A stretch of 64,000 nt of DNA from Rhodohalobacter sp. SW132 (lineage in GTDB: Bacteria; Bacteroidota; Rhodothermia; Balneolales; Balneolaceae): contig NZ_QUOK01000007.1 of the NCBI RefSeq assembly GCF_003390325.1, positions 62,001 through 126,000 of the forward strand, written 5' to 3'. Positions 1 to 64,000 of the stretch are shown piece by piece. Numbering within the stretch: the first letter of the stretch is position 1; the number at the start of each line of letters is the position of its first letter. The notes under the pieces are model-generated. The model had not been told where the DNA came from. It was given only the letters and a program-made list of their open reading frames with translations, and ran no database searches. The position numbers and the translations under genes were made by a program.

Positions 1-467
1 AGGCCTACAATGCCGTTGACGGAGAGTTGGAACCTGCATCCAACAGATTTAGCCAGGCCACCGTCAGCAATCAGCAGACTTACGCAGAGGGTGCAATTGG
101 TCTGAACGGTCCGATTGAAGATTATGCCAAATTTTGCCAGATGCTGCTCAACAAAGGTGAATTCAACGGACAACGCATATTACAGCCGGAAACGATCGAA
201 CAGATGACAACCGTGAACCAGCTGCCTGAGGTGAATTCAGGGGGAGAGGGCTTTCAGTTTGGGCTCGGATTTGAACTCTACAATGAACAGAAAAAACCGT
301 CGCCTGAAGTTTCAAGCACGGCATTTGCTTGGGGCGGACTTTACGGAACGTCATATATTATCGATCCTGAGAACGATATGATCGCTCTGTTCTACCTGAA
401 TATGCCCCGCCACGAACCGCTATACCCGCAGTTCCTCAGTAAAGCATATCAACTGTTCGAAGAATAA
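1..467 (+). CDS. Serine hydrolase (beta-lactamase family), C-terminal part
   Basis: Open from the left edge in frame 3, so the N-terminal half with the SxxK nucleophile lies outside the window. The visible ~155 residues have the pattern of the class C beta-lactamase / penicillin-binding fold: a helix with GLNGPIEDYAKFCQMLLNKG, then ILQPETIEQM, then the strand WGGLYGTSYIIDPENDM, where GGLYGT stands in for the KTG/HTG box. Such proteins are usually exported esterases or D-aminopeptidase-like hydrolases. The substrate cannot be told. The class is fairly sure, the specificity unknown. Confidence 0.75.
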   Translation, partial: AYNAVDGELEPASNRFSQATVSNQQTYAEGAIGLNGPIEDYAKFCQMLLNKGEFNGQRILQPETIEQMTTVNQLPEVNSGGEGFQFGLGFELYNEQKKPSPEVSSTAFAWGGLYGTSYIIDPENDMIALFYLNMPRHEPLYPQFLSKAYQLFEE

Positions 468-597
468 GTTATGGGTATACTGATACCTTCAGCCGGAATA
501 ATGGATAAGTCCCCAACCAATTGGCAACGAATGTGTTGGGGGAGTGGGGGAATCGGTTTCTCTCCATTTTGGATGAATATCCCCCTTTCCCATTGCT

Positions 598-1512
598 CTA
601 TTCAATGTTCTTCTTCTGAACGGTCCAATGGGGAGATTCAGAAAGGCCGCTGGGCGAACCGGTAAACATCTTGCCGGCTTCTTTATCACCTTTTAGCTGC
701 CAGAGATACCATGCTGTGGCTACCTTAGCAAATTCACCCCCGTGAGGCTCTGCATAGGTTCCCCCATGCCCAACATCCATGTTGGCCACGAAAACCGGTA
801 CATGGTTGATTCGCTTGAAGTCATCCATACCATTATTGTAAGCAATATCAGATTCACCGCCTAACATATAGAGAGTAGGTGAGTGCAGTTTTTCCAGCTG
901 TTCTTTCGAAAGTGAAGGCATACCCTCCATCCCGTTATCAGGATTTGGCAAAATGCCGCTATTGAATACACCAACAGTTGCAATTCGTTCATCCGGGGCT
1001 ACTTCAAGAGCCTGAAGGCCACCACATGACATACCGCTTACAGCGATATTCTCTATATCAATTTTGTTGTGATAGGAACTCTCGTTGTCACTGTTTTGTG
1101 CTATAGCCCAGTCTAAAGCATCTATTAACATAGAAGGCTCTGACTTATCCCTTGCCTGCTCCCCTTCCTTTGGCATGGGACCAATCGCAATTACCAGAAA
1201 GCCATGAGAAGCCACTTCACTCAAAAAGTTCACATGTTCCCAGGGAGAATTATTACACGCCCCGTTACCCCAGGTTATGACGGGTAATTTATTTTCATTC
1301 CCAAAAACATTCAGATTTTCAGGTCGAAATACAGTATGGGTGGGTAGAGTCTTTTCCGATAACATTAATGCTTTGTAGGTTCCGGTGCCTCCATCTTCTA
1401 CAGTTCGTGATTGATTTTGGGCATAGGCCGAATTTAAAAAACCCGATCCGATGAGCAGCAGGGCAATAAAGATATAGTTCCAGATCTTCTTGCGATGTAA
1501 AGGTGATTTCAT
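598..1512 (-). CDS. Secreted alpha/beta hydrolase (dienelactone-hydrolase / cutinase-like)
   Basis: 304 residues starting with a signal peptide (hydrophobic residues ~11-28, cleavage near AYA-QNQ). The lipase-like core shows an oxyanion region WGNGACN (~81-87), a nucleophile elbow SGMSCGG (Ser162), an acid in GGESDIAYNN (Asp222) and His249 in DVGHGGT. That order is the usual Ser-Asp-His triad of chlorophyllase/cutinase-like esterases. It is a single gene, convergent with the preceding hydrolase fragment. An extracellular or periplasmic esterase is likely; the substrate is unknown. Confidence 0.75.
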   Translation of the reverse strand: MKSPLHRKKIWNYIFIALLLIGSGFLNSAYAQNQSRTVEDGGTGTYKALMLSEKTLPTHTVFRPENLNVFGNENKLPVITWGNGACNNSPWEHVNFLSEVASHGFLVIAIGPMPKEGEQARDKSEPSMLIDALDWAIAQNSDNESSYHNKIDIENIAVSGMSCGGLQALEVAPDERIATVGVFNSGILPNPDNGMEGMPSLSKEQLEKLHSPTLYMLGGESDIAYNNGMDDFKRINHVPVFVANMDVGHGGTYAEPHGGEFAKVATAWYLWQLKGDKEAGKMFTGSPSGLSESPHWTVQKKNIE

Positions 1513-1766
1513 AAGTTGTTTATTAATGTGTTATTGAGTAACTGATGATACCTGCAGATTACACCGTAAATAATAATCGTATAGAGGATATCTGTGTCAC
1601 TAAACCTGTGTTTTGCCCCATTTCATTGTTGTCCTGGAATGGAAGTTATCATAATCAAATTCCCCTCACCTGGCAATAATTTTTACAGATAAATACACTT
1701 TCTCTCTTTGGTGTTAAACTCTTTTTATTCACATTACTTTGTTCTTTCTAAAGAAATATAAATACC

Positions 1767-2762
1767 ATGAGATTACTATTTTTCGCATTGATTTTGATTC
1801 TGAATTTTTCTTCTGTTTTTGCTCAACGCGGGGTACCCGAAGTAAGAGAAGATGTTCCTTTAGACTCTATCAGACTTAGCGACCCAGCTATTCTTGCTGA
1901 TGAAGAAACACAAACCTACTACATGACCGGAACGGGTGGTTTGCTTTGGGAAAGCAAAGATCTGCGTACGTGGACGGGTCCTTTTAAGGTTGCAGAAACC
2001 GACCCTGAATCATGGATGGGGCCTGACCCCATGATATGGGCTGCAGAATTACATCAATACCAGGGTAAGTATTATTACTTTGCAACATTCACCAATAGAG
2101 ATGTGGTTATCGATACGGTAAAGGGCAATACCATTCATCGGCGCGCCAGTCATGTATTGGGTAGTGATAAGCCTGATGGGCCTTACCTCCCCATGGAAGA
2201 CGATATTTATTTGCCGCCGGACCTTCCCACTTTGGATGGTACGTTTTGGGTTGATAAGGATGGTAAACCTTATATGATTTACTGCGAAGAATGGTTGATT
2301 AACTGGAACGGAACCATGGAAAAAATTGAGTTAAAACCTGATTTGTCAGGTTCTGTAGGTGAAGGGGAAGTTTTATTTCGGGCTTCTGATTCTCCCTGGA
2401 GCCGGGAACTGGATGAAGATGGCAATAGTATACCCAACAAGGTTACCGATGGCCCCTGGCTGTTTGAAACGCAAACCGGGAAATTGGGAATGTTATGGAC
2501 AAGCTGGGTTCATAGTGACTATGTGCAGGGAGTGGCTTATTCAGAGAGTGGTACACTTGAGGGCCCATGGGTACATCAAGAGGAGCCAATAACACCGCCA
2601 AACTTCGGTCATGGCATGCTTTTCCGAACGTTTGAAGGAAAACTGCTGATGTCGGTTCATAGTCACAAAAGTGAAAACGGACGCTACATTCGAATACCTC
2701 ATCTTTTTGAAGTGGATGATTCCCAGGATCGAATTGTTGTAACAGGGCCATATCAGCCGTAA
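1767..2762 (+). CDS. Glycoside hydrolase family 43-type protein
   Basis: 331 residues with a clear signal peptide ending in VFAQ (~residue 20). The five-bladed propeller signature of GH43 is visible: LSDPAIL with the general base Asp39, TLDGTFWVD with the pKa-setting Asp157, and TDGPWLFET with the acid Glu234. Family members hydrolyse arabinan, xylan or related side chains; which one cannot be read here. No sugar-utilisation operon surrounds it. The start is ATG preceded by an A-rich leader, and the gene is divergent from the alpha/beta hydrolase. Confidence 0.8.
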   Translation: MRLLFFALILILNFSSVFAQRGVPEVREDVPLDSIRLSDPAILADEETQTYYMTGTGGLLWESKDLRTWTGPFKVAETDPESWMGPDPMIWAAELHQYQGKYYYFATFTNRDVVIDTVKGNTIHRRASHVLGSDKPDGPYLPMEDDIYLPPDLPTLDGTFWVDKDGKPYMIYCEEWLINWNGTMEKIELKPDLSGSVGEGEVLFRASDSPWSRELDEDGNSIPNKVTDGPWLFETQTGKLGMLWTSWVHSDYVQGVAYSESGTLEGPWVHQEEPITPPNFGHGMLFRTFEGKLLMSVHSHKSENGRYIRIPHLFEVDDSQDRIVVTGPYQP

Positions 2763-3114
2763 CGTATTTATTTATAAACCAAAAACGCTCCTGCAAGAAG
2801 CTGGTTATAGTATCGATACTTGCTGGTGGGGATGATCTTTCTGTTTATATCAATTATTTCATTATTGAACTGTGAGACTCGGAGACCTCCTGGGTTGGAA
2901 TTACCTTCAACAAAGTTAAAACCGAAATTGATTATCAATCATATATTGAAGATTGGTGATTACTGTCTATGTATCTATGATAGGTGATACGGGTACGGTG
3001 ATCCTATTACGCAGGTTTTCGTCACGATGGCCATAAGATTAAAATGTGCACAGGACTATTGATACTACTGATGTTTGCTGTTTTCCCAATTCTCTAATTT
3101 TAAATTCTTAATAG
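2763..3114. other. Intergenic stretch without a recognised gene
   Basis: About 350 bases between the GH43 gene and the tRNA. It is AT-rich with frequent stops in all frames. A reverse-strand open frame over its start overlaps the GH43 gene and looks like a shadow. I see no repeat or hairpin of note. Confidence 0.5.
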
Positions 3115-3187
3115 TGACCCCGCCCAGACTTGAACTGGGATCTAAAGCTTAGGAGGCTATCGTTCTATCCGGTTGAACTACGGGGTC
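3115..3187 (-). tRNA. tRNA-Arg (anticodon CCT)
   Basis: The reverse strand folds as a full 73-nt cloverleaf: acceptor GACCCCG/CGGGGTC with discriminator A, D stem GTTC/GAAC, anticodon stem ATAGC/GCTTT (one T-T mismatch) around loop CTCCTAA (anticodon CCT, reading AGG), variable loop AGAT, and T arm CCCAG-TTCAAGT-CTGGG. No CCA is encoded. It is the only tRNA I can support in the window. Confidence 0.95.
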
Positions 3188-3260
3188 AGATTCGCTGCAC
3201 GTTTGTAAAGCGACTAAAGATAATGCGTATGGGTTTTAAAAACTATCGGATTGATAATGG

Positions 3261-3473
3261 TTGAGTTATATGTCAATCCGAAATCAGTGGATTATCAAAA
3301 AACACGTAAAAGATGAGACGGTGAGTGAATTGTCTGAACAGAATCTTCCAACAAAAATATGTCCGGTTTGTGATCGACCCTTTACGTGGCTTAAAGAGTG
3401 GGAGCGCGACTGGGAAAAACTAAAATACTGCAGCGAACGGTGCCGGCGGAATAAAGATGTTTTAAAAAATTAG
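3261..3473 (+). CDS. DUF2256 family small zinc-ribbon-like protein
   Basis: 70 residues. The C-terminal half, [10 protein letters not shown] followed by [11 protein letters not shown], is the DUF2256 signature with two cysteine pairs (CxxC and CxxxC) likely to hold zinc. Members are usually 45-60 residues, so an internal start near residue 30 is possible. Family function is not established; it is often found near photolyase/cryptochrome genes, none of which is here. A long-stem terminator follows directly. Confidence 0.75.
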
Positions 3474-3551
3474 AATAAGGCATGTATTCAACAGACTGTT
3501 TTTCTGTATAGAACATAAAACAAATCGTAAAATCCATGCCTTATTTTTTTG
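3474..3551 (+). terminator. Long-stem terminator after DUF2256
   Basis: AATAAGGCATG (3474-3484) pairs perfectly with CATGCCTTATT (3535-3545), which runs into a T7 tract. The ~50-nt loop holds a smaller ACAG/CTGT hairpin. On the plus strand it would end DUF2256 transcription. Confidence 0.6.
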
Positions 3552-3552
3552 A

Positions 3553-4137
3553 TCAGCCATGGGTAATCTTAGTTCCAAGCACTTTCAGGAATTCTGCCAG
3601 CCATTTTTGATGTCCCGGCCAGGCAGGGGAGGTTACGATATTTCCGTCCACCACAGCTTCTGTGGGCTCAACTTCTTTGTAATCAGCTCCGGCAAGTGTT
3701 AATTCCGGTCCGCATGCCGGGTATGCTGTAAGTTTTCGCCCCTCGATGCCGCCGGCTGCAGCCATAATTTGCAGTCCGTGGCAAAGTGCCGCAATCGGTT
3801 TATCTTCATCAAGAAAATGACGTGTCATTTTCAGCACATCTGTATTTAACCGCAGATACTCCGGCGCACGTCCGCCCGGAAGCACAAGAGCATCGTAATC
3901 TTCCACGATAACTTTATCAAAATCGTAGTTTAAGGTGAAGTTGTGACCGGTGAGCTCTTTGTATGTTTGATCTCCCACAAAATCGTGGACGGCAGTCGGG
4001 CACTGTTCTCCCTCTTTCTTATCGGGGCAAACGGCATGCACAGTATGCCCCACCATCTGCAGTGCCTGAAACGGCACCATAATTTCAAGATCTTCACCGT
4101 AATCTCCCACAATCATCAGAATTTTTTTTGCACTCAT
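3553..4137 (-). CDS. DJ-1/PfpI family protein
   Basis: Called from MSAKKILMIVGDYGED (194 residues). The upstream in-frame codons add 28 residues that do not fit the family. The Rossmann-like glutamine-amidotransferase fold carries the family triad elements: Glu15 in GDYGED, and Cys119-His120 in AALCHGLQ on the nucleophile elbow. Members act as glyoxalase III/deglycases, intracellular peptidases or chaperones. The C-terminal SPAWPGHQKWLAEFLK is typical. Single gene with a ~260-nt upstream region facing the barrel gene. Confidence 0.85.
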   Translation of the reverse strand: MSAKKILMIVGDYGEDLEIMVPFQALQMVGHTVHAVCPDKKEGEQCPTAVHDFVGDQTYKELTGHNFTLNYDFDKVIVEDYDALVLPGGRAPEYLRLNTDVLKMTRHFLDEDKPIAALCHGLQIMAAAGGIEGRKLTAYPACGPELTLAGADYKEVEPTEAVVDGNIVTSPAWPGHQKWLAEFLKVLGTKITHG

Positions 4138-4399
4138 AATAAATGGTTTTTTGAGTTGAAATTGACAAAACGAAAACGTGTTTAAACAAAAGAAAGTTCT
4201 CCTTACAAGATTGATAGTCAATAATTTAAATACACAGGAATGAGTATTTGATGATTTCCTGGATACAATTTTAGAGATTGTAAAATGAACCGCTAAAGTT
4301 GTTTTAAGATGTTAAAGAGTTGAAAACGGGAGAGATATGTTCCAGATAATTGTAATTATGGATACGTAATGCACAACTATAGTTTAAAACCGATCAGTT

Positions 4400-6757
4400 T
4401 TGAAACAAATTCTACTACTTGTTTTTGGGATTATTTTTCTGATTCCGATGTCGCTTTTTGCAATAAATATTTCTGATGATACTGCAATTGAAGGAACGGT
4501 TATAAATTCAGAGGGCTTGCCGATTGCAGGTGCAACGGTTGCGGTTTTTATTCCGGGCGAAGATCAGCCTGATTCAGGAACGGTTACAGATGAATCGGGA
4601 GAGTTTACACTGCCGGTATCCCCTGACAGCTACGTACTGAGTATCTCATTCATTTCTTACGATGATTATGAACGCAATATTACGGTTACAGAAGGTGAAG
4701 TTATAAATGTAGGTGAAGTTACGCTCACAGAGGCGAGAGCCGATCTGGATGAAGTCGTTATCGAAGCGGAACCGCGGTCTATGGAGATGCAGTTCGATCG
4801 GAGAGTGTATCGTGCAGATGACGATATCGATGCATTTGGCGGCACGGCTCTCGATATGCTGGATAATATTCCATCCATCGAAAGTGATTTCGACGGTAAC
4901 CTGAGCCTTCGGGGCAGTGACAATGTCCGTGTGCTGATAAACGGAAGATCATCAGCGCTTTTGAGCGGCGGAACAGAAGCACTTGCTGCTATTCCAGAGG
5001 AGAGTATCGAGCGAGTGGAAGTGATTACAAATCCATCGGCCCGGTACCAGGCTGAAGGGGATGCCGGTGTGATAAACATTGTGCTAAAGAGAAATCGTGT
5101 TGCCGGCTTTAACGGATCAGCCCTCGGGCGTCTTGGTTTACCGAATGACAGCCGGGGATCACTGAATCTCAATTTCCTGTCGAATAACGTAAACTGGTTT
5201 ACCAATTTTGGATTCCGCTTCCGTGAACGCCCTGCACGCGGAAGCCGGTTTCAGCGTTTTGAATCTGCCGATACCTCATATACCTACGATCAGTCGCAGG
5301 ACAGGGTGAGAGATGAGATACGGGGGGATGGACGAATCGGGGCCGAAATTTTTATCGGTGAGACTCAGACACTCACTCCGTCAGTCTTTTTCAGATATCG
5401 GGATCGGGATAACAGTACGGAAACGCTTTACAGGGATATGGATTTGCAGGGAAATATGCTTCGAGAGATCTTTCGTGAGGATGCCGAGAATAGTAACCGA
5501 ACAAATGTAGAGTTTGAGCTTGCCTACGATAAAGAGTTTGAGGATGAGAACCGCCGTCTTCAAATCGACGCAAAGTTTGACTATCAGCCTGAACAGGAAT
5601 CCAGCGACCTGTTTGAAAGAAATGTGTTAGCGGATGATTTCCTCGGTCAGCAGCGAACCGATAACCGGGAAGAGATTACCGATCTTCAGTTTAATGCGGA
5701 CTACGTGCACCCTATCGGGGAATCGGTAGAGTTGGAAGCTGGCGGGCGATCTTCTTTTCGATGGGTAGATAATCGCTATGATCTTGAAGAGTTTTCAAAT
5801 GGCCAGTGGACTTCAATTGATGATTTTAGTTCTGATTTCAACTACTATCAGAACGTAAATGCAATCTATGCGATAGCATCAACGCAGCTTGGGGATTTCT
5901 CCATTCAAGGCGGCATCCGGGGTGAACAGACAATCATCGAAACAGAAGTTGAACTGGGGGGAGAATCATCACGAAGAAATTATCTCGATCTGTTTCCAAG
6001 CTTGTTTTTAGGTTATGAATTCAATGAGAGAAACAGTGTTCAAGCCAGCTACAGCCGGCGGCTCTCCCGTCCGCGTTTCCGAAATATTCTTCCTTTTTCA
6101 AATTTCAGGGATTCGAGAAATATCTTTACAGGAAATCCCGGATTGGATCCTGTTTACAGTAACTCTTATGAGTTGAGTTATTTGAGATACTGGGAGTCCG
6201 GGTCTGCAAGCACCACAGTATATCATCGTTACAGAACAGGCGTAGTGGAACGAATTACCGATGTGATGGATGATGGTGTAACACGCCGATTTCCGATTAA
6301 TCTTTCAACACAGAAAAACTGGGGTGCAGAATTTGCGATCAGCCAGGATATCTGGGAAAATTTCAGGGTTCGGACCAGCCTCAACTATTTCACATCAGAT
6401 ACGGATGGAACCTACGAAGGGGAACAGTTTCAGCGCGATGCAACTGCGCTATTTGGTCGATTCAGAGTCCAATGGAGTATCACGGATAATTTAAGAGTTC
6501 AATCTACATTTCGATACCGCGGCCCAAGAAATACAACCCAGGGCAGGCGTGCAGCGTCCCATTCCGTCAATTCAGGAATTTCTTATGAATTGTTTGATGG
6601 TGATGCTACACTATCACTCAGCGGACGGGATCTGTTCAATACCCGTGGAAGAGATATTATTATTGATGAACCCGGTTTCTATTCCCGTGATCAATACCAG
6701 TGGCGAACGCGATCCATCCGCCTCAATTTTGTGTACCGGTTTAGCGCGTTTAATTGA
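4400..6757 (+). CDS. TonB-dependent receptor-like outer membrane beta-barrel protein
   Basis: 785 residues, TTG start. Signal peptide over residues 1-22, a carboxypeptidase-regulatory-like beta-sandwich (~28-110, with GTVINSEGLPIAGATV), a plug domain (~115-225, with SLRGSDNVRVLINGR and ERVEVITNPSARY), then a ~550-residue barrel ending in an aromatic strand (RSIRLNFVYRFSAFN). This matches the outer-membrane beta-barrel family common in Bacteroidota. It probably takes up or exports a siderophore, peptide or glycan. No partner SusD gene lies beside it, so the substrate is open. Confidence 0.85.
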   Translation: MKQILLLVFGIIFLIPMSLFAINISDDTAIEGTVINSEGLPIAGATVAVFIPGEDQPDSGTVTDESGEFTLPVSPDSYVLSISFISYDDYERNITVTEGEVINVGEVTLTEARADLDEVVIEAEPRSMEMQFDRRVYRADDDIDAFGGTALDMLDNIPSIESDFDGNLSLRGSDNVRVLINGRSSALLSGGTEALAAIPEESIERVEVITNPSARYQAEGDAGVINIVLKRNRVAGFNGSALGRLGLPNDSRGSLNLNFLSNNVNWFTNFGFRFRERPARGSRFQRFESADTSYTYDQSQDRVRDEIRGDGRIGAEIFIGETQTLTPSVFFRYRDRDNSTETLYRDMDLQGNMLREIFREDAENSNRTNVEFELAYDKEFEDENRRLQIDAKFDYQPEQESSDLFERNVLADDFLGQQRTDNREEITDLQFNADYVHPIGESVELEAGGRSSFRWVDNRYDLEEFSNGQWTSIDDFSSDFNYYQNVNAIYAIASTQLGDFSIQGGIRGEQTIIETEVELGGESSRRNYLDLFPSLFLGYEFNERNSVQASYSRRLSRPRFRNILPFSNFRDSRNIFTGNPGLDPVYSNSYELSYLRYWESGSASTTVYHRYRTGVVERITDVMDDGVTRRFPINLSTQKNWGAEFAISQDIWENFRVRTSLNYFTSDTDGTYEGEQFQRDATALFGRFRVQWSITDNLRVQSTFRYRGPRNTTQGRRAASHSVNSGISYELFDGDATLSLSGRDLFNTRGRDIIIDEPGFYSRDQYQWRTRSIRLNFVYRFSAFN

Positions 6758-6776
6758 TAGGGGTTTTTTTAAATGC

Positions 6777-6916
6777 AGTCATGCCGCACTTGATGCGGCA
6801 TCTCCCATCCTCGTTCGATTTAAAGATTCTGCCACTGGCAAATCATTACTCGTTGAAACGATGGTGGATCGCGGATAGGGGTCCGCGATGACGTTGGTAA
6901 GATTATTATTTTATTA
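6777..6916. repeat. Tandem ~140-bp intergenic repeat, copy A
   Basis: First of three direct copies spaced 140 bp apart. Landmarks are AGTCATGCCGCACTTGATG, then CATCTCCCATCC, then ATTCTGCCACTGGCAAATCA, then the hairpin-forming CGCGGATAGGGGTCCGCG followed by ATGACGTTGGTAAGATTAT. It starts just after the barrel gene's stop. A diverged relative lies at 48902-49047. Confidence 0.85.
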
Positions 6917-7056
6917 AAGTCATAACGCACCTGATACGGCATCTCCCATTCCGGTTCGAATTGTTGATTCTGCTATTGGCAAATCATAGCTCGTTGAATC
7001 GACGGGAGATCGCGGATCGGGGTCCGCAATGATGTTGGTAAGATTATAATCTCATT
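6917..7056. repeat. Tandem ~140-bp intergenic repeat, copy B
   Basis: Same landmarks as copy A in the same order and orientation: AGTCATAACGCACCTGATAC, CATCTCCCATTCCGG, ATTGGCAAATCATAGCTCG, and the hairpin CGCGGATCGGGGTCCGC followed by TTGGTAAGATTATAATC. Point differences from copy A show it is not a recent exact duplication. Confidence 0.85.
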
Positions 7057-7440
7057 AAAGTCATATCGCACTTGATGCGTATCTCCCATCCCGGTTCGAT
7101 TTAAAGATTCTGCCATTGGTAAAAACCCGTCTCGTAGAGACGATATATTTGTAGAAAAAGAAGGTGCACCCAATACAAGATGTTCCGTAGGAACAATATG
7201 TTGTTTTGAACAGGCTTGAAGCCGGCAACATATCGATGTGCTCTGAAAAACATATCGTAACTGCGGCACGCGGTGGAATGCGCCATCATTTTTCTCCGAA
7301 TATAATGCTTCGGTGGGAGCAAACAGCTGAGCTGTTTTGTTCGTACGCTCCGGTGCAAAGCACCAGAACGAGATGTGAAACGACGGGAGATCGCGGGTCA
7401 AAAACCCGCGATGACGTTGTCAGGGATTAGATCTCATCAG
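7057..7440. repeat. Tandem repeat, copy C, interrupted by another element
   Basis: The left half (7057-7120: AGTCATATCGCACTTGATGC through GATTCTGCCATTGGTA) and the right half (7378-7440: AACGACGGGAGATCGCGGG, the CGCGGGTC/ACCCGCG hairpin and ATGACGTTGTCAGGGATTAG) together match copies A and B. About 257 bp of unrelated sequence replaces the ~20 bp that join the two halves in A and B. Confidence 0.75.
7121..7377. repeat. Hairpin-rich element nested inside copy C
   Basis: This block consists of short inverted repeats in a row: CGTCTCGTAGAGACG, TGTTCCGTAGGAACA, CTTCGGTG-type arms and CTCCGGTGCAAAGCACCAG. It has no credible reading frame. Its ends coincide with the point where copy C departs from copies A and B, so it looks inserted. 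There is no transposase, so if it moved it did so in trans. Confidence 0.6.
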
Positions 7441-7544
7441 ACATGGTATTTTTTAAGAACGCCTTTCACATTTAGATTACGATCAACAAATGCCTGAAGC
7501 TGTTGAGCGTGAATTCGTGCACGAAAAATACCATGTCTCAGCCA

Positions 7545-10421
7545 TCACTCCATCACCGGATTACAATGAAATTCACCCTGCCCGCCGGATTGCGGCTTAA
7601 CAAATACGGCGGCCGTTAACGGCGGTACGGTAATCAGCCCGTTGATCGCGGAAGCTGACCGAACCGCATCATCCACACCATTTTGTTGTACCGGGTGAAG
7701 TTCCAAACCCTCCATTCCGGAATCAAACTGTTTGGGCCTGAGATCAGAATTGAACAGCACAAGAATTCCGTCATGATTCTCATCCAGCGAGGGGCCGGCG
7801 CACTGTCCATCCGATAGGGTCATCGCAATCAGGCCGGGATCCTGCGCTGATCCGGTATTGTGAAATCCTACGCGACGATGAATCTCATCCGCGCTCTGGA
7901 TACGAAAGAGGGGAGAGCTGTATCGAATCTCAAGCTGCTCCAGGAACTGCCGGTGGGCCTGCTCCATATGCTCTTTTTCAACGCTGATGTTAGGGTTAGT
8001 CATAAACTCTTTGTGATCATCCCAGCGGTCGGCATTATCCCACTCCGGAGGCAGGCCGGTCGCCCATTTGTGGGTTTCCATGGTGTAATCCACTGCGTTA
8101 TACCAGTCACCGGACACATAGCTGTTTCGGTCCATCGATTTTGAACGCAGCAGATCGGTGCCCAGCTGGTAAAACGGGATGCCCTGACCGAAATTCAGAA
8201 AAGCGTTGCTGAGCATGTGAATCCGCACGCGCTCATCCATTCCGAGATCGAATGGGAGTTTGGCCTGGGTGTTGTCCCACAGCGTTTCGTTGTCGTGCTT
8301 GTCGATATAGTTGACTGACTCCTGCGGATTGAGTGCATACCCAATCATTTCATTGCCGCCATCCACGCGTTCATCACTCCGGTTAAGATAGGGATAGGTT
8401 GATAAATTTCCGGTCATGCCCACCCGAATGCGATCGGCGTGGCTGAACAGCGTCTGTTTTTCATCTTCCAGATCTCCGGTCACTTCTTCATTGGGGAAAA
8501 GGTAACGGCCGGTAGCAAAACCCTGGTCGCGGCCCGAGCCGGCAAAGAATCCGCCCCGAATCGCATCGCGTATCCGGTCATTGAAATTCCCGATCCCGGT
8601 GCCGCCCATCATAAACTGAGTTGCCTGGTCGAAGATGCGGTTGTCAGCTACTTCGCCAAAATTCCATCCTTCACCGTAAATGTAGATTTTGCTGCCATCC
8701 ACGCCGTGTTCTTCGGGCGTGAGCTCTGCGAGAGCATCGAGCAGGTTCTCCATCACATATTTGGGATGGTGTCCCATCAGGTCAAACCGAAACGAGTCGA
8801 TTTTGTAGTGCTTCGCCCAGAAGATTACCGAATCGAGAATCAGGCGCTCCATCATTGCAAATTCGGCGGCGGTGTTGGGGCAGCAGGTCGATTGCTCCAC
8901 ATCTCCGGTATCGGGATTGAGCCGCTGGTAGTAGCCCGGCACTACTTTATCGAGCACAGAGTAGCGGGAGTCGCCCGTGGCGTGGGTGTGATTGTAAACC
9001 ACATCTACTACGATATTCAGGCCAATTTCATAGAGGCTTTTCACCATCTCGCGGGTCTCCAGGATCCGCTGAGTTCCATCGGGATCGGTTGAATAACTCC
9101 CCTGTGGTACGTTAAAATGATAGGGATCGTATCCCCAGTTGAACCCGTCGTGACGTGAAAAATTGACGGACGTTTCGCCTCGTTCGGCATAGGTTCGCTG
9201 GATCTCTTTGGTGATGGGATCCTCATCGGCCATCTGTTCAAACACTTCCCAGATGGGTGTATCGCCATATTTGTCGCAGTTCTCCTGCAGTCCCTCAACT
9301 TCTACAATTTCGCAGATTCTGCTGTAGGGATCATCCAGATCAACCCGCAATTCCCAGTTTTCATAAATGGATGCAATGTCGTTGATCGGCAGCAGGTGGA
9401 GGTGGGTCAGCCCGGCATCGGAAAGGCGCTGCAGGTGTGCCATTCCGTCTGACAAATCACGCCCGTTCACTCCATTGTGAGAAAACGCCATATAGGTGCC
9501 GCGATGCTCTTCCGGAACGGTTTGATCGATGACGCTGAAATCCCTCATATGTGCTTCGTAGAGTGTTATATCAGCGTGATCCGGCAATGTTTTGACCAGG
9601 TTATCCCATCCTTCCGGTTTGAGATCATTGCTGGTCACATCCACAAACTGGCTGTATTCGCTATCGGTAGCCAGGCTGACCGAGTAGGGATCGGTAACCT
9701 TGAAATTGTGAATCTCACCCGTTTCGTGATGGTAAACCTGCACATCAAACCGATAGAACATTCGGTCCCAGCCGGCCGGCCCATCAAACCGCCAGACGCC
9801 ATCCCGTGGAGACGAATCAGCAGGATTGATCTCTTCCGCCAGGTTTTTCTCATCATCATACAACCTCAGTGTCACCGATTGTGCGGTAGGCGCCCAGAGG
9901 TTCAACCTGATGGAATCATCGCTATATACCGGGCCAAGATCGCCATCAAAAATAAACAGGTCATCGATCACTCCGTGAGTTTGTACTTGCGTAGCCTTGA
10001 GCGGACGGCCATCTTCATCTTTTGCAACGGTCACAAGTTGTCCTTTTAGTGCCTCATGAATTTGGTCATGGTTTGCATCGAGCGAATAAACCGGGCGATG
10101 TGAAATGTGACGAAATTTGTCCGCCAAAGCATCAGAAAGATCAGCATCAGGCGATAATGAAATCGATTCCCCTCCGGTAACTCCATAACCGGTGATTTGA
10201 ATGTCGGCATCCTGGCTGTAATAAAGTTCGAATCGACTCGCATCTTCCCCGGCGTCCCATATCAGGCGATCGGACGAAACCCAGTGTGCGGCTGCGCCCT
10301 TAATAAAAATTTCTGAGGGTTCTGTTTGATCGATCTCCTGCTGCTCGGTTTGATGTGTGGAGGAACAGGCAGCCAGGAGTATTGCAAGAGTTGAAAGAGT
10401 TACCAGTGAAAGTTTTTTCAT
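7545..10421 (-). CDS. pulA: Pullulanase-type alpha-1,6-glucosidase lipoprotein
   Basis: Called from MKKLSLVTLS (958 residues); an in-frame extension upstream would bury the signal peptide. The lipobox LLAAC at ~16-20 predicts lipid anchoring. After an N-terminal pullulanase domain and a CBM48-like domain (SIRLNLWAPTAQSVTLRLYD) comes the GH13 barrel with pullulanase signature WGYDPYHFNVPQGSYS, region I DVVYNH, region II FRFDLMGHH (nucleophile Asp), region III YGEGW (acid Glu) and region IV YIDKHDNETLWD. It debranches alpha-1,6 linkages in pullulan, starch or glycogen outside the cytoplasm. It stands alone, with no other starch gene near. Confidence 0.9.
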   Translation of the reverse strand: MKKLSLVTLSTLAILLAACSSTHQTEQQEIDQTEPSEIFIKGAAAHWVSSDRLIWDAGEDASRFELYYSQDADIQITGYGVTGGESISLSPDADLSDALADKFRHISHRPVYSLDANHDQIHEALKGQLVTVAKDEDGRPLKATQVQTHGVIDDLFIFDGDLGPVYSDDSIRLNLWAPTAQSVTLRLYDDEKNLAEEINPADSSPRDGVWRFDGPAGWDRMFYRFDVQVYHHETGEIHNFKVTDPYSVSLATDSEYSQFVDVTSNDLKPEGWDNLVKTLPDHADITLYEAHMRDFSVIDQTVPEEHRGTYMAFSHNGVNGRDLSDGMAHLQRLSDAGLTHLHLLPINDIASIYENWELRVDLDDPYSRICEIVEVEGLQENCDKYGDTPIWEVFEQMADEDPITKEIQRTYAERGETSVNFSRHDGFNWGYDPYHFNVPQGSYSTDPDGTQRILETREMVKSLYEIGLNIVVDVVYNHTHATGDSRYSVLDKVVPGYYQRLNPDTGDVEQSTCCPNTAAEFAMMERLILDSVIFWAKHYKIDSFRFDLMGHHPKYVMENLLDALAELTPEEHGVDGSKIYIYGEGWNFGEVADNRIFDQATQFMMGGTGIGNFNDRIRDAIRGGFFAGSGRDQGFATGRYLFPNEEVTGDLEDEKQTLFSHADRIRVGMTGNLSTYPYLNRSDERVDGGNEMIGYALNPQESVNYIDKHDNETLWDNTQAKLPFDLGMDERVRIHMLSNAFLNFGQGIPFYQLGTDLLRSKSMDRNSYVSGDWYNAVDYTMETHKWATGLPPEWDNADRWDDHKEFMTNPNISVEKEHMEQAHRQFLEQLEIRYSSPLFRIQSADEIHRRVGFHNTGSAQDPGLIAMTLSDGQCAGPSLDENHDGILVLFNSDLRPKQFDSGMEGLELHPVQQNGVDDAVRSASAINGLITVPPLTAAVFVKPQSGGQGEFHCNPVME

Positions 10422-10653
10422 AAAACGTGAATAGGTCGATTCGTTGAGCTTTTTAAACATACTGGTCAAACTTACGGAATTAGGATTGATAATTCCCATT
10501 GAACCGAAATCGGTAAATCGTTTGTACCTGAAAAGATCATCAAAAAAACATGAGAAAATTTGCAATTCACTTTGTCTATGATTAATTGATGGTATTGCAT
10601 GTCATATCGTTCGTGTTATAATTCATTGAATAAACCTTCATAAAATTATCATT

Positions 10654-11166
10654 ATGACCATAAAAAAGGCATATCCTAAATCATTTTCTCACATAGGAAT
10701 AACCGTTCCGGATATCGAAAAAGCAGTGAAATTCTACACAGAGGTAATGGGGTGGTATATCATTATGTCGCCCGATACAGTTGTTGAAGAGACGGATTCA
10801 GCAATAGGCAAAATGTGTATTGATGTATTTGGTGAAGGCTGGGGAGAGTTTCATATCGCTCATTTATCAACTTCTGATGGTATTGGAATTGAATTATTTT
10901 CTTTTCCGAAAGTTGAAAGCAAAGCCCCTGAATTTAATCCGTTCAATACCGGCCTTTTTCATTTCTGTATTCAGGACCCGGAAATTGAGGATCTTGTTGA
11001 GAAAATTGTTTCTCACGGTGGGAAACAGAGAATGCCGGTTCGGGAATACTATCCGGATGAAAAACCCTACAGAATGTGCTATGTTGAGGATCCATTTGGA
11101 GTTGTGTTTGAGATTTATAGTCATAGTTATGAACTCACATACTCATCCGGCGCTTATTCTGAATGA
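10654..11166 (+). CDS. VOC (glyoxalase/bleomycin resistance) family protein
   Basis: 170 residues. It begins with FSHIGITVPDIEKAVKFYTEVMGW, the classic first beta-alpha-beta-beta-beta module, and closes with YVEDPFGVVFEIYSHSYE. Putative metal ligands are His in SHIGITV, a Glu in GIELFSF, His in LFHFCIQD and Glu in VVFEIYS. Such enzymes are lyases, dioxygenases or epimerases; the substrate is not evident. The phosphotriesterase-like gene follows 55 bp downstream on the same strand and may be cotranscribed. Confidence 0.8.
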   Translation: MTIKKAYPKSFSHIGITVPDIEKAVKFYTEVMGWYIIMSPDTVVEETDSAIGKMCIDVFGEGWGEFHIAHLSTSDGIGIELFSFPKVESKAPEFNPFNTGLFHFCIQDPEIEDLVEKIVSHGGKQRMPVREYYPDEKPYRMCYVEDPFGVVFEIYSHSYELTYSSGAYSE

Positions 11167-11221
11167 TCCGATCTGTACAGATCAATAGGGTTGATTTCTG
11201 AATTTCTAAAAAATCAGGCAT

Positions 11222-12268
11222 ATGAAAAAAACAAAAATGTACCTATTGCTGAATGTGTTATTCTTATTGATGATTGTTGTCGTGATGCTTGGCAATCAGC
11301 ATGTATCTGAAGATGCAGATCAGGTTCAAATCATGACAGTCAATGGTCCTGTTTCTGCATCAGAAATGGGAACCACACTTATCCATGAACATGTGCTGGT
11401 TGATTGGATTGGGGCAGACAGCACAGGGTATCACCGATGGGACCGAGAAGAGGTTGTTGAGCGGGTCCTTCCCTTTTTTGAGGAAGCACGGGAGCGGGGT
11501 GTTCAAACGATACTGGAATGTACGCCGGCCTACCTTGGCCGTGATCCCTATATCCTGCAGGAACTCTCCAGGAGATCAGGCATACAGGTTTTGACCAACA
11601 CAGGATATTACGGTGCAGTGGAAAACCAATTTATGCCGGCACACGCCCGCGAAGAAAGTGCTGAAGATCTTGCCGGGCGCTGGATTACAGAATATGAAGA
11701 AGGTATTGACGGAAGCGGCATCCGGCCGGGTTTCATGAAAATTTCAGTAAAAGGGGAGGGACCACTTTCTGATCTTCATCAGAAGATTGTCCGGGCCGCA
11801 GCACGTACACATCTGGAAACTGGACTGACCATTGTTTCCCACACCACGGGTGATGAACCGGCTTTAGCCCAGGTTGAACTACTTGAACGAGCCGGTATCT
11901 CACCCTCAGCATTCGTCTGGACACATGCCCAGGCCGGTACTCTTGAAACCCAGATTGAGATCGGAAAGAAAGGAGGCTGGATCTCACTCGATAATTTCAA
12001 TTACAACCCCGATGACGGCGGCAATCTCGAGTGGTTTCTTGGGCGAATAACCGAACTGGATAAAGCAGGTCTGCTCCACAGGGTGCTGATTTCACACGAT
12101 GCCGGTTATTTCAATCCCGATGAACCGAATGGAGGTGATTTTCGGAGCTACACTGACCTTTTTGAGCATTTGCTGCCGGCACTGCTGGAAAATGGATTCA
12201 CCGACGATGATATTGATCGATTACTGGTTCAGAATCCACAAGAAGCGTATGGTATCCAAAGGAGATAG
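11222..12268 (+). CDS. Phosphotriesterase-family metal hydrolase
   Basis: 348 residues with an N-terminal hydrophobic segment (~7-24) acting as signal peptide or anchor. The amidohydrolase barrel shows the binuclear metal ligands in order: HEH (His55, His57) in TTLIHEHVLVDW, a lysine in GFMKISVKG likely carboxylated, His in VSHTTGD, His in WTHAQAG, and Asp in ISHDAGYFNPD. PTE-family members hydrolyse lactones, phosphotriesters or related esters. The native substrate here is unknown. It follows the VOC gene. Confidence 0.85.
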   Translation: MKKTKMYLLLNVLFLLMIVVVMLGNQHVSEDADQVQIMTVNGPVSASEMGTTLIHEHVLVDWIGADSTGYHRWDREEVVERVLPFFEEARERGVQTILECTPAYLGRDPYILQELSRRSGIQVLTNTGYYGAVENQFMPAHAREESAEDLAGRWITEYEEGIDGSGIRPGFMKISVKGEGPLSDLHQKIVRAAARTHLETGLTIVSHTTGDEPALAQVELLERAGISPSAFVWTHAQAGTLETQIEIGKKGGWISLDNFNYNPDDGGNLEWFLGRITELDKAGLLHRVLISHDAGYFNPDEPNGGDFRSYTDLFEHLLPALLENGFTDDDIDRLLVQNPQEAYGIQRR

Positions 12269-12319
12269 ACGGGCCAGCCGGAATCAAAAATGCTGATAAG
12301 ATTTGAGGAGGAAAAGCCT

Positions 12320-12838
12320 CTATTTTCTATTATTCTGATCTTTCCAGATCACCGGCACTCCTTCATCTTTGCCCAGCAGCGGATCCGTGGCCGGAATCGG
12401 AACGGCGGCAATATTTTTATCGGCCTGCGGACGCTCTCCTTTTTCACCGGTTTTCATATCATAACTACTGCCATAAGGATAGGCGCCCACAACCATAAAA
12501 TCACGGCTGCTGCCAAGATTTTTGTGGGCTACACCTGCCGGAATTACAATAACATCTCCCGCTTCCACATCTAATTTTTCACCCTGTTCGCCTCCCAGGT
12601 GCAGCTTTGCATTGCCAGAATAAACACCCAAAACTTCGTGTGATGTGCTGTGATAGTGATGATAGCTGAATACGCCGTTCTTCCAGGCATTTGTCCAGTT
12701 GTTAATAGCAAAACAGTTAATCAGCCACTCTGCTCCACCATTTCCACGCTGATCGAATACCTGTTGATACAGAAGTAGCGGGAGTGAATTATTGGGTATT
12801 AAACCGTCGTCTTTAAAGACATATTGTGTTGGTTTCAT
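12320..12838 (-). CDS. Cupin domain protein (YjlB-like)
   Basis: 172 residues. Cupin motif 1 is in HHYHSTSHEVLGVYSG (two His and a Glu as metal ligands) and motif 2 in GDVIVIPAGVAHKN (third His). Length and the N-terminal TQYVFKDDGLIPNNSLPLLLY resemble the YjlB type, whose function is not established. Convergent with the phosphotriesterase-like gene. Confidence 0.8.
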   Translation of the reverse strand: MKPTQYVFKDDGLIPNNSLPLLLYQQVFDQRGNGGAEWLINCFAINNWTNAWKNGVFSYHHYHSTSHEVLGVYSGNAKLHLGGEQGEKLDVEAGDVIVIPAGVAHKNLGSSRDFMVVGAYPYGSSYDMKTGEKGERPQADKNIAAVPIPATDPLLGKDEGVPVIWKDQNNRK

Positions 12839-13002
12839 GAGGATGATAGTTTGGTTAGTTCTCTGGATTCTTTAATTAATATGTATTTTATGGCCGAATA
12901 TGTTTCCCTTTTTATGCTATTTAACTGATGATTAAAACTCATCAGATTTCATAGAATCAGTTTAACTACAGTGAATACATTTTAACGATAGATGTTCAGA
13001 AT

Positions 13003-13938
13003 ATGAAAAATCCCTTGCGGAAAACTGTGATCAAAATCAGGCAATTGAGAGAGGCGATGAGTATGGTCAAATCAACAAACTTTCGTTTCCTGCGATTTTC
13101 ACCACCGGGCCATTTCTACTCACCGATTCCTGATTATGAATCGTTAAAAAATCGAAAACCACTATTTAATCAAGATGTAAGAGAGATTCCCGGTCTTGAA
13201 TTAAGGGAAAAGAAACAGCTTGAACTTGTGGACAGGCTAGCCGGGTTTTACCGGGAACTACCATGGAAAGAAGATGCAAAAAACTCACCGCTTCGATATC
13301 ACTTCGATAACATCTACTTCAGCTATGGCGATGCCGTTACACTCTACTCAATGATGAGACACTTTCAGCCAAAACGGATGATCGAAGCCGGATCCGGGTT
13401 TTCATCCGCGGCCATGCTGGATGTGGATGAGCGGTTTTTCGACGGTGAGATTCAGTTCACCTTCATAGAACCGCACCCGGAACGTCTGCGTGAGCTTCTG
13501 TCTGATGAGGATTTAGACCGGGTCTCAATACTTAGTCAGCCCGTGCAGCAGGTGGATCTGTCGGAATTTGAACTGCTGGATGAAGGGGATTTTTTGTTTG
13601 TCGATTCATCCCATGTATCCAAAACGGGATCGGATGTAAACTTTCTGATCCATAGCGTACTGCCGGCACTGAAATCCGGAGTGATCATCCATTTTCATGA
13701 TATATTCTGGCCGTTTGAATATCCCAAAAAGTGGCTGAAATCAGGCCGGGCGTGGAATGAGTGCTACCTAATCCGTGCGTTCCTGTTATATAACCCGCAG
13801 TTTGAAATTCTCTTTTTTAACTCTTACCTGGAAAAGCATCACCGGAAAAAGATCCGCGAAAAGCTGCCGCTTATGCTGCGTCAGCCCAGTGCCAAAATGA
13901 CGTTTGGCAATTCAAGTTTGTGGCTGAGGAAGAAATAA
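13003..13938 (+). CDS. Class I SAM-dependent methyltransferase
   Basis: 311 residues, cytosolic. The Rossmann glycine motif is MIEAGSGFSSAAML (~126-139), followed by an acidic strand end IEPHPERLRELL and a motif IV-like FLFVDSSHVSKTGSDV. The late segment GVIIHFHDIFWPFEYPKKW fits the Methyltransf_24 group. The acceptor is unknown and no biosynthetic cluster surrounds it. The gene is followed by the cccctc-type intergenic repeat. Confidence 0.75.
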   Translation: MKNPLRKTVIKIRQLREAMSMVKSTNFRFLRFSPPGHFYSPIPDYESLKNRKPLFNQDVREIPGLELREKKQLELVDRLAGFYRELPWKEDAKNSPLRYHFDNIYFSYGDAVTLYSMMRHFQPKRMIEAGSGFSSAAMLDVDERFFDGEIQFTFIEPHPERLRELLSDEDLDRVSILSQPVQQVDLSEFELLDEGDFLFVDSSHVSKTGSDVNFLIHSVLPALKSGVIIHFHDIFWPFEYPKKWLKSGRAWNECYLIRAFLLYNPQFEILFFNSYLEKHHRKKIREKLPLMLRQPSAKMTFGNSSLWLRKK

Positions 13939-14033
13939 TTGGGGGACGTCTCCCCTGCCATTGCTTACTTGGTTTCGTAGTAAGTTTCCCGGGGAGGGAG
14001 GGCTGTCAATCAGATTGTAGAAAAACCGATGGA

Positions 14034-14104
14034 CACCCCTCTAAATTTCACTACGCTTACGCTGCGTGTTCAAAAAATGAGCCCCTTGTTAGGGGAGACT
14101 TTTC
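14034..14104. repeat. 71-bp dispersed repeat, inverted partner of 36984-37054
   Basis: Begins CACCCCTCTAAATTTCACTA and ends GAGCCCCTTGTTAGGGGAGA plus a few bases. Read on the other strand it matches 36984-37054 with about two differences. Both copies sit in short intergenic gaps, here between the methyltransferase and the propeller lipoprotein. Confidence 0.85.
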
Positions 14105-14131
14105 ACTGAATAAACAGAAATATAGTCTACT

Positions 14132-15397
14132 CTATTTTCTGCTAAGCTGTACCGCTTTAACGCCGCCCAAACCGGCTGCTACGAAAAGTGTACTGTTTCG
14201 AAAGGCTACATGGTTAGCTGATTCAAAATCATTAAATTTCAGGTTGCCGATCAGCTCTACTGAAAATTCATCGCCACTCGTGTATGAGGCAAGATCTTTA
14301 CTCGCTTCGGCAACATACACACCGGCTTCTCCATTTGAGATGAAAATAAACTCCTCATCAGCCGAAGCCGCATTTGTTTCCACTACATCTTCATTCAATC
14401 CAAGAGATTCAGCATCTGGAACAGGAATGTTTGCAATCAGATCACCGGTGTTAAGATCAATCAGATGGGTTCCGGAGCGATTGGCTGCTACCAGGGCGAG
14501 ATCTCCGTGGATCTCTACCGTACTTTTGGCTTGGGAGGTAACGGCGTTTTCAAATGTATACGAATAACTTGTAATCTCAGAGTGGTCGCTTTTGTCCAGT
14601 ACGGTAATGATAATATCATTGGATTCCGGATCAGCCGATAAAACTACAATTCGGTTTTCATCCGTATCTACCCAGCGTGCTCCGGGAATCTCCAGGTACG
14701 TTACATGATTTGAAAGTCCATCTTCAAATATTGTTAAACCTGCGTTATTTCCACTTGTAACATACAATCGGTCATCTGATTGATGAATGCTGTTTGCAGC
14801 AAATCCCGGCAGACCGGCACTGACTGGATTATCATTTATGTTAAAACCCGAAAATCCAAACATCCGTGCGGCTGAAAAGCCTGCATCTTTTGTTAATAAA
14901 GGATCTTCTGAAGAGTGAGCCAGCCAAATATTGTTTTCATTGATAAAAACCGCATTGGTTTTTGCATTCGTGAACTCGATGCCTGACCGCACCCGAATGG
15001 CGTTTCTGCCGCTGCTGGTTATCTGAAGTGCATCCACGGCTCCGATATAATCATTGCCCTGAACATTATAGCTTGCTGCCGCGCGGGCACTGTTCCCAAA
15101 AACATGAACCATGGTTGCTTGTGTTTGCACATCATTTACAACCGGTGCATCGACATCTGCGATAAGATGCAGTGCAAACGAGCGCTTCGCGACAGCTTTG
15201 CCGACAGTGGTGTCTTCGCTTACAACATCAATTTCCGAATCTCTGTCTGTCAGACGGATCTCAAGGTTGGTTTCATCATTATTGATTGCATATCCCTGGT
15301 CGTCAGGGGTATCGTTATTTACACTGCATCCAATCATGCCGATGAATAAAAATAACAGAAGACCGTTAATAAGTATTTTCAGGTATTTTGACGCCAT
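14132..15397 (-). CDS. Beta-propeller lipoprotein of unknown function
   Basis: 421 residues. A signal peptide with lipobox FIGMIGC (Cys ~24) predicts a lipoprotein. The rest is built of repeating ~40-residue strand groups, such as AVFINENNIWLAHSSEDP, DDRLYVTSGNNAGLTIFEDG and EFIFISNGEAGVYVAEASKD, like LVIVD/propeller repeats seen in surface proteins. The C-terminal FVAAGLGGVKAVQL also fits. No catalytic motif seen; binding or structural role inferred only. Confidence 0.65.
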   Translation of the reverse strand: MASKYLKILINGLLLFLFIGMIGCSVNNDTPDDQGYAINNDETNLEIRLTDRDSEIDVVSEDTTVGKAVAKRSFALHLIADVDAPVVNDVQTQATMVHVFGNSARAAASYNVQGNDYIGAVDALQITSSGRNAIRVRSGIEFTNAKTNAVFINENNIWLAHSSEDPLLTKDAGFSAARMFGFSGFNINDNPVSAGLPGFAANSIHQSDDRLYVTSGNNAGLTIFEDGLSNHVTYLEIPGARWVDTDENRIVVLSADPESNDIIITVLDKSDHSEITSYSYTFENAVTSQAKSTVEIHGDLALVAANRSGTHLIDLNTGDLIANIPVPDAESLGLNEDVVETNAASADEEFIFISNGEAGVYVAEASKDLASYTSGDEFSVELIGNLKFNDFESANHVAFRNSTLFVAAGLGGVKAVQLSRK

Positions 15398-15698
15398 AGC
15401 TTAGATTGGTTTTTATATTCAATTATTGAAATTAATTCTCTTTCCCTAAGATTTGAACTCAGGTTTGATAGCCTCTATATGGCTATAGTTGTAATCAGTT
15501 ATCGTCGATAAATGTGTATTTATAAGGAGTTTTTTTAGGAGGAGGAAATCTGTTGGGGGAGGAGATTAACTAATAGCTTTCTTAGCACGTATGTACAATC
15601 CGGAGTACAACTCTTGATCGGTTACATAAATCAATCAGTTTGATATACAACATCTCATATCTATATTGTAATTATCGTCATGAACAAATTTAGGTAAT
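15398..15698. other. Intergenic gap before the toxin-antitoxin pair
   Basis: About 300 bases, AT-rich, holding the promoter regions of the lipoprotein (minus) and the antitoxin (plus). A purine-rich stretch lies near 15535-15570 and an imperfect GTAC...GTAC inverted repeat near 15589-15605. I see no gene. Confidence 0.5.
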
Positions 15699-15926
15699 AT
15701 GGATTTAGATAAAAGAAAAATCTTAGCTGCACAGAAGCTGCTGGCCACAGATCAGGAGAAAGTCATTGAACAGGTAGAACAATTGTTTTCTGCCCGGGAA
15801 CAGGTTGAAATTACAGATGATCAAAAGCGCTTACTCGATGAGGCATTGTACTCGCTGGAAGAGGATGGCAGGCGCTTGCATGAAGATGTTGTGCGAGATA
15901 CCAATGAACGCTACAATAAAAAATAG
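15699..15926 (+). CDS. Antitoxin of a RelE/ParE-type module
   Basis: 75 residues, highly charged and helical, for example LLATDQEKVIEQVEQLF and LDEALYSLEEDGRRLHEDV. I cannot place it in a named antitoxin family from motifs alone. The call rests on size, charge and position: it ends 9 bp before the toxin gene on the same strand. Such antitoxins usually bind their own promoter and neutralise the toxin directly. Confidence 0.7.
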   Translation: MDLDKRKILAAQKLLATDQEKVIEQVEQLFSAREQVEITDDQKRLLDEALYSLEEDGRRLHEDVVRDTNERYNKK

Positions 15927-15935
15927 GTCCGTTTA

Positions 15936-16232
15936 ATGAAACAGGTCTATTGGTCGCAGAAAGCTACATCTGATTACTGGAAGAATATAGATTATCTGCT
16001 TGAGTACTGGGATCTGAAAGTTGCACATGCATTTATTGATAAGACGAATCATACCATAGACTTGATTCAAAAAAGTCCCGAAGCATTTCCTGAGACTGAT
16101 TACAAGAATATTCGACGTGCCATAATTGTACCCCAAATCACGCTCTTTTATCGGCTTAATTTCAATGATGACTCTATCGATCTTCTGCGCTTTTGGAGTA
16201 ACTTTCAGAATCCAGACTCTATTTCATTTTAA
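15936..16232 (+). CDS. RelE/ParE family toxin
   Basis: 98 residues with the RelE/ParE layout: VYWSQKATSDYWKNIDYLLEYW helices, SPEAFPETDYKNIRRAIIVPQ with conserved Arg residues, and the strand ITLFYRLNFNDDSIDLLRFWSNFQNP. This last pattern (LLRFWxxxQNP) is common in Bacteroidota copies of this family. It would cleave mRNA on the ribosome or poison gyrase; which of the two is not decidable by eye. It forms a two-gene operon with the upstream antitoxin. Confidence 0.85.
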   Translation: MKQVYWSQKATSDYWKNIDYLLEYWDLKVAHAFIDKTNHTIDLIQKSPEAFPETDYKNIRRAIIVPQITLFYRLNFNDDSIDLLRFWSNFQNPDSISF

Positions 16233-16352
16233 CTTTTGTCTATCGCCTCACTTCACCAAAACCATTTGACAAGCCTGAACGAACTGTCCGACTTGCCATT
16301 CTCTTCCTAAACACGTGACTCACAGCATTCGTAATCCGCAAAGTCACTTTAC

Positions 16353-17819
16353 CTACCCTGAATCTCTAAACTTACGTACCCGCTCAGGTTCATCAGGTTT
16401 TGTGGCAAGGCTGACTCCGATCAGCAGCACTACATTGGCGATTAAACCGTAGACTCCTTCGTGAACCGGCAGCGGTTTGATTTCAGGGAAGATCAGGAAA
16501 AGAGTGTTGATTGCAATTCCGCCGAAGAGTCCGGCCAGCGCACCGGCTTTGGTGGCACGGCTCCAGTAGAACATCGCAAAAATGACGGGAAAGATCTGCG
16601 CCACGCCTCCGTACGAACCAAGCAGCAGCGCCACGATCGATACGTCGATTACCACGGCAAAGAGGTAGGCGATCAGCCCGATCACCAGTACGGAGATCTG
16701 AATGAGCAGGCGTTCGGTTTTGTCATTTAAGTCTGTTACCTGGCTGAGTCCATCCCGAATACCGATGGAAGCGGCGGAGTGGAGAATGGCGTCGCCGGAT
16801 GACATCGATGCGGCGAGTGCACCGGCGCAGAAAAGGCCAATGACGATGGCCGGTAGATCGAGCTGCATCAGGATATGCGGCAATATGCTATCGGCCGGTT
16901 CCACACCGGGAAAAGCGACAACGGCTGAAAATCCGATCAGGAGAATTGGAATCAGAAAGATGAGGAATGTGGGGTAGAGAACTACACTCAGACGCATCGC
17001 TTTTACATTACGGGCGGCAAAACTGCGCATAAAAAAGTGCGGCCAGACCGAAAATCCCACGGCTGACACAAAGACGGCTGATCCATATCCCCACCAGTCC
17101 CATCGCGTTCCGTCACCAGCCAGGCCCGGTGCTTCCAGCATTGCGGTGTGCCCGGCTTCCATGATTGCATCAAACATCGGCCCGATCCCGCCGTAGAGCG
17201 TATTCGGCAGGTAGATTCCCAGCACCCATGCGAGTACCATCATAAACATGCCCTGGAAAGCGTTCGACCAGCCGACTCCCATCACCCCGCTGAAGTAGAC
17301 GTAGATCAGCACCACCACGTAGGTGACTCCGGCCCCGGCCCAGTAAGGGATCATCCCTTCGCTGATCACATTGAGCACGTACCCAGCGCCAACCATCTGC
17401 AGGGTGAGATAGGGGATGAAGACCACTACGCTCAAAATAGCGAGCATTACAGAGAGAAATTTGCTGTCGAAACGGGCGGCAAGGAGCTCGGCCTGGGTGA
17501 CATATCCATATTTTTTTCCAAGCCGCCACGCCCGCGGGCCGAAAAAGTAGAGCGGCACGATGCCAATCACCCCGTATGCGATGATGTAGAATGCTGCGGC
17601 ACCACGCGAATAGGCCCAGCCCGGTCCGCCCAGGAAGGCAAACGAGGAGAAAATAGACGCGCCAAGCACAAAATAGAGAATAAAAGCGTTCATGCTGCGG
17701 TCGCCCGCCACATATCCGCTCACGCTTTTTGTGATCCGGAGTGAGGGAATGATTCCGGTCAGGAGAGAGATCAGAAGATAGAGCCCAACGATGATGAGAA
17801 TAACGGTTCCGGTTTCCAT
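16353..17819 (-). CDS. Sodium:solute symporter (SSS family)
   Basis: 488 residues with about 13 membrane segments. SSS features include the N-terminal SVSGYVAGDRSMNAFILYFVLGASIFSSFAFLG split, VTQAELLAARFDS, and GALAASMSSGDAILHSAAS in the middle, which holds the Na2-site-like serines. Together with the small upstream gene this resembles the YhjB/YhjC pair of Bacillus. The substrate is probably an organic acid or similar small solute (inference). Starts 5 bp after the partner gene. Confidence 0.85.
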   Translation of the reverse strand: METGTVILIIVGLYLLISLLTGIIPSLRITKSVSGYVAGDRSMNAFILYFVLGASIFSSFAFLGGPGWAYSRGAAAFYIIAYGVIGIVPLYFFGPRAWRLGKKYGYVTQAELLAARFDSKFLSVMLAILSVVVFIPYLTLQMVGAGYVLNVISEGMIPYWAGAGVTYVVVLIYVYFSGVMGVGWSNAFQGMFMMVLAWVLGIYLPNTLYGGIGPMFDAIMEAGHTAMLEAPGLAGDGTRWDWWGYGSAVFVSAVGFSVWPHFFMRSFAARNVKAMRLSVVLYPTFLIFLIPILLIGFSAVVAFPGVEPADSILPHILMQLDLPAIVIGLFCAGALAASMSSGDAILHSAASIGIRDGLSQVTDLNDKTERLLIQISVLVIGLIAYLFAVVIDVSIVALLLGSYGGVAQIFPVIFAMFYWSRATKAGALAGLFGGIAINTLFLIFPEIKPLPVHEGVYGLIANVVLLIGVSLATKPDEPERVRKFRDSG

Positions 17820-17824
17820 GATGA

Positions 17825-18082
17825 TCAGACTTTATCCTGATGTTTATCGGTTAGATAGAGTCCCATCATGGCAGCAAAACCAATGATCACCCAGAGAATA
17901 ATCCAGACAAAAGAGAGTGGAAATCCGAAGATCAGCGGGGTGGCGGATGAAAAGATGGCGTGACCCGGCCAGATGATGGCGAGGCATGTGATCAGCATGA
18001 CGATCACAAAAATAATTCGTGTGCTGCGGAGGGGGACTCTTTTTTCCGGCTGATTTTCTTCGGGGTGATCCATTGATTGCAT
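17825..18082 (-). CDS. Small membrane partner of the symporter (DUF3311-like)
   Basis: 85 residues with two hydrophobic helices (~26-40 and ~52-75) and a polar N-terminus. Size, topology and its place 5 bp ahead of an SSS permease match the DUF3311 group, proposed small subunits of solute symporters. The start could be M1 or M4. Function is inferred from position. Confidence 0.65.
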   Translation of the reverse strand: MQSMDHPEENQPEKRVPLRSTRIIFVIVMLITCLAIIWPGHAIFSSATPLIFGFPLSFVWIILWVIIGFAAMMGLYLTDKHQDKV

Positions 18083-18233
18083 TTCAACTCAATTCTGACT
18101 ATTGATCGAACTCATCAAATCAATAAAGAGGATTTCTGTGTGAAATGCACGCGGGTTGTGGGAAAAGTGAAAGGTGAAAATATTCCCGTAACCTGTTTAG
18201 CAATCTTAACATTTTTAAGTCGAAAAACTCATT

Positions 18234-18300
18234 CCGAAGCTCCCCTCTCTTGCAAGACCCGCAGGGCGTGGTAGAGAGGGGACGGGGGTGAGTCAGAAGG
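18234..18300. repeat. Palindromic GC-rich intergenic repeat (gaccc...gaggggagc type)
   Basis: GCTCCCCTCTC near the start pairs with GAGAGGGGACGGGGGTGAG near the end, around a small AAGACCCGCAGGGCGTGG core. The same arms in the other orientation occur at 29707-29771 and 63209-63267, so this is a dispersed family. Confidence 0.75.
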
Positions 18301-18365
18301 ACTGGTGACGATGGTAAAGACATAAATCTTAACTTATTTAGGTGCGATTTTTTTGGAAGACAGTT

Positions 18366-18881
18366 TTCTCAAAGCCTCTCGAGAGGGGAAAGGTGAAGCG
18401 GAAACCGCGAAGCCGGATGACGCAAACGAGGGGTGGGTTTGGTGACTTTGATCGTGGAACGTAGCCATTTCAGACTTCTTGCCCTCGCGAACACACCCCT
18501 GATTCCCGAAACTAACGCTATGCGTCGTTTCGTTAATCTGTCCCCTCTCGAGATGGGATTTAAGGACCCTCAAAAGAGGTTCAATTACATTGTAAATTCC
18601 AAGGAAAGGCAATGAAATCCCCTCCCCGAATAATCGGGTCCAAGTGTGGTTTGAGAGGGGAAAAGCCCATCAAAACGTGCGTAGCGTGATTTTGATGGTG
18701 AGGGGTGTGTTGAAGGGGGCAGGAGCAGTTGTGCGAATTTAGGTTTAGATCAGAGCTCCGTGGGACACACCCCTGAATGTTGAATACCGTCTGCGCGGGA
18801 TTTCTAAATTCTGTCCCCTCTCGAGAGGGGAAAAGGATGTGAAAACGGTGTATCACCGATTTTCACACCGAGGGGTGTGTA
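18366..18881. repeat. Cluster of cccctc/gagggg palindromic repeat units downstream of hisA
   Basis: At least three units in a row. Their centres are CTCTCGAGAGGGG at 18376-18388, CCCCTCTCGAGATGGG at 18542-18557 and CCCCTCTCGAGAGGGG at 18815-18830, plus a degenerate one at 18619-18660. Outer ends are ACACACCCCT (18491-18500, 18765-18774) and AGGGGTGTGT (18701-18710, 18871-18880). Between centre and ends sit different hairpins, e.g. GTGAAAACGGTG/CACCGATTTTCAC. The last unit ends one base before the hisA stop codon. Confidence 0.8.
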
Positions 18882-19607
18882 CTACACCCCAGCCTTATGC
18901 AAATCCCGCATCTCATCCAGGCGGATATTTCCTTCGTAGTACGCCCGACCCACGACTACACCATGGAGGTTGTGGTTTTGAAGTTCAATTAAATCCTGGA
19001 GGTTTGAAACGCCTCCTGATGCGATCCAGTTGAGATCCGGAAATCGTTTTTGCAGATCGCTGTACATTTCTACATTTGGACCGCTCAGCATGCCATCGCG
19101 GGCGATATCGGTGCTAAGTACGGTTTTCAAACCGGCTTCAATCAGCGGGTTCAGAAACTCCGCAATCGGGCGGTCGGAGGTTTCCAGCCAGCCGCCATAC
19201 GCCATTTTTCCATCTTTCAGATCCAGGCCGAGAATCATTTCGTCCGGATTGGCTTCAACGGCGCTCCGAAAGGCATCCGGACTTTTTACCGCCATCGAGC
19301 TGCAGATTACACCGCTGAGCCCGGCATTCAGAAGCAGATCGATATCCTCTCGCGAACGAACCCCGCCGCCGGTTTGAACCGACAGTTCCACGTTGTCAAT
19401 CATCTGCCGAATAATTGGCAGGTTCTCAAAGTTTCCGCTCTTGGCTCCATTCAGATCAACCACATGAATATGTTCAAAACCGGCCGCTTTGAACTTTTCC
19501 GCCTCGCGGACAGGATTATGATTGTAAACTGTTTTTTTTGCATAATCGCCCTTTTGCAGGCGAACCACCTGTCCGTCGAGCAGGTCGATTGCGGGGATGA
19601 TGTTCAT
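18882..19607 (-). CDS. hisA: ProFAR isomerase (HisA)
   Basis: 241 residues, a full (beta/alpha)8 barrel. It isomerises ProFAR to PRFAR, the fourth step of histidine synthesis. The N-terminal catalytic Asp is in AIDLLDGQVVRLQKGDY and the second catalytic Asp in LSTDIARDGML; phosphate loops are QTGGGVRS and WIASGGVSNLQDL. Last gene of this his cluster, 101 bp after hisH. hisF and hisIE, which usually follow, are replaced by palindromic repeats and a transporter. Confidence 0.95.
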   Translation of the reverse strand: MNIIPAIDLLDGQVVRLQKGDYAKKTVYNHNPVREAEKFKAAGFEHIHVVDLNGAKSGNFENLPIIRQMIDNVELSVQTGGGVRSREDIDLLLNAGLSGVICSSMAVKSPDAFRSAVEANPDEMILGLDLKDGKMAYGGWLETSDRPIAEFLNPLIEAGLKTVLSTDIARDGMLSGPNVEMYSDLQKRFPDLNWIASGGVSNLQDLIELQNHNLHGVVVGRAYYEGNIRLDEMRDLHKAGV

Positions 19608-19708
19608 GGCTTGTTAAGAAATTTGTTATTGAAAACTATTCGGTTGTGAAGATAGGAAATTGGGGCGGGAGTGGAACAAAAGAAATGATATTTCTACGCT
19701 CAATAAGA

Positions 19709-20311
19709 TCACGATCCGTTACTCTTCACCATATCCAAAAAATTCTGAAGCAGTAACGATCCCACAGACCCAGATTTTTCGGGGTGAAACTGAACGCCCA
19801 TAAAATTGTCTTTGGCAACTACGGCGGCAAAATCGTTGATGTATTTACAGGTTGCAAGAGCGTGGTCGTTTGATGGAGCGTAATAGCCGTGCACATAGTA
19901 AAGGAATTGTTGATTGCCAATCCCATTGATTAAAGGGTGCTCCTTTTGAGGTGCAAATTGATTCCACCCCATGTGAGGTACTTTTGCTTTTGAAGAGTCG
20001 AATTTTTTCAGGCGGCCGGGAATCAAACCGAGTGTTTCGCTGTCGCCCTCCTCAGAGGATTCATAGAGCAGCTGCATTCCCAGGCAGATTCCGAGTACCG
20101 GCTTATCTGTATTTTTTAGCCATACATCCAGATCACGGGAGCGGAGGTCGTCCATTGCGGCCCCGGCATGACCCACCCCGGGAAAGATAATTCCATCGGC
20201 CTTTGAGAGCTCATCCGGCTCGTCAGAAATAAAATGGTCGGCCCCCAGCCGTTTCAGTGCATTTGAAACTGATGTGAGATTGCCCGCCTGGTATTTGATG
20301 ATTCCGATCAT
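19709..20311 (-). CDS. hisH: Imidazole glycerol phosphate synthase, glutaminase subunit (HisH)
   Basis: 200 residues, class I glutamine amidotransferase. Nucleophile Cys in LGICLGMQLLYE, His and Glu in GVQFHPEKSGS, oxyanion region GVGHAG. It supplies ammonia to HisF, which turns PRFAR into imidazole glycerol phosphate and AICAR. HisF is not encoded in the window, so the partner must lie elsewhere. Separated from hisB by 145 bp that contain a GC-rich repeat. Confidence 0.95.
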   Translation of the reverse strand: MIGIIKYQAGNLTSVSNALKRLGADHFISDEPDELSKADGIIFPGVGHAGAAMDDLRSRDLDVWLKNTDKPVLGICLGMQLLYESSEEGDSETLGLIPGRLKKFDSSKAKVPHMGWNQFAPQKEHPLINGIGNQQFLYYVHGYYAPSNDHALATCKYINDFAAVVAKDNFMGVQFHPEKSGSVGSLLLQNFLDMVKSNGS

Positions 20312-20375
20312 TGACTGTCTTTAATTGGGGTGGAAAAGTGAAAAGTCAAAACGGACGAGAATCCTTTCGCCAGCT

Positions 20376-20428
20376 GGTGGAGTACTCCCCTCGAGCCACA
20401 CTTGGTGCAGATAGTTCGGCGGGGAGAA
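20376..20428. repeat. GC-rich palindromic repeat in the hisB-hisH spacer
   Basis: CTCCCCTCGAG...GGCGGGGAG inverted arms around a variable middle, related to the cccctc family found in the other his spacers. Confidence 0.65.
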
Positions 20429-20456
20429 TTTTCACTTTTGATTTTATACTTTTCAC

Positions 20457-21344
20457 TTAAATGGTTCCTTTAGTGGTTGGTAATATGCCGCGAATCCGTT
20501 CATTTCGGCTGATGGCAAATCGTAATGCCTTTGCAAAGCCTTTAAAGATCGATTCGATAATATGATGTTCGTTTTTACCGGTTGCCTCAACATGCAGGGT
20601 TGCTTTTACGTTCATGGCCAGTGTATAATAAAAGTGCTCTAACATTTCGGTTGGAAAATCGCCGACGTACTCTCTTTTGAGATCCACATCCCATCGCAGA
20701 AACGGGCGGTCGGAGAGGTCAATCGCCACGGTGGCCTGCGCTTCATCCATCGGCAGAACAAACCCGTAGCGCTGAATTCCCGCTTTGTTTTCAGAGATCG
20801 CTTCCCGAATGGCCTGGCCAAGTGCAATAGCAGTATCTTCGATGGTGTGATGTTCATCCACGTCCAGGTCGCCGTTGCAGGTAAGTTCCAGGTCGATTAA
20901 CCCGTGACGCGCAATCTGATCGAGCATGTGATCAAAAAAGTTCAAACCGGTGCTGATGTCGCTTTTACCCGTTCCGTCCAGGTTGATAGAGATCGAAATT
21001 TGCGTCTCTTTCGTATCCCGACTGATTTCCGCCTTCCGGCTGGGGAACAGGATGGATCGGGTGATCTCTGTCCAGGAATCGGCGGTTTCCACAGGCTTAC
21101 CATCCGACTCAAAAATATATTGATCCACATTTTTAATAGTGCCGTCCGCGTCAGCTTCTCCGAACCCTGAATTAGTGATCGATTCATTTTCAATCAGTTT
21201 TTGCTGATGATCTGAAAGTGATCCGGCATCAAAACCGAGCTGATATTCCGCCTCCATCAAATACTTCATGCCAAAAAGAGCACCTTCCGGCAGCAAGCTT
21301 TCACTTTCGGATTTCAATGCGGTAGGGTGGATATAGATTTTCAT
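20457..21344 (-). CDS. hisB: Imidazoleglycerol-phosphate dehydratase (HisB) with decayed HAD-like N-terminus
   Basis: 295 residues. From ~104 on it is a complete IGP dehydratase: SRDTKETQISISINLDG, FFDHMLDQIARHG, DEHHTIEDT (metal ligands) and NEHHIIESIFKGFAKALR. It dehydrates imidazole glycerol phosphate to imidazole acetol phosphate. The first ~103 residues resemble a shrunken bifunctional-HisB phosphatase domain: IHPTALKSE lies where IDRDGTLISE is expected, and LPEGALFGMKYLMEAEYQL where FEPGVIPELLKLQKAGYKL is. Both catalytic aspartates and the zinc loop are missing. Histidinol-phosphate phosphatase must then be supplied elsewhere. The family is certain, the origin of the extension an inference. 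Confidence 0.93.
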   Translation of the reverse strand: MKIYIHPTALKSESESLLPEGALFGMKYLMEAEYQLGFDAGSLSDHQQKLIENESITNSGFGEADADGTIKNVDQYIFESDGKPVETADSWTEITRSILFPSRKAEISRDTKETQISISINLDGTGKSDISTGLNFFDHMLDQIARHGLIDLELTCNGDLDVDEHHTIEDTAIALGQAIREAISENKAGIQRYGFVLPMDEAQATVAIDLSDRPFLRWDVDLKREYVGDFPTEMLEHFYYTLAMNVKATLHVEATGKNEHHIIESIFKGFAKALRFAISRNERIRGILPTTKGTI

Positions 21345-21369
21345 GGTTTCTTTGTTTGATTTGGTAGTA

Positions 21370-21455
21370 AGAGATCTCCCCTCCCCGGGTAACTACACCC
21401 CCGAGTCAAAGCTCGGGACAAGCCGGGGCCAGAAAAAACACTGGAAGGGGAGATT
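21370..21455. repeat. GC-rich palindromic repeat in the hisC-hisB spacer
   Basis: GATCTCCCCTCCCCGGG at one side and AAGGGGAGATTTTCAC at the other, with an inner CCCCGAGTC/GCTCGGG pair. It is followed by a short tandem of TTTTCAC-type heptamers up to 21495. Confidence 0.65.
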
Positions 21456-21496
21456 TTCACTTTTCACTTTTCACTTTTCATTTCTCACTTTTCCCC

Positions 21497-22552
21497 TCAC
21501 CCCACAACATCTTTCAGTGCCCTCAAAAACTTTACGTTCTCATCCGGCATACCGATGGTGACCCTCAGGCAATCTTCGCACAGCGGTTCATGACCGCGAT
21601 AGCGCACAATCACGCCAAGTTTAGCTAAATTTTGATACACTTCTTTCGCCTTTCGGATTTTAAAAAGCAGAAAATTGGCGTTTGAGGGATACACTTTTTC
21701 AACCGCATCCGCCAGATTCAGCTGCTCAGCCACGTACTGCCGCTCTTCGCGGATTTTTTTGATGTTGAATTTTAGCAGTTCCAGGTTATCAAATGCTTTC
21801 AGGGCAGTATCGGCTGTATGCTTATTGATGTTGTACGGGGCTTTTACCCGCATCATATAGCTGATGATCTCCGGATTGGCAATCGCCACGCCCAGACGAA
21901 TACCTGCCAAGCCAAAAGCCTTGGAAAAGGTCTGCAGCACCACCAGGTTGGGATACTGCTGCACCATTCCGGCCATCGACTCCTGCCTGCTGAAATCGAT
22001 ATACGCCTCATCCACCACCACAATTCCCGGAAAGGTCGTGCAAAGCTTCAGCAGATCGGTCCGCTTCATATCATTTGCGGTGGGATTGTTTGGCGAGCAG
22101 AGAAACAGGAGCTTCGTCGTTTCATCGACAGTCTCCTTGATCAAATCAGGCTGAAGCTGAAATTTCTCAGTCAGCATCACCTCTTTGATATTCACATTGT
22201 TGATGCTGGCCGACACCTTATACATCCCGTACGTGGGCGGCGTGGTTATGATAGAATCCCTTCCCGGCTCACAAAAAATCCGCATCAGCAGATCGATCGG
22301 CTCATCGCTGCCAACACCCAGGAAAAGATTTTCAACCTCCACACTTCGGTACTCCGCAATTACCTTCCGAAGCCGATCCTGCGTGGGGTCGGGATATCGA
22401 TGCAAATCCAGCGTATTTCGCACAGATGCACCGTAACTATTTTCGTTGGCATCCAGAAGCACGCCTTCATCAAAGTCATCCCGCGCACTTCGGTAGGGCG
22501 TCAGATTACGGATATTTTCGCGGACAAGGGTTTCGATGTTTGTTGTAGGCAT
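21497..22552 (-). CDS. hisC: Histidinol-phosphate aminotransferase (HisC)
   Basis: 351 residues, fold type I PLP enzyme. Visible are LLDANENSYGAS near the N-terminus, LCSPNNPTAND, VVDEAYIDFS (Asp for the PLP ring nitrogen), the PLP lysine in QTFSKAFGLAGIRLG, and the phosphate-binding Arg in FLRALK/RYRGHEPL region. It makes histidinol phosphate from imidazole acetol phosphate and glutamate. Third gene of the cluster; 193 bp separate it from hisD. Confidence 0.95.
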   Translation of the reverse strand: MPTTNIETLVRENIRNLTPYRSARDDFDEGVLLDANENSYGASVRNTLDLHRYPDPTQDRLRKVIAEYRSVEVENLFLGVGSDEPIDLLMRIFCEPGRDSIITTPPTYGMYKVSASINNVNIKEVMLTEKFQLQPDLIKETVDETTKLLFLCSPNNPTANDMKRTDLLKLCTTFPGIVVVDEAYIDFSRQESMAGMVQQYPNLVVLQTFSKAFGLAGIRLGVAIANPEIISYMMRVKAPYNINKHTADTALKAFDNLELLKFNIKKIREERQYVAEQLNLADAVEKVYPSNANFLLFKIRKAKEVYQNLAKLGVIVRYRGHEPLCEDCLRVTIGMPDENVKFLRALKDVVG

Positions 22553-22578
22553 TGAACAAATTTTATGTTTGGATTCAA

Positions 22579-22742
22579 ATGTCCCCCTTAGAAGGGGGCA
22601 GAAACCGACGCAGGAGGTTTCGGGGGATGATTACGGAACGTTGATCTTGTTTATGGGTAATTTGTGAATCTGTACCCCGCGAACCCACCCCTGATCAATC
22701 GCTGAACGCTCTTGATCTGTCCCCTCCCGAGAGGGGAAAACC
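22579..22742. repeat. Palindromic repeats in the hisD-hisC spacer
   Basis: Two units: GTCCCCCTTAGAAGGGGGC at 22579-22598, and CACCCCTGATCAATCGCTG through CTGTCCCCTCCCGAGAGGGG at 22686-22737. The inner hairpin GATCAA...TTGATC of the second matches the unit in the hisG-hisD spacer almost exactly. Confidence 0.75.
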
Positions 22743-22745
22743 TTT

Positions 22746-24041
22746 TCACCTTTCACTTTTCACTTTTGCCAGCCTCAAACTCACCGCATTTTTATGAGCG
22801 TCCAGCCCTTCAAGACCCGCAAGAGTCTCCACGGTGGGACCGAGATTTTTCAATCCTTCTTTGGTGATTGTCTGCATGGTAATAAATTTCTGGAAACTGT
22901 GGAGCGATACGCCGCTGTACATCCGGGCGTAGCCGTATGTGGGCAGCGTGTGATTGGTGCCGGAGGCGTAATCGCCCATGCTTTCGGGGGTCCACTGACC
23001 GATAAAAACCGACCCGGCATTGGATACGTCTTCTGCCAGCTCTTCTGCATCATTCGTATTGATAATCAGGTGCTCCGGCGCGTATTGGTTTGAGAACTCC
23101 ATCGCCTGCTCTGTGGATTCCACCACAATCGTAAAGCTTTTTTCAAGCGCATCGGCAGCAAACTCTTTTCGGGGGAGGTCATTCAGCTGCTTTTGTACCT
23201 GTGAATTAATTTCATCAAGGTTGGCCTGAACGGTAACAACTAAAACAACCTGGCTATCGGACCCGTGTTCGGCTTGCGAAAGCAGATCGGCGGCGATGAA
23301 CTCGGGATCAGCAGTTTCATCGGCAATAACAAGCACTTCCGACGGACCCGCGGGCATATCAATGGAGACCATCGCCTCGCTGTTTTGCAAGATCATTTTG
23401 GCGGCGGTAACGTACTGGTTACCCGGACCAAAAATCTTATCCACCTTGGGTATCGATTCGGTGCCATAGGCCATCCCGGCAACTGCCTGCGCACCGCCTG
23501 CTTTCACTACGGCCGCTGCCCCGATTTTTTTCGCCACGTACAGAATCGACTCCGGAATGTTTCCATCTTTATCCGGAGGCGTAGCCACTACGATCGTCTT
23601 GCAGCCTGCAACGTAAGCGGGAATGCCGAGCATCATAGCGGTGGAGGGGAGGGGCGCGGTTCCGCCAGGAATGTAGAGACCAACGCGCTCAATCGGCCTG
23701 GCCACACGGCTGCATACAACGCCATCGGTCGTCTCCACATCAAGATTCATCGAAAACTGTTCCCGGTGAAACCGGTAGATATTCTGCATGGCCCGGTCGA
23801 GAGCTTCCTCTATTTTGGGATCCAGGTTCACCTCCATTTCTGAGGGATCCACCGTCATGGGCTCTGGCCGCACGCCGTCAAATTTCTCGGTAAACGTTAA
23901 AATCGCTTCATCCCCGCCCGACTCCACCGCATCAAGGATTGGCTGCACCGTACCAAAAACAGACGCAAAATCCATTTTTGGACGTTTGGTCAGTTCCGTG
24001 ATTTGGGAAGGGGTGAGGGAGTTGTATTTATAGGTTTTCAT
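22746..24041 (-). CDS. hisD: Histidinol dehydrogenase (HisD)
   Basis: 431 residues, usual length. Motifs: [56 protein letters not shown] (zinc-ligand Gln/His and base region) and [10 protein letters not shown], with a late [10 protein letters not shown]. It oxidises histidinol to histidine in two NAD-dependent steps, the last reactions of the pathway. It follows hisG after 202 bp carrying a repeat. Confidence 0.95.
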
Positions 24042-24065
24042 TATTTAATCGTATTGAGGTTTCGC

Positions 24066-24222
24066 AAGTCCCCTCTTGAGAGGGGGAAGGTGTAGCGGAA
24101 ACGGCAAAGCCGGATGACGCAAACGAGGGGTGTGCTACATGGCTGGATTTCTGCTCATATTCAACACACCCCTGATCAATCGCTGGACGCTCTTGATCTG
24201 TCCCCTCTTGAGAGGGGATTAA
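24066..24222. repeat. Palindromic repeats in the hisG-hisD spacer
   Basis: A unit CCCCTCTTGAGAGGGGG followed by GGTGTAGCGGAAACGGCAAA and CGAGGGGTG, and a second CACACCCCTGATCAATCGCT through GTCCCCTCTTGAGAGGGG. The middle part, GAAGCCGGATGACGCAAACG-like, is shared with the unit at 18381-18435. Confidence 0.8.
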
Positions 24223-24243
24223 TCATCTATAATCTCACATCTC

Positions 24244-25122
24244 CTAAACAATCATACTTTCAATCGGCAGCATCACAATTCCGGTGGCGCCGGCGGCTTT
24301 GAGTTCTTCCATCAGGTCCCAGAATGCGGTGATGGTAATGACCGTGTGAATGGCCACCATTCCGTTGTCGGCCAGGGGCATCACGGTTGGGCTCCTCAGT
24401 GATGGAATGATCTTCTTAATTTTCTCCACAGATTCCTGCGGGGCGTTCATCATGATATAGCGGCTTTTCTCGGCCCGCTGGTATCCTTCAATCCGCTGCA
24501 GAAATTTGTCGATCAGTGCCTGTTTGCCATCGGAAAGCGGCTTATTGGTTTTTACAAGCTGCGTTTCGGAATCAAAAATCTTATCAATCTCTACGAGACC
24601 GTTCGCTTTCAGTGTGCCGCCGGTCGAGACCAGGTCGGTGATTGCATCGGCTATCTCCAGGCGCGGGGCGATCTCCACGGAACCGGATAGCGTTACGATC
24701 TTTACATTAATCCCTTTCTCTTCAAAAAAGTTGCGGGTGAGTACGGGATAGCTGGTGGCAATTTTTTTGCCTTCAAAATCTTCTGCTTTTTTGATATCCC
24801 CATTTTTGGGTACGGCAACCGACAGCCGGCAGACACCGTATTCGAGGCCTTTCAGGATGGTGACATCCGCCTGGTCTTCAGCCACGACATTCGCGCCCAC
24901 AAAACCGAGATCGCAAACACCGTCCTGCACATATTCCGGAATATCATCATCCCGGATTAAAAGAAGTTCTACATCAAAATTCAGACACCTGACGAGCAGG
25001 CTTCGCTTGTAGTCGTCAAATTTCAGACCGATGCCTTCAAGCAGTTTTAACGTTTTATCCGTAAGTCGGCCGCTTTTCTGAACGGCTATACGCAGTGACG
25101 TGGTAGAATCAAGGGTTCTCAT
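24244..25122 (-). CDS. hisG: ATP phosphoribosyltransferase, long form (HisG)
   Basis: 292 residues, so the long form with a C-terminal ACT-like regulatory domain (~220-292) expected to bind histidine; no HisZ is needed. Core motifs: LRIAVQKSGRLTDKTL, YVQDGVCDLGFVGANVV, and DLVSTGGTLKANGL (PRPP loop). It condenses ATP and PRPP, the committed step. First structural gene of the cluster, 71 bp after the His-rich leader ORF's stop. Confidence 0.95.
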   Translation of the reverse strand: MRTLDSTTSLRIAVQKSGRLTDKTLKLLEGIGLKFDDYKRSLLVRCLNFDVELLLIRDDDIPEYVQDGVCDLGFVGANVVAEDQADVTILKGLEYGVCRLSVAVPKNGDIKKAEDFEGKKIATSYPVLTRNFFEEKGINVKIVTLSGSVEIAPRLEIADAITDLVSTGGTLKANGLVEIDKIFDSETQLVKTNKPLSDGKQALIDKFLQRIEGYQRAEKSRYIMMNAPQESVEKIKKIIPSLRSPTVMPLADNGMVAIHTVITITAFWDLMEELKAAGATGIVMLPIESMIV

Positions 25123-25149
25123 AAGAAAATAAAATCAGGTTGTTTGTAG

Positions 25150-25224
25150 AAAAAGAGTGTGATAACCGGGCAGAAGGGACGAAAGGAGATGATTCAGTGT
25201 ACAAGATGCCCATGGCTGCCGGTT
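25150..25224 (-). promoter_or_regulatory. Candidate attenuator stem between his leader and hisG
   Basis: On the minus strand AACCGGCAG (25224-25216, inside the leader ORF) can pair with CTGCCCGGTT (25173-25164) with one bulged C, followed after ACACTC-type spacer by a T6 tract (25155-25150). Because the first arm lies after the His-His-His codons, ribosome position could decide whether it forms. I see no second, clearly exclusive antiterminator stem. Moderate to low confidence. Confidence 0.4.
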
Positions 25225-25271
25225 TGCAGACGATGATGATGGAGAGAAATATGGAAGTCAGTTTTAATCAC
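25194..25271 (-). CDS. Histidine-rich leader peptide of the his operon
   Basis: A 26-codon frame (GTG start, TGA stop) encoding 25 residues. Seven are histidine: positions 7, 11, 12, 13, 20, 22 and 25, including a run of three CAT codons. It lies 71 bp before hisG on the same strand. This is the hallmark of transcription attenuation, where starved ribosomes stall on His codons and change folding of the downstream RNA. No ATG or Shine-Dalgarno is seen. A Bacteroidota-type -7 box ends only 4 bases before the GTG, which would make the message leaderless. The ORF is too short for usual gene callers. Function is inferred. Confidence 0.7.
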   Translation of the reverse strand: MIKTDFHISLHHHRLQTGSHGHLVH

Positions 25272-25275
25272 GCGC

Positions 25276-25307
25276 CAAAGTTAGGGATTTACAGAGTGTA
25301 AAGCCAA
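25276..25307 (-). promoter_or_regulatory. Bacteroidota-type promoter of the his operon
   Basis: On the minus strand TTG (25307-25305), 21 bases, then TAACTTTG (25283-25276). This fits the TTG / TAnnTTTG consensus described for Bacteroides primary-sigma promoters, with normal spacing. Transcription would start at or within a few bases of the leader GTG. Confidence 0.55.
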
Positions 25308-25378
25308 CGCAGGAGAGGGGGAAATTCATTCCGGGGAGTTCGTATAAAAAAGATCCGTACCATAGGCATCCCGCTGGG

Positions 25379-25401
25379 GCAATGTCTTTTTGAGACATTG
25401 C
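25379..25401. other. Perfect 9-bp hairpin between his promoter and thiamine-binding gene
   Basis: GCAATGTCT, loop TTTTG, AGACATTGC. No T tract on either side, so not an obvious terminator. It could be an operator, an RNA structure in the 5' region of the following gene, or a small dispersed repeat. The rest of the ~230-bp gap shows nothing I recognise. Confidence 0.5.
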
Positions 25402-25503
25402 GAATCTTACGTGCAGGTATTGTAGAGTTACACAGGAAACCGTTCGAATCATTCCGTAAAAAGTGATAGCTTTAGGGTAAACATCTAAAACAAAAACAGG
25501 CCA

Positions 25504-25749
25504 ATGAAAACCGTAGCTCAGCTCACTTATATTCCGCTCTATTCCGATCACCCCAAAGAACAGGTTCAGGATCTTATTGAATTCGTTGCACAGCACGATG
25601 TTGAGGTGGATGTAAATTATCTCTCCACCAGCATCAAAGGAGAAACTGAAGTTGTTTTTGAACTAATTCGTGAAGTGTATGATACGATGGCGCTCGAAGG
25701 CGAAACCTTCCGGTTCCATGTAGAACTGCTCAGCCCCACGAAAGAGTGA
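25504..25749 (+). CDS. Thiamine-binding-type small protein (MTH1187/YqgV family)
   Basis: 81 residues in a ferredoxin-like pattern: AQLTYIPLYSD, helix, VDVNYLSTSIKGETEVVFELIREVYDTM, then FHVELLSP. This matches the thiamine-binding MTH1187/YqgV family in size and strand pattern. Members bind thiamine or a pyrimidine; physiological role is unsettled. Divergent from the his operon. Confidence 0.7.
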   Translation: MKTVAQLTYIPLYSDHPKEQVQDLIEFVAQHDVEVDVNYLSTSIKGETEVVFELIREVYDTMALEGETFRFHVELLSPTKE

Positions 25750-25916
25750 AATGCGGAAAATGGGGTATATAGGTTATCGGTTAGCTGAAAACAGTTTTTC
25801 CCGAATAACCTGTAGCAAATAACTCTTAACCGACCCAGGTACGAAAAGAGTGCAATCCCCGTTCTGAATCCGTATATTGAAGGCTACTTTGAATTCAGCC
25901 CACCCGACGACGTTTT

Positions 25917-27722
25917 ATGAAACAAATTCGAAATTTTTGCATCATTGCTCACATCGATCACGGCAAATCTACGCTGGCGGACCGTCTGCTTGAACGGACC
26001 GGCACTATCAGCGAGCGGGAGATGCAGGAGCAGGTTCTGGATGATATGGACCTGGAACGGGAACGCGGCATTACGATCAAAAGCCACGCCATCCGGATGA
26101 TCTACACGCGGCCAAATAAAGAGGAGGTTATCTTCAACCTCATCGATACGCCCGGCCATGTAGATTTTGCGTATGAAGTATCCCGGGCACTAAAAGCGTG
26201 CGAGGGTGCCATTCTGGTAGTGGATGCCGCGCAGGGGATTGAGGCGCAAACAATTTCGAATCTCTACCAGGCGATTGATCAGAATTTGGAAATTATTCCT
26301 GTACTCAACAAGATCGACCTTCCCGGCGCTGATGTGGAAGATGTGGGGCAGCAGATTGTGGATATGATCGGCTGCGATATGGAAGATATTCTGCACGTTT
26401 CCGGCAAGACCGGGGATGGCGTTGAAGCTCTTCTCGAAGCGATCGTTGAACGGGTTCCGGCACCAAGCCAGGAAGTGGAAAAGCCGCTGAAAGCTCTGAT
26501 TTTTGATTCAATTTTTAACACCTATCGCGGTTCAATTGCCTATGTTCGCGTGATGCAGGGCACGCTCAAAAAAGGGGACGGTATCCTGTTTATGGCGTCC
26601 GACAAAGAGTATGATGCTGAAGAAGTTGGGTATCTCGAACTCAAAAAAAGAGCGTGCGACGAGCTCAAAGCCGGAGAAGTAGGATATGTAATCGGTAGCG
26701 TGAAATCACTGCAGGATGCCAGGGTAGGGGATACCATAACCCATCAGAAAAAAGGAGCAGATGCACCTATTCCGGGATACAAGGAGTCAAAACCGATGGT
26801 GTTTAGCGGGATTTTTCCCACGCAGTCCGAAGATTTTGAAGATCTGCGCTCGGCCCTGGAGAAGCTGCAGCTGAATGATGCGTCGCTTTCCTATCAACCC
26901 GAAACTTCCAAGGCACTTGGTTTTGGATTTCGTGCCGGATTTCTTGGTTTGCTCCACATGGAGATTGTACAGGAGCGGCTCGATCGCGAATTTAATATTG
27001 ATATTATCACCACTGTGCCCAACGTGAAGTATGAGGTGGAGACAGATTATAAAGGCGAGAAAAAACGGGTTCAGGTGGATAACCCGAGCGAAATGCCCGA
27101 TGCCGGAAAAGTGGAGGCGGTTTGGGAACCGTATATTAAAGCGAGTATTATTACCCCGGCTGATTATATAGGTCCGGTGATGGCGCTCTGCCAGAACCGG
27201 CGCGGTGTTTATGTAAACCAGCTGTTTATGCAGGGAAACCGGGTGGATATCACCTATGAACTGCCAATGGCCGAAGTGGTATTTGATTTTTACGATAAGC
27301 TGAAAAGTGGCACGCGCGGTTATGCATCTCTCGATTATGAATTTATTGAATACCGAAAGGGCGATCTGGTACGTTTAGATATCCTGCTCAACGGCGAACC
27401 TGTGGATGCGCTCTCCAGCATCACCCACAGGGACAGCGCTTATGAGCAGGGCCGTAAGGTTTGTGCCAAGCTTAAGGAACTTATTCCCCAGCAGCAGTAC
27501 GAAGTAGCAGTGCAGGCCGCGATCGGCTCAAGGGTTATTGCCCGCGATACGATCCGTGCTCTCCGGAAAGATGTTACCGCAAAATGTTATGGTGGTGATA
27601 TCAGCCGGAAACGTAAACTGATTGAAAAACAGAAAGAAGGAAAAAAAAGAATGAAACAGGTCGGTTCCGTGGAGATCCCGCAGGAAGCATTTCTGGCCGT
27701 TTTATCAATGGACGAAGATTAA
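25917..27722 (+). CDS. lepA: Elongation factor 4 (LepA)
   Basis: 601 residues, the family's standard length. GTPase boxes: [10 protein letters not shown] (G1), RGITIK (G2), DTPGHVDF (G3), NKIDLP (G4). Later come [14 protein letters not shown] in the EF-G-like domain, and the LepA-specific C-terminus with [23 protein letters not shown] cut across its ribosome-binding helix. Acts on stalled or assembling ribosomes. Starts a three-gene run with the exported protein and lepB. Confidence 0.97.
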
Positions 27723-27735
27723 AATACCATATCAT

Positions 27736-28311
27736 ATGATGCAGCGAAGCCTATTTCTACTCCTATTTGTATGCGTATTCACTTTTCAGGCATACGCCCA
27801 ATTCGAAGATCCCGATATCCAAAAGGTTACTAAAGCCGATAGGACCGCGTTTCAGCAGCAGTTCTCGGATATCAACTGGACCGGACAGGGGCTTTATAAT
27901 CCCACAACGATCGATCGCATCCCCACGATCGAACTGCGTTCACGGCTGCAGGCTGTTTTTGGTGATCCCACCCAAAGTATTGGTGATCTGATCAATGAAC
28001 GTGATTATCGTCCGGGCAAGGCCGTTCAGTTTGAATACTGGTTTATCATTGATGATGAAATTCCGATGATGGTTCTGGATCTTGATGGTCCGTTCGAGAA
28101 TGGCCTGGTGTACGTGGGTGCCAGCCGGTATATCGACCTCATGCCGCAGATTAAACGTACCTTCACACGAAAGTTAATGAATGAAGGAAGTGATATGGCA
28201 TCTTTCAGCGATTATTTTTACTCTCCTGAGCGGGATCAATGGTTTCTTGTGCGGTATCATGATGGGGAGTTCGAAAGAGAAGCGATCGACAGGCCCGGTT
28301 CATTTAATTAA
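27736..28311 (+). CDS. Exported protein of unknown function between lepA and lepB
   Basis: 191 residues. A signal peptide (1-22, ending AYAQ) is followed by a soluble domain containing NWTGQGLYNPTTIDRIPTIE, VFGDPTQSIGDLINER and YWFIIDDEIPMMVLDLDGPF. I do not recognise a family. It starts 13 bp after lepA and ends 18 bp before lepB, so all three are probably one transcript; a role at the membrane or in secretion is only suggested by that position. Confidence 0.75.
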   Translation: MMQRSLFLLLFVCVFTFQAYAQFEDPDIQKVTKADRTAFQQQFSDINWTGQGLYNPTTIDRIPTIELRSRLQAVFGDPTQSIGDLINERDYRPGKAVQFEYWFIIDDEIPMMVLDLDGPFENGLVYVGASRYIDLMPQIKRTFTRKLMNEGSDMASFSDYFYSPERDQWFLVRYHDGEFEREAIDRPGSFN

Positions 28312-28329
28312 ATAAAGCACCCAATTACG

Positions 28330-29421
28330 TTGAGCAAAAAATCCGGTAAAGCAAAAAAAAGATATTTCTGGCAGAGTGATCCCAAAAAAAGCAGGGAGGA
28401 AGAGTCGAAAGCAAAGCACTGGGCGCGCGAGTGGTTGGATGCCTTGGTTTGGGCTGCAATTGCAGCAATTATCCTCCGCACATTCTTTTTTGGAGCCTAT
28501 CGGATTCCAACCCCGTCTATGGAAAAAACATTGCTCACGGGTGATTTTCTGATTGTAACAAAACTGGCCTACGGCCCGCGTTCACCCATGACGGTTTCCG
28601 TTCCGTTCACAGATATTTATGTGCCCGGTGTACGTCTTCCGTGGTTCAGGCTCCCAGGCTATACGGATATCGACCGAAATGACATCGTGGTCTTTAACTA
28701 TCCGATCGATGTGGGCCCGGTTTCAATGAAAACCAACTACATTAAACGTGCAGTAGGCATGCCGGGTGACAGGCTCGAGATCGATGATAAAGTGCTCTTC
28801 GTAAATGGTGAAGAGAGCGAGATTATGGCTCCGATGATGCAGAACTACCGTGTTGAGGTTAGAGAAAGAATTCGGCTGAGCCCCTCAAAAGTTCGTGATG
28901 CCGGTGCCCGGATTGTTCAGAGTGGAAATGGTGTGCATATCATCAATATGACCGATGAAACTGCACAGGAGGTGGAAAACTGGGGTGAAGTAAACAGTGT
29001 TGAACCTTTTGTGCTGCCTGATGATTTTGATGAATTCAGCCGCCGCCCTTTTCATTTTTCGCGTGGTTTTATGAATCACGATAACTTGTCTGAATTCCAG
29101 GTGCCGTATGAAGGCCAGCAGGTGGAGTTATCCCAAGATAACTGGCATCTCTACCGTGATATTATTGAACGGTACGAGAGAAATTCAGTGCAGCGGGATG
29201 AAGACCGATTTGTTATTAACGGGGAAGAAACAAACAGCTATACCATCCAGCAGGATTACTATTTTATGATGGGTGATAACCGCGATGATAGTGAAGACAG
29301 CCGCTATTGGGGATTTGTACCCGATGATCACGTGATCGGAAAAGCCAGCATCATCTACTTCTCATGGGACGGCGAGCGATGGTTCCCACGGTTTGACCGG
29401 GTTTTTAATATGATACATTAG
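28330..29421 (+). CDS. lepB: Signal peptidase I (LepB)
   Basis: 363 residues, TTG start. A charged cytosolic N-terminus, one membrane helix (~38-53), then the S26 boxes: RIPTPSMEKTLLTGDF (nucleophile Ser63), NYIKRAVGMPGD (general base Lys139), and GDNRDDSEDSRYWGFVP near the end. It is longer than typical because of a ~110-residue insert between the Lys and GDNR boxes, as often seen in Bacteroidota. It removes Sec signal peptides on the periplasmic side. Confidence 0.95.
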   Translation: MSKKSGKAKKRYFWQSDPKKSREEESKAKHWAREWLDALVWAAIAAIILRTFFFGAYRIPTPSMEKTLLTGDFLIVTKLAYGPRSPMTVSVPFTDIYVPGVRLPWFRLPGYTDIDRNDIVVFNYPIDVGPVSMKTNYIKRAVGMPGDRLEIDDKVLFVNGEESEIMAPMMQNYRVEVRERIRLSPSKVRDAGARIVQSGNGVHIINMTDETAQEVENWGEVNSVEPFVLPDDFDEFSRRPFHFSRGFMNHDNLSEFQVPYEGQQVELSQDNWHLYRDIIERYERNSVQRDEDRFVINGEETNSYTIQQDYYFMMGDNRDDSEDSRYWGFVPDDHVIGKASIIYFSWDGERWFPRFDRVFNMIH

Positions 29422-29998
29422 GCAGAGATCAGGTAAACAGATTACGACAGGTTTCGGGCATCTCCGGGCAGATATTGTGAACATTGCCCACCGTGTCATT
29501 TTTCTTTTTAGGTGAACCTTTGATGGCACATATATAGGACGCTGATTATGATTCTGTTAAATCGTCTCAATCGCCCATAACTATTTGATCGATATGGAGT
29601 TTATTTTGGTGTGTCCCCCCTCGAGAGGCTGTGAGGAAATTGTTTTCCAAAGAAAATGCACATAAAATAAATTGAAATTTCTGCCATTCTCACAGCTCCC
29701 AGGCTTTCTGACCCACCCCCGTCCCCTCCCTATCGCGCCCTAACGGGACTTGATAGGGAGGGGAGCTTCAATACAAGCTTTCATACCTTAAAAAATAAAT
29801 AATGCCAACGAATGAGATGGTTAATTCGCACAGCCTCTCGAAGGGGGCAATGGGGGATGACCTGCTGAGTTTCACAACAAGAAATAGACACTTCCGAACA
29901 GAGAAAGTCATCCCAGCCGAGGTATCGCCTTATCCAAAAAGCCTCAACCTGCTCTCCTCCCAAACGCTTCCGGGATCGTGGAATTAAACCACACATGA
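29422..29998. repeat. 577-bp intergenic region made of dispersed repeats
   Basis: No gene. Contains GTGTCCCCCCTCGAGAGG (29612-29629), the palindromic unit GACCCACCCCCGTCCCCTCC ... GGGAGGGGAGCTTC (29710-29770) shared with 18234-18300 and 63209-63267, and CAGCCTCTCGAAGGGGGCAA (29834-29853). A 60-codon frame on either strand at 29781-29996 comes from this repeat sequence. Confidence 0.7.
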
Positions 29999-31225
29999 TT
30001 AATTCAACCGGTAATGAATCGAAAAGAAACTGCCGGATGAATAGAGTTTTACATTACTCCAGCCTACTTCCCTGATCGGAGCCTTAATAAACGGTTCAGC
30101 CCGAAGGCTCCAATTTGGGTGAATGTCGAACTCATATCCTATCGAAAAGTTCGCATTGCTCATCCAGTGACGCGTTCCTGTTCTATCACTCCACTGTTGA
30201 ATACTCTGGGAATATTCATCACTATATCTGAATTGATACTCTTCACTTATCATAATGTAGGAAGAGATTCCGGCTGACAGATAAAATCTTGAGCGCCCGA
30301 TATCGATAAAATCATATTTCAGATTTATCGGGATATCGATTAAAAAACATTGTCCTGTCATCTGTTCGGGGCCAACGCCATCAGCCCAATAGACCGGGGG
30401 ATTGTAGCTTTGGCGATCTGTGGAGTATCGAGCCAACGTATGGATTGCACCGGTGGTTAGTGACAGGTTTGATAGGAGATTATACTCAAACATGATTCCA
30501 AGTTTGTAACCAGGATCATGCCATTGATTGAAAGATCCCACACTGCTGAGGTCAGGACCGGCTACCACGCCGAAGGAGAATCGTGAGCGCTCTGTATCAT
30601 ATCGGGCCGCCCGGCTGTCTGCTATGAGATCGCCGGGATCGGTTTTGTAATCAAGGCTTGGATGCGCGGGTTGTTTTTTAAACTCATGGATGGACAATGA
30701 CCTATTTGGAGTGAACATTTCTGCAGGAAGCTCAGTGTAGGCTATATCTGGCATATCATTCAAATATTCACGCCCGGTCCATGTGCGAGGATCCGGTTCT
30801 TCGGTGAGATGCTGTTCCCGGCCTGGATCCGTTTGGCTATCCTTGTCGGTAGTATGTTTGGATATATCTTCGGCAACAAATTCATCCCGTTGGTCCGGTA
30901 TGCTCTGATCTTCATCTTCAAAATTCGGAAGGATCTGCTGTTGCGGGAATTGTGGTATCGGTTGTGATCGTTCACTGTCGAGCTGATCGCTGATTTGATT
31001 CAGCCGGGTGTGGTTTTCGTATGTGAAATAACCCAGCAGAGAAATAATCAAAATAGCCGCTGCGGCTACCATCCGGGTTCTGTTTTTGGATGCAATTTTA
31101 GCATCCAGAAGATCCAGCCGTTTCTCCAGCTTATGCCAGTCATTTTCATTATAGGATATATCATATTCGGCAGACTTCTTTTTGAAGTACCGCTCAAAAG
31201 GGTCGTTTTGATCGTTTCTATCCAT
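29999..31225 (-). CDS. Anti-sigma-like membrane protein fused to a beta-barrel domain
   Basis: 408 residues. Residues ~1-50 are a soluble segment (YNENDWHKLEKRLDLLDAKI) of the type that binds ECF sigma factors. One membrane helix follows at ~52-68 (MVAAAAILIISLLGYFTY), then a Pro/Asp/Gln-rich linker (~75-195), then a porin/PorT-like beta-strand domain (~200-408, ending in FFSIHYRLN). It overlaps the sigma gene by 8 bp. Likely a regulator that holds the sigma factor and senses the envelope. How one chain could join the inner membrane to a barrel-like domain is unclear. Confidence 0.75.
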   Translation of the reverse strand: MDRNDQNDPFERYFKKKSAEYDISYNENDWHKLEKRLDLLDAKIASKNRTRMVAAAAILIISLLGYFTYENHTRLNQISDQLDSERSQPIPQFPQQQILPNFEDEDQSIPDQRDEFVAEDISKHTTDKDSQTDPGREQHLTEEPDPRTWTGREYLNDMPDIAYTELPAEMFTPNRSLSIHEFKKQPAHPSLDYKTDPGDLIADSRAARYDTERSRFSFGVVAGPDLSSVGSFNQWHDPGYKLGIMFEYNLLSNLSLTTGAIHTLARYSTDRQSYNPPVYWADGVGPEQMTGQCFLIDIPINLKYDFIDIGRSRFYLSAGISSYIMISEEYQFRYSDEYSQSIQQWSDRTGTRHWMSNANFSIGYEFDIHPNWSLRAEPFIKAPIREVGWSNVKLYSSGSFFSIHYRLN

Positions 31226-31766
31226 TTTGCTTCCTGTTATACGATAAATTCTTTTTCACAATCTCCTGCAGGTTTTTCTTCGCCTTTGAGAGATTCGATT
31301 TGGATGTCCCCTCAGCAATATCAAGCATATTCGCAATCTCGCGGTGTGAAAACCCCTCAATTACATAGAGGTTAAAAACCGTTCTGTAGGCCGGCGATAA
31401 TTGCTGCACCATTTCAATAATTTCCTGATAGGAGAGGCTGCAGGTGATGGCTTCTTTTTGTCCAATACTATTTTCATGCAGCTCAAAACTGTCATGAACC
31501 GCTCCTTTTTTGTACTTGTGATAGTGATTAATAGCTGTGTTAATAATAATTCTGCGCAGCCATGGTTTGAATGGGCGACTCTGATCGTAGGATTTTATAT
31601 TTTCGAAAACCTTCATAAAAGCGTCGTTTAATATTTCCACTCCCTGCTCCCTTGAGTCAGCATAGCGTAATGTGATGCTCATACCATACGCATAGAACTT
31701 CTCGTAAAGCTCTTTTTGGCTTTCTCTGCGCCTTTTACGGCATCCTTTTATGATTTTTGCAAGCAA
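31218..31766 (-). CDS. ECF RNA polymerase sigma factor
   Basis: 182 residues. Region 2: ELYEKFYAYGMSITLRYADSREQGVEILNDAFMKVFENI, then RPFKPWLRRIIINTAINHYHKYK (region 2.4 side). Region 4: LSPAYRTVFNLYVIEGFSHREIANML with the helix-turn-helix GTSKSNLSKAKKNLQEI. These fit the Bacteroidota ECF group. It is transcribed with, and overlaps, the anti-sigma-like gene. Confidence 0.92.
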   Translation of the reverse strand: MLAKIIKGCRKRRRESQKELYEKFYAYGMSITLRYADSREQGVEILNDAFMKVFENIKSYDQSRPFKPWLRRIIINTAINHYHKYKKGAVHDSFELHENSIGQKEAITCSLSYQEIIEMVQQLSPAYRTVFNLYVIEGFSHREIANMLDIAEGTSKSNLSKAKKNLQEIVKKNLSYNRKQNG

Positions 31767-31887
31767 TGGTATATCTGTTTACCAGCAGTCGATTTTTGGT
31801 TATTCCTTAATAAACGCATCTTCATACTAAACTCTACAGGAAAAAAACGATTGGGGTTGCCTTGAATCAGAGTTGAACTCATCCTAA

Positions 31888-32748
31888 TTAACTTCCTAAA
31901 CCGAAGATCCTGTGAATATTGAACCCAAAACGAAAATCTCCCTCCCAAAAACGATCCCGGTTAAATGCCATGATATATTGTTCGTTGTGCCATTGGGAAC
32001 TGGCAAGGAATATCTGAAATATATGTCCCCCGGTATAGATGTTTAGTGCGATGGCTGCTGCATTATGTGTGCCCGGATTTCGATCACCCAGTATCGGCAG
32101 GTATTCACCGCTGATCGCGAAACGGTCATTCAGTTCATAGTTGAACAGAAGTCCGAGACCCAGCAACCTATTTAAATTTGCTCCGCTCGGACTATTGAAA
32201 TAAGCTGCCATTGGTGTGATTTGAAGGCTTAAAGCCTCCATTTTTCTTGCAATCTTCAGAGATGTGAAATAGCTGAGCCGGTCAGAAAATTCCAGTCCAA
32301 TTCCTGATGTGGTGTTAATTCCGGTTGAAATTTTAACTGCCAGATCAACAGGTGTGCTTCCGGTTTCGGTTTGACGAAGTAGGTTGATTTTACTATTTAT
32401 ATCTACAACTTTGTTAAAGGTCATCCTGCCCATCCCGACAGAAAATCTGTCGGTGATCCCATATTCAAGCCCGATGCGAGTATTTGCTCCATCATCCATG
32501 CCAAAAAACCGATCAATACCACCATTTATGAGGCCAAATGTGTGGATCACCGATGTATTCAAATTTTTAGACGGAACATTATCAACAGTACTTATTCCGA
32601 TGTTGACCGGTGCCCAGAAGATATCTTCAACAGGCTGATCTGTATCAACCCGTTCTCGCTGTAGTTGTGCCTCTGCCGTGTAGCTGAAAGAGGTGCCGAG
32701 TATCAAAAACAAAAGATAAAATGTGAATCGGGTGAGTGACCGTATCAT
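31888..32748 (-). CDS. DUF5777 family beta-barrel protein
   Basis: 286 residues with a signal peptide ending AEAQ. N-terminal PVEDIFWAPVNIGISTVDNVPSKNLNTSVIHTFG split is characteristic of DUF5777; strands such as TRIGLEYGITDRFSVGMGR and FAISGEYLPILGDRNPG suggest an outer membrane barrel. It follows the YceI gene after 11 bp. The three-gene set with YceI and cupredoxin recurs in Bacteroidota, but its job is not established. Confidence 0.8.
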   Translation of the reverse strand: MIRSLTRFTFYLLFLILGTSFSYTAEAQLQRERVDTDQPVEDIFWAPVNIGISTVDNVPSKNLNTSVIHTFGLINGGIDRFFGMDDGANTRIGLEYGITDRFSVGMGRMTFNKVVDINSKINLLRQTETGSTPVDLAVKISTGINTTSGIGLEFSDRLSYFTSLKIARKMEALSLQITPMAAYFNSPSGANLNRLLGLGLLFNYELNDRFAISGEYLPILGDRNPGTHNAAAIALNIYTGGHIFQIFLASSQWHNEQYIMAFNRDRFWEGDFRFGFNIHRIFGLGS

Positions 32749-32759
32749 GGCGGTATGGG

Positions 32760-33341
32760 TTAGTTCGCGTTGCTGAAAAACTCATCTCTGTTATAAGACT
32801 GAAGAGTGGCTTCAATCAGAACCTGCTGTTCATCCGTTACCCTGTAGAAAAGAATGCCGGGCGGTTCAATGTCATAATCATCAAGTTGCAGGATCCACTC
32901 CGCCTTTAGCTGGACCGCACCACTCTGTAGCTGCATTTTACCTTCAATAGAAACTTCCCGGGTAACGCCATGGATGGTAAATTCACCGCTCACGACAACA
33001 TTTTGCAGTTCAGTTGAATCTTCATCGAATGGTGAATGGATAGCCCCTGTAAATTCAGCGAAGGGATACTCATCAACGTTCAGAGTGCGATACATATCCC
33101 TGTCGCGACGGCTGATCCCAGTTTTGATCGTATTAAGGTCGAGGTAAAAATCAACTATGTTCTCCTGCAGATCAATGAATCCGGTTAGGTGTTCTGAGCT
33201 TCCCGTGAATGTGTGAAGAGGAACACTGGAGGTGAATTCAGCATACCCGGTTTCGGTATAATACACAGGCAGTTCAAAATTGTTGAGATCCCGGGTCAGG
33301 GCAAATTGAAAAAAAATGACGAAGTATATGAGATAGCGCAC
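32760..33341 (-). CDS. YceI family periplasmic protein
   Basis: 193 residues, N-terminal hydrophobic export signal (~1-16). The lipocalin-like YceI fold shows ENIVDFYLDLNTIKTGISRRD, MYRTLNVDEYPFAEFTG, VSGEFTIHGVTREVSIEGKM. Known members bind isoprenoid-like ligands. Middle gene between cupredoxin and DUF5777; the ATG lies 62 bp after the cupredoxin stop. Confidence 0.85.
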   Translation of the reverse strand: MRYLIYFVIFFQFALTRDLNNFELPVYYTETGYAEFTSSVPLHTFTGSSEHLTGFIDLQENIVDFYLDLNTIKTGISRRDRDMYRTLNVDEYPFAEFTGAIHSPFDEDSTELQNVVVSGEFTIHGVTREVSIEGKMQLQSGAVQLKAEWILQLDDYDIEPPGILFYRVTDEQQVLIEATLQSYNRDEFFSNAN

Positions 33342-33403
33342 ATCAGTTCCAGGTTTGAGATTGGTGATATGAGAGAGACTTGCCTAACCTCCGTAAGGAG
33401 AGA

Positions 33404-33829
33404 TTAATCGCTTTCCACTACTGTTATTGTGCCTGCCATACCGGGGTGAGGGATACAGAAATAGTCGAAGGTGCCGGTATCAGTAAAGGTGAAAGAATAG
33501 GAATTACCGGGAGCGACATCACCGCTGTTAAAAAGTTCGTCATGTTCGCGATCAGATCCACTTGTTACGGTATGGACCATGTCACTGCTATTTTGCCAGG
33601 TTACGGTTGTGCCTGCGTCAACTTCAAGATTTGATGGACTAAATGATTGTCCGACCATTTGAATTACAGCTTCATCAGAGGAATCGCCGTTATCATTTAT
33701 ATCTGGGCCGGTTGATGTATCATCTCCGCATGAAGTAATAAAAAAAGCGGCTAAAAATAATGCAGTAAGGAAAGCCGGTATGCGCAAACGAAACTTTCCA
33801 TCAGAGGGAATGAATTGGATTGAATGCAT
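33404..33829 (-). CDS. Cupredoxin (plastocyanin/azurin-like) lipoprotein
   Basis: 141 residues. Lipobox FITSC (Cys34), a short acidic linker, then a type-1 copper domain: VIQMVGQSFSPSNLEVDAG, WQNSSDMVHTV with ligand His86, and DYFCIPHPGM with Cys125, His128 and Met131. All four copper ligands are present. Likely a periplasmic-side electron carrier. First gene of the cupredoxin-YceI-DUF5777 run. Confidence 0.88.
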   Translation of the reverse strand: MHSIQFIPSDGKFRLRIPAFLTALFLAAFFITSCGDDTSTGPDINDNGDSSDEAVIQMVGQSFSPSNLEVDAGTTVTWQNSSDMVHTVTSGSDREHDELFNSGDVAPGNSYSFTFTDTGTFDYFCIPHPGMAGTITVVESD

Positions 33830-34027
33830 ATGAATTCTGTGTTTTTATGGATTTGAAATTTGAACGATATCTATTAATCCATACAGAACACAGAGATAAA
33901 AGGTTGCCTGGGGCCGAAAAGTAAAATGCCCGGTCTTGAAATTAAGATCGGGCATGTAAATGGTGTTCCACAGCTTTTTCTTGAGTTTGAATTCTCAAGA
34001 GAAGTTTGATACTCTGATTTTACATAT

Positions 34028-34534
34028 TCAGGACTCTTGAATGTCTTCCAGATGCTCTTCAAGACGATCCCAGGTTTCGGTAAATCCTTCAATCATTCCC
34101 ATCTCAACCAGTTTTTCAACCTCTTCTTTTGATCCAACTTTAGAAATGACTGTGATTTTTGTTTTAGAATCAACTGAATCAAAGGTAATAACAGTATCAA
34201 ATGCGGGCATTTCTGTATTGATATTGCCATCTTTGTCTGAGAAATAATCCTGGTAAATAATTTTTTCAGGCTCATCGATCTTTTTGAACTTTGCTAATCC
34301 CCAGGATTCATCTCCATCATTGGGCCCGCTCATGCAATAATGCCAGGTTCCGCCCGGTTTGAAATCAATCTGGCAGTACGATAACGGCCAGGATCTGGGC
34401 CCCCACCAGTTGATCAGGTGTTCACAGGTGGAATAGGTCTCAAATACAAGTTTTCGGGGCGCATTAAAAACACGGGTAAAAATGATTTCGCGTTCTTTGG
34501 TTTCTACGGTTTGATGTTTAATCGTTTCCTTCAT
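34028..34534 (-). CDS. SRPBCC/AHSA1 family protein
   Basis: 168 residues. IIFTRVFNAPRKLVFETYSTCEHLINWWGP is the standard AHSA1 opening, followed by FKPGGTWHYCMSGP and the C-terminal helix KLVEMGMIEGFTETWDRLEEHL. Start-like-domain fold with a hydrophobic pocket; ligand unknown. Its start overlaps the end of the ArsR-type gene by 17 bp, a very common coupled pair. Confidence 0.88.
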   Translation of the reverse strand: MKETIKHQTVETKEREIIFTRVFNAPRKLVFETYSTCEHLINWWGPRSWPLSYCQIDFKPGGTWHYCMSGPNDGDESWGLAKFKKIDEPEKIIYQDYFSDKDGNINTEMPAFDTVITFDSVDSKTKITVISKVGSKEEVEKLVEMGMIEGFTETWDRLEEHLEDIQES

Positions 34535-34886
34535 TTTTCTCCTTTGTTTGTATTTTTTTCAGGTAGTCATCCAGCCGGTCAAAACTCGCCTCCCAGAATT
34601 TACGGTATTCACTAATCCACTCATCAACGTCTTTCAGTGGCTGCGGATGAAGACGGCAGGGCCGGTACTGAGCTTCGCGGCTTCGTTCAATCAGGTTGGC
34701 CCGTTCCAGAACCTTCAGGTGTTTAGTAACCGCAGGCATCGTCATTTCGAACGGTTCGGCAAGTTCTGATACGGTTTTTTCCCCTGAGGTCAGGCTGGCC
34801 AGAATGGCCCGTCGCGTTGGATCTGCAAGAGCTTGAAATGTGGTACTGAGTTGATCGGCTGACATATTTATACGTAACTTATTCAT
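34518..34886 (-). CDS. ArsR-family transcriptional regulator
   Basis: 122 residues. Winged helix: FQALADPTRRAILASLTSGEKTVSELAEPFEMTMPAVTKHLKVLERANLIERSREAQYR in pieces gives the typical ArsR helix-turn-helix (PAVTKHLKVLE). No metal-binding CxC is seen in the usual helix, so the signal is probably not a metal. Paired with the downstream AHSA1 gene, which it likely controls, along with its own promoter. Confidence 0.88.
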   Translation of the reverse strand: MNKLRINMSADQLSTTFQALADPTRRAILASLTSGEKTVSELAEPFEMTMPAVTKHLKVLERANLIERSREAQYRPCRLHPQPLKDVDEWISEYRKFWEASFDRLDDYLKKIQTKEKNEGND

Positions 34887-35115
34887 TATTTAACTGAATG
34901 GTAAAATAATTATAAATCAGATAAATGCAATGTGAATTATATTGACAGTACAAGGCCTGGTCATATGGGGTATGAATGTTTCGCGCACCAGTGAGCGGGT
35001 GCACTCGAACAGATTTTTAAAAACTTAAGTTCTGATCCTGATTGATTAGATGTTCTGCTTATACAAATCCTATACCGTGTTTTTTAGCAGATTTCTGATT
35101 AAGTTGAGGGCACAC

Positions 35116-35502
35116 ATGAACAAAAGAACTCTTCAAATACCGATCATTACGATTTTGTTTTGTTACCTGGCACTAACCCAGGTTTATCGCTTCGTTCATG
35201 TGCATGCTGTTGAAACGGCAGATGGGTTTCAGATCGAGTGGAGTCTGCACAACGTACTGCATCCCCACGATCACGATTTTGGTGAAGATGACCATCAGCA
35301 GGAGGTTGATCACCTCATCGGTGACTGGGATCATCTCCATTCAATACAAATGGATCCCCCTTCTTTTCAGGCAGATAAATGGAGCATCAGTCTCACTCCA
35401 GATCAGTTTCCACAAACTCTCTATGTAGAACCCAGGACCGGCCCGCCGCCGCTGGCTCCAATTCTGTCACCCTCCACTTACCGCGGCCCGCCTCTTAGTT
35501 AA
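35116..35502 (+). CDS. His-rich exported small protein ahead of the metal efflux genes
   Basis: Called from MNKRTLQIPI (128 residues); an upstream in-frame ATG at 35050 would add 22 residues ahead of the signal helix. An N-terminal hydrophobic segment (~8-22) is followed by many His and Asp residues: FVHVHAVE, LHPHDHDFGEDDHQQEVDH and WDHLHS. The sequence fits a metal-binding periplasmic protein, probably zinc or cobalt, by analogy with small Czc accessory proteins. No family recognised. Confidence 0.65.
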   Translation: MNKRTLQIPIITILFCYLALTQVYRFVHVHAVETADGFQIEWSLHNVLHPHDHDFGEDDHQQEVDHLIGDWDHLHSIQMDPPSFQADKWSISLTPDQFPQTLYVEPRTGPPPLAPILSPSTYRGPPLS

Positions 35503-35598
35503 TCAAACCGGTAATTTAGACCGAATAGGGATCTCTGTGTCTTCTTCATAAGGTTCCTTGCCAAAGCCTGAATTTTCTCAATTTGTCAACTTTTAAGA

Positions 35599-35631
35599 AG
35601 ACCTCCAAGGTTTCAAAAACCCTGGAGGTCT
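35599..35631. terminator. Hairpin AGACCTCCAAGG / CCCTGGAGGTCT
   Basis: A near-perfect 12-bp stem with a TTTCAAAAA loop, between the His-rich gene and the CzcC-like gene. No T tract follows on the plus strand, so termination is uncertain; it may be a dispersed hairpin repeat. Confidence 0.5.
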
Positions 35632-35712
35632 GGACCTGATTTGAAGTACATGTTGAATTAAATTCAATCAGCCATAAACGTTTATGTTTAAAATCATACG
35701 AATTCACCACTT

Positions 35713-36945
35713 ATGAAATCATTTCTACTAACCTTACTGATGCTGTTTTTGGTCAATGCGCCAGTTCTCCCGGGCCAATCGATACAAGTTTCACTCGACG
35801 ATGTTGAACAATTTGCTGAGAAACACAGTCCGGAGTGGGAGCAATTCAATCATCGCCTGGAATTTATGGTTCAGGGTGAAAATGCGGATGCAGTCAGACT
35901 AAACCCTGAACTGCATTACGATCTCGAATATCTGAATTCCGATCCGCGGTCCGAAAGGGAGCATTTTGCTTTCATTGAACAGGAACTCCGCACGCCAAGC
36001 CACTTTAGAAATTTGCGTCAATATCGCGACCAGCGAGTTGAAGCGATAAATAAGGAGATTAAATCCTCAAAATCGAAGTGGCTTGCAGACATGCGTTTCG
36101 GATTTATCAGGATTGTGCTTATCAAGGAACAACTTTCCGGACTTGAACAACTTCAGCGCCTGCCGGATCACTTTATGGAGGCGCTGGAGCTTCGTTCACA
36201 GGAGGGGGAAACTTCATTGATTGAAGAGCAGCTTCTGAAAATGAGCCGGTATCAGCTTCAGAGTTTGATCAGGGAGCTTGAGCTTTCTCTGGAACAACAG
36301 AAATCGGAATGGCTGATCAGAATGGGGATTGATAATGATCAACATGTAGAATTTGTAGGCTCGTTCAGCGACCCGGAAATCACGATTCCGGGAAAAGAAG
36401 AGCTGATGGTTTTGCTGGATCAGGCTCCGGAGCGACAGGCCACTGATCTTGCCCGGCAGAGCGCCCGGCAGTCGATTGATCTTGAAGAGAGCCGCCGCTG
36501 GCCCTCATTTAGTGTTCGGGCTGGTTATAAAACGCTGAACCCTGATTTTCATGGGTTCATGGCCGGAGTCTCAATTCCCATCCCGCTGCTGAACCGTAAT
36601 CGTCCCGCCATTGAACAGGCCCGAGCACAGGAGCGAATGTCTGCACTCACATACTCGGCAACGGTAGATCGTCAGAACCGGCAGCTCAATCAGGCCTGGG
36701 ATGCGCTTTACTCGATTCGATCCGGTCTTAACGAACTTCCGGAGGAAACTGCCGGAACTGACAATTTTATCAACACCCTCACTGTGGCATATGAGGAGGG
36801 GGAGCAATCTCTGAATGATGTTCTGAACACCCTGAATATGATGGCCGACACCCATCGCACAAAATTCAGCCAGCTTGAACAAGCCTATGAGCAGGTCATG
36901 ATAATTGAGGCAGTAACCGGGAGGTCAGTTTTGATGGCGTATTAA
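35713..36945 (+). CDS. TolC-family outer membrane efflux protein (CzcC-like)
   Basis: 410 residues, signal peptide ending LPGQ. Two long coiled-coil halves typical of TolC/OEP proteins: QLQSLIRELELSLEQQKSEWL, and RQSIDLEESRRWPSFSVRAGYK followed by GVSIPIPLLNRNRPAIEQARAQ. It would form the outer membrane channel of the tripartite pump encoded downstream. ATG 210 bp after the His-rich gene. Confidence 0.85.
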   Translation: MKSFLLTLLMLFLVNAPVLPGQSIQVSLDDVEQFAEKHSPEWEQFNHRLEFMVQGENADAVRLNPELHYDLEYLNSDPRSEREHFAFIEQELRTPSHFRNLRQYRDQRVEAINKEIKSSKSKWLADMRFGFIRIVLIKEQLSGLEQLQRLPDHFMEALELRSQEGETSLIEEQLLKMSRYQLQSLIRELELSLEQQKSEWLIRMGIDNDQHVEFVGSFSDPEITIPGKEELMVLLDQAPERQATDLARQSARQSIDLEESRRWPSFSVRAGYKTLNPDFHGFMAGVSIPIPLLNRNRPAIEQARAQERMSALTYSATVDRQNRQLNQAWDALYSIRSGLNELPEETAGTDNFINTLTVAYEEGEQSLNDVLNTLNMMADTHRTKFSQLEQAYEQVMIIEAVTGRSVLMAY

Positions 36946-36983
36946 TCTTTAGACCTGAGTTTTATGAGTAAAATAAATTTAGA

Positions 36984-37054
36984 AAAAAGTCTCCCCTAAC
37001 AAGGGGCTCATTCTTTGAACACGCAGCGTAAGCGTAGTGAAATTTAGAGGGGTG
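36984..37054. repeat. 71-bp dispersed repeat, partner of 14034-14104
   Basis: Runs from AAAAAGTCTCCCCTAACAAG to GTGAAATTTAGAGGGGTG. It is nearly identical to the reverse complement of 14034-14104. A further cccctc unit (CATCCCCCTCAATCCCCC ... GGGGGAC) follows to ~37117. Confidence 0.85.
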
Positions 37055-37174
37055 TTCATTTGTATTTTCGACATTCTGATGAACATCCCCCTCAATCCCC
37101 CTTTGCTAAGGGGGACTCTTACGTTCAAGATTTAACAATCGAATCCATTTACCACCACAAAACGATACAATCAA

Positions 37175-38686
37175 ATGAAAACACAGATCCGGATACTCAC
37201 CTTAGTTGCAAGTTCATTGCTGCTTTTTGCAGCATGCGGGGAGCATGATCATCATGACCACAACGGAGATCACTCTCACGACAACGATCATGATCATGAA
37301 TACCATCGTATAACGGTGTGGGAGGAAAACCGCGAGTGGATGGTGAAATTCGAACTTCACGAAAATTCGGGCCGAATTGAAGGTCATCTCTACGCTACCG
37401 AGAATTCCTCAGCAGTTCACAATGTCTCCGGAACTCTCCGTTTCGAGCATGATGAAACTGTCGAAAATGAAGCGGAGATTGAGCACGTATCAGGCGGAAA
37501 GTATGAATTTGAACTCTTCTTCGGCGACAGCGATACTCCAAATCTGGTTGCTGAACTTACTGCCGGTGGGGAAACCTTCAGGATTGATTTTGGAGAGACC
37601 GACCGATATGCCGGCCACCCGCACTCACCGGCTGACGAAGTGGTTGAGTTTGAAAAAGAGCGTCAGTGGCTTCTCGATTTTACGACGGAAGCCGCAGAAT
37701 ACAGGGCAATTCCTGAACTGGTCTCTGCCATCGGCCGGGCTGTACCCGATCTGAATCATGTAATGGAGGTCATCTCCCCGGTTGACGGGCATATCGACCC
37801 GGATGATCTCGCCATCCTGCCGGTTGCAGGCGAGCGTGTGGGCCGCGGCGATCTGATTACCGCCATTTCCCCGCCACTGACGGCCGAAAACTCATGGGTT
37901 CAAAAGCGGCTTGCTTATATTCAGGCACAGGAAGCCTACGAGCGTGCCCAGAGATTGATTGAAAATAATGCGATTTCATACCGGGAATACCAGCTACGGG
38001 AGCGGGAGTATGAGGCACGCCGGGCAGGGTATGAACACTTTATCGGCCACGGGGAAAACGGTACAACACATATTATTGATGATAACGATCATCTCTATCT
38101 GAAAGCATCGAAAGACGGGGTTATCAGCCGGGTCTACGTGACACCCGGTCGGCAGATCAGCAGCGGTGATCCAATCCTCTCTCTCTACAACCCCGATTAT
38201 CTGTGGCTTGAGCTTACCGGCTATAGCGATGATTTTGAACAACTTACTGAGATTCACGGCATCGAATTGAAAACGGGGCGAGATCAGCACGTTACCCTCG
38301 ATGAGAATCAGATTTCACTGATTAGCCGTGACGAACAAAGTGACATTACCGGCACCAGAAGCATGGTCGTCATTTCAACTGTTAACAGGGACAAAAAGTT
38401 AAAAGCGAACCAGCCCGTTCAGGCGAAAATTATGACAGGCAGCGGAGAAGCCGGGGTTACAGTTCCGGCTAACGCACTGTTTGATGAAGAATCCCATTTC
38501 GTGGTGTTTGTGCAGCACTCGGGAGATCAGTTTGAGCGGCGGGTAGTGAGGCCCGGTGCCCGGTACGACGGGTATGTGACCATCACGGAAGGATTATCGG
38601 AAGGTGAACGGGTGGTGACAGAGGGAGTGTATCCCCTGCACCTCGCGACAGGAAACGCAGAAATCGGTCACGGACACAGTCACTAA
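37175..38686 (+). CDS. RND efflux periplasmic adaptor (CzcB-like) with His-rich N-terminus
   Basis: 503 residues. Lipobox LLFAAC (Cys ~21) is followed at once by a His/Asp block (EHDHHDHNGDHSHDNDHDHE), likely a metal-binding tail. A beta-sandwich (~45-150) precedes the adaptor core: VISPVDGHIDPDDLAIL lipoyl half, QAQEAYERAQRLIENNAISYREYQ hairpin, and KASKDGVISRVYVTPGRQISSGDP. It bridges the CzcA-like pump and CzcC-like channel. Ends 10 bp before the pump gene. Confidence 0.88.
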   Translation: MKTQIRILTLVASSLLLFAACGEHDHHDHNGDHSHDNDHDHEYHRITVWEENREWMVKFELHENSGRIEGHLYATENSSAVHNVSGTLRFEHDETVENEAEIEHVSGGKYEFELFFGDSDTPNLVAELTAGGETFRIDFGETDRYAGHPHSPADEVVEFEKERQWLLDFTTEAAEYRAIPELVSAIGRAVPDLNHVMEVISPVDGHIDPDDLAILPVAGERVGRGDLITAISPPLTAENSWVQKRLAYIQAQEAYERAQRLIENNAISYREYQLREREYEARRAGYEHFIGHGENGTTHIIDDNDHLYLKASKDGVISRVYVTPGRQISSGDPILSLYNPDYLWLELTGYSDDFEQLTEIHGIELKTGRDQHVTLDENQISLISRDEQSDITGTRSMVVISTVNRDKKLKANQPVQAKIMTGSGEAGVTVPANALFDEESHFVVFVQHSGDQFERRVVRPGARYDGYVTITEGLSEGERVVTEGVYPLHLATGNAEIGHGHSH

Positions 38687-38696
38687 TTATATTTAT

Positions 38697-41600
38697 ATGT
38701 TAGACTCAATCATACAAACAAGTATTCGTGAACGGCTGGTTGTAATTGTGGCAGCTGTGATTCTGGTGATATCAGGTTTTTTCCTGACCAGAGATATGGC
38801 CGTGGATGTACTTCCAGATGTGTCGGCCCCGGTTGTTACCGTACTGACCGAAGCGCCGGGTCTGCCGCCGGAAGAGGTTGAACAGATGATCTCCTACCCG
38901 GTGGAGACAGTACTGATCGGCTCGGAAGGGGTGCGAAGGGTAACCTCAAACTCAATCCAGGGGTTTTCATCCGTTCAGGTTGAATTTGACTGGGACGTGG
39001 ACGTTCCACGGGCACGGCAAATTGTAAATGAACAGCTTCAGGGCATCGGCGATCAGCTGCCGGGTCAATCCGGCACGCCGTTCCTGGCTCCGGTAACCTC
39101 CATTATGGGTGAGATCATGCTGGCCGGTTTCACGTCGGAAACCACACCGATAATGGACCTCCGAACAGATGTGGATTTCATCGTTCGCCGTGAGCTGCTC
39201 GCCATGCCGGGCGTAGCAGCCGTTTCAGTTTATGGCGGAGATCGGCAACAATTCACCATCGAACCCGACCCGGAACGAATGGAGATGCTGGGCATCAGCC
39301 TGAATGGGTTGATGGATGCCGCGAGGGAATCATCGGCCGGAATTTCAGGCGGATTTCTGAATCACTCCGGCAAAGCGTATACAATCCGCGGATTTGGCCG
39401 TGCCTCCGGCATTGAGGAAATTGGTCAATCCGTGGTGAGCCAAACAGAAAATGGTCTGCCCGTTTTACTTCAGGATGTGGCCGGGCTTTCGGTGAAACCC
39501 GCCCCGCGCATCGGGGATGCTTCCATCAACGCTGAGCCGGGAATTGTGCTGGTGATCAGCAAACAGCCGGACGCGAATACGATTGAGCTGACCCGTCAGA
39601 TTGAAGAGAGGCTTAATGAACTGGCCGGATCACTGCCCGATGATGTAACCGTTCATCCGGATCTGTTTCAGCAGGCGCACTTTATCAACGTGGCGATCGG
39701 TAATGTAACCAAGGCGCTGCTGATCAGTGGGTTTTTAGTTGTTTTCATTCTCTTCATCTTTCTGAATAACTGGCGCGCCACGGTGATTTCACTTGTGGCG
39801 ATCCCGATGTCGGTAATTCTCTCACTGCTGGTTCTATGGTACGGCGGATTTACCTTCAACACCATGACCCTCGGCGGCATCGCCATCGCCATCGGGGTTC
39901 TGGTGGATGATGCGATCGTCTTTGTTGAAAATGTATTTCGACGGCTGCAGGAGAACAACGTGCAGGATGAGTCAGACAGGGAGAGTTTTCTGGCCATTGT
40001 TGCGGATGCCTCGTCGGAAATCAAAGGACCGATTGTGCTGGCAAACTTTGCCATCGTGGTTGTATTTTTGCCGTTTCTTTTTCTGACCGGGCTCGAAGGC
40101 CGTCTGCTGATGCCTCTTGGAGTTGCTTATGTGACAACCATCATCGCATCCCTGCTGGTGGCGCTGATCGTTACTCCGGCCATGAGCGCCTGGCTGTTGG
40201 TGGACAGTGGAAATCAACCAAATGAGAAAAGCAGGCTTACACGTTTTCTCGAAAACAGCTATCAGCCGATCCTTGAATTTTGTTTCAGATGGAGAAAAGC
40301 TGTTTTGATCGTCGTACTACTACTTTTTGCAGTTAGTGTTGCGCTGATACCGGGCATCGGCCGATCATTTCTGCCGGAGTTTAATGAAGGTACCCTGAAT
40401 GTTGGTATGACAACCCTGCCCGGCACCTCTCTCGAGGAGTCGAACAAACTGGGGCTAAAACTCGAGGAGATGCTGCTTGATCACCCCGCCGTGATTTCCA
40501 CGGGACGACGCGTAGGACGCGCACAAATGGACGAGCACACCATGGGAACTCACGCCCATGAGATTGAAGTTCGGCTTGACGAGAATGGTTATGAAAGCAT
40601 GAGCGAACTGATGGATGAACTTCGTCATTCGCTCGAACTACTGCCCGGGGCAGGAATTTCGCTGGATCAGCCGATCACCCACCGGATCGATCACATGCTC
40701 ACCGGGGTGCGGACCAACCTGGCTGTAAAGGTATACGGACCGGACCGGACTCGTCTTCAGTCAATTAGCAGGCAGGTGGAATCGGTGTTGAGAAGTGAGG
40801 AGAACGCCCAGGATATCCTCACCGAAGAACAGAGAGATATCCCGCAGCTGCAGATCCTCCCCGATCGGTCATCCCTCGCCATGCACGGCCTCTCGATGGG
40901 CCGGTTTGCCGAACTGGTGGAAACGGCATTTGGCGGCGTGGTTGTCGATCAGATTTATCGTGATCCTGCCGTATTTGACCTGGTTGTGCGATACAGCGAA
41001 AGCCACCGGGAGAGCCCGGATGCGGTGAAACGTACCCCCATTGAGCTCCCGTCCGGCGCGTTTATCCGGGTCAGTGATGTTGCGGATGTTCGGGTCAGTA
41101 ACGCCCCCGAAACCATCACCCGGGAGAACGCAAGCCGGATGATGGTGACCCAGGCCAATATTACCGGGGGAGATCTTCGGGGAACCGTGGACCGGCTGCG
41201 TCAGTCAGTGAATGAGGAGATCGATCTTTCCGGCGGCTACGTGATTGCCTTTGAGGGGCAGTTTCAGCAGGAAGAGGAGGCCAGCCGTGTTATTCTGTTA
41301 GTCAGCCTGCTGTCAATGATTCTGATTTTTCTGGCTCTCTTTATCGAATTCCGGTCTGCGAAACAGTCCCTTCTCATACTGCTGAACCTTCCACTGGCAC
41401 TGATGGGAGGCATCGTGGTGGTTTACCTGGGCGGCGGAATACTCAGTATCGCGGGGTTGATCGGGTTCATTACCCTGTTCGGAATCGCCGTACGTAACGG
41501 AATTATCCTGATCGCCCGGTATAACGACCTGATCGCAAAGCAGACCATGACCATCCGTGAAGCTGTCATTGAAGGTTCGATGAACCGGCTGCAACCGATT

Positions 41601-41780
41601 CTGATGACGGTAGTGACCACGGCGCTTGCGCTCATTCCGCTGGTTCTTGCGGCAAATCAGCCCGGAAATGAGATCCAGGGGCCGATGGCGACAGTCATCC
41701 TTGGCGGGTTGATATCAGCAACGGCCCTCAACATGATCGTGGTTCCGCTGCTGTTCGACTGGTATTTCAGGGAGAGGTGA
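38697..41780 (+). CDS. Heavy-metal efflux RND permease (CzcA-like)
   Basis: 1027 residues, 12 membrane helices with two large periplasmic loops. HME-RND features: DVLPDVSAPVVTVLTEAPGLPPEEVE, TM4 IAIAIGVLVDDAIVFVENVFRR with the proton-relay Asp pair, PLMGGIVVVYLGGG region and GIAVRNGIILIARYNDL. Exports divalent cations such as zinc, cobalt, cadmium or perhaps copper/silver; which one is not readable. Third gene of the czcCBA-like operon. Confidence 0.92.
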   Translation: MLDSIIQTSIRERLVVIVAAVILVISGFFLTRDMAVDVLPDVSAPVVTVLTEAPGLPPEEVEQMISYPVETVLIGSEGVRRVTSNSIQGFSSVQVEFDWDVDVPRARQIVNEQLQGIGDQLPGQSGTPFLAPVTSIMGEIMLAGFTSETTPIMDLRTDVDFIVRRELLAMPGVAAVSVYGGDRQQFTIEPDPERMEMLGISLNGLMDAARESSAGISGGFLNHSGKAYTIRGFGRASGIEEIGQSVVSQTENGLPVLLQDVAGLSVKPAPRIGDASINAEPGIVLVISKQPDANTIELTRQIEERLNELAGSLPDDVTVHPDLFQQAHFINVAIGNVTKALLISGFLVVFILFIFLNNWRATVISLVAIPMSVILSLLVLWYGGFTFNTMTLGGIAIAIGVLVDDAIVFVENVFRRLQENNVQDESDRESFLAIVADASSEIKGPIVLANFAIVVVFLPFLFLTGLEGRLLMPLGVAYVTTIIASLLVALIVTPAMSAWLLVDSGNQPNEKSRLTRFLENSYQPILEFCFRWRKAVLIVVLLLFAVSVALIPGIGRSFLPEFNEGTLNVGMTTLPGTSLEESNKLGLKLEEMLLDHPAVISTGRRVGRAQMDEHTMGTHAHEIEVRLDENGYESMSELMDELRHSLELLPGAGISLDQPITHRIDHMLTGVRTNLAVKVYGPDRTRLQSISRQVESVLRSEENAQDILTEEQRDIPQLQILPDRSSLAMHGLSMGRFAELVETAFGGVVVDQIYRDPAVFDLVVRYSESHRESPDAVKRTPIELPSGAFIRVSDVADVRVSNAPETITRENASRMMVTQANITGGDLRGTVDRLRQSVNEEIDLSGGYVIAFEGQFQQEEEASRVILLVSLLSMILIFLALFIEFRSAKQSLLILLNLPLALMGGIVVVYLGGGILSIAGLIGFITLFGIAVRNGIILIARYNDLIAKQTMTIREAVIEGSMNRLQPILMTVVTTALALIPLVLAANQPGNEIQGPMATVILGGLISATALNMIVVPLLFDWYFRER

Positions 41781-41900
41781 AAAATCAGCTCCAAATACCA
41801 CATACAGATGGATCAATAGCGAATTGATCCTCCGGCCAACCCGTAAAAAAATGTCTATTTTTAGATGAATTGAATTCAATCAAATCCAACACCGCAAAAC

Positions 41901-42302
41901 ATGAACATTTACTTCTCAGGTTCCATCAGGGGAGGGCGCCAGGATGCCGAACTCTACAAACAGCTCATAGAGCATTTGAAACAATACGGCACTGTACTTA
42001 CTGAGCATATCGGTTATGAAAACATCAGCCATTCCAAAACCGATCGTGAAATTCACGATGAGGATATGGCGTGGCTGCGGGAGTCGGATATCGTGATAGC
42101 CGAGGTAACCACGCCTTCACTTGGCGTGGGTTACGAAATCGGCCGGGCGGTTGAGATGGAAAAAAGAATAGTATGCCTGTACCGGAATATTGATGGCAGT
42201 AAGGTGTCAGCGATGTTAAAAGGTTCACCTAATTTCCAATGCAAGAGCTACCAAACCATCGAAGAGGCAAAAACAATTTTATCTGGATTCATCAGTGAGT
42301 AA
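41901..42302 (+). CDS. Nucleoside 2-deoxyribosyltransferase-like / DNPH1-like protein
   Basis: 133 residues. IYFSGSIRGGRQDAELYKQL opens the family fold and EVTTPSLGVGYEIGRAVEM carries the catalytic Glu region. Length and GSIRGGR loop fit 2'-deoxynucleoside 5'-phosphate N-hydrolases, which clear modified nucleotides. The 3' end overlaps the convergent PQQ-repeat gene by 11 bp. Confidence 0.82.
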   Translation: MNIYFSGSIRGGRQDAELYKQLIEHLKQYGTVLTEHIGYENISHSKTDREIHDEDMAWLRESDIVIAEVTTPSLGVGYEIGRAVEMEKRIVCLYRNIDGSKVSAMLKGSPNFQCKSYQTIEEAKTILSGFISE

Positions 42303-43746
42303 ATCCGTATACCTTACCATCCAGCCCTCCGAAAAAGACTTTTCCATTTGATATAACAGGTGAAGAAACCACACCGTAAATATCAATGTCTTCTGTCTTT
42401 TCCCACATAAATCGCCATTTTTCATCACCAGTAAGGCGATCAACGGCAAAGAATCCGCCCCGGTGATCAATGCCGTAGTTTGCATTTCCAAACGTGCCGC
42501 TGTAAACGGTGCTTTCGGTTACCGCAGGGGTTGTCCAGGGTGAGCCTCCCAGATCTGCGCTCCACAAAAGTTCTCCGGTATCTGCATCAAACGATTTCAG
42601 GAGCTGATCGTCGGATGAACCAATAAACAGCCGGCCGTCATTAATGGACCCCGAGGATTCTATCCATGATCCCCAGTGATAGTAGCTCCAGGCTTCTTTT
42701 CCGGTTGAAGCATCCAGTGCAAAAAGGTCTGCACTCCGGCTGCCGATCATAATCTTTCCGTTTCCATATACCGGAGACGATACAATCATCTGTCCTGTGT
42801 TGAATTTCCATTTCAATGTGCCGGTTTCAGCATCAACGGCATACAGGTGATGGTCGTAACTGCCGAAGAAAACTATCTCTTCTGCCACAGCCGGGATGGA
42901 TTGGATAGGCCCTTCGGTTTTAAAACGCCACATTTCATCACCTGAATATTCATCAATAGCGAAAAGGTGGCCGTCCGCACTTCCCACATAAACAATGCCG
43001 TTCGAAATGGCGGCTGCCGAAGCCATGCTGTCGTAACCCGGGGATTCATCATTTGGGAGTTTTCGCTGCCACTCTTGTCCGCAGGTGTCAAACTTCCAGG
43101 TGGGAATGCCATTTTCTTTGCTGAGCTTATAGAGAGTTCCGTTATCCGAAAGAATATAAACGTGGTTTTCATGAACCAGGGGACGCGAAAAAATCTCAGC
43201 GCCGGTATGGAATTTCCACTTCAAATCACCGGATGATTGAGAAAGTGCGTAGAGAGTTCCGTCCCTGCTTCCGATATACACAACTTCATCATCCGCTGAT
43301 GCATCACCCCAGATGGCACCGTCGGTCTGAAATGTCCAGTCCGGTGCTGCTGTTGACTGGCTGCTAACCGGTTCTTTTGCTTCCGGAAGTTTTGAAACCG
43401 GGAAGAGTTCAAAACGCAGGCCCCTGGCAGAATTGGGAAAACTGCCGGTAAGCCGCTGACTATCTGAATCAACTGTAAACTGAATGGATCCGGCTGTGAA
43501 ATGCGAACTTTCCCGGTTTATGGCTCCAACCGGTCGTTCAGGAAAGGGGATTACCGGCATGTAGGTGAATGCAGCCAGGTGATTATCGTCATCATAGCGG
43601 AAATCGAGATAAAACTCTGTTGTCTGATTTTGATAGATCAGCTCACCGCCCCAGGTTCCGGGTGTCAATTGACTGTTTTGAGAGGATTGGGAAAAAAGAG
43701 CAAATGGCAGAAAAAGTATAAAAGCGTGAAGTATGATCGTTTTCAA
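42292..43746 (-). CDS. Exported PQQ-like beta-propeller protein
   Basis: 484 residues, signal peptide 1-19. Residues ~25-125 are a beta-rich domain of unknown kind. From ~135 come repeated blades: AIWGDASADDEVVYIGSRDG, GTLYALSQSSGDLKWKFHTG, DGHLFAIDEYSGDEMWRFKT, DHHLYAVDAETGTLKWKFNTG. This is the BamB/PQQ-dehydrogenase type propeller, here without BAM genes nearby. Enzyme or scaffold cannot be decided. Confidence 0.8.
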   Translation of the reverse strand: MKTIILHAFILFLPFALFSQSSQNSQLTPGTWGGELIYQNQTTEFYLDFRYDDDNHLAAFTYMPVIPFPERPVGAINRESSHFTAGSIQFTVDSDSQRLTGSFPNSARGLRFELFPVSKLPEAKEPVSSQSTAAPDWTFQTDGAIWGDASADDEVVYIGSRDGTLYALSQSSGDLKWKFHTGAEIFSRPLVHENHVYILSDNGTLYKLSKENGIPTWKFDTCGQEWQRKLPNDESPGYDSMASAAAISNGIVYVGSADGHLFAIDEYSGDEMWRFKTEGPIQSIPAVAEEIVFFGSYDHHLYAVDAETGTLKWKFNTGQMIVSSPVYGNGKIMIGSRSADLFALDASTGKEAWSYYHWGSWIESSGSINDGRLFIGSSDDQLLKSFDADTGELLWSADLGGSPWTTPAVTESTVYSGTFGNANYGIDHRGGFFAVDRLTGDEKWRFMWEKTEDIDIYGVVSSPVISNGKVFFGGLDGKVYGFTH

Positions 43747-43918
43747 TAGGTTTCCTTGCTATGTTATTCTGTAAATCATTGGCATAAATATGATTACAAT
43801 GTATGGCAGTTACGCCCGGATCCATGAAAAGGTTTCGGATTGTATTTACTTATTAATTTCGGATATTCCTTTCCGGCTTGTCAACATCTTAATTTAAACG
43901 AACGTAATCCTTCTTTTT

Positions 43919-44986
43919 GTGACCTTTGTCCTATTTTTAGCGGGCCTTCTTTTGCTGATAGCCGGTGCCGAACTGCTTGTGAAAGGAGCATCCGGAATTG
44001 CTCTGACATTCAGAATTTCCCCGCTTGTTGTCGGGCTGACCGTTGTTTCATTTGGAACCAGTGCCCCGGAGCTGGCAGTGGGAATTCAATCGTCGCTGAC
44101 CGGGAATGAGGGAATCACATTCGGAACAGTTGTTGGCAGCAACATTTTCAATATACTCTTCATCCTTGGTGTTTCGGCATTGATTCTGCCTCTTTCGGTC
44201 TCCAGAAAGCTTCTTCGCCTGGACGTACCATTTATGATCTTTCTCTCTGTTCTTTTATTGATGTTATCAATGAATGGGGTACTGAGTCGGGTTGAGGGTA
44301 TTGTATTAACGGCGGCACTGATCGGCTATACTTTCTTTTTGATAAGCAATAGTCGCGGAAAACGTGAAACAGAATTCGCTGAACCCGGTGAGACTCCTGT
44401 TAAAGATAAAGGATGGGTTCTAAATATCAGTATGGTTGCGGGCGGGCTTGGAATACTGCTGGCAGGTTCCGGCTGGTTTCTGGATGGAGCTGTGGAAATT
44501 GCCCGACTAGCCGGACTCAGTGAAGCCATTATCGGGTTAACTATTGTTGCCGCAGGCACGTCAATGCCGGAAGTGGTTACCTCGGTTATGGCCGCCATTC
44601 GCGGAGAGCGTGAGATTGCCGTGGGTAATGTGGTTGGCAGCAATATCTTCAATATTCTGGGTGTATTGGGTATTTCAGCAATGTTTGCAGCCGATGGCCT
44701 TAATGTTTCAGAACCGATGATCAGGTTCGATATACCGGTGATGATTGCCGCAGCGCTGGCCTGCCTGCCGATCTTTTTTACGGGCGGAGTGATAAGCCGG
44801 GGCGAAGGTCTTCTCTTTTTGGGGTTCTACACGGCCTATACATTCTATCTAATTCTGGCAGCCACTCAACACGATTCACTTCCGGTGTTCAGTGCCGTGA
44901 TGTTGTGGTTTGTGATACCTTTCACGGTCATCATACTGGCCATTGTCGTCTATCAGCAGATCATTTCTGAAAAGAGAAAATTGTGA
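43919..44986 (+). CDS. Calcium/sodium antiporter (CaCA family)
   Basis: 355 residues, GTG start. Two inverted alpha repeats: SFGTSAPELAVGIQSSLTG with GTVVGSNIFNILFILG, and AAGTSMPEVVTSVMAAIRG with GNVVGSNIFNILGVLG, holding the ion-binding Glu residues. About 10-11 helices. YrbG-like exchanger expected to expel calcium against sodium or protons. Confidence 0.92.
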   Translation: MTFVLFLAGLLLLIAGAELLVKGASGIALTFRISPLVVGLTVVSFGTSAPELAVGIQSSLTGNEGITFGTVVGSNIFNILFILGVSALILPLSVSRKLLRLDVPFMIFLSVLLLMLSMNGVLSRVEGIVLTAALIGYTFFLISNSRGKRETEFAEPGETPVKDKGWVLNISMVAGGLGILLAGSGWFLDGAVEIARLAGLSEAIIGLTIVAAGTSMPEVVTSVMAAIRGEREIAVGNVVGSNIFNILGVLGISAMFAADGLNVSEPMIRFDIPVMIAAALACLPIFFTGGVISRGEGLLFLGFYTAYTFYLILAATQHDSLPVFSAVMLWFVIPFTVIILAIVVYQQIISEKRKL

Positions 44987-45020
44987 GGATATACCCATCC
45001 ATTTTACAGCCACTTAATCC

Positions 45021-45055
45021 AAAAAAAAAGCAGTCTCAAAATAATCTGAGTCTGC
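45021..45055 (-). terminator. Intrinsic terminator after the DUF2959 gene
   Basis: On the minus strand GCAGACTCA pairs with TGAGACTGC (one mismatch), followed by a T9 run (45029-45021). Confidence 0.75.
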
Positions 45056-45106
45056 CTTTCGGTACACAACTTTTTCCAACACTATTGTTTTCAAGGTAAA
45101 CGAACC

Positions 45107-45748
45107 CTAATCCCGTCTCATTTCTCTGCGGGCATCTTCAATTGCAGACTGCAGGTTTTGCAATTCTCTTTTCAATTGAGATCCATTATTCACGACATTA
45201 TCAGCTATGGGTGTGATTGAATCTATTCCATCGCTGGTTAAATCATTCGATAAAAACTCTTCGATTTCGTTCACATCAGAGACATACGTTTTGAAGGCCT
45301 CTTTTACACCCACATTACGCTGGGCAATCTTGTCGTAGGTATTGCCTAGTTCTGCACGCCGTTCTTCGCTTCGGGCCTGGATTTCAGGATTATCGTACTG
45401 ATTACCGTTTTTATCCCACTCTTCAAAATAGGCTTTTCCGCTGGCTTCCATCTGGTCTGCATGTCTTGCAAACCCTTGTTCCATTTTTTTAATTTTGGAT
45501 GCTTCATCAGAGTAAAGGTCAAATGCTTTCTTCCTATCTGCCTGACCCGGTTTGGTCAGTTCATCAAGGGAGGAATTTATAGCATCGAGCTGCACAACAA
45601 TTTCCTTGATATTATTGTCCACTGTTTCCATTGAGGATTGAACGTCCTCAGACCGCTGCATGCCTGTAGAAGAACAGGCTGATATCGCAAAGACCGCTGC
45701 TAAACCTATTAGCAAAAAAGTATTTCCAGATGTTATTAATTTTTTCAT
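45107..45748 (-). CDS. DUF2959-type lipoprotein
   Basis: 213 residues. Lipobox VFAISAC (Cys ~25), then an almost wholly helical, charged chain: ETVDNNIKEIVVQLDAINSSLDEL, DLYSDEASKIKKMEQGFARHADQMEASGKAYFEEW in part, and LKRELQNLQSAIEDARREM at the end. The KKAFD...YF.EWD pattern fits DUF2959, a family of coiled-coil lipoproteins of unknown role. Ends at a clear terminator. Confidence 0.75.
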   Translation of the reverse strand: MKKLITSGNTFLLIGLAAVFAISACSSTGMQRSEDVQSSMETVDNNIKEIVVQLDAINSSLDELTKPGQADRKKAFDLYSDEASKIKKMEQGFARHADQMEASGKAYFEEWDKNGNQYDNPEIQARSEERRAELGNTYDKIAQRNVGVKEAFKTYVSDVNEIEEFLSNDLTSDGIDSITPIADNVVNNGSQLKRELQNLQSAIEDARREMRRD

Positions 45749-45991
45749 GATCGTTTATTTTAGTTCCCACAACTTGCGGGACAGATGTGAAATAATTATC
45801 ACGCTTAAATATCATCATAGATAAGGTAAAAACCCTTACATGCAGCTATCAAAGCTTTACATAGATTACTGTATTGGCGGAAAAAACCGGGATTGAGGCG
45901 AGGCGTTTTTAAAAGTGTACTCTTTTTCCTGTATGATTTTTACCAGGGAAACAGAATGGAACCGGATGTAATACGGTCTCCTGATCTCACA

Positions 45992-46645
45992 TTAATGACT
46001 CGTACGTGCGGCATCCGAATTTGGAGATTTGATATAATCTTCTGAAATTTCCAATCGTTCTTTTTTCAAACGCTCAAAATAGTGAGGCGTTAGTCCTGTT
46101 GTCTTTTTAAATTGAGCGACCAGGTAATCCTTATTTTTGTAGTTGAGTATCTCTGCAATTTCCTCGAGTGTCTTATCTTCGTAGAGCATAAGCTCCTTTG
46201 CCCGTTCTATTTTTTGGAGAATAATAAATTGCAATACCGACATCCCTTTTACATCCGAAAAGATTTTTAAAATAGATTCATTTCCCGAAACGGTCTGTTT
46301 ACTGATAAGATCCCTGAAATTTAGTTTAGGCAACGTATCTGAATAATGAATGACTTCAACAATGGTTTGTATGATTCGGTCAATCAGCATGCTGTCTTTT
46401 TCATCGAGCAATATTAAACCAGACTTTGCCAGGCTTGTTTTTAAATTCTGAAACCGTTCTTCTGAAATTTCTTCCAGACATTCGATAGCTCCATGAACTG
46501 AAATGCTGCACGTCAGATCCTGTTCAGTTAACACTGATTTCAAAGCCAGTTTATCACGCAGGCAAACCATATATTTCACATACAGTTTTGGCCTGTTAGA
46601 TTCTGAATCCTTGGTATTATTACTGTTTAACGTTGAGCCAAACAT
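45992..46645 (-). CDS. AraC-family transcriptional regulator
   Basis: 217 residues. The C-terminal third is an AraC DNA-binding domain: LQFIILQKIERAKELMLYED, LEEIAEILNYKNKDYLVAQF, KKTTGLTPHYFERLKKER. The N-terminal part is a short unknown helical domain without a cupin fold. Genes of this size and type in Bacteroidota often control neighbouring stress genes; the target is not shown by sequence. Confidence 0.85.
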   Translation of the reverse strand: MFGSTLNSNNTKDSESNRPKLYVKYMVCLRDKLALKSVLTEQDLTCSISVHGAIECLEEISEERFQNLKTSLAKSGLILLDEKDSMLIDRIIQTIVEVIHYSDTLPKLNFRDLISKQTVSGNESILKIFSDVKGMSVLQFIILQKIERAKELMLYEDKTLEEIAEILNYKNKDYLVAQFKKTTGLTPHYFERLKKERLEISEDYIKSPNSDAARTSH

Positions 46646-46715
46646 ATATAACTTCTAATTTTAATTATGTTTTAAATTCAGATGATTAATCTGTCAGGTT
46701 CCCCCACCTGATGTT

Positions 46716-46752
46716 AAAAAAAAGGATGACAGGCTCTCAAATTCTGCCACCC
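46716..46752 (-). terminator. Intrinsic terminator after the 117-residue gene
   Basis: On the minus strand GGGTGGCAG pairs with CTGTCATCC (two G-U pairs in RNA) and is followed by T8 (46723-46716). Confidence 0.75.
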
Positions 46753-46801
46753 TTTTTGCTCTCGGTATAAAAAGTTATTACAAGGCACTTTATAAACTCC
46801 A

Positions 46802-47155
46802 TTATATCCATTCATCCCTTTGTAGCTTACGAAGCCGTATCATCATTATTTCTGAAGTCAGCATTTTACTTGTTTTGTAGTCTCGAACTTTTTCATCACT
46901 CAAATCATCATTTGTGATATTTTTTGTTTTGAATATTTTATGGGCATACATCAGGGATTTTTTTTCACCGGCATTATTCCCATTTAAATACAGTTTTTCT
47001 GCATTTCTGTAATGACCAATAAACGTTTGAATGTAAATTTTATGCTGAACCCTGTTAATAAAACTGTCGTAATCCACCATTACTCTGCGGCATTCATCCT
47101 GATCAATACGATCCAGAGTTGTTAAAACCTTATCCATACCAGTTGATGTATACAT
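46802..47155 (-). CDS. Unknown helical protein, coupled to mini-cupin ORF
   Basis: 117 residues, charged and helical (RRVMVDYDSFINRVQHKI, HYRNAEKLYLNGNNAGEKKS). No family recognised. Its ATG overlaps the stop of the ORF before it (TAATG), so the two are probably translated together, and a terminator follows. Codon use looks ordinary. Confidence 0.65.
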   Translation of the reverse strand: MYTSTGMDKVLTTLDRIDQDECRRVMVDYDSFINRVQHKIYIQTFIGHYRNAEKLYLNGNNAGEKKSLMYAHKIFKTKNITNDDLSDEKVRDYKTSKMLTSEIMMIRLRKLQRDEWI

Positions 47156-47325
47156 TAGCTTACCTCCTCATATCCACTTTTTATAACGGTTGAAATCATT
47201 TTAAATCTATTGTTTGCTTTGATTGAATGTCGTAAATGAGCCGGAATACAAATCGACTGCCCGGTGGTTAATTGATTTTTCTCTATCTCAGATGAGGCTG
47301 TTACTTTATTCGTCCCTGGTTTCAT
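47155..47325 (-). CDS. 56-residue mini-cupin-like ORF
   Basis: ATG at 47325, TAA sharing bases with the next gene's ATG. The peptide includes TTGQSICIPAHLRHSIKANN, which matches cupin motif 2 (G-x5-P-x-x-x2-H-x-x-x-N pattern), but there is no motif 1. It may be a real half-domain that dimerises or the 3' remnant of a full cupin whose front is lost. Support is the tight overlap and the motif. Confidence 0.55.
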   Translation of the reverse strand: MKPGTNKVTASSEIEKNQLTTGQSICIPAHLRHSIKANNRFKMISTVIKSGYEEVS

Positions 47326-47752
47326 TTGGTTACGGTTTGTAGAGCATTAGTTTCCTGAATGTAAAATAAGTGTTACACCTTTTTAAGTAGCTCCAAGATC
47401 AGTATTCTTTCGCTTTATAGTATTACAAGCAAGGAAATCATTATTGCATAATTTACGGGTTACGCAAATTTTTAGTTGTTGATGATGCAGGTATCGAATG
47501 ATTTCGGTTTAAGAATGATATCGTTATGTGCCTCGTATGATAACTTTATGGGTGATTAACCGTCGACACAATACAAGCCTGTTGTCAAAAAAAATTTGAT
47601 ATAATGTGTATTCCATCTGTCAGATAATAAAAATAATGCCCGACCAATCCTTAAAAGATGGAAGATGTGTAATGCCAGGCAAAAAAATATGTAACCTGCT
47701 TCCGCTATCAAGTGGGTACTTTTTATATGTAAATAAAGAAAACTGGTAAATT
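47326..47752. other. Intergenic gap before the desaturase
   Basis: About 430 bases, AT-rich, divergent between the mini-cupin operon and the desaturase, so promoters of both are expected. I found no exact TTG/TAnnTTTG match, no hairpin of note and no ORF above 25 codons that stands out. Confidence 0.5.
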
Positions 47753-48862
47753 ATGGCAAAAGTCGAAAAAGTTACGTTTAACAATCGCACAAGTCGCGAA
47801 TTTAGTAAAACGGTTAAAAGCAGGGTAGATCATTATTTTGAGGAGAACAATCTCTCGCGGCATGCAAACGCGCAGATGATTATGAAGACCGTAATTATGC
47901 TCACACTGTTCCTGGGTTCGTATGCCCTGATTATTTCGGGCCAGTTTTCTTTAGGTTTGATGTGGTTCCTGACCTTTGTGATGGGAGTTGCGGCAGCAGG
48001 GATCGGATTTTCCATATCGCATGATGCCCTGCATGGAGCCTACTCTTCAAACAATACGGTGAACCGCACGCTGGGCTTTACCTTCGATATGCTCGGGGCA
48101 AACGGATATATCTGGAAGATTACCCATAACATTATTCATCATACCTACACCAACATTCACGGGCACGATGAGGATCTTGAAGTGGCAGGGTTTATCCGGC
48201 TCTCCCCACATTCCGAACATAAAATGATTCACCGGGTTCAGCATGTTCTGGCCTTTTTTGCCTACAGTCTTGCAATGGTTTTCTGGGTTTTTGTCAAAGA
48301 CTATAAAAATTTTCTAAAACCGAATATAGGGCCGTACAACAGCAAAAATCACCCGGTGAGTGAATGGATTATCCTGTTTGTGACCAAGGCGGCATTCTAC
48401 ACCTATATGCTCGTTTTGCCCATGCTTCTGCTCGATATTTCCTGGATTCATCTTCTGATAGGATTTTTAACACTGCATTTAACGGCAGGGCTGATTGTCG
48501 GGATTATATTTCAGCTTGCCCATGTGGTTGAGGAGACAGACCATCCCTTGCCCGATGAAGAGAATATGATCGATGAGCACTGGATGATCCATGAAATGGT
48601 AACCACGAACAATTTTGCCCGCGATAACAAGGCGCTCTGCTGGTTTGTAGGAGGACTCAATTTTCAGATTGAACACCATCTTTTCCCAAAAGTGTGCAGT
48701 GTTCACTACCCGGCCATCAGTCCGATTGTTGAGAAGACTGCAAACGAGTTTAACATCCCATACAATCATCACGAGACATTTTTTGAAGCGGTTTCTTCAC
48801 ACTATCGAACCCTTAAGAAATTTGGTGATCCGGAGTTTACCTACACTGAAGCGAGGGCTTGA
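47753..48862 (+). CDS. Membrane fatty acid desaturase
   Basis: 369 residues. The three histidine boxes of acyl-lipid/acyl-CoA front-end-like desaturases are present: HDALH (90-94), HNIIHH (125-130) and QIEHHLFP (~305). Hydrophobic pairs lie between them (~45-85, ~205-255). No cytochrome b5 domain is fused. Likely changes membrane fluidity by inserting a double bond; single gene with its own upstream region. Confidence 0.9.
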   Translation: MAKVEKVTFNNRTSREFSKTVKSRVDHYFEENNLSRHANAQMIMKTVIMLTLFLGSYALIISGQFSLGLMWFLTFVMGVAAAGIGFSISHDALHGAYSSNNTVNRTLGFTFDMLGANGYIWKITHNIIHHTYTNIHGHDEDLEVAGFIRLSPHSEHKMIHRVQHVLAFFAYSLAMVFWVFVKDYKNFLKPNIGPYNSKNHPVSEWIILFVTKAAFYTYMLVLPMLLLDISWIHLLIGFLTLHLTAGLIVGIIFQLAHVVEETDHPLPDEENMIDEHWMIHEMVTTNNFARDNKALCWFVGGLNFQIEHHLFPKVCSVHYPAISPIVEKTANEFNIPYNHHETFFEAVSSHYRTLKKFGDPEFTYTEARA

Positions 48863-48901
48863 GAGGTACAGCATTTCGATAGGTATCGGTATCATACAAA
48901 A

Positions 48902-49047
48902 GTCATGCCGCACTCCGATGCGGCATCCCCCATTCTTGCCCAAATAGTAAACTCATCCATTGGCAAGCTCATTCCGGTTACGCAGAAGGGAGATCGCGGA
49001 TCAGAGTCCGCGATGACGTTGGGAGGATTTCAGGGATTAGCTTCTCA
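48902..49047. repeat. Dispersed copy of the ~140-bp repeat
   Basis: Same ordered landmarks as 6777-7440: AGTCATGCCGCACTCCGATG, CATCCCCCATTC, CATTGGCAAGCTCATT, GGGAGATCGCGGATCAGAG, TCCGCGATGACGTTGGGAGG, CAGGGATTAG. Immediately downstream of the desaturase gene, as the tandem array is downstream of the barrel gene. Confidence 0.8.
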
Positions 49048-49077
49048 ATAACGCACGATGTTCAGGAGCGTGATATC

Positions 49078-49140
49078 AAAAAAAAAAGGTCCCTCTCCGC
49101 CACCTGTTGGGGGGCAATCAGGCAAAAGGCAGAAAGGGAC
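49078..49140 (-). terminator. Intrinsic terminator after the 147-residue gene
   Basis: On the minus strand GTCCCTTTCTGCC pairs with GGCGGAGAGGGAC (two G-U pairs), with a long loop, then a T run of about ten (49087-49078). Confidence 0.8.
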
Positions 49141-49183
49141 TCTTCTCTGATGCTAAAATATCTCGCATCAAGTAAGCCTCGAA

Positions 49184-49627
49184 TTATAAAATAAGGAGTA
49201 AAAGAACAATTAAGAGAGCCGTTCCAACACCAATAGTTATGGTTCGATTGGCTTGTTCTATATATTCCTGGGAGAAACTGGAGAAATCATCCAGATCTTC
49301 ATCTGCGATTTCGTCAAAACCATCCAGTCCGTTTAACTCATTCACTTTTTCGGTTATGCCAAGCTTATAAGATTCGAGACTGGCGATTTCATCATCTGTA
49401 AGAGATACCCGCGATTCTATTCGATCAATGACGGTAATTATTTTATTGAACGATTCATTTAGAACAGCTCTCTTTTCGGCGGTATCCTCTGTTCCATGAA
49501 CTACTTGGACAGTTTCATTAAAATGCTTTTTAAAAGTCTCTGAAATATTTGATGTTTGTGCTAAAGAGGCTGTTTGAAATGCACAAACCATAAGCAGAGA
49601 AGCGAGTATGGTATATAATGTTTTCAT
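49184..49627 (-). CDS. Exported/anchored helical protein of unknown function
   Basis: 147 residues: signal peptide (1-23, SLAQ), a helical middle (FNKIITVIDRIESRVSLTDDEIASLE in part), and a C-terminal hydrophobic tail (~131-147, ending LLIVLLLLIL) that likely anchors it. No family recognised. Ends at a strong terminator. Neighbour YtxH and lmo0937 genes suggest an envelope-stress setting. Confidence 0.7.
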   Translation of the reverse strand: MKTLYTILASLLMVCAFQTASLAQTSNISETFKKHFNETVQVVHGTEDTAEKRAVLNESFNKIITVIDRIESRVSLTDDEIASLESYKLGITEKVNELNGLDGFDEIADEDLDDFSSFSQEYIEQANRTITIGVGTALLIVLLLLIL

Positions 49628-49773
49628 AAGTGTAGTGGTTTTGAATTATTGGTTTTTGACGCTATGCACATATGTGTGGGTGATTGAAATTCGTTGAGCA
49701 ACAAGGGAGGTGAGTTTTTGCTCTTTAAAAAATCGTTCACCCGCACAAATCAACACAGGGACTGACTTTTTTA

Positions 49774-50040
49774 CTAATTAACCATTGCCTTGACTTCTTT
49801 TGCATTTGCTTTGGCTTTTTTGCTAAGACGCTTTGTTTCATCTTCTAGTGTTTCAAAGGAATGGGAAATCGAGTCGGACAGATCATCAAAATTATCCTGC
49901 AGATAATCTTTGTAGTTATGTCCTTTCTTCGCAAGGTTTCTTCTTGTTTTATACCCTTTATCAGGCGCAATTAACGTTCCTGCAATAACTCCTGCAGCTG
50001 CGGCACATAAAGTGGAAATAATGATGGATGAAATTTTCAT
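49774..50040 (-). CDS. YtxH domain protein
   Basis: 88 residues. A short membrane helix with glycine/alanine (AAAAGVIAGTLIAPDKGYKTR) is followed by a helical tail (LSDSISHSFETLEDETKRLSKKAKA). This is the YtxH pattern seen in general-stress genes. Role probably at the membrane, unknown in detail. Confidence 0.8.
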   Translation of the reverse strand: MKISSIIISTLCAAAAGVIAGTLIAPDKGYKTRRNLAKKGHNYKDYLQDNFDDLSDSISHSFETLEDETKRLSKKAKANAKEVKAMVN

Positions 50041-50129
50041 AATATTTTTCCTTTTAATTTTAAGGGGTGAAAAAATGCTTCATTACATTGAAGTTTATAA
50101 TGCTGATTTTTTAAAATGGATTGATTTCA

Positions 50130-50158
50130 GGCCATTAAGTGAATTCACTTAACTGGCC
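50130..50158. other. 29-bp imperfect palindrome between YtxH and lmo0937 genes
   Basis: GGCCATTAAGTG, AATT, CACTTAACTGGCC: a stem of about 12 bp with one bulged C. No T tract. Could be an operator or a stem that limits read-through. Confidence 0.5.
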
Positions 50159-50186
50159 CGAATTCAACACTTTGATTTTATTAGGG

Positions 50187-50345
50187 CTAAGCTACTCTGC
50201 CTCTGCCCTGGATTACCTGAAATATGACCGCAATTACGGCTATAACCAGTAGAATATGGATAATGCCACCGGCACTGTAGCCTATAAACCCGACTAACCA
50301 GGCGATTACTAATACTACGGCAACGATATATAATAGATTTCCCAT
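50187..50345 (-). CDS. lmo0937-type small membrane protein, copy 1
   Basis: 52 residues, too short for many gene callers. MGNLLYIVAVVLVIAWLVGF and a second helix IIHILLVIAVIAVIFQVIQG joined by the conserved IGYSAGG turn, ending in a basic tail GRGRVA. This is the lmo0937/DUF5670 family of two-helix proteins, often with stress genes. A second copy, 156 bp, lies at 56163-56318. Confidence 0.9.
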   Translation of the reverse strand: MGNLLYIVAVVLVIAWLVGFIGYSAGGIIHILLVIAVIAVIFQVIQGRGRVA

Positions 50346-50369
50346 GATACTTTGAGTTTTAGATTAAGG

Positions 50370-50831
50370 TTATTCTCTGGTTGTTGTGGTGACGCCATCA
50401 GATGAAAAGAAGTCATCTAAGGAATCACCAAGATCATCCATTCTGTCGCTGAAACTGTCTTTGAAATCTTCCCAGTTGTCACGATCAGAAGCACGATAAT
50501 TGTCTAATTCACGATTAAGCTCACGCTGGGTTTCTTCATGTTCGTCAAGCTTTGTTTGAAGCCTGTCTCTGACTTCACCATCAGATTCATTTCTTATTTG
50601 TTGATCTATATCGCTTGTGGTTCTGTTGAATTCCCTGAAACGTTCCGCGTTTTCCACTCTGTATACACGGACTTCTTCAACCATTTCACCTGAAGCGATT
50701 TCTGAGTCACGATCTGATTGAATTGCCGAAGTTTCTCCATTCTGCATATCATTGGATGGCCTGTCACAACCTGACAAAATTAATGCTGCGAAGAGTACGA
50801 CGGTTGATATTATTCCTATTGAGTACTTCAT
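50370..50831 (-). CDS. Acidic helical lipoprotein
   Basis: 153 residues. Lipobox LILSGC (Cys ~22). The remainder is coiled-coil-like and charged (RLQTKLDEHEETQRELNREL, FKDSFSDRMDDLGDSLDDFF). No named family. It ends 24 bp before lmo0937 copy 1 on the same strand, so they may be cotranscribed. Confidence 0.7.
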   Translation of the reverse strand: MKYSIGIISTVVLFAALILSGCDRPSNDMQNGETSAIQSDRDSEIASGEMVEEVRVYRVENAERFREFNRTTSDIDQQIRNESDGEVRDRLQTKLDEHEETQRELNRELDNYRASDRDNWEDFKDSFSDRMDDLGDSLDDFFSSDGVTTTTRE

Positions 50832-51307
50832 ATATGTTTTGGTTTTATTTTTCGTTCTGATTTTACACTTTTCAAGCTGGGATTCTGTTATGAAATCCGA
50901 AATACGTTTTAGTGCATGTTTTTTTAAAAATTAGTTAACCGTGTATTAAAACTCTTTTTTGCGATAAGCATACTAACTGCATCAAACACTTCAACTTCCG
51001 GTAATTCAATAATTTTCTGCCTGCTATTTGCAGAAGCAGGCATTAAGTAATGAATACAATTGCAATGTGGGATAAATAAAGCCGAAGTACGTTATAAGGA
51101 GGCGATAAGGAGTTATACATTTGACAGGTATTGGGATATCACCACCGTATGATACCTGATTTTGGGCATAGGAAAGCAGAAGCAGGCACTTAATATGGCA
51201 AACGGCAATGCAATCATCCCGTTTTAAGATCTCCTGATCTTTACAGCTTGCATGATTTAAATCGTATATAATAAAACTCATCAGAGGATGATTTGAAAAT
51301 GTCCTCG
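50832..51307. other. Intergenic gap between lipoprotein and AI-2E permease genes
   Basis: About 475 bases. An 85-codon minus-strand frame at 51024-51281 has an unlikely composition (many Cys, no motif) and I do not call it. No hairpin with T tract seen. Confidence 0.5.
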
Positions 51308-52450
51308 TTACGCTTCCTGGCGTTTACTCTCTTTATAGTCAATAATATTACCCAGGATATATCCATAGGGTTCAAGTTCCTGGACCTGGGAAAAGCCAAC
51401 ACGTAGAATTCCTATCAGCGGTATGAATAAAATCATTCCGGCAATTCCCCATAATTCAGCACCTATTAACAGTACTATAATAGCGACGAACGGGTTGATT
51501 GAAACCCTGGATCCTACAATCTTCGGAGTAAGTACACTGCTTTCAATAAGCTGAACAGTGCTGAAGACAATAACCACAAGCAGAGGAAGCCAAAATGTTT
51601 CACCAAAAAGGAAAGCATAGATAAGAGCAGGAAGCGCGCCGAGTATGGAGCCTACAAGTGGTATGATAGTTAAAAATGAGGCGAAAACAGCAAAAAAGAT
51701 GGCATGATCTAAACCAATGATAAACAGGCCTACGGCATTGAGTACAGCCATAATTCCAATGACAGTAAAAAGGCCCACCAAATAGTTTTGGGTTACTCTC
51801 TGCACTCTTTTTATAACGATATGAATATCTGAATTACGACTTTTTGAAAATGTTTTTTCAAGAAAGGTTTTATACATCTCTTTATAGTAGAGCATAAAAA
51901 AGATGAAGATTGGCAATAAACCCAGGAAAATAAGAGTGCCCATTGTAGCATCAGCCAGGGAACTCATAAATTCGCCGCCGGTTTCAAACAGGGTTTCTAA
52001 TCCACCTTTAAGGTACTCTGTTTGCCTGTCTACAGAAATCCCGGTGATTCCCTCTATGAAATGAATGCCTGAGTAGGAAGTACCTATAAATTCATCTGCA
52101 AAATCTGCCAAACTATCAGAAAACTGGATAATCTGAATTGTAATCAATGTAATTAACCCGGCCAGAAAAATTGTGATTAATAAAAGGGCCAATAGAATAC
52201 TCATCGAACGATTCATTTTCCATGTTTCAAATCGCTTAATAACAGGGCTTAATAACATGGAGAAGAGAGCGGCAAAAGCCAATGGCATCAGAATAAATCT
52301 ACCATAACTCATAATGAGGACTACCAGGCATAAGCCAAATAGAATTAAAGGGGCTTTTAACCAGAAGGGATAGGGTTGAATTTTTTGGAGACGTAGATTT
52401 TTCTTCTTTAACATATATAGCTGATCATCTGGTGAGTCTTTAAATAACAA
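51308..52450 (-). CDS. AI-2E family permease
   Basis: 380 residues (M13 is an alternative start). About eight membrane helices; typical pieces are PLAFAALFSMLLSPVIKRFE, YLVGLFTVIGIMAVLNAVGL, SFLTIIPLVGSILGALPALI and SRVSINPFVAIIVLLIGAELWGIAGMIL split over the C-terminal half. Family members transport autoinducer-2, antiport sodium, or are uncharacterised. No LuxS gene in sight, so a stress or ion role is as likely. Confidence 0.85.
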   Translation of the reverse strand: MLFKDSPDDQLYMLKKKNLRLQKIQPYPFWLKAPLILFGLCLVVLIMSYGRFILMPLAFAALFSMLLSPVIKRFETWKMNRSMSILLALLLITIFLAGLITLITIQIIQFSDSLADFADEFIGTSYSGIHFIEGITGISVDRQTEYLKGGLETLFETGGEFMSSLADATMGTLIFLGLLPIFIFFMLYYKEMYKTFLEKTFSKSRNSDIHIVIKRVQRVTQNYLVGLFTVIGIMAVLNAVGLFIIGLDHAIFFAVFASFLTIIPLVGSILGALPALIYAFLFGETFWLPLLVVIVFSTVQLIESSVLTPKIVGSRVSINPFVAIIVLLIGAELWGIAGMILFIPLIGILRVGFSQVQELEPYGYILGNIIDYKESKRQEA

Positions 52451-52574
52451 AAGTACGGCTGATTAACCGCTGATACCCATTACATATTTTCTGCCGGTGG
52501 CTTACATATTTGCCATAAATGGAGAGCGTAATCAGAAAGCAGTAAATCATGTAATCTAAAATGAGCGATCTGTA

Positions 52575-52820
52575 ATGCTATTCACGCCTCAATTGGTCAG
52601 ATTTATGGAGAAACATTGTTTAAGCAATAAATCAACCGATATGATAAAGAACAAAAGAGGTAATTCGGCCAATCAGCCTGAAAAATCCAGCGACAAGGAA
52701 AAAGATGACGATCCGGACAAAAGAGAACCGGATCCGGATGATCAAAATGAAGAAACAGGACCACCGATTAAGGAGATGCCAGATAAAAGCCAGCCTCAGC
52801 GAGATAAAGGGCAGAATTGA
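52575..52820 (+). CDS. Small hydrophilic acidic protein
   Basis: 81 residues, or 59 if the second ATG at 52641 is used. The rest is very polar (KSSDKEKDDDPDKREPDPDD) and probably disordered. No family. Placed among small stress-like genes. Existence is plausible rather than proven. Confidence 0.45.
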   Translation: MLFTPQLVRFMEKHCLSNKSTDMIKNKRGNSANQPEKSSDKEKDDDPDKREPDPDDQNEETGPPIKEMPDKSQPQRDKGQN

Positions 52821-52915
52821 GGAACAGATAGATACTAAATGACGTGGCGCTGCTTAATGTGAACATGGAAACCGTACCACGTTAAATAAATGAACTTAAA
52901 AACCAGGTAAAAATC

Positions 52916-53035
52916 ATGAGTAAACTCTTTAAAGGTGCACTTGCAGGATATGGAGCTATGAAATTAGGCGGCGGCTGTTTTGGAACCGTACTCGTCTTTG
53001 TCGCTATCTGGCTGCTGCTTGGAATGTGCATGTAG
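52916..53035 (+). CDS. 39-residue membrane peptide
   Basis: MSKLFKGALAGYGAMKLGG then a single helix FGTVLVFVAIWLLLGMCM. Looks like a small single-pass stress peptide. It lies 68 bp before the glycine-zipper gene. Too short for most callers; support is hydrophobic profile and position. Confidence 0.55.
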   Translation: MSKLFKGALAGYGAMKLGGGCFGTVLVFVAIWLLLGMCM

Positions 53036-53103
53036 TGTAAGTTTTGCGCGTAAAATCTTTCTTAAATAAAACGAAATAAAAATAATAATTAAACCAAACT
53101 ATC

Positions 53104-53742
53104 ATGGATCGTATAAATAATCAAAATGGTGATAGAAAAAATCGAAATAATGATAACAAGGATTTAAATCCTAAAAATAAAAATATAAACAACGATAATG
53201 GAAATCTAAACGATAGTAACAAAGCACCAGAAAAGGACATGTTAACCGGTATGTTTCGTGACCGGAGAAGTACGGAAAATGCCTACAATTCAATGCATGA
53301 CCGAGGATATACCGAGGATGAGATCAACCTGGTAATGTCTAAAAAAACACATGAAAAATACTTTTCAGACGACAAAGAGGAGACTGAGCTGGGTAATAAA
53401 GCTGCAGCCGGATCTGGTGCCGGATCAGCAATTGGAGGTACTGTGGGGGCCATTACAGGAATCGTGGCGGCAGTTGGAACAAGTATTGTCATACCAGGAC
53501 TTGGACTTGTAGTGGCCGGACCTATAGCAGCTGGTTTAGCCGGTGCGGGAGCCGGTGGAATTGCTGGCGGAATTATTGGAGCCCTGGTAGGATGGGGAAT
53601 ACCCAAAGAGCGTGCAAAACTATATGAATCAGGTATTCAGGACGGCCATATTGTGATGGGTGTAAAGCCCAGAAATGATGAAGATGCTGAATACTTTGAA
53701 AAAAACTGGCAAGAAAATAATGCCAGTGAAGTTCACAGGTAG
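53104..53742 (+). CDS. Glycine-zipper general-stress-like protein
   Basis: 212 residues. Asn/Asp/Lys-rich start (1-45), a ferredoxin-like segment MFRDRRSTENAYNSMHDRGYTEDEINLVMS in part as in heat-induced YflT proteins, then a Gly/Ala-rich zipper (~98-163: GAGSAIGGTVGAITGIVAAV) expected to insert in membranes, then ESGIQDGHIVMGVKPRNDED. This combination is common in stress islands. A terminator follows directly. Confidence 0.8.
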   Translation: MDRINNQNGDRKNRNNDNKDLNPKNKNINNDNGNLNDSNKAPEKDMLTGMFRDRRSTENAYNSMHDRGYTEDEINLVMSKKTHEKYFSDDKEETELGNKAAAGSGAGSAIGGTVGAITGIVAAVGTSIVIPGLGLVVAGPIAAGLAGAGAGGIAGGIIGALVGWGIPKERAKLYESGIQDGHIVMGVKPRNDEDAEYFEKNWQENNASEVHR

Positions 53743-53747
53743 GAATT

Positions 53748-53787
53748 AAAAAAAAAGGATGAGGGCATAAAACCCAAGTCCTTTTTT
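53748..53787 (+). terminator. Intrinsic terminator after the glycine-zipper gene
   Basis: AAAAAAAGGA pairs with TCCTTTTTTT around GGG/CCC; T7 tract at the 3' side. The A run makes it usable on both strands. Confidence 0.8.
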
Positions 53788-53972
53788 TGAATAACAAAAC
53801 AGCATTGAGTCTCCAATACAATATTATGTACTTATCCAATGAGTTTTTATTGGAAAAATGGATTGATTCATCATTTATAGATAACTCATCCGATGACAGT
53901 TTAAGATTGTACATATTTGACACTGCACAGGAAAGCGTAAATCTTATAAATAAAAAAGAGAATGAAAAATGA
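53787..53972 (+). CDS. Possible 61-residue ORF before the PA2169-type gene
   Basis: TTG start (ATG at 53826 gives 48 residues). No motif recognised. It overlaps the next gene's start by 11 bp, which may mean coupling. It lies just after a terminator. Weak. Confidence 0.3.
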   Translation: MNNKTALSLQYNIMYLSNEFLLEKWIDSSFIDNSSDDSLRLYIFDTAQESVNLINKKENEK

Positions 53973-54420
53973 GAAAGCTATTGAAGTATTACACACTCTT
54001 GTAGAAATTAACAGCGACAGAATTGATGGTTACGAAAAGGCTTCAGAAAACACAGAAGAGAGAGTTTTAAAAGATCTATTTTTAACGTTTGAACATACCA
54101 GTGAGAAAAGTCTGGGTGAGTTAAATGATAAGATCTTAAAATTGGGTGGAAGAGTCACGAAAGGCCCAACTACATCTGGTAAATTCTTCAGAACCTGGAT
54201 AGATTTTAAATTTGCTCTGACTGGGAAGGATACGAGAGCAATTCTCAACTCATGTGATTATGGTGAGGAGAATGCTGTTGAAGTCTACAATAACGTATTG
54301 AGTGACAAATCAAAATATTTAAATCATCTTCAGCAAGAGATGATAATGTCACAGCTCATTCAACTTAAGGCTGATCAAAGTACCATTAAATCGATGCAGA
54401 ATAATCTGACAGAAGCGTAA
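53962..54420 (+). CDS. PA2169 family four-helix-bundle protein (DUF2383)
   Basis: 152 residues. VLHTLVEINSDRIDGYEKAS, LFLTFEHTSEKSLGELNDKI and a long GEENAVEVYNNVLSDKSKYL fit the ferritin-like four-helix PA2169/DUF2383 family. Helical throughout. Often near stress genes; function unknown. Confidence 0.82.
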   Translation: MKNEKAIEVLHTLVEINSDRIDGYEKASENTEERVLKDLFLTFEHTSEKSLGELNDKILKLGGRVTKGPTTSGKFFRTWIDFKFALTGKDTRAILNSCDYGEENAVEVYNNVLSDKSKYLNHLQQEMIMSQLIQLKADQSTIKSMQNNLTEA

Positions 54421-54706
54421 TCGTTTTGATCAAAAAAATTATTGCAGCACGTTTTTCCTTATCAAATATTTCAATCCTGTACATGAATTGTCTGGGGTGT
54501 TATGTTTATAAATATATGTATGACAAAGGCAGAGCACCAGTGGTATCAAATCAAAAGAGTTGAATTCAGTGTGATGTTTTCTATTTTAGTATGCTGGTGC
54601 CTTTGATGTGATCACAGAAGAGTACCGAAAAAAATTTCATGATTATAGAATCTACTGTCAACACGATTGGTTTAATTTCCAATAATACATTTCTTCCGTT
54701 AGTTAT

Positions 54707-55903
54707 ATGCCACACTCATTGAAACGCAGAGGGGTAAACACAGGTTTGAATTCTTCATTTGATTATTACAAAGATCTGCTCGAACAAACACTCGGTATTC
54801 CGTTTACCTCGGACAATAGCATTGAGGTGTTGAAAAATGGCGACATGATTTTCCCTGCCATGCTAAAGGCGATTGATCAGTCAAAGGAGAGGATTGAGTT
54901 TCTTACCTTCGTCTATTGGACTGGCAACATCGCTCATAAATTCGCAAATGCACTGGCCAATAAGGCGGAAGAAGGCCTTGAGGTGAATGTGATCCTGGAT
55001 AGTGTTGGAGCTGCAAAAATGCCGGAGGAACTCCTTGAATTGATGAAGAAGAGCGGGGTGCAGGTAGAACATTTTCGTCCATTGAAGAATTGGAAGTTCT
55101 GGAAGATGGATAACCGGACACATCGAAAAGTGCTCATTTGTGACGGTGAAATTGCGTTCACCGGAGGAGTTGGAATTGCCGGTGAGTGGGAGGGAGATGC
55201 CAGAAATAAAGATGAATGGAGAGATACGCATTTTCTCATCAAAGGACCGGCAGTGTTTGGCCTTCACGCTGCATTCTTGGAAAACTGGATAGAAGCGGGG
55301 CGACCGCTCAAACTTGATTACACGATTCAAGGAGAGGCTGATACAGATCAAAATGTAGCTGTGCAGGTCATTCGCACATCAGCATCAGTCCGGTGGAGTG
55401 ATATTGTGATGCTATACCAGGTATTGATTAAGATGGCACAAGAAAGCATCCGCATTACAACCGCCTATTTTAATCCGAACCCGATAATCCTTGATTTGCT
55501 TAAAGAAGCGGCTGACCGTGGGGTGAAAATCCAGATCATGGTACCGGGTGAGACGACTGACGAGGAAATAGCAAAAGTTGCAGGAGATAAGTCTTTCGAC
55601 ACATTGCTGGATGCCGGAATTGATCTGTATTACTATCAAAAAACGATGCTACATGCCAAAATCATCACTATAGATGGGTGTTTAAGCTGTATCGGATCGG
55701 CGAATTTCAATCATCGGTCTATGCTAAAAGATGATGAGATCAATGTTGTTATCCTTGATGAGCAGGTAACCGGAGAGCTGGTTGATCATTTTGAGGAAGA
55801 TCTTGAACAGTGTGAAAAAATAGAAATGGGACGGTGGAAGGAGCGAGGTCTTATGAAAAGAGCCACAGAAAAAGTAACCCATCTATTTGATCAACAGATC
55901 TGA
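54707..55903 (+). CDS. Phospholipase D / cardiolipin synthase-like protein
   Basis: 398 residues with two HKD motifs: HRKVLICDGEIAFTGG and HAKIITIDGCLSCIGSANFNHRS in two pieces, the latter followed by DDEINVVILDE. No N-terminal membrane helices, unlike ClsA; closer to the ClsB type. It would join phosphatidyl groups to make cardiolipin or act on another phosphodiester. Separate gene; 287 bp upstream gap. Confidence 0.88.
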   Translation: MPHSLKRRGVNTGLNSSFDYYKDLLEQTLGIPFTSDNSIEVLKNGDMIFPAMLKAIDQSKERIEFLTFVYWTGNIAHKFANALANKAEEGLEVNVILDSVGAAKMPEELLELMKKSGVQVEHFRPLKNWKFWKMDNRTHRKVLICDGEIAFTGGVGIAGEWEGDARNKDEWRDTHFLIKGPAVFGLHAAFLENWIEAGRPLKLDYTIQGEADTDQNVAVQVIRTSASVRWSDIVMLYQVLIKMAQESIRITTAYFNPNPIILDLLKEAADRGVKIQIMVPGETTDEEIAKVAGDKSFDTLLDAGIDLYYYQKTMLHAKIITIDGCLSCIGSANFNHRSMLKDDEINVVILDEQVTGELVDHFEEDLEQCEKIEMGRWKERGLMKRATEKVTHLFDQQI

Positions 55904-55980
55904 CTGGGATTCATCAATTGATATAGGAAGCGCATTCTCATCAGTGAAATTCAACAAACAGTCAACTGAAGTGTAGTTCG

Positions 55981-56026
55981 AAAAAAATGAGTCACACAAA
56001 ATTATAGTAAGATTTAGTGTGACTCA
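55981..56026 (-). terminator. Intrinsic terminator after lmo0937 copy 2
   Basis: On the minus strand TGAGTCACAC pairs perfectly with GTGTGACTCA over a ~19-nt loop, then T7. It lies 137 bp past the stop of copy 2. Confidence 0.75.
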
Positions 56027-56162
56027 CTATTGACAGAGAGATATTATCCCATACTTTCTAAAAAATAGAAAATGAATTTGGTATAATCGAACGGCAGAAA
56101 ATTATTGAATTCCTCTCCTTTCCGTACAATTTAAGAATCTTCACCCTGTGCAAAATCCACTG

Positions 56163-56318
56163 CTAAACAGCTCTTCTGCCCTGGATTACCTGTAATAAAA
56201 CTGCTATAACAGCTATAACCAACAGAATATGGATAATACCACCGGCGCTGTACCCTATAAATCCGACTAACCAGGCGATTACTAAAATTACGGCAACGAT
56301 ATATAATAGATTTCCCAT
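56163..56318 (-). CDS. lmo0937-type small membrane protein, copy 2
   Basis: 51 residues, differing from copy 1 at V11I (second helix start), IF-to-LL near residue 41 and the C-terminus (GRRAV). The DNA differs mainly at third positions, so the proteins are under selection. Followed by a strong minus-strand terminator. Confidence 0.9.
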   Translation of the reverse strand: MGNLLYIVAVILVIAWLVGFIGYSAGGIIHILLVIAVIAVLLQVIQGRRAV

Positions 56319-56901
56319 GATATTTTTTGATTTAATTATAGATTATTATTGTTTATTTACATCTGTTGGATCATTACATATTCTACTTATTTTCTTCAAA
56401 CCAATCGTACATACGATCCGGTTTCACTTCCACTCTGGCGTTGAACTACGACTCAATCCCTGATTTTCAAAGTCCTATAATGTTGTTGAACAAGTGTTTC
56501 TACACTTAAAACATGTGAAAAAAAATCTGAAGTATGTTACATGGTTTTGATACGAAGTTATATATTTCACAGGTTTTCGAAATTAAGTCAAGTGTTTGGG
56601 CAGCATGTTGAAATAGGAAGCAGTTTGCCTAACCTTTTCTATTACATGGCATGAGCTCGGTAATCTCTCCCTGGTAAGAGTACTATGTCTGATTCACAGT
56701 AGTCTGGTATTCATGTCTAAACTCTGCAAAGGCTATATGGGCAGTCTCAAAAACATCATTTATTAGGATTGGGAACAAGATTTCAGAAAATCGAATAAAT
56801 ATGTGATATGTATAACAGTACATAAAGTTGTTACAATAGTTAACCGAATGCTATTTCATATTTTGATATAACCAAGTTAACAATAGGTAAATCTGATACT
56901 T
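56319..56901. other. Intergenic gap before the first histidine kinase
   Basis: About 580 bases, AT-rich. A 20-codon fragment on the minus strand (ending DRMYDWFEENK) looks protein-like but begins after a stop. GTTAAC occurs at about 56839 and 56876 upstream of the kinase. I see no other structure. Confidence 0.5.
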
Positions 56902-57804
56902 ATGGATAAGTATAGAAATGATCGGTTTAGTGAATCTGATCAAAAAAAACAGTTACAGAATATAGCCCGGCTGGTTGATGACCATTATGAGCTTGAAAGG
57001 AGATTTCTGCAGGTATCATCAGAATTAGAATCACTGAAAAACCGCATGAAAAATCTTAATCATGATCTCCGGAGCCCGCTTGGAGGTATTGCAGGTATGC
57101 TTGATCTGCTGATTCCTGAAGAAAATACAGATCAGGTAGACGTGCAAACCAGTGATCTGAACATGATTAAGGAGTCTGCTCGATCCATTTTAGATCTTAT
57201 AAATAGTACATTATTAATTGAGGATACTGATAAGAATCTGGTAGAGAAGAAGACCGAGAGACTACTTTCTTCCGCTATAATGGAGATAAATCGGTTGTAT
57301 CTACCCATGGCGCAGAATAAAAGGATAGCCTTGTCAATGAGTACTCAAATCGATACAGAGGTACCGCTTCCGCATGATTTTTATATAAATCTGATACAGA
57401 TTACAGGAAATTTGGTTGCGAATGGTATCAAGTTTACACCACCCAAAGGATCCGTTAAAGTGGTATTTACTTTGGATGAGGAGAGAAATAAAAACACAAT
57501 GAATATGATTGTGACGGATACCGGTAAGGGTATGCTGCCTGGTCAGGTTTCCGCATTTAACCAGGGCAAACCGGTAGAAAAATCGATTGGGACAAGTGGT
57601 GAGAAAGGTTCTGGGATTGGTTTACAGCATGTCAAACAAATGGTTTCTGAACTAAATGGCAGTGTTTTTGTGAAAAGAAAAAAAGAGAAAGGGACAGAAT
57701 TTTCACTATCGTTTCCTCTTCCTGATCAAAACTTAGACCGAAAAAGTGCATCTCATTTAATTGTTCAAAATGGGAGGATCTCCTATAACGGTCATCATAG
57801 CTAA
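56902..57804 (+). CDS. Soluble sensor histidine kinase
   Basis: 300 residues, no membrane helix. A coiled start (ELERRFLQVSSELESLKNRM) leads to the phosphoacceptor box NLNHDLRSPLGG (His54), then ATPase boxes: N box NLVANGIKFTPPKG, G1 TDTGKGM, G2 GEKGSGIGLQHVKQM. No sensor or receiver domain, so the signal must come from a partner. A close relative starts the opposite edge of the cyanophycin genes (63446-64000). Confidence 0.85.
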   Translation: MDKYRNDRFSESDQKKQLQNIARLVDDHYELERRFLQVSSELESLKNRMKNLNHDLRSPLGGIAGMLDLLIPEENTDQVDVQTSDLNMIKESARSILDLINSTLLIEDTDKNLVEKKTERLLSSAIMEINRLYLPMAQNKRIALSMSTQIDTEVPLPHDFYINLIQITGNLVANGIKFTPPKGSVKVVFTLDEERNKNTMNMIVTDTGKGMLPGQVSAFNQGKPVEKSIGTSGEKGSGIGLQHVKQMVSELNGSVFVKRKKEKGTEFSLSFPLPDQNLDRKSASHLIVQNGRISYNGHHS

Positions 57805-57944
57805 ATTCCGGATTCCATCTTATGGTGTTGTATTGGTCCTGCTGTTTTTCATTCTCATTTTATGATTATCAAGATAGAAGTTTTTCCGTCATCTGACGGA
57901 GAAACTGTTTGGGATGTCCATCAGGTTTTCACTCATTCTGATGT

Positions 57945-58020
57945 ACATTCCCCTTCCGAAGGGATTTCTATGGTAAAACCCCCTGTTTTGCTTAGGGTAT
58001 CCCTTGGGAAGGGAAATTTT
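57945..58020. repeat. GC-rich intergenic repeat before the isoaspartyl peptidase
   Basis: TTCCCCTTCCGAAGGG at the start, ATCCCTTGGGAAGGGAA at the end, with AAAACCCCCTGTTTTG between. Related in layout to the cccctc family. Confidence 0.5.
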
Positions 58021-58084
58021 CCGATCTTGATTTATTTTTCCATACTGACACTCTCTCTAAATAAATCCCGCATATCAAACATTC

Positions 58085-59008
58085 ATGAATATACCTGCGA
58101 TAGTTATTCACGGCGGTTCAGGAACGATCACTTTTGGCTCCAAAGATTCTGAGTTAAAGACTCTGTACCTGGAGTCACTGGAATCCGCTTTAGAGGAGGG
58201 TTTTAAAATGTTAAAAGACGGGTATTCAGCCACTGAGTGTGTCTGTAAAGCGGTAAGCGTTCTGGAAGATTGTAACTTGTTCAATGCAGGTAAAGGATCC
58301 GTTTTTACGGCAAAGGGAGAGCATGAGATGGATGCTGCCATTATGGATGGAAAGACCCTTAAAGCGGGTGCAGTGGCAGGTCTCCGGGGAGTGAAAAATC
58401 CGGTTCTTGTCGCATATGATGTTCTGCAAAATACACCCTTTGTTATGATTGCCGGGGAGGAGGCGATAGAGTATGCCCGCCAAAAGAATTTCAAATTTGA
58501 GACCGACTCCTACTTTTTTTCTCAGCTTCGCTACAATCAGTGGCAGGAGATCAAGGGGGAAGGGGAGATGCAGCTGGATCACTCCGGGGAAGGAACGAAA
58601 TTTGGAACCGTGGGAGCTGTTGCCGTGGATGCAGAGGGGAATGTGGCTGCTGCAACATCAACAGGCGGAATGACAAACAAGGCCTGGGGCCGGGTGGGCG
58701 ACACCCCTCTGATTGGTTCGGGAACCTATGCAAACAACAGAACCTGCGCGATATCCTGCACGGGCCACGGGGAGTATTTTATCCGCGGGGTTGTTGCCTA
58801 TGACGTATCGTGCAGGATGGAATATGGGGGCAAGACTCTTGAACAGGCCGCAAATAAGGTGATTCATGAAAAGCTGAAAGTGATGGGGGGTGAAGGCGGA
58901 TTGATTGCTGTTGATACTTCAGGAAATATCAGCATGCCATTTAACACCAAAGGGATGTACAGAGGCATGAAGAACAGTACTCAAACCATCACCCGGATTT
59001 TTGAATGA
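58085..59008 (+). CDS. iaaA: Isoaspartyl peptidase / L-asparaginase (Ntn hydrolase)
   Basis: 307 residues. AIVIHGGSGTI opens the fold; FNAGKGSVFTAKGEHEMDAAIMDG is the alpha-chain core; autoprocessing before Thr175 in KFGTVGAVAVDAEGN would create the nucleophile. Family enzymes split beta-Asp-X dipeptides, including beta-Asp-Arg released by cyanophycinase. With the two genes that follow, it completes cyanophycin recycling to aspartate and arginine. Confidence 0.92.
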   Translation: MNIPAIVIHGGSGTITFGSKDSELKTLYLESLESALEEGFKMLKDGYSATECVCKAVSVLEDCNLFNAGKGSVFTAKGEHEMDAAIMDGKTLKAGAVAGLRGVKNPVLVAYDVLQNTPFVMIAGEEAIEYARQKNFKFETDSYFFSQLRYNQWQEIKGEGEMQLDHSGEGTKFGTVGAVAVDAEGNVAAATSTGGMTNKAWGRVGDTPLIGSGTYANNRTCAISCTGHGEYFIRGVVAYDVSCRMEYGGKTLEQAANKVIHEKLKVMGGEGGLIAVDTSGNISMPFNTKGMYRGMKNSTQTITRIFE

Positions 59009-59109
59009 CCTCATTTCACTACTTCGCCAGGTATGGGCAAAAGCGGGCAGCATAGCTACCCATCAATCCATCCTGGAGTGGAACACCAAGACGAGAATAA
59101 CTCAAACCA

Positions 59110-59994
59110 TCACCCGGATTTCTTAACCGCTGATTGATGATGCCTTGAATCATAGTGAATCTTTGCAAGCTTCTCGCGGATATTATAGCGGTCACGAGTA
59201 GCTAAAACATGTACCGTTAAATTGGCAAGGGAAATCGGTATCCTGTTCTTCAGCTTGCCATATTGATTATAATTTAGATTGCTCCCGTCAAAAATAACAA
59301 CAATACCTGATCCAATAATTTCCAGAATATTTCCTTCCCTGATAATAACCCCGGTATCTTCACCCAGGCCCACACCCAGTTTATCGGGATGAAGGGCAAC
59401 AGCCTCTGCAAGTCTTCCAAATCGATTTCTTTTGATAAAATGGCTGTCGAAAACAATCTCAGGAATCAAACCAAGTCCTGTCCCCGTTTTTAGATCATTC
59501 TTTCGTATAATCGTACCATTTCGCCCTCCTGATATCATCTTATCAGACATAACAACAGCACCTGCACTTGTTCCGGCTATGGTAAATTTCTCTTTATGAT
59601 AGCGTTCTCTGAGCAGTTGATGGGACAATGTATCTTTTATGATCCGGCTGATTTTACTCTGATCTCCGCCTGAAAACAGAATGATATCGGAGTTGCTAAT
59701 GCGTTCCAGAGTAGAGGAGTCATCAGCTTCGTCTCTGTCCTGAATATCTAAAATACCGACATTCTCTACCCCAAGTCTCAAAAATGTTTCTTTATATTTT
59801 TTTCCCACGATATCGGGAATTTCAGAGGCAGTTGTAATCACCTCAATCCGTGGATTGGACGCATCGGAGTTGTTAATGATATCCTGAAGAATGAACCCCT
59901 CTCCGAATTGGGGGTGAAAACTCTCATCTGTTTTTTTAAACTTCTTTTGCTCATTACCGCCAATGGCAATCAGTGTTCCTTTTGGTGTCTTCAT
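59110..59994 (-). CDS. cphB: Cyanophycinase
   Basis: 294 residues, cytosolic, S51-like serine peptidase. Nucleophile Ser143 in AGTSAGAVVMSD; FSGGDQSKI (~108-116) and GRNGTIIRKNDLKTGTGLGL fit cyanophycinase; later SHFIKRNRFGRL and GLGEDTGVII. It cuts cyanophycin into beta-Asp-Arg. Convergent with iaaA and divergent from cphA. No export signal is seen, which suits breakdown of a cell-internal polymer. Confidence 0.92.
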   Translation of the reverse strand: MKTPKGTLIAIGGNEQKKFKKTDESFHPQFGEGFILQDIINNSDASNPRIEVITTASEIPDIVGKKYKETFLRLGVENVGILDIQDRDEADDSSTLERISNSDIILFSGGDQSKISRIIKDTLSHQLLRERYHKEKFTIAGTSAGAVVMSDKMISGGRNGTIIRKNDLKTGTGLGLIPEIVFDSHFIKRNRFGRLAEAVALHPDKLGVGLGEDTGVIIREGNILEIIGSGIVVIFDGSNLNYNQYGKLKNRIPISLANLTVHVLATRDRYNIREKLAKIHYDSRHHQSAVKKSG

Positions 59995-60425
59995 ATGAAC
60001 GGATTACTCATTTTTTTGATCTCAAGAGTAGATTTAGAAGGTAACTAACTTTTCCATTGAAATTCATTCTTTGTTTGAATACGTAAGTCTTTACAATAAC
60101 TATATGTCCGGTTATATTCATTTGAAGAAGGTGTGAAATTCAAGAGAATTTGATTAGAGGCAAGTGATGAAGAGAAATTGAAAACATCGAATGAAGCCTG
60201 TATTTAAGGGTTTTACCAGTCATAGACAAAGAAATTTGGTAAGAGTCCGCTTTTGTACCGAAGACGTTTTTATGGTGTAAAGGCCGCCGGGAAACTATTT
60301 CAGGTAGGTGAAGTTGTAAAAGATATATAACAATTGGGACAGATTTCTGTAACCTACCATAAGGAGCTATTTAATAGTTTAAGTATTCTGAGAACTTATG
60401 GGGCTAAGTAAAAAAAATAACTCTG
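59995..60425. promoter_or_regulatory. Divergent regulatory region between cyanophycinase and cphA
   Basis: About 430 bases must contain both promoters. Next to cphA lie GGTAGGT (60303-60309) and its mirror ACCTACC (60352-60358), plus the small palindrome ACAGATTTCTGT (60339-60350). These are possible operator or hairpin sites. No gene seen. Confidence 0.45.
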
Positions 60426-63116
60426 ATGAATATTCTGAATATTAATGTTATGTCCGGACCGAATAATTGGTCTGTAAAACGACACCAGCTTATAGTATTA
60501 GAGCTGGATATCGGTGATCTGGAATACCTGCCAACAAATGAAATAGATGGATTTTATGAGAGGATAACTGCGCTTTTACCCGGCCTTTATGATCACCACT
60601 GTTCGGAAGGGGAGCCGGGTGGATTTTTTGCCCGGGTTAAAGAAGGCACATGGATCGGCCACGTCATAGAGCATATCGCGATAGAGTTACAGGTTATGGC
60701 CGATATTGACACCAGTTTTGGACAAACCCGCGGAACCGGTGTAAAGGGCCACTATTTTGTGGTATTTGATTGCGCAGATGAAGAGTCAGGAAGGCTCACT
60801 GCTGAAATAGCTGTTTTGATAGCTCAGAACCTGGTTGATGGAACTGAAACAGACCTTGATCAACATATTGAAGAGATTAAAATGAAGAATAGAGAGAATA
60901 GCCCCGGCCCAAGTACGTCGTCAATCCTTAAGGAAGCGCTTTCACGTGATATACCAACTATTAAACTTGAAGATAACTCCACATGGCAGTTGGGATATGG
61001 CTGTAATCAAAAAAGAATATCTGCCACAATCACCTCAGCTACCAGTAATACTGCCGTTGAAACAGTGTGTAACAAAGAGGTCTGCCGGGACCTTTTAAAG
61101 AGTATGTCGGTGCCGATTGCAGAGGGTGATGCTATCGATTCATTAGACGAACTAAAAGATTTGATTGATTCACTGGGATTTCCACTTGTAATTAAACCGG
61201 CAAAAGGTAACCAGGGGCGTGGTGTTACAACAGATATCACCTCGTTCGAGGAAGCAGAGAAAGCATTCGGGTTTGCATCAACGATTTGTAAGCGGGTCAT
61301 CGTTGAAAAATATATTCCCGGTTTTGACTATCGCCTTCTTATGGTTGATGGAAAATTGGCTGCTGCTGCCAAACGTACACCGGCCCATGTGGTTGGGGAC
61401 GGAAAATCAACCGTTCAGCAACTCATTGATAAAGTAAATCGCGATCCAAAACGGGGTGATGGTCACGAGAATGTTCTCACGAAGATAAAGATTGGTCCTG
61501 CAGCAAAGACCATTTTATCCCAAAAAAACTATACCCTCAGCACGGTTCTGAAGAGTAATGAAATACTTCATTTAGACTATGCGGCAAACCTTAGCAAAGG
61601 GGGCACTGCTGAAGATGTGACTGAACGCGTACATCCGGATGTGGTGAAAGTAGCCTCAAGAGTGAGTAAAATCACAGGTCTCGATATTTGCGGAATCGAT
61701 CTTATGGCTAAAACCTTAACCAAGCCCCTGTCAGAAACAGGAGGAGTTGTGCTAGAGGTGAATGCTGCACCCGGATTTCGAATGCATCTTTCTCCCTCAA
61801 AAGGAGCGCCGCAAAATGTAGCCGCACCCGTAGTAGATATGCTTTTTCCGGATGAGAAGAGTGCCCGGATACCTATCATGGCTGTAACCGGTACCAATGG
61901 AAAAACCACAACAACACGGCTGATTTCACATATTATGAAAGAGGCCGGGCGCAGCGTTGGGTACACTACAACGGATGGAGTTTACGTAAATGATCAGAGG
62001 CTTATGAAAGGAGACTGCGGGGGGCCCAAAAGTGCTCAGCTTATCCTGAAGGATCCCACAGTGGACACCGCTGTACTCGAATGTGCCAGAGGTGGAATTT
62101 TGCGTGCCGGACTCGGATTTGACAGGTGTGATGTTGCCGCAGTTACAAATGTTGCAGCCGACCACCTTGGTATGAAAGGAATTCAGACTCTCGATCAGAT
62201 GGCAGACCTGAAATCGGTGGTGCCTGAAAGTGTACATCCGGGCGGACATGCCGTACTTAACGCCGATGATGACAGAGTATATGCAATGCGAAAAAAATTG
62301 CAGTGTAAGCCGGTACTTTTCTCAATGCAGGATGACAGTATTCGATTGAAACGGCATCGCAAGGCTGGCGGGATATGTGCAGTATTGACTGACAAAACTG
62401 TTGTTATCTGGGATGGACAGGATACTCATACCATTGAACATATTGAGAATATACCGCTTAGCTTTGATGGACGCGCCCTGTTCATGATCGAGAATATACT
62501 TGCGGCTGTAGCAGTGGCTTATACACAAAAAATATCTCCCGCAGTGATAAGCAGATCATTGAGAAATTTTAAGCCATCACCGGAACAAACACCAGGCAGG
62601 ATGAACCTGTTTCAATTTGAAGATTTCGATGTATTGGTGGATTACTGCCATAATCCTGCAGGCATGAATGCGATCAAAGAATTTATTGATAACTCTTCTT
62701 ACCTCTATAAAACAGGCATCATTTGTGGTATCGGAGATCGAAGAGAAGAAGACAGTCTTGAGCTGGGTCATCTTGCAGCGGAGCTTTTTTGCAAAATCAT
62801 TATACGGGAAGATTCTGATCTGAGAGGGAAAAATGCCGGTGAAACATCAGCAATAGTAAGACGTGGAATTGAAAAATCCTGCTATAATCCGCCAGTTGTA
62901 AATATTGCAAATGAAAAGCAGGCACTCCTGTTTGCAATGGAAAATGCATTGCCGGGCACACTCGTCATGCTCAGTGTTGAACACATCGAAGAGGTGACCA
63001 GCCTGCTGAAAAAGATGCAGCTTCAGGAGAATGATAAACGGATTACCAAGCCGGTCAGAAAAGTTATTCAAATGAAAAAAGACCATCCTGCAGAGATGAA
63101 TATGCTGCAACAGTAA
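60426..63116 (+). CDS. cphA: Cyanophycin synthetase
   Basis: 896 residues, in line with CphA1. An N-terminal domain (~1-160, with GTWIGHVIEHIAIELQ), an ATP-grasp domain (~215-475, with FPLVIKPAKGNQGRGV and GIDLMAKT), then a Mur-ligase-like domain with P-loop VTGTNGKTTTTRL (~484-496) and LECARGGILRAGLGFDRCD. It adds Asp to the backbone and Arg to each side chain, using ATP, to make a nitrogen-storage granule. All domains look intact. Confidence 0.95.
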   Translation: MNILNINVMSGPNNWSVKRHQLIVLELDIGDLEYLPTNEIDGFYERITALLPGLYDHHCSEGEPGGFFARVKEGTWIGHVIEHIAIELQVMADIDTSFGQTRGTGVKGHYFVVFDCADEESGRLTAEIAVLIAQNLVDGTETDLDQHIEEIKMKNRENSPGPSTSSILKEALSRDIPTIKLEDNSTWQLGYGCNQKRISATITSATSNTAVETVCNKEVCRDLLKSMSVPIAEGDAIDSLDELKDLIDSLGFPLVIKPAKGNQGRGVTTDITSFEEAEKAFGFASTICKRVIVEKYIPGFDYRLLMVDGKLAAAAKRTPAHVVGDGKSTVQQLIDKVNRDPKRGDGHENVLTKIKIGPAAKTILSQKNYTLSTVLKSNEILHLDYAANLSKGGTAEDVTERVHPDVVKVASRVSKITGLDICGIDLMAKTLTKPLSETGGVVLEVNAAPGFRMHLSPSKGAPQNVAAPVVDMLFPDEKSARIPIMAVTGTNGKTTTTRLISHIMKEAGRSVGYTTTDGVYVNDQRLMKGDCGGPKSAQLILKDPTVDTAVLECARGGILRAGLGFDRCDVAAVTNVAADHLGMKGIQTLDQMADLKSVVPESVHPGGHAVLNADDDRVYAMRKKLQCKPVLFSMQDDSIRLKRHRKAGGICAVLTDKTVVIWDGQDTHTIEHIENIPLSFDGRALFMIENILAAVAVAYTQKISPAVISRSLRNFKPSPEQTPGRMNLFQFEDFDVLVDYCHNPAGMNAIKEFIDNSSYLYKTGIICGIGDRREEDSLELGHLAAELFCKIIIREDSDLRGKNAGETSAIVRRGIEKSCYNPPVVNIANEKQALLFAMENALPGTLVMLSVEHIEEVTSLLKKMQLQENDKRITKPVRKVIQMKKDHPAEMNMLQQ

Positions 63117-63445
63117 AAAAACAAAACCCTCCAGGAGTTCAAAAAAAACTCCTATGAATCAGCGCCTGATTAATTTAAGTTTATGAGTTGAATTTGAGCA
63201 CCCGGTCTTTTTGACCCACCCCCGGCCCCTCCCTATGTCGCAAATACACTCCATATGGAGGGGAGCTCAATAAACCATTCATAGCCTGCTTAAGGTATTT
63301 AGGGTCTGTGAATTCAGATGATGCTTTTTAGACAGCCTCAGGTTTGGAAACATCTGAGTTTGTTGCAGCGGTAAAAAACAAAACCCTCTAAGACCTCAAA
63401 ATTCCCGGAGGGTTGGTTCAAAATAATCCGCGTTCCGGAATTGTT
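63117..63445. repeat. Intergenic hairpins and palindromic repeat after cphA
   Basis: A GGAGTT/AACTCC hairpin (63134-63152) just after cphA; the gaccc...gaggggagc unit (63209-63267) shared with 18234-18300 and 29710-29770; and a second AACAAAACCCTC start at 63377-63388 echoing 63120-63131. No gene. Confidence 0.6.
63372..63414 (-). terminator. Terminator of the second histidine kinase
   Basis: On the minus strand AACCCTC (63414-63408) pairs with GAGGGTT (63388-63382), then TTG and a T6 run. Confidence 0.6.
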
Positions 63446-64000
63446 CTACACGCGCGGCAGCGTAACTACGAAAGTACTGCCTTTTCCTACTTCAGATTGT
63501 ATATTAAGGCTTCCTTCTAAGGACTCAACGAGGTGATTAACCAGGGAGAGACCAAAACCATATCCGCATTCTCCAGACGTACCGTTCGTGGATTTTCCCG
63601 TTCCGCTGCGGATCTCTGCAAGTTGACTCTCGTCAATCCCAACTCCCGTATCCGACACGTTTATGTGCAGTTTTTTATTTTCCTCTTCTTTATCAAGCAA
63701 AATAGCAACCGTTACACGTCCATGTTCAGGCGTAAATTTGATGGCGTTAGAGATTAAATTACCGATAATCTGAAGTAGTTTATTTTTAACAAAAGGTACA
63801 TCCAGATTCTTATCCGAAATGTTTATCTCTAATTTCACACCCTTTGTCTGAGCCTGGGGTATGTAAAGCTGTTCCAATTTGTTTTTAAATGTCTTGAGGT
63901 TGAATTCATTTTGACCAGGCTGATTGTTTTCAGACGCCCCCAGGATTTCTTCAGCCAGCTCCATGATAGATTTTCCGCCCTTCCCGATCAGATCCATCAT
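63446..64000 (-). CDS. Sensor histidine kinase, C-terminal part
   Basis: Runs off the right edge, so only ~184 residues are visible and the His box is outside. N box NLISNAIKFTPEHGRVTV, G1 VSDTGVGIDE, G2 GECGYGFGLSLVNHLVE, closing GSTFVVTLPRV. The layout and wording (IKFTPxxGxVxV, long acidic insert, GTSGE before G2) match the kinase at 56902-57804, so they are paralogues on opposite strands around the cyanophycin genes. Confidence 0.88.
   Translation of the reverse strand: MMDLIGKGGKSIMELAEEILGASENNQPGQNEFNLKTFKNKLEQLYIPQAQTKGVKLEINISDKNLDVPFVKNKLLQIIGNLISNAIKFTPEHGRVTVAILLDKEEENKKLHINVSDTGVGIDESQLAEIRSGTGKSTNGTSGECGYGFGLSLVNHLVESLEGSLNIQSEVGKGSTFVVTLPRV

Follow-up and report, generated by a model that had tools for sequence, protein, structure and literature searches.

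Among described systems, the closest counterpart of the element analyzed here is the enterobacterial His leader (Rfam family His_leader; Escherichia coli and Salmonella), in which a short open reading frame (ORF) with a run of His codons precedes hisG and is overlapped by a hairpin. Both features are shared by the region ahead of hisG in a 64,000-nucleotide stretch of Rhodohalobacter sp. SW132 (hereafter the window; NZ_QUOK01000007.1, positions 62,001 to 126,000), whose 5.08-Mb genome belongs to the family Balneolaceae. However, whereas the enterobacterial leader starts after a 5' UTR, the start codon in the window lies at the predicted transcript start, and the window leader has neither an intrinsic terminator nor a match to the Rfam family. 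His leaders of other Bacteroidota, Chlorobiota and Ignavibacteria (e.g., L158, L161, L166 and L227-L264) resemble it in having a short ORF with a His run about equally far from hisG, but most of them differ in carrying a strong GC stem and a U tract within about 100 nt of hisG. A His leader peptide is a known kind of element; what is missing here is the intrinsic terminator that defines the classical his attenuator. Older comparative work on attenuators, by Vitreschak in 2004 and Lopatovskaya in 2010 (the latter cited in PMC4833913), reportedly extended to Bacteroidetes/Chlorobi. Outside this specialist comparative literature, we are not aware that a His leader both leaderless and terminator-less has been reported for Balneolaceae. 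Flavobacterium psychrophilum is a member of the phylum for which leader-peptide attenuation has been mentioned (PMC9723704), and a his-gene survey from 2021 with Balneolota among its taxa does not use the word leader and mentions attenuation once, with regard to enterobacteria (PMC8305728).

Systems devoted to other amino acids provide further comparisons. Mycobacterial cysteine uORFs (PMC4633059) and cys leaders (PMC1262725) are likewise small ORFs containing the cognate codon ahead of biosynthetic genes with no conserved terminator, and are leaderless, as predicted for the hisG leader; Rho has been suggested to act at the terminator-less cys operon leaders (PMC1262725); they differ in phylum and amino acid, and a covarying hairpin within the ORF is a feature of Balneolaceae. 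In the trpL/rnTrpL system of Sinorhizobium meliloti (PMC7298713), the 5' end of the attenuator RNA coincides with the leader start codon, as is predicted for the hisG leader, although that system concerns tryptophan, belongs to a different phylum and releases the attenuated small RNA. The E. coli tna operon is similar in that Rho, proposed here for hisG, acts between the leader ORF and the first structural gene. TnaC, however, arrests on free tryptophan via its peptide sequence, whereas the signal for the hisG leader would be scarce His-tRNA, because it is mainly the His codons that are conserved in this leader.

In the window, the leader ORF (minus strand, 25271..25194; VIKTDFHISLHHHRLQTGSHGHLVH followed by a stop codon) starts with GTG, is tiny and unannotated, and encodes 25 residues, seven of which are His, with an HHH run at codons 11-13. 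Its stop codon is separated by 71 nt from the ATG of hisG at 25122 on the same strand. These features agree with an earlier reading of the sequence alone, which had pointed to a 26-codon frame (25 residues plus the stop) with seven His codons, three of them consecutive, ending 71 bp before hisG. When the 300-nt region 5' of hisG was shuffled with dinucleotide composition preserved, a short ORF with at least seven His appeared in 1 of 2000 shuffles, so the His content of the leader is not a matter of chance. Besides the leader, the window holds a single ORF of 10-45 aa with at least six His, which lies antisense within a gene. The hisG gene (24244..25122, minus strand; 292 aa, long form) is the first of a his gene series, being followed on the same strand by hisD, hisC, hisB and hisH down to 19709 (gene names from reading the translations). 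The his genes at 19608-24243 (minus strand) lie about 100-200 nt apart; such long gaps are unusual for a tight operon, and several are C-rich. In HisB (20457-21344, minus strand; 295 aa), roughly 100 additional N-terminal residues precede the dehydratase-like part, and a domain of unclear function has been described in the HisB of Balneolota (PMC8305728).

Regions 5' of hisG were collected across Balneolaceae, including relatives from Rhodohalobacter, Fodinibius/Aliifodinibius, Gracilimonas and Balneola, and 78 loci were counted in which the upstream region was intact and HisG was orthologous (about 67% identity or more). All 78 carry a counterpart of the leader, a His-rich short ORF with 4-12 His that ends 54-127 nt ahead of hisG; His makes up 33% of the residues of these leaders and is encoded by both codons (469 CAT and 170 CAC). 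Wherever it could be tested, His codons were thus retained in the relatives' frame ahead of hisG; the sequence-only reading had named their loss as a possible refutation. The conserved properties are the His content, the position of the start and the location before hisG, and the remaining peptide sequence diverges, which is the signature expected of a codon-sensing leader. His-rich peptides can bind metals, and the ORF could in principle be such a functional small protein with no connection to his regulation, or be untranslated altogether; this is highly improbable given the divergence of everything except His content, start position and location, and given the resemblance to known His attenuators of the equivalent arrangements, complete with terminators, found in other classes. 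Considering that the ORF is family-wide, that its peptide is otherwise divergent and that its internal hairpin covaries (see below), that it encodes some form of His leader peptide is well supported and can be stated with great confidence, and judged from these comparisons the leader almost certainly serves as a sensor of histidine supply through His-tRNA. Exceptions to the orthologous set within the family are divergent HisG proteins with 44-46% identity. In one of these (genome G040; HisG 44% identity), hisG is preceded by a different, classic His leader, after which come a strong stem and a long T tract (L084), an arrangement consistent with joint acquisition of hisG and its attenuator.

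The sigma-A promoters of Bacteroidota contain a -7 box, TAnnTTTG, with T at -12, A at -11, T at -8, -7 and -6, and G at -5 (PMC6847099), a span also given as -12 to -5 (PMC9723704). A matching box, TAACTTTG (25276..25283, minus strand), has its first T 12 nt before the leader GTG, which places the predicted transcription start at 25271, the G of this codon; a -33-like element, TTGG, is found at 25304..25307 (minus strand), 36 to 33 nt before the start codon. Across the family, the first T of TAnnTT precedes the leader start codon by 12 or 13 nt at 62 of the 78 loci, so that the start codon is predicted to fall at +1 or +2. The TTGG-like element is weaker, with column frequencies over the 78 loci of 0.56 for T at -36, 0.62 for T at -35, 0.44 for G at -34 and 0.38 for G at -33. 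A -7 box 4-5 nt ahead of an ATG was seen at none of the 52 window ORFs of at least 120 aa, and in the His leaders of other Bacteroidota the -7 box, where found, is mostly more distant from the start codon. Transcription starting downstream of the ORF, which the sequence-only reading had also listed as a possible objection, finds no backing here, as the predicted promoter lies upstream of the ORF and abuts it. Judging from this promoter spacing, the transcript is likely to be leaderless, with translation of the leader peptide beginning at its very 5' end. Only a minority of mRNAs in the phylum are of this type, with 3.7% having a 5' UTR under 10 nt in one mapped species (PMC7366714) and 5.5% being leaderless in a second (PMC9723704). 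The same leaderless design was sought at ilvB and not found. In two Balneolaceae Trp leaders, a TAnnTTT box stands a few nucleotides before an ATG, and some other Balneolales that have no His leader show a TATCTT-type box closer to hisG instead (L140, L144, L147 and L149-L151).

The sequence-only reading proposed classical attenuation of the E. coli type, in which alternative stems exclude one another and an intrinsic terminator is used. A His leader, a pair of inverted arms and a nearby T tract are indeed all present, and other groups of Bacteroidota and Chlorobiota do combine a His leader with a strong terminator. However, two scans of the window detected no intrinsic terminator between the leader and hisG. 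The tract reported as T6 after the arms is a T5 (25154..25150) located 9 nt past the second arm and, because of this distance, does not form an intrinsic terminator, and the arms would close a loop of about 42 nt. No match of the window leader to His_leader was obtained at the gathering score or even at E 10, nor did any other Rfam family match the leader region. In the family, 23 of the 78 loci gave weak terminator candidates (about -2 to -10 kcal/mol), many within the ORF and none of them conserved, while the same scan mostly recovered a stem of about -10 to -24 kcal/mol with a U tract at the His leaders of other Bacteroidota, Chlorobiota and Ignavibacteria, and terminators of -17 to -19 kcal/mol at Balneolaceae Trp leaders. 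The Trp leaders indicate that Balneolaceae can build strong terminators but do not use them at hisG. Classical attenuation with a terminator was rejected on the two scans together with this positive-control comparison; with the arms also unconserved in congeners, the classical scheme is improbable. What stands of the proposed control through histidinyl-tRNA is the sensor, supported by its conservation throughout the family, and what falls is the intrinsic terminator, which is absent from the window and not a conserved feature of the family.

Several further leaders were encountered during these scans. By the same scan, no terminator was found in some other Bacteroidota families (f18, G260 and G155), and His leaders with no detectable intrinsic terminator occur outside Balneolales at L246-L249 and L260 (families f18, f34 and f35), so terminator loss may extend beyond Balneolaceae and may have occurred more than once. 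In two other Balneolales loci (L138 and L142), a strong hairpin takes in both the final His codons and the stop codon of the leader, and a T-rich stretch comes after it; this layout is unlike that of Balneolaceae. In some members of the family (L167, L173, L175, L176 and L184), trpE is preceded by a Trp leader that has a WWW run and a strong intrinsic terminator, and no Trp leader was found at the trpE of the window genome (L189).

The RNA structure that is conserved lies inside the ORF. P1, a CTGC-AAACCG-GCAG hairpin (25216..25229, minus strand), immediately follows the HHH run and an Arg codon, and its arms covary: at fixed coordinates in 34 nonredundant sequences, cognate arms out-paired exchanged arms with z -5.8 (0 of 20000 permutations), compared with z -1.0 for a shifted control. 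In other sub-clades, hairpins occur at the equivalent place, with some compensatory changes. These anchored tests of cognate versus noncognate arm pairing correct for relatedness in part only. The fold of the window leader by itself is uninformative (z -0.35), and RNAalifold gave no useful structure for the large, divergent group A alignment.

A second pairing, B:C, competes with P1 (span 25164..25224, minus strand). It joins AACCGGCAG (25224-25216) to CTGCCCGGTT (25173-25164) with one bulge; these are the inverted arms of the sequence-only reading, and both arms do exist, the first of them inside the frame. In the window, B:C reaches -19.8 kcal/mol (p = 0.007 versus shuffled gaps), but it is absent from three congeners and marginal for the subfamily (p = 0.07), and it was therefore rejected as a conserved antiterminator. 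As part of a conserved attenuator, the arms thus fail within the genus, and P1 takes their place as the conserved hairpin. In masked folds of the window RNA, B:C remains intact with a ribosome at His7, His11 or His12 and is disrupted with one at His13 or His20, yet much of it still forms with the ribosome at the stop codon, so that any switching logic built on it is only a sketch.

A third hairpin, P2 (GUGC...GCAC), encloses the leader stop codon and covaries in two sub-clades, with p = 0.0004 for cognate versus noncognate arms in a Rhodohalobacter-like group and p = 0.0002 in a Gracilimonas/Balneola-like group (group B), the results for the latter calling for caution because a control pairing between the 5' part of the ORF and the gap was also significant. 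Owing to this covariation, the output might be a weak, noncanonical intrinsic terminator made of P2 and a nearby U tract, perhaps aided by NusA/NusG, operating with the same sensor in place of Rho. In the Gracilimonas/Balneola-like group, P2 has a T5 tract behind it in 50% of cases versus 22% in shuffles, which fits this idea. Against it, P2 is absent from the window, where the value is -0.7 kcal/mol, and other loci have only weak versions of about -5 to -11 kcal/mol; the U tract is inconsistent, with none after P2 in a Fodinibius-like group; and under ample histidine, ribosomes reaching the stop codon would melt P2, which is the wrong sign for a simple terminator. A weak terminator of this kind is accordingly considered rather unlikely.

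The untranslated 71-nt gap between leader and hisG (25123..25193, minus strand) is a candidate Rho-loading, rut-like stretch. It contains 31% C and 7% G and is predicted to be mostly unpaired; its C minus G value is 0.24, compared with 0.04 +/- 0.085 for 38 control upstream regions, and the C/G ratio of the gap is about 5 in the two largest groups of the family. A few further genes in the window likewise have C-rich, G-poor gaps. Two Rho homologs were found in the genome, one a frame of about 506 aa and the other a 404-aa protein below the family cutoff (L273 and L274, on contigs C4 and C1). A C-rich, G-poor, open gap and a rho gene are thus both present, features that are necessary but not sufficient for a Rho-dependent leader. 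To our knowledge, Rho sites are not recognizable by sequence, and few Rho-acting leaders are known on biosynthetic operons. Because the gap is C-rich, G-poor and open and a terminator is absent, Rho-dependent attenuation is favored, with moderate confidence, as the putative output step.

Alternatively, the same sensor might act on translation or mRNA stability, with stalled ribosomes altering access to the hisG start or protecting the mRNA. Such control would suit a phylum that lacks Shine-Dalgarno sites and tunes initiation by mRNA structure (PMC6847099), and mycobacteria offer parallels in leaderless cysteine leader ORFs (PMC4633059) and in cys leaders that lack terminators (PMC1262725). It is nevertheless unlikely, since the hisG start region is predicted to be mostly open (mean unpaired probability 0.65 over the 78 loci and 0.69 in the window), and no conserved pairing was seen that reaches this region or sequesters it.

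The preferred Rho-dependent scheme would work as follows. Transcription from the sigma-A promoter would start at the leader start codon or one base before it, and a ribosome would initiate on the leaderless 5' end. With ample His-tRNA, the ribosome would reach the stop codon, P1 would refold behind it and the 71-nt gap would be left bare, on which Rho could load and halt most transcription before or early in hisG. When His-tRNA is scarce, a ribosome stalled at His codons 7-12 would cover the 5' arm of P1; the freed 3' arm could then pair with the gap through B:C and mask the Rho site, allowing RNA polymerase to enter the operon. As B:C is not conserved, this antitermination arm of the model would hold at the species level at best. 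For the whole chain, in which a leaderless His leader couples the his operon to the supply of histidyl-tRNA with output via Rho, we estimate a probability of roughly 0.5.

At the level of the family, it is suggested more tentatively that a leaderless His leader with Rho-dependent attenuation has replaced the usual intrinsic terminator of the phylum in Balneolaceae, which would represent a lineage-wide switch of the output device with the sensor kept. Since other classes retain the combination of a His leader and an intrinsic terminator, these lineages provide a natural comparison in which the output device of an attenuator may have been exchanged around the same sensor. The finding would thereby add a family-wide, unannotated sensor with its promoter and start codon fused; translation in this phylum does without Shine-Dalgarno sites, and leaderless mRNAs form a minority of about 4-6% in two mapped species (PMC7366714, PMC9723704).
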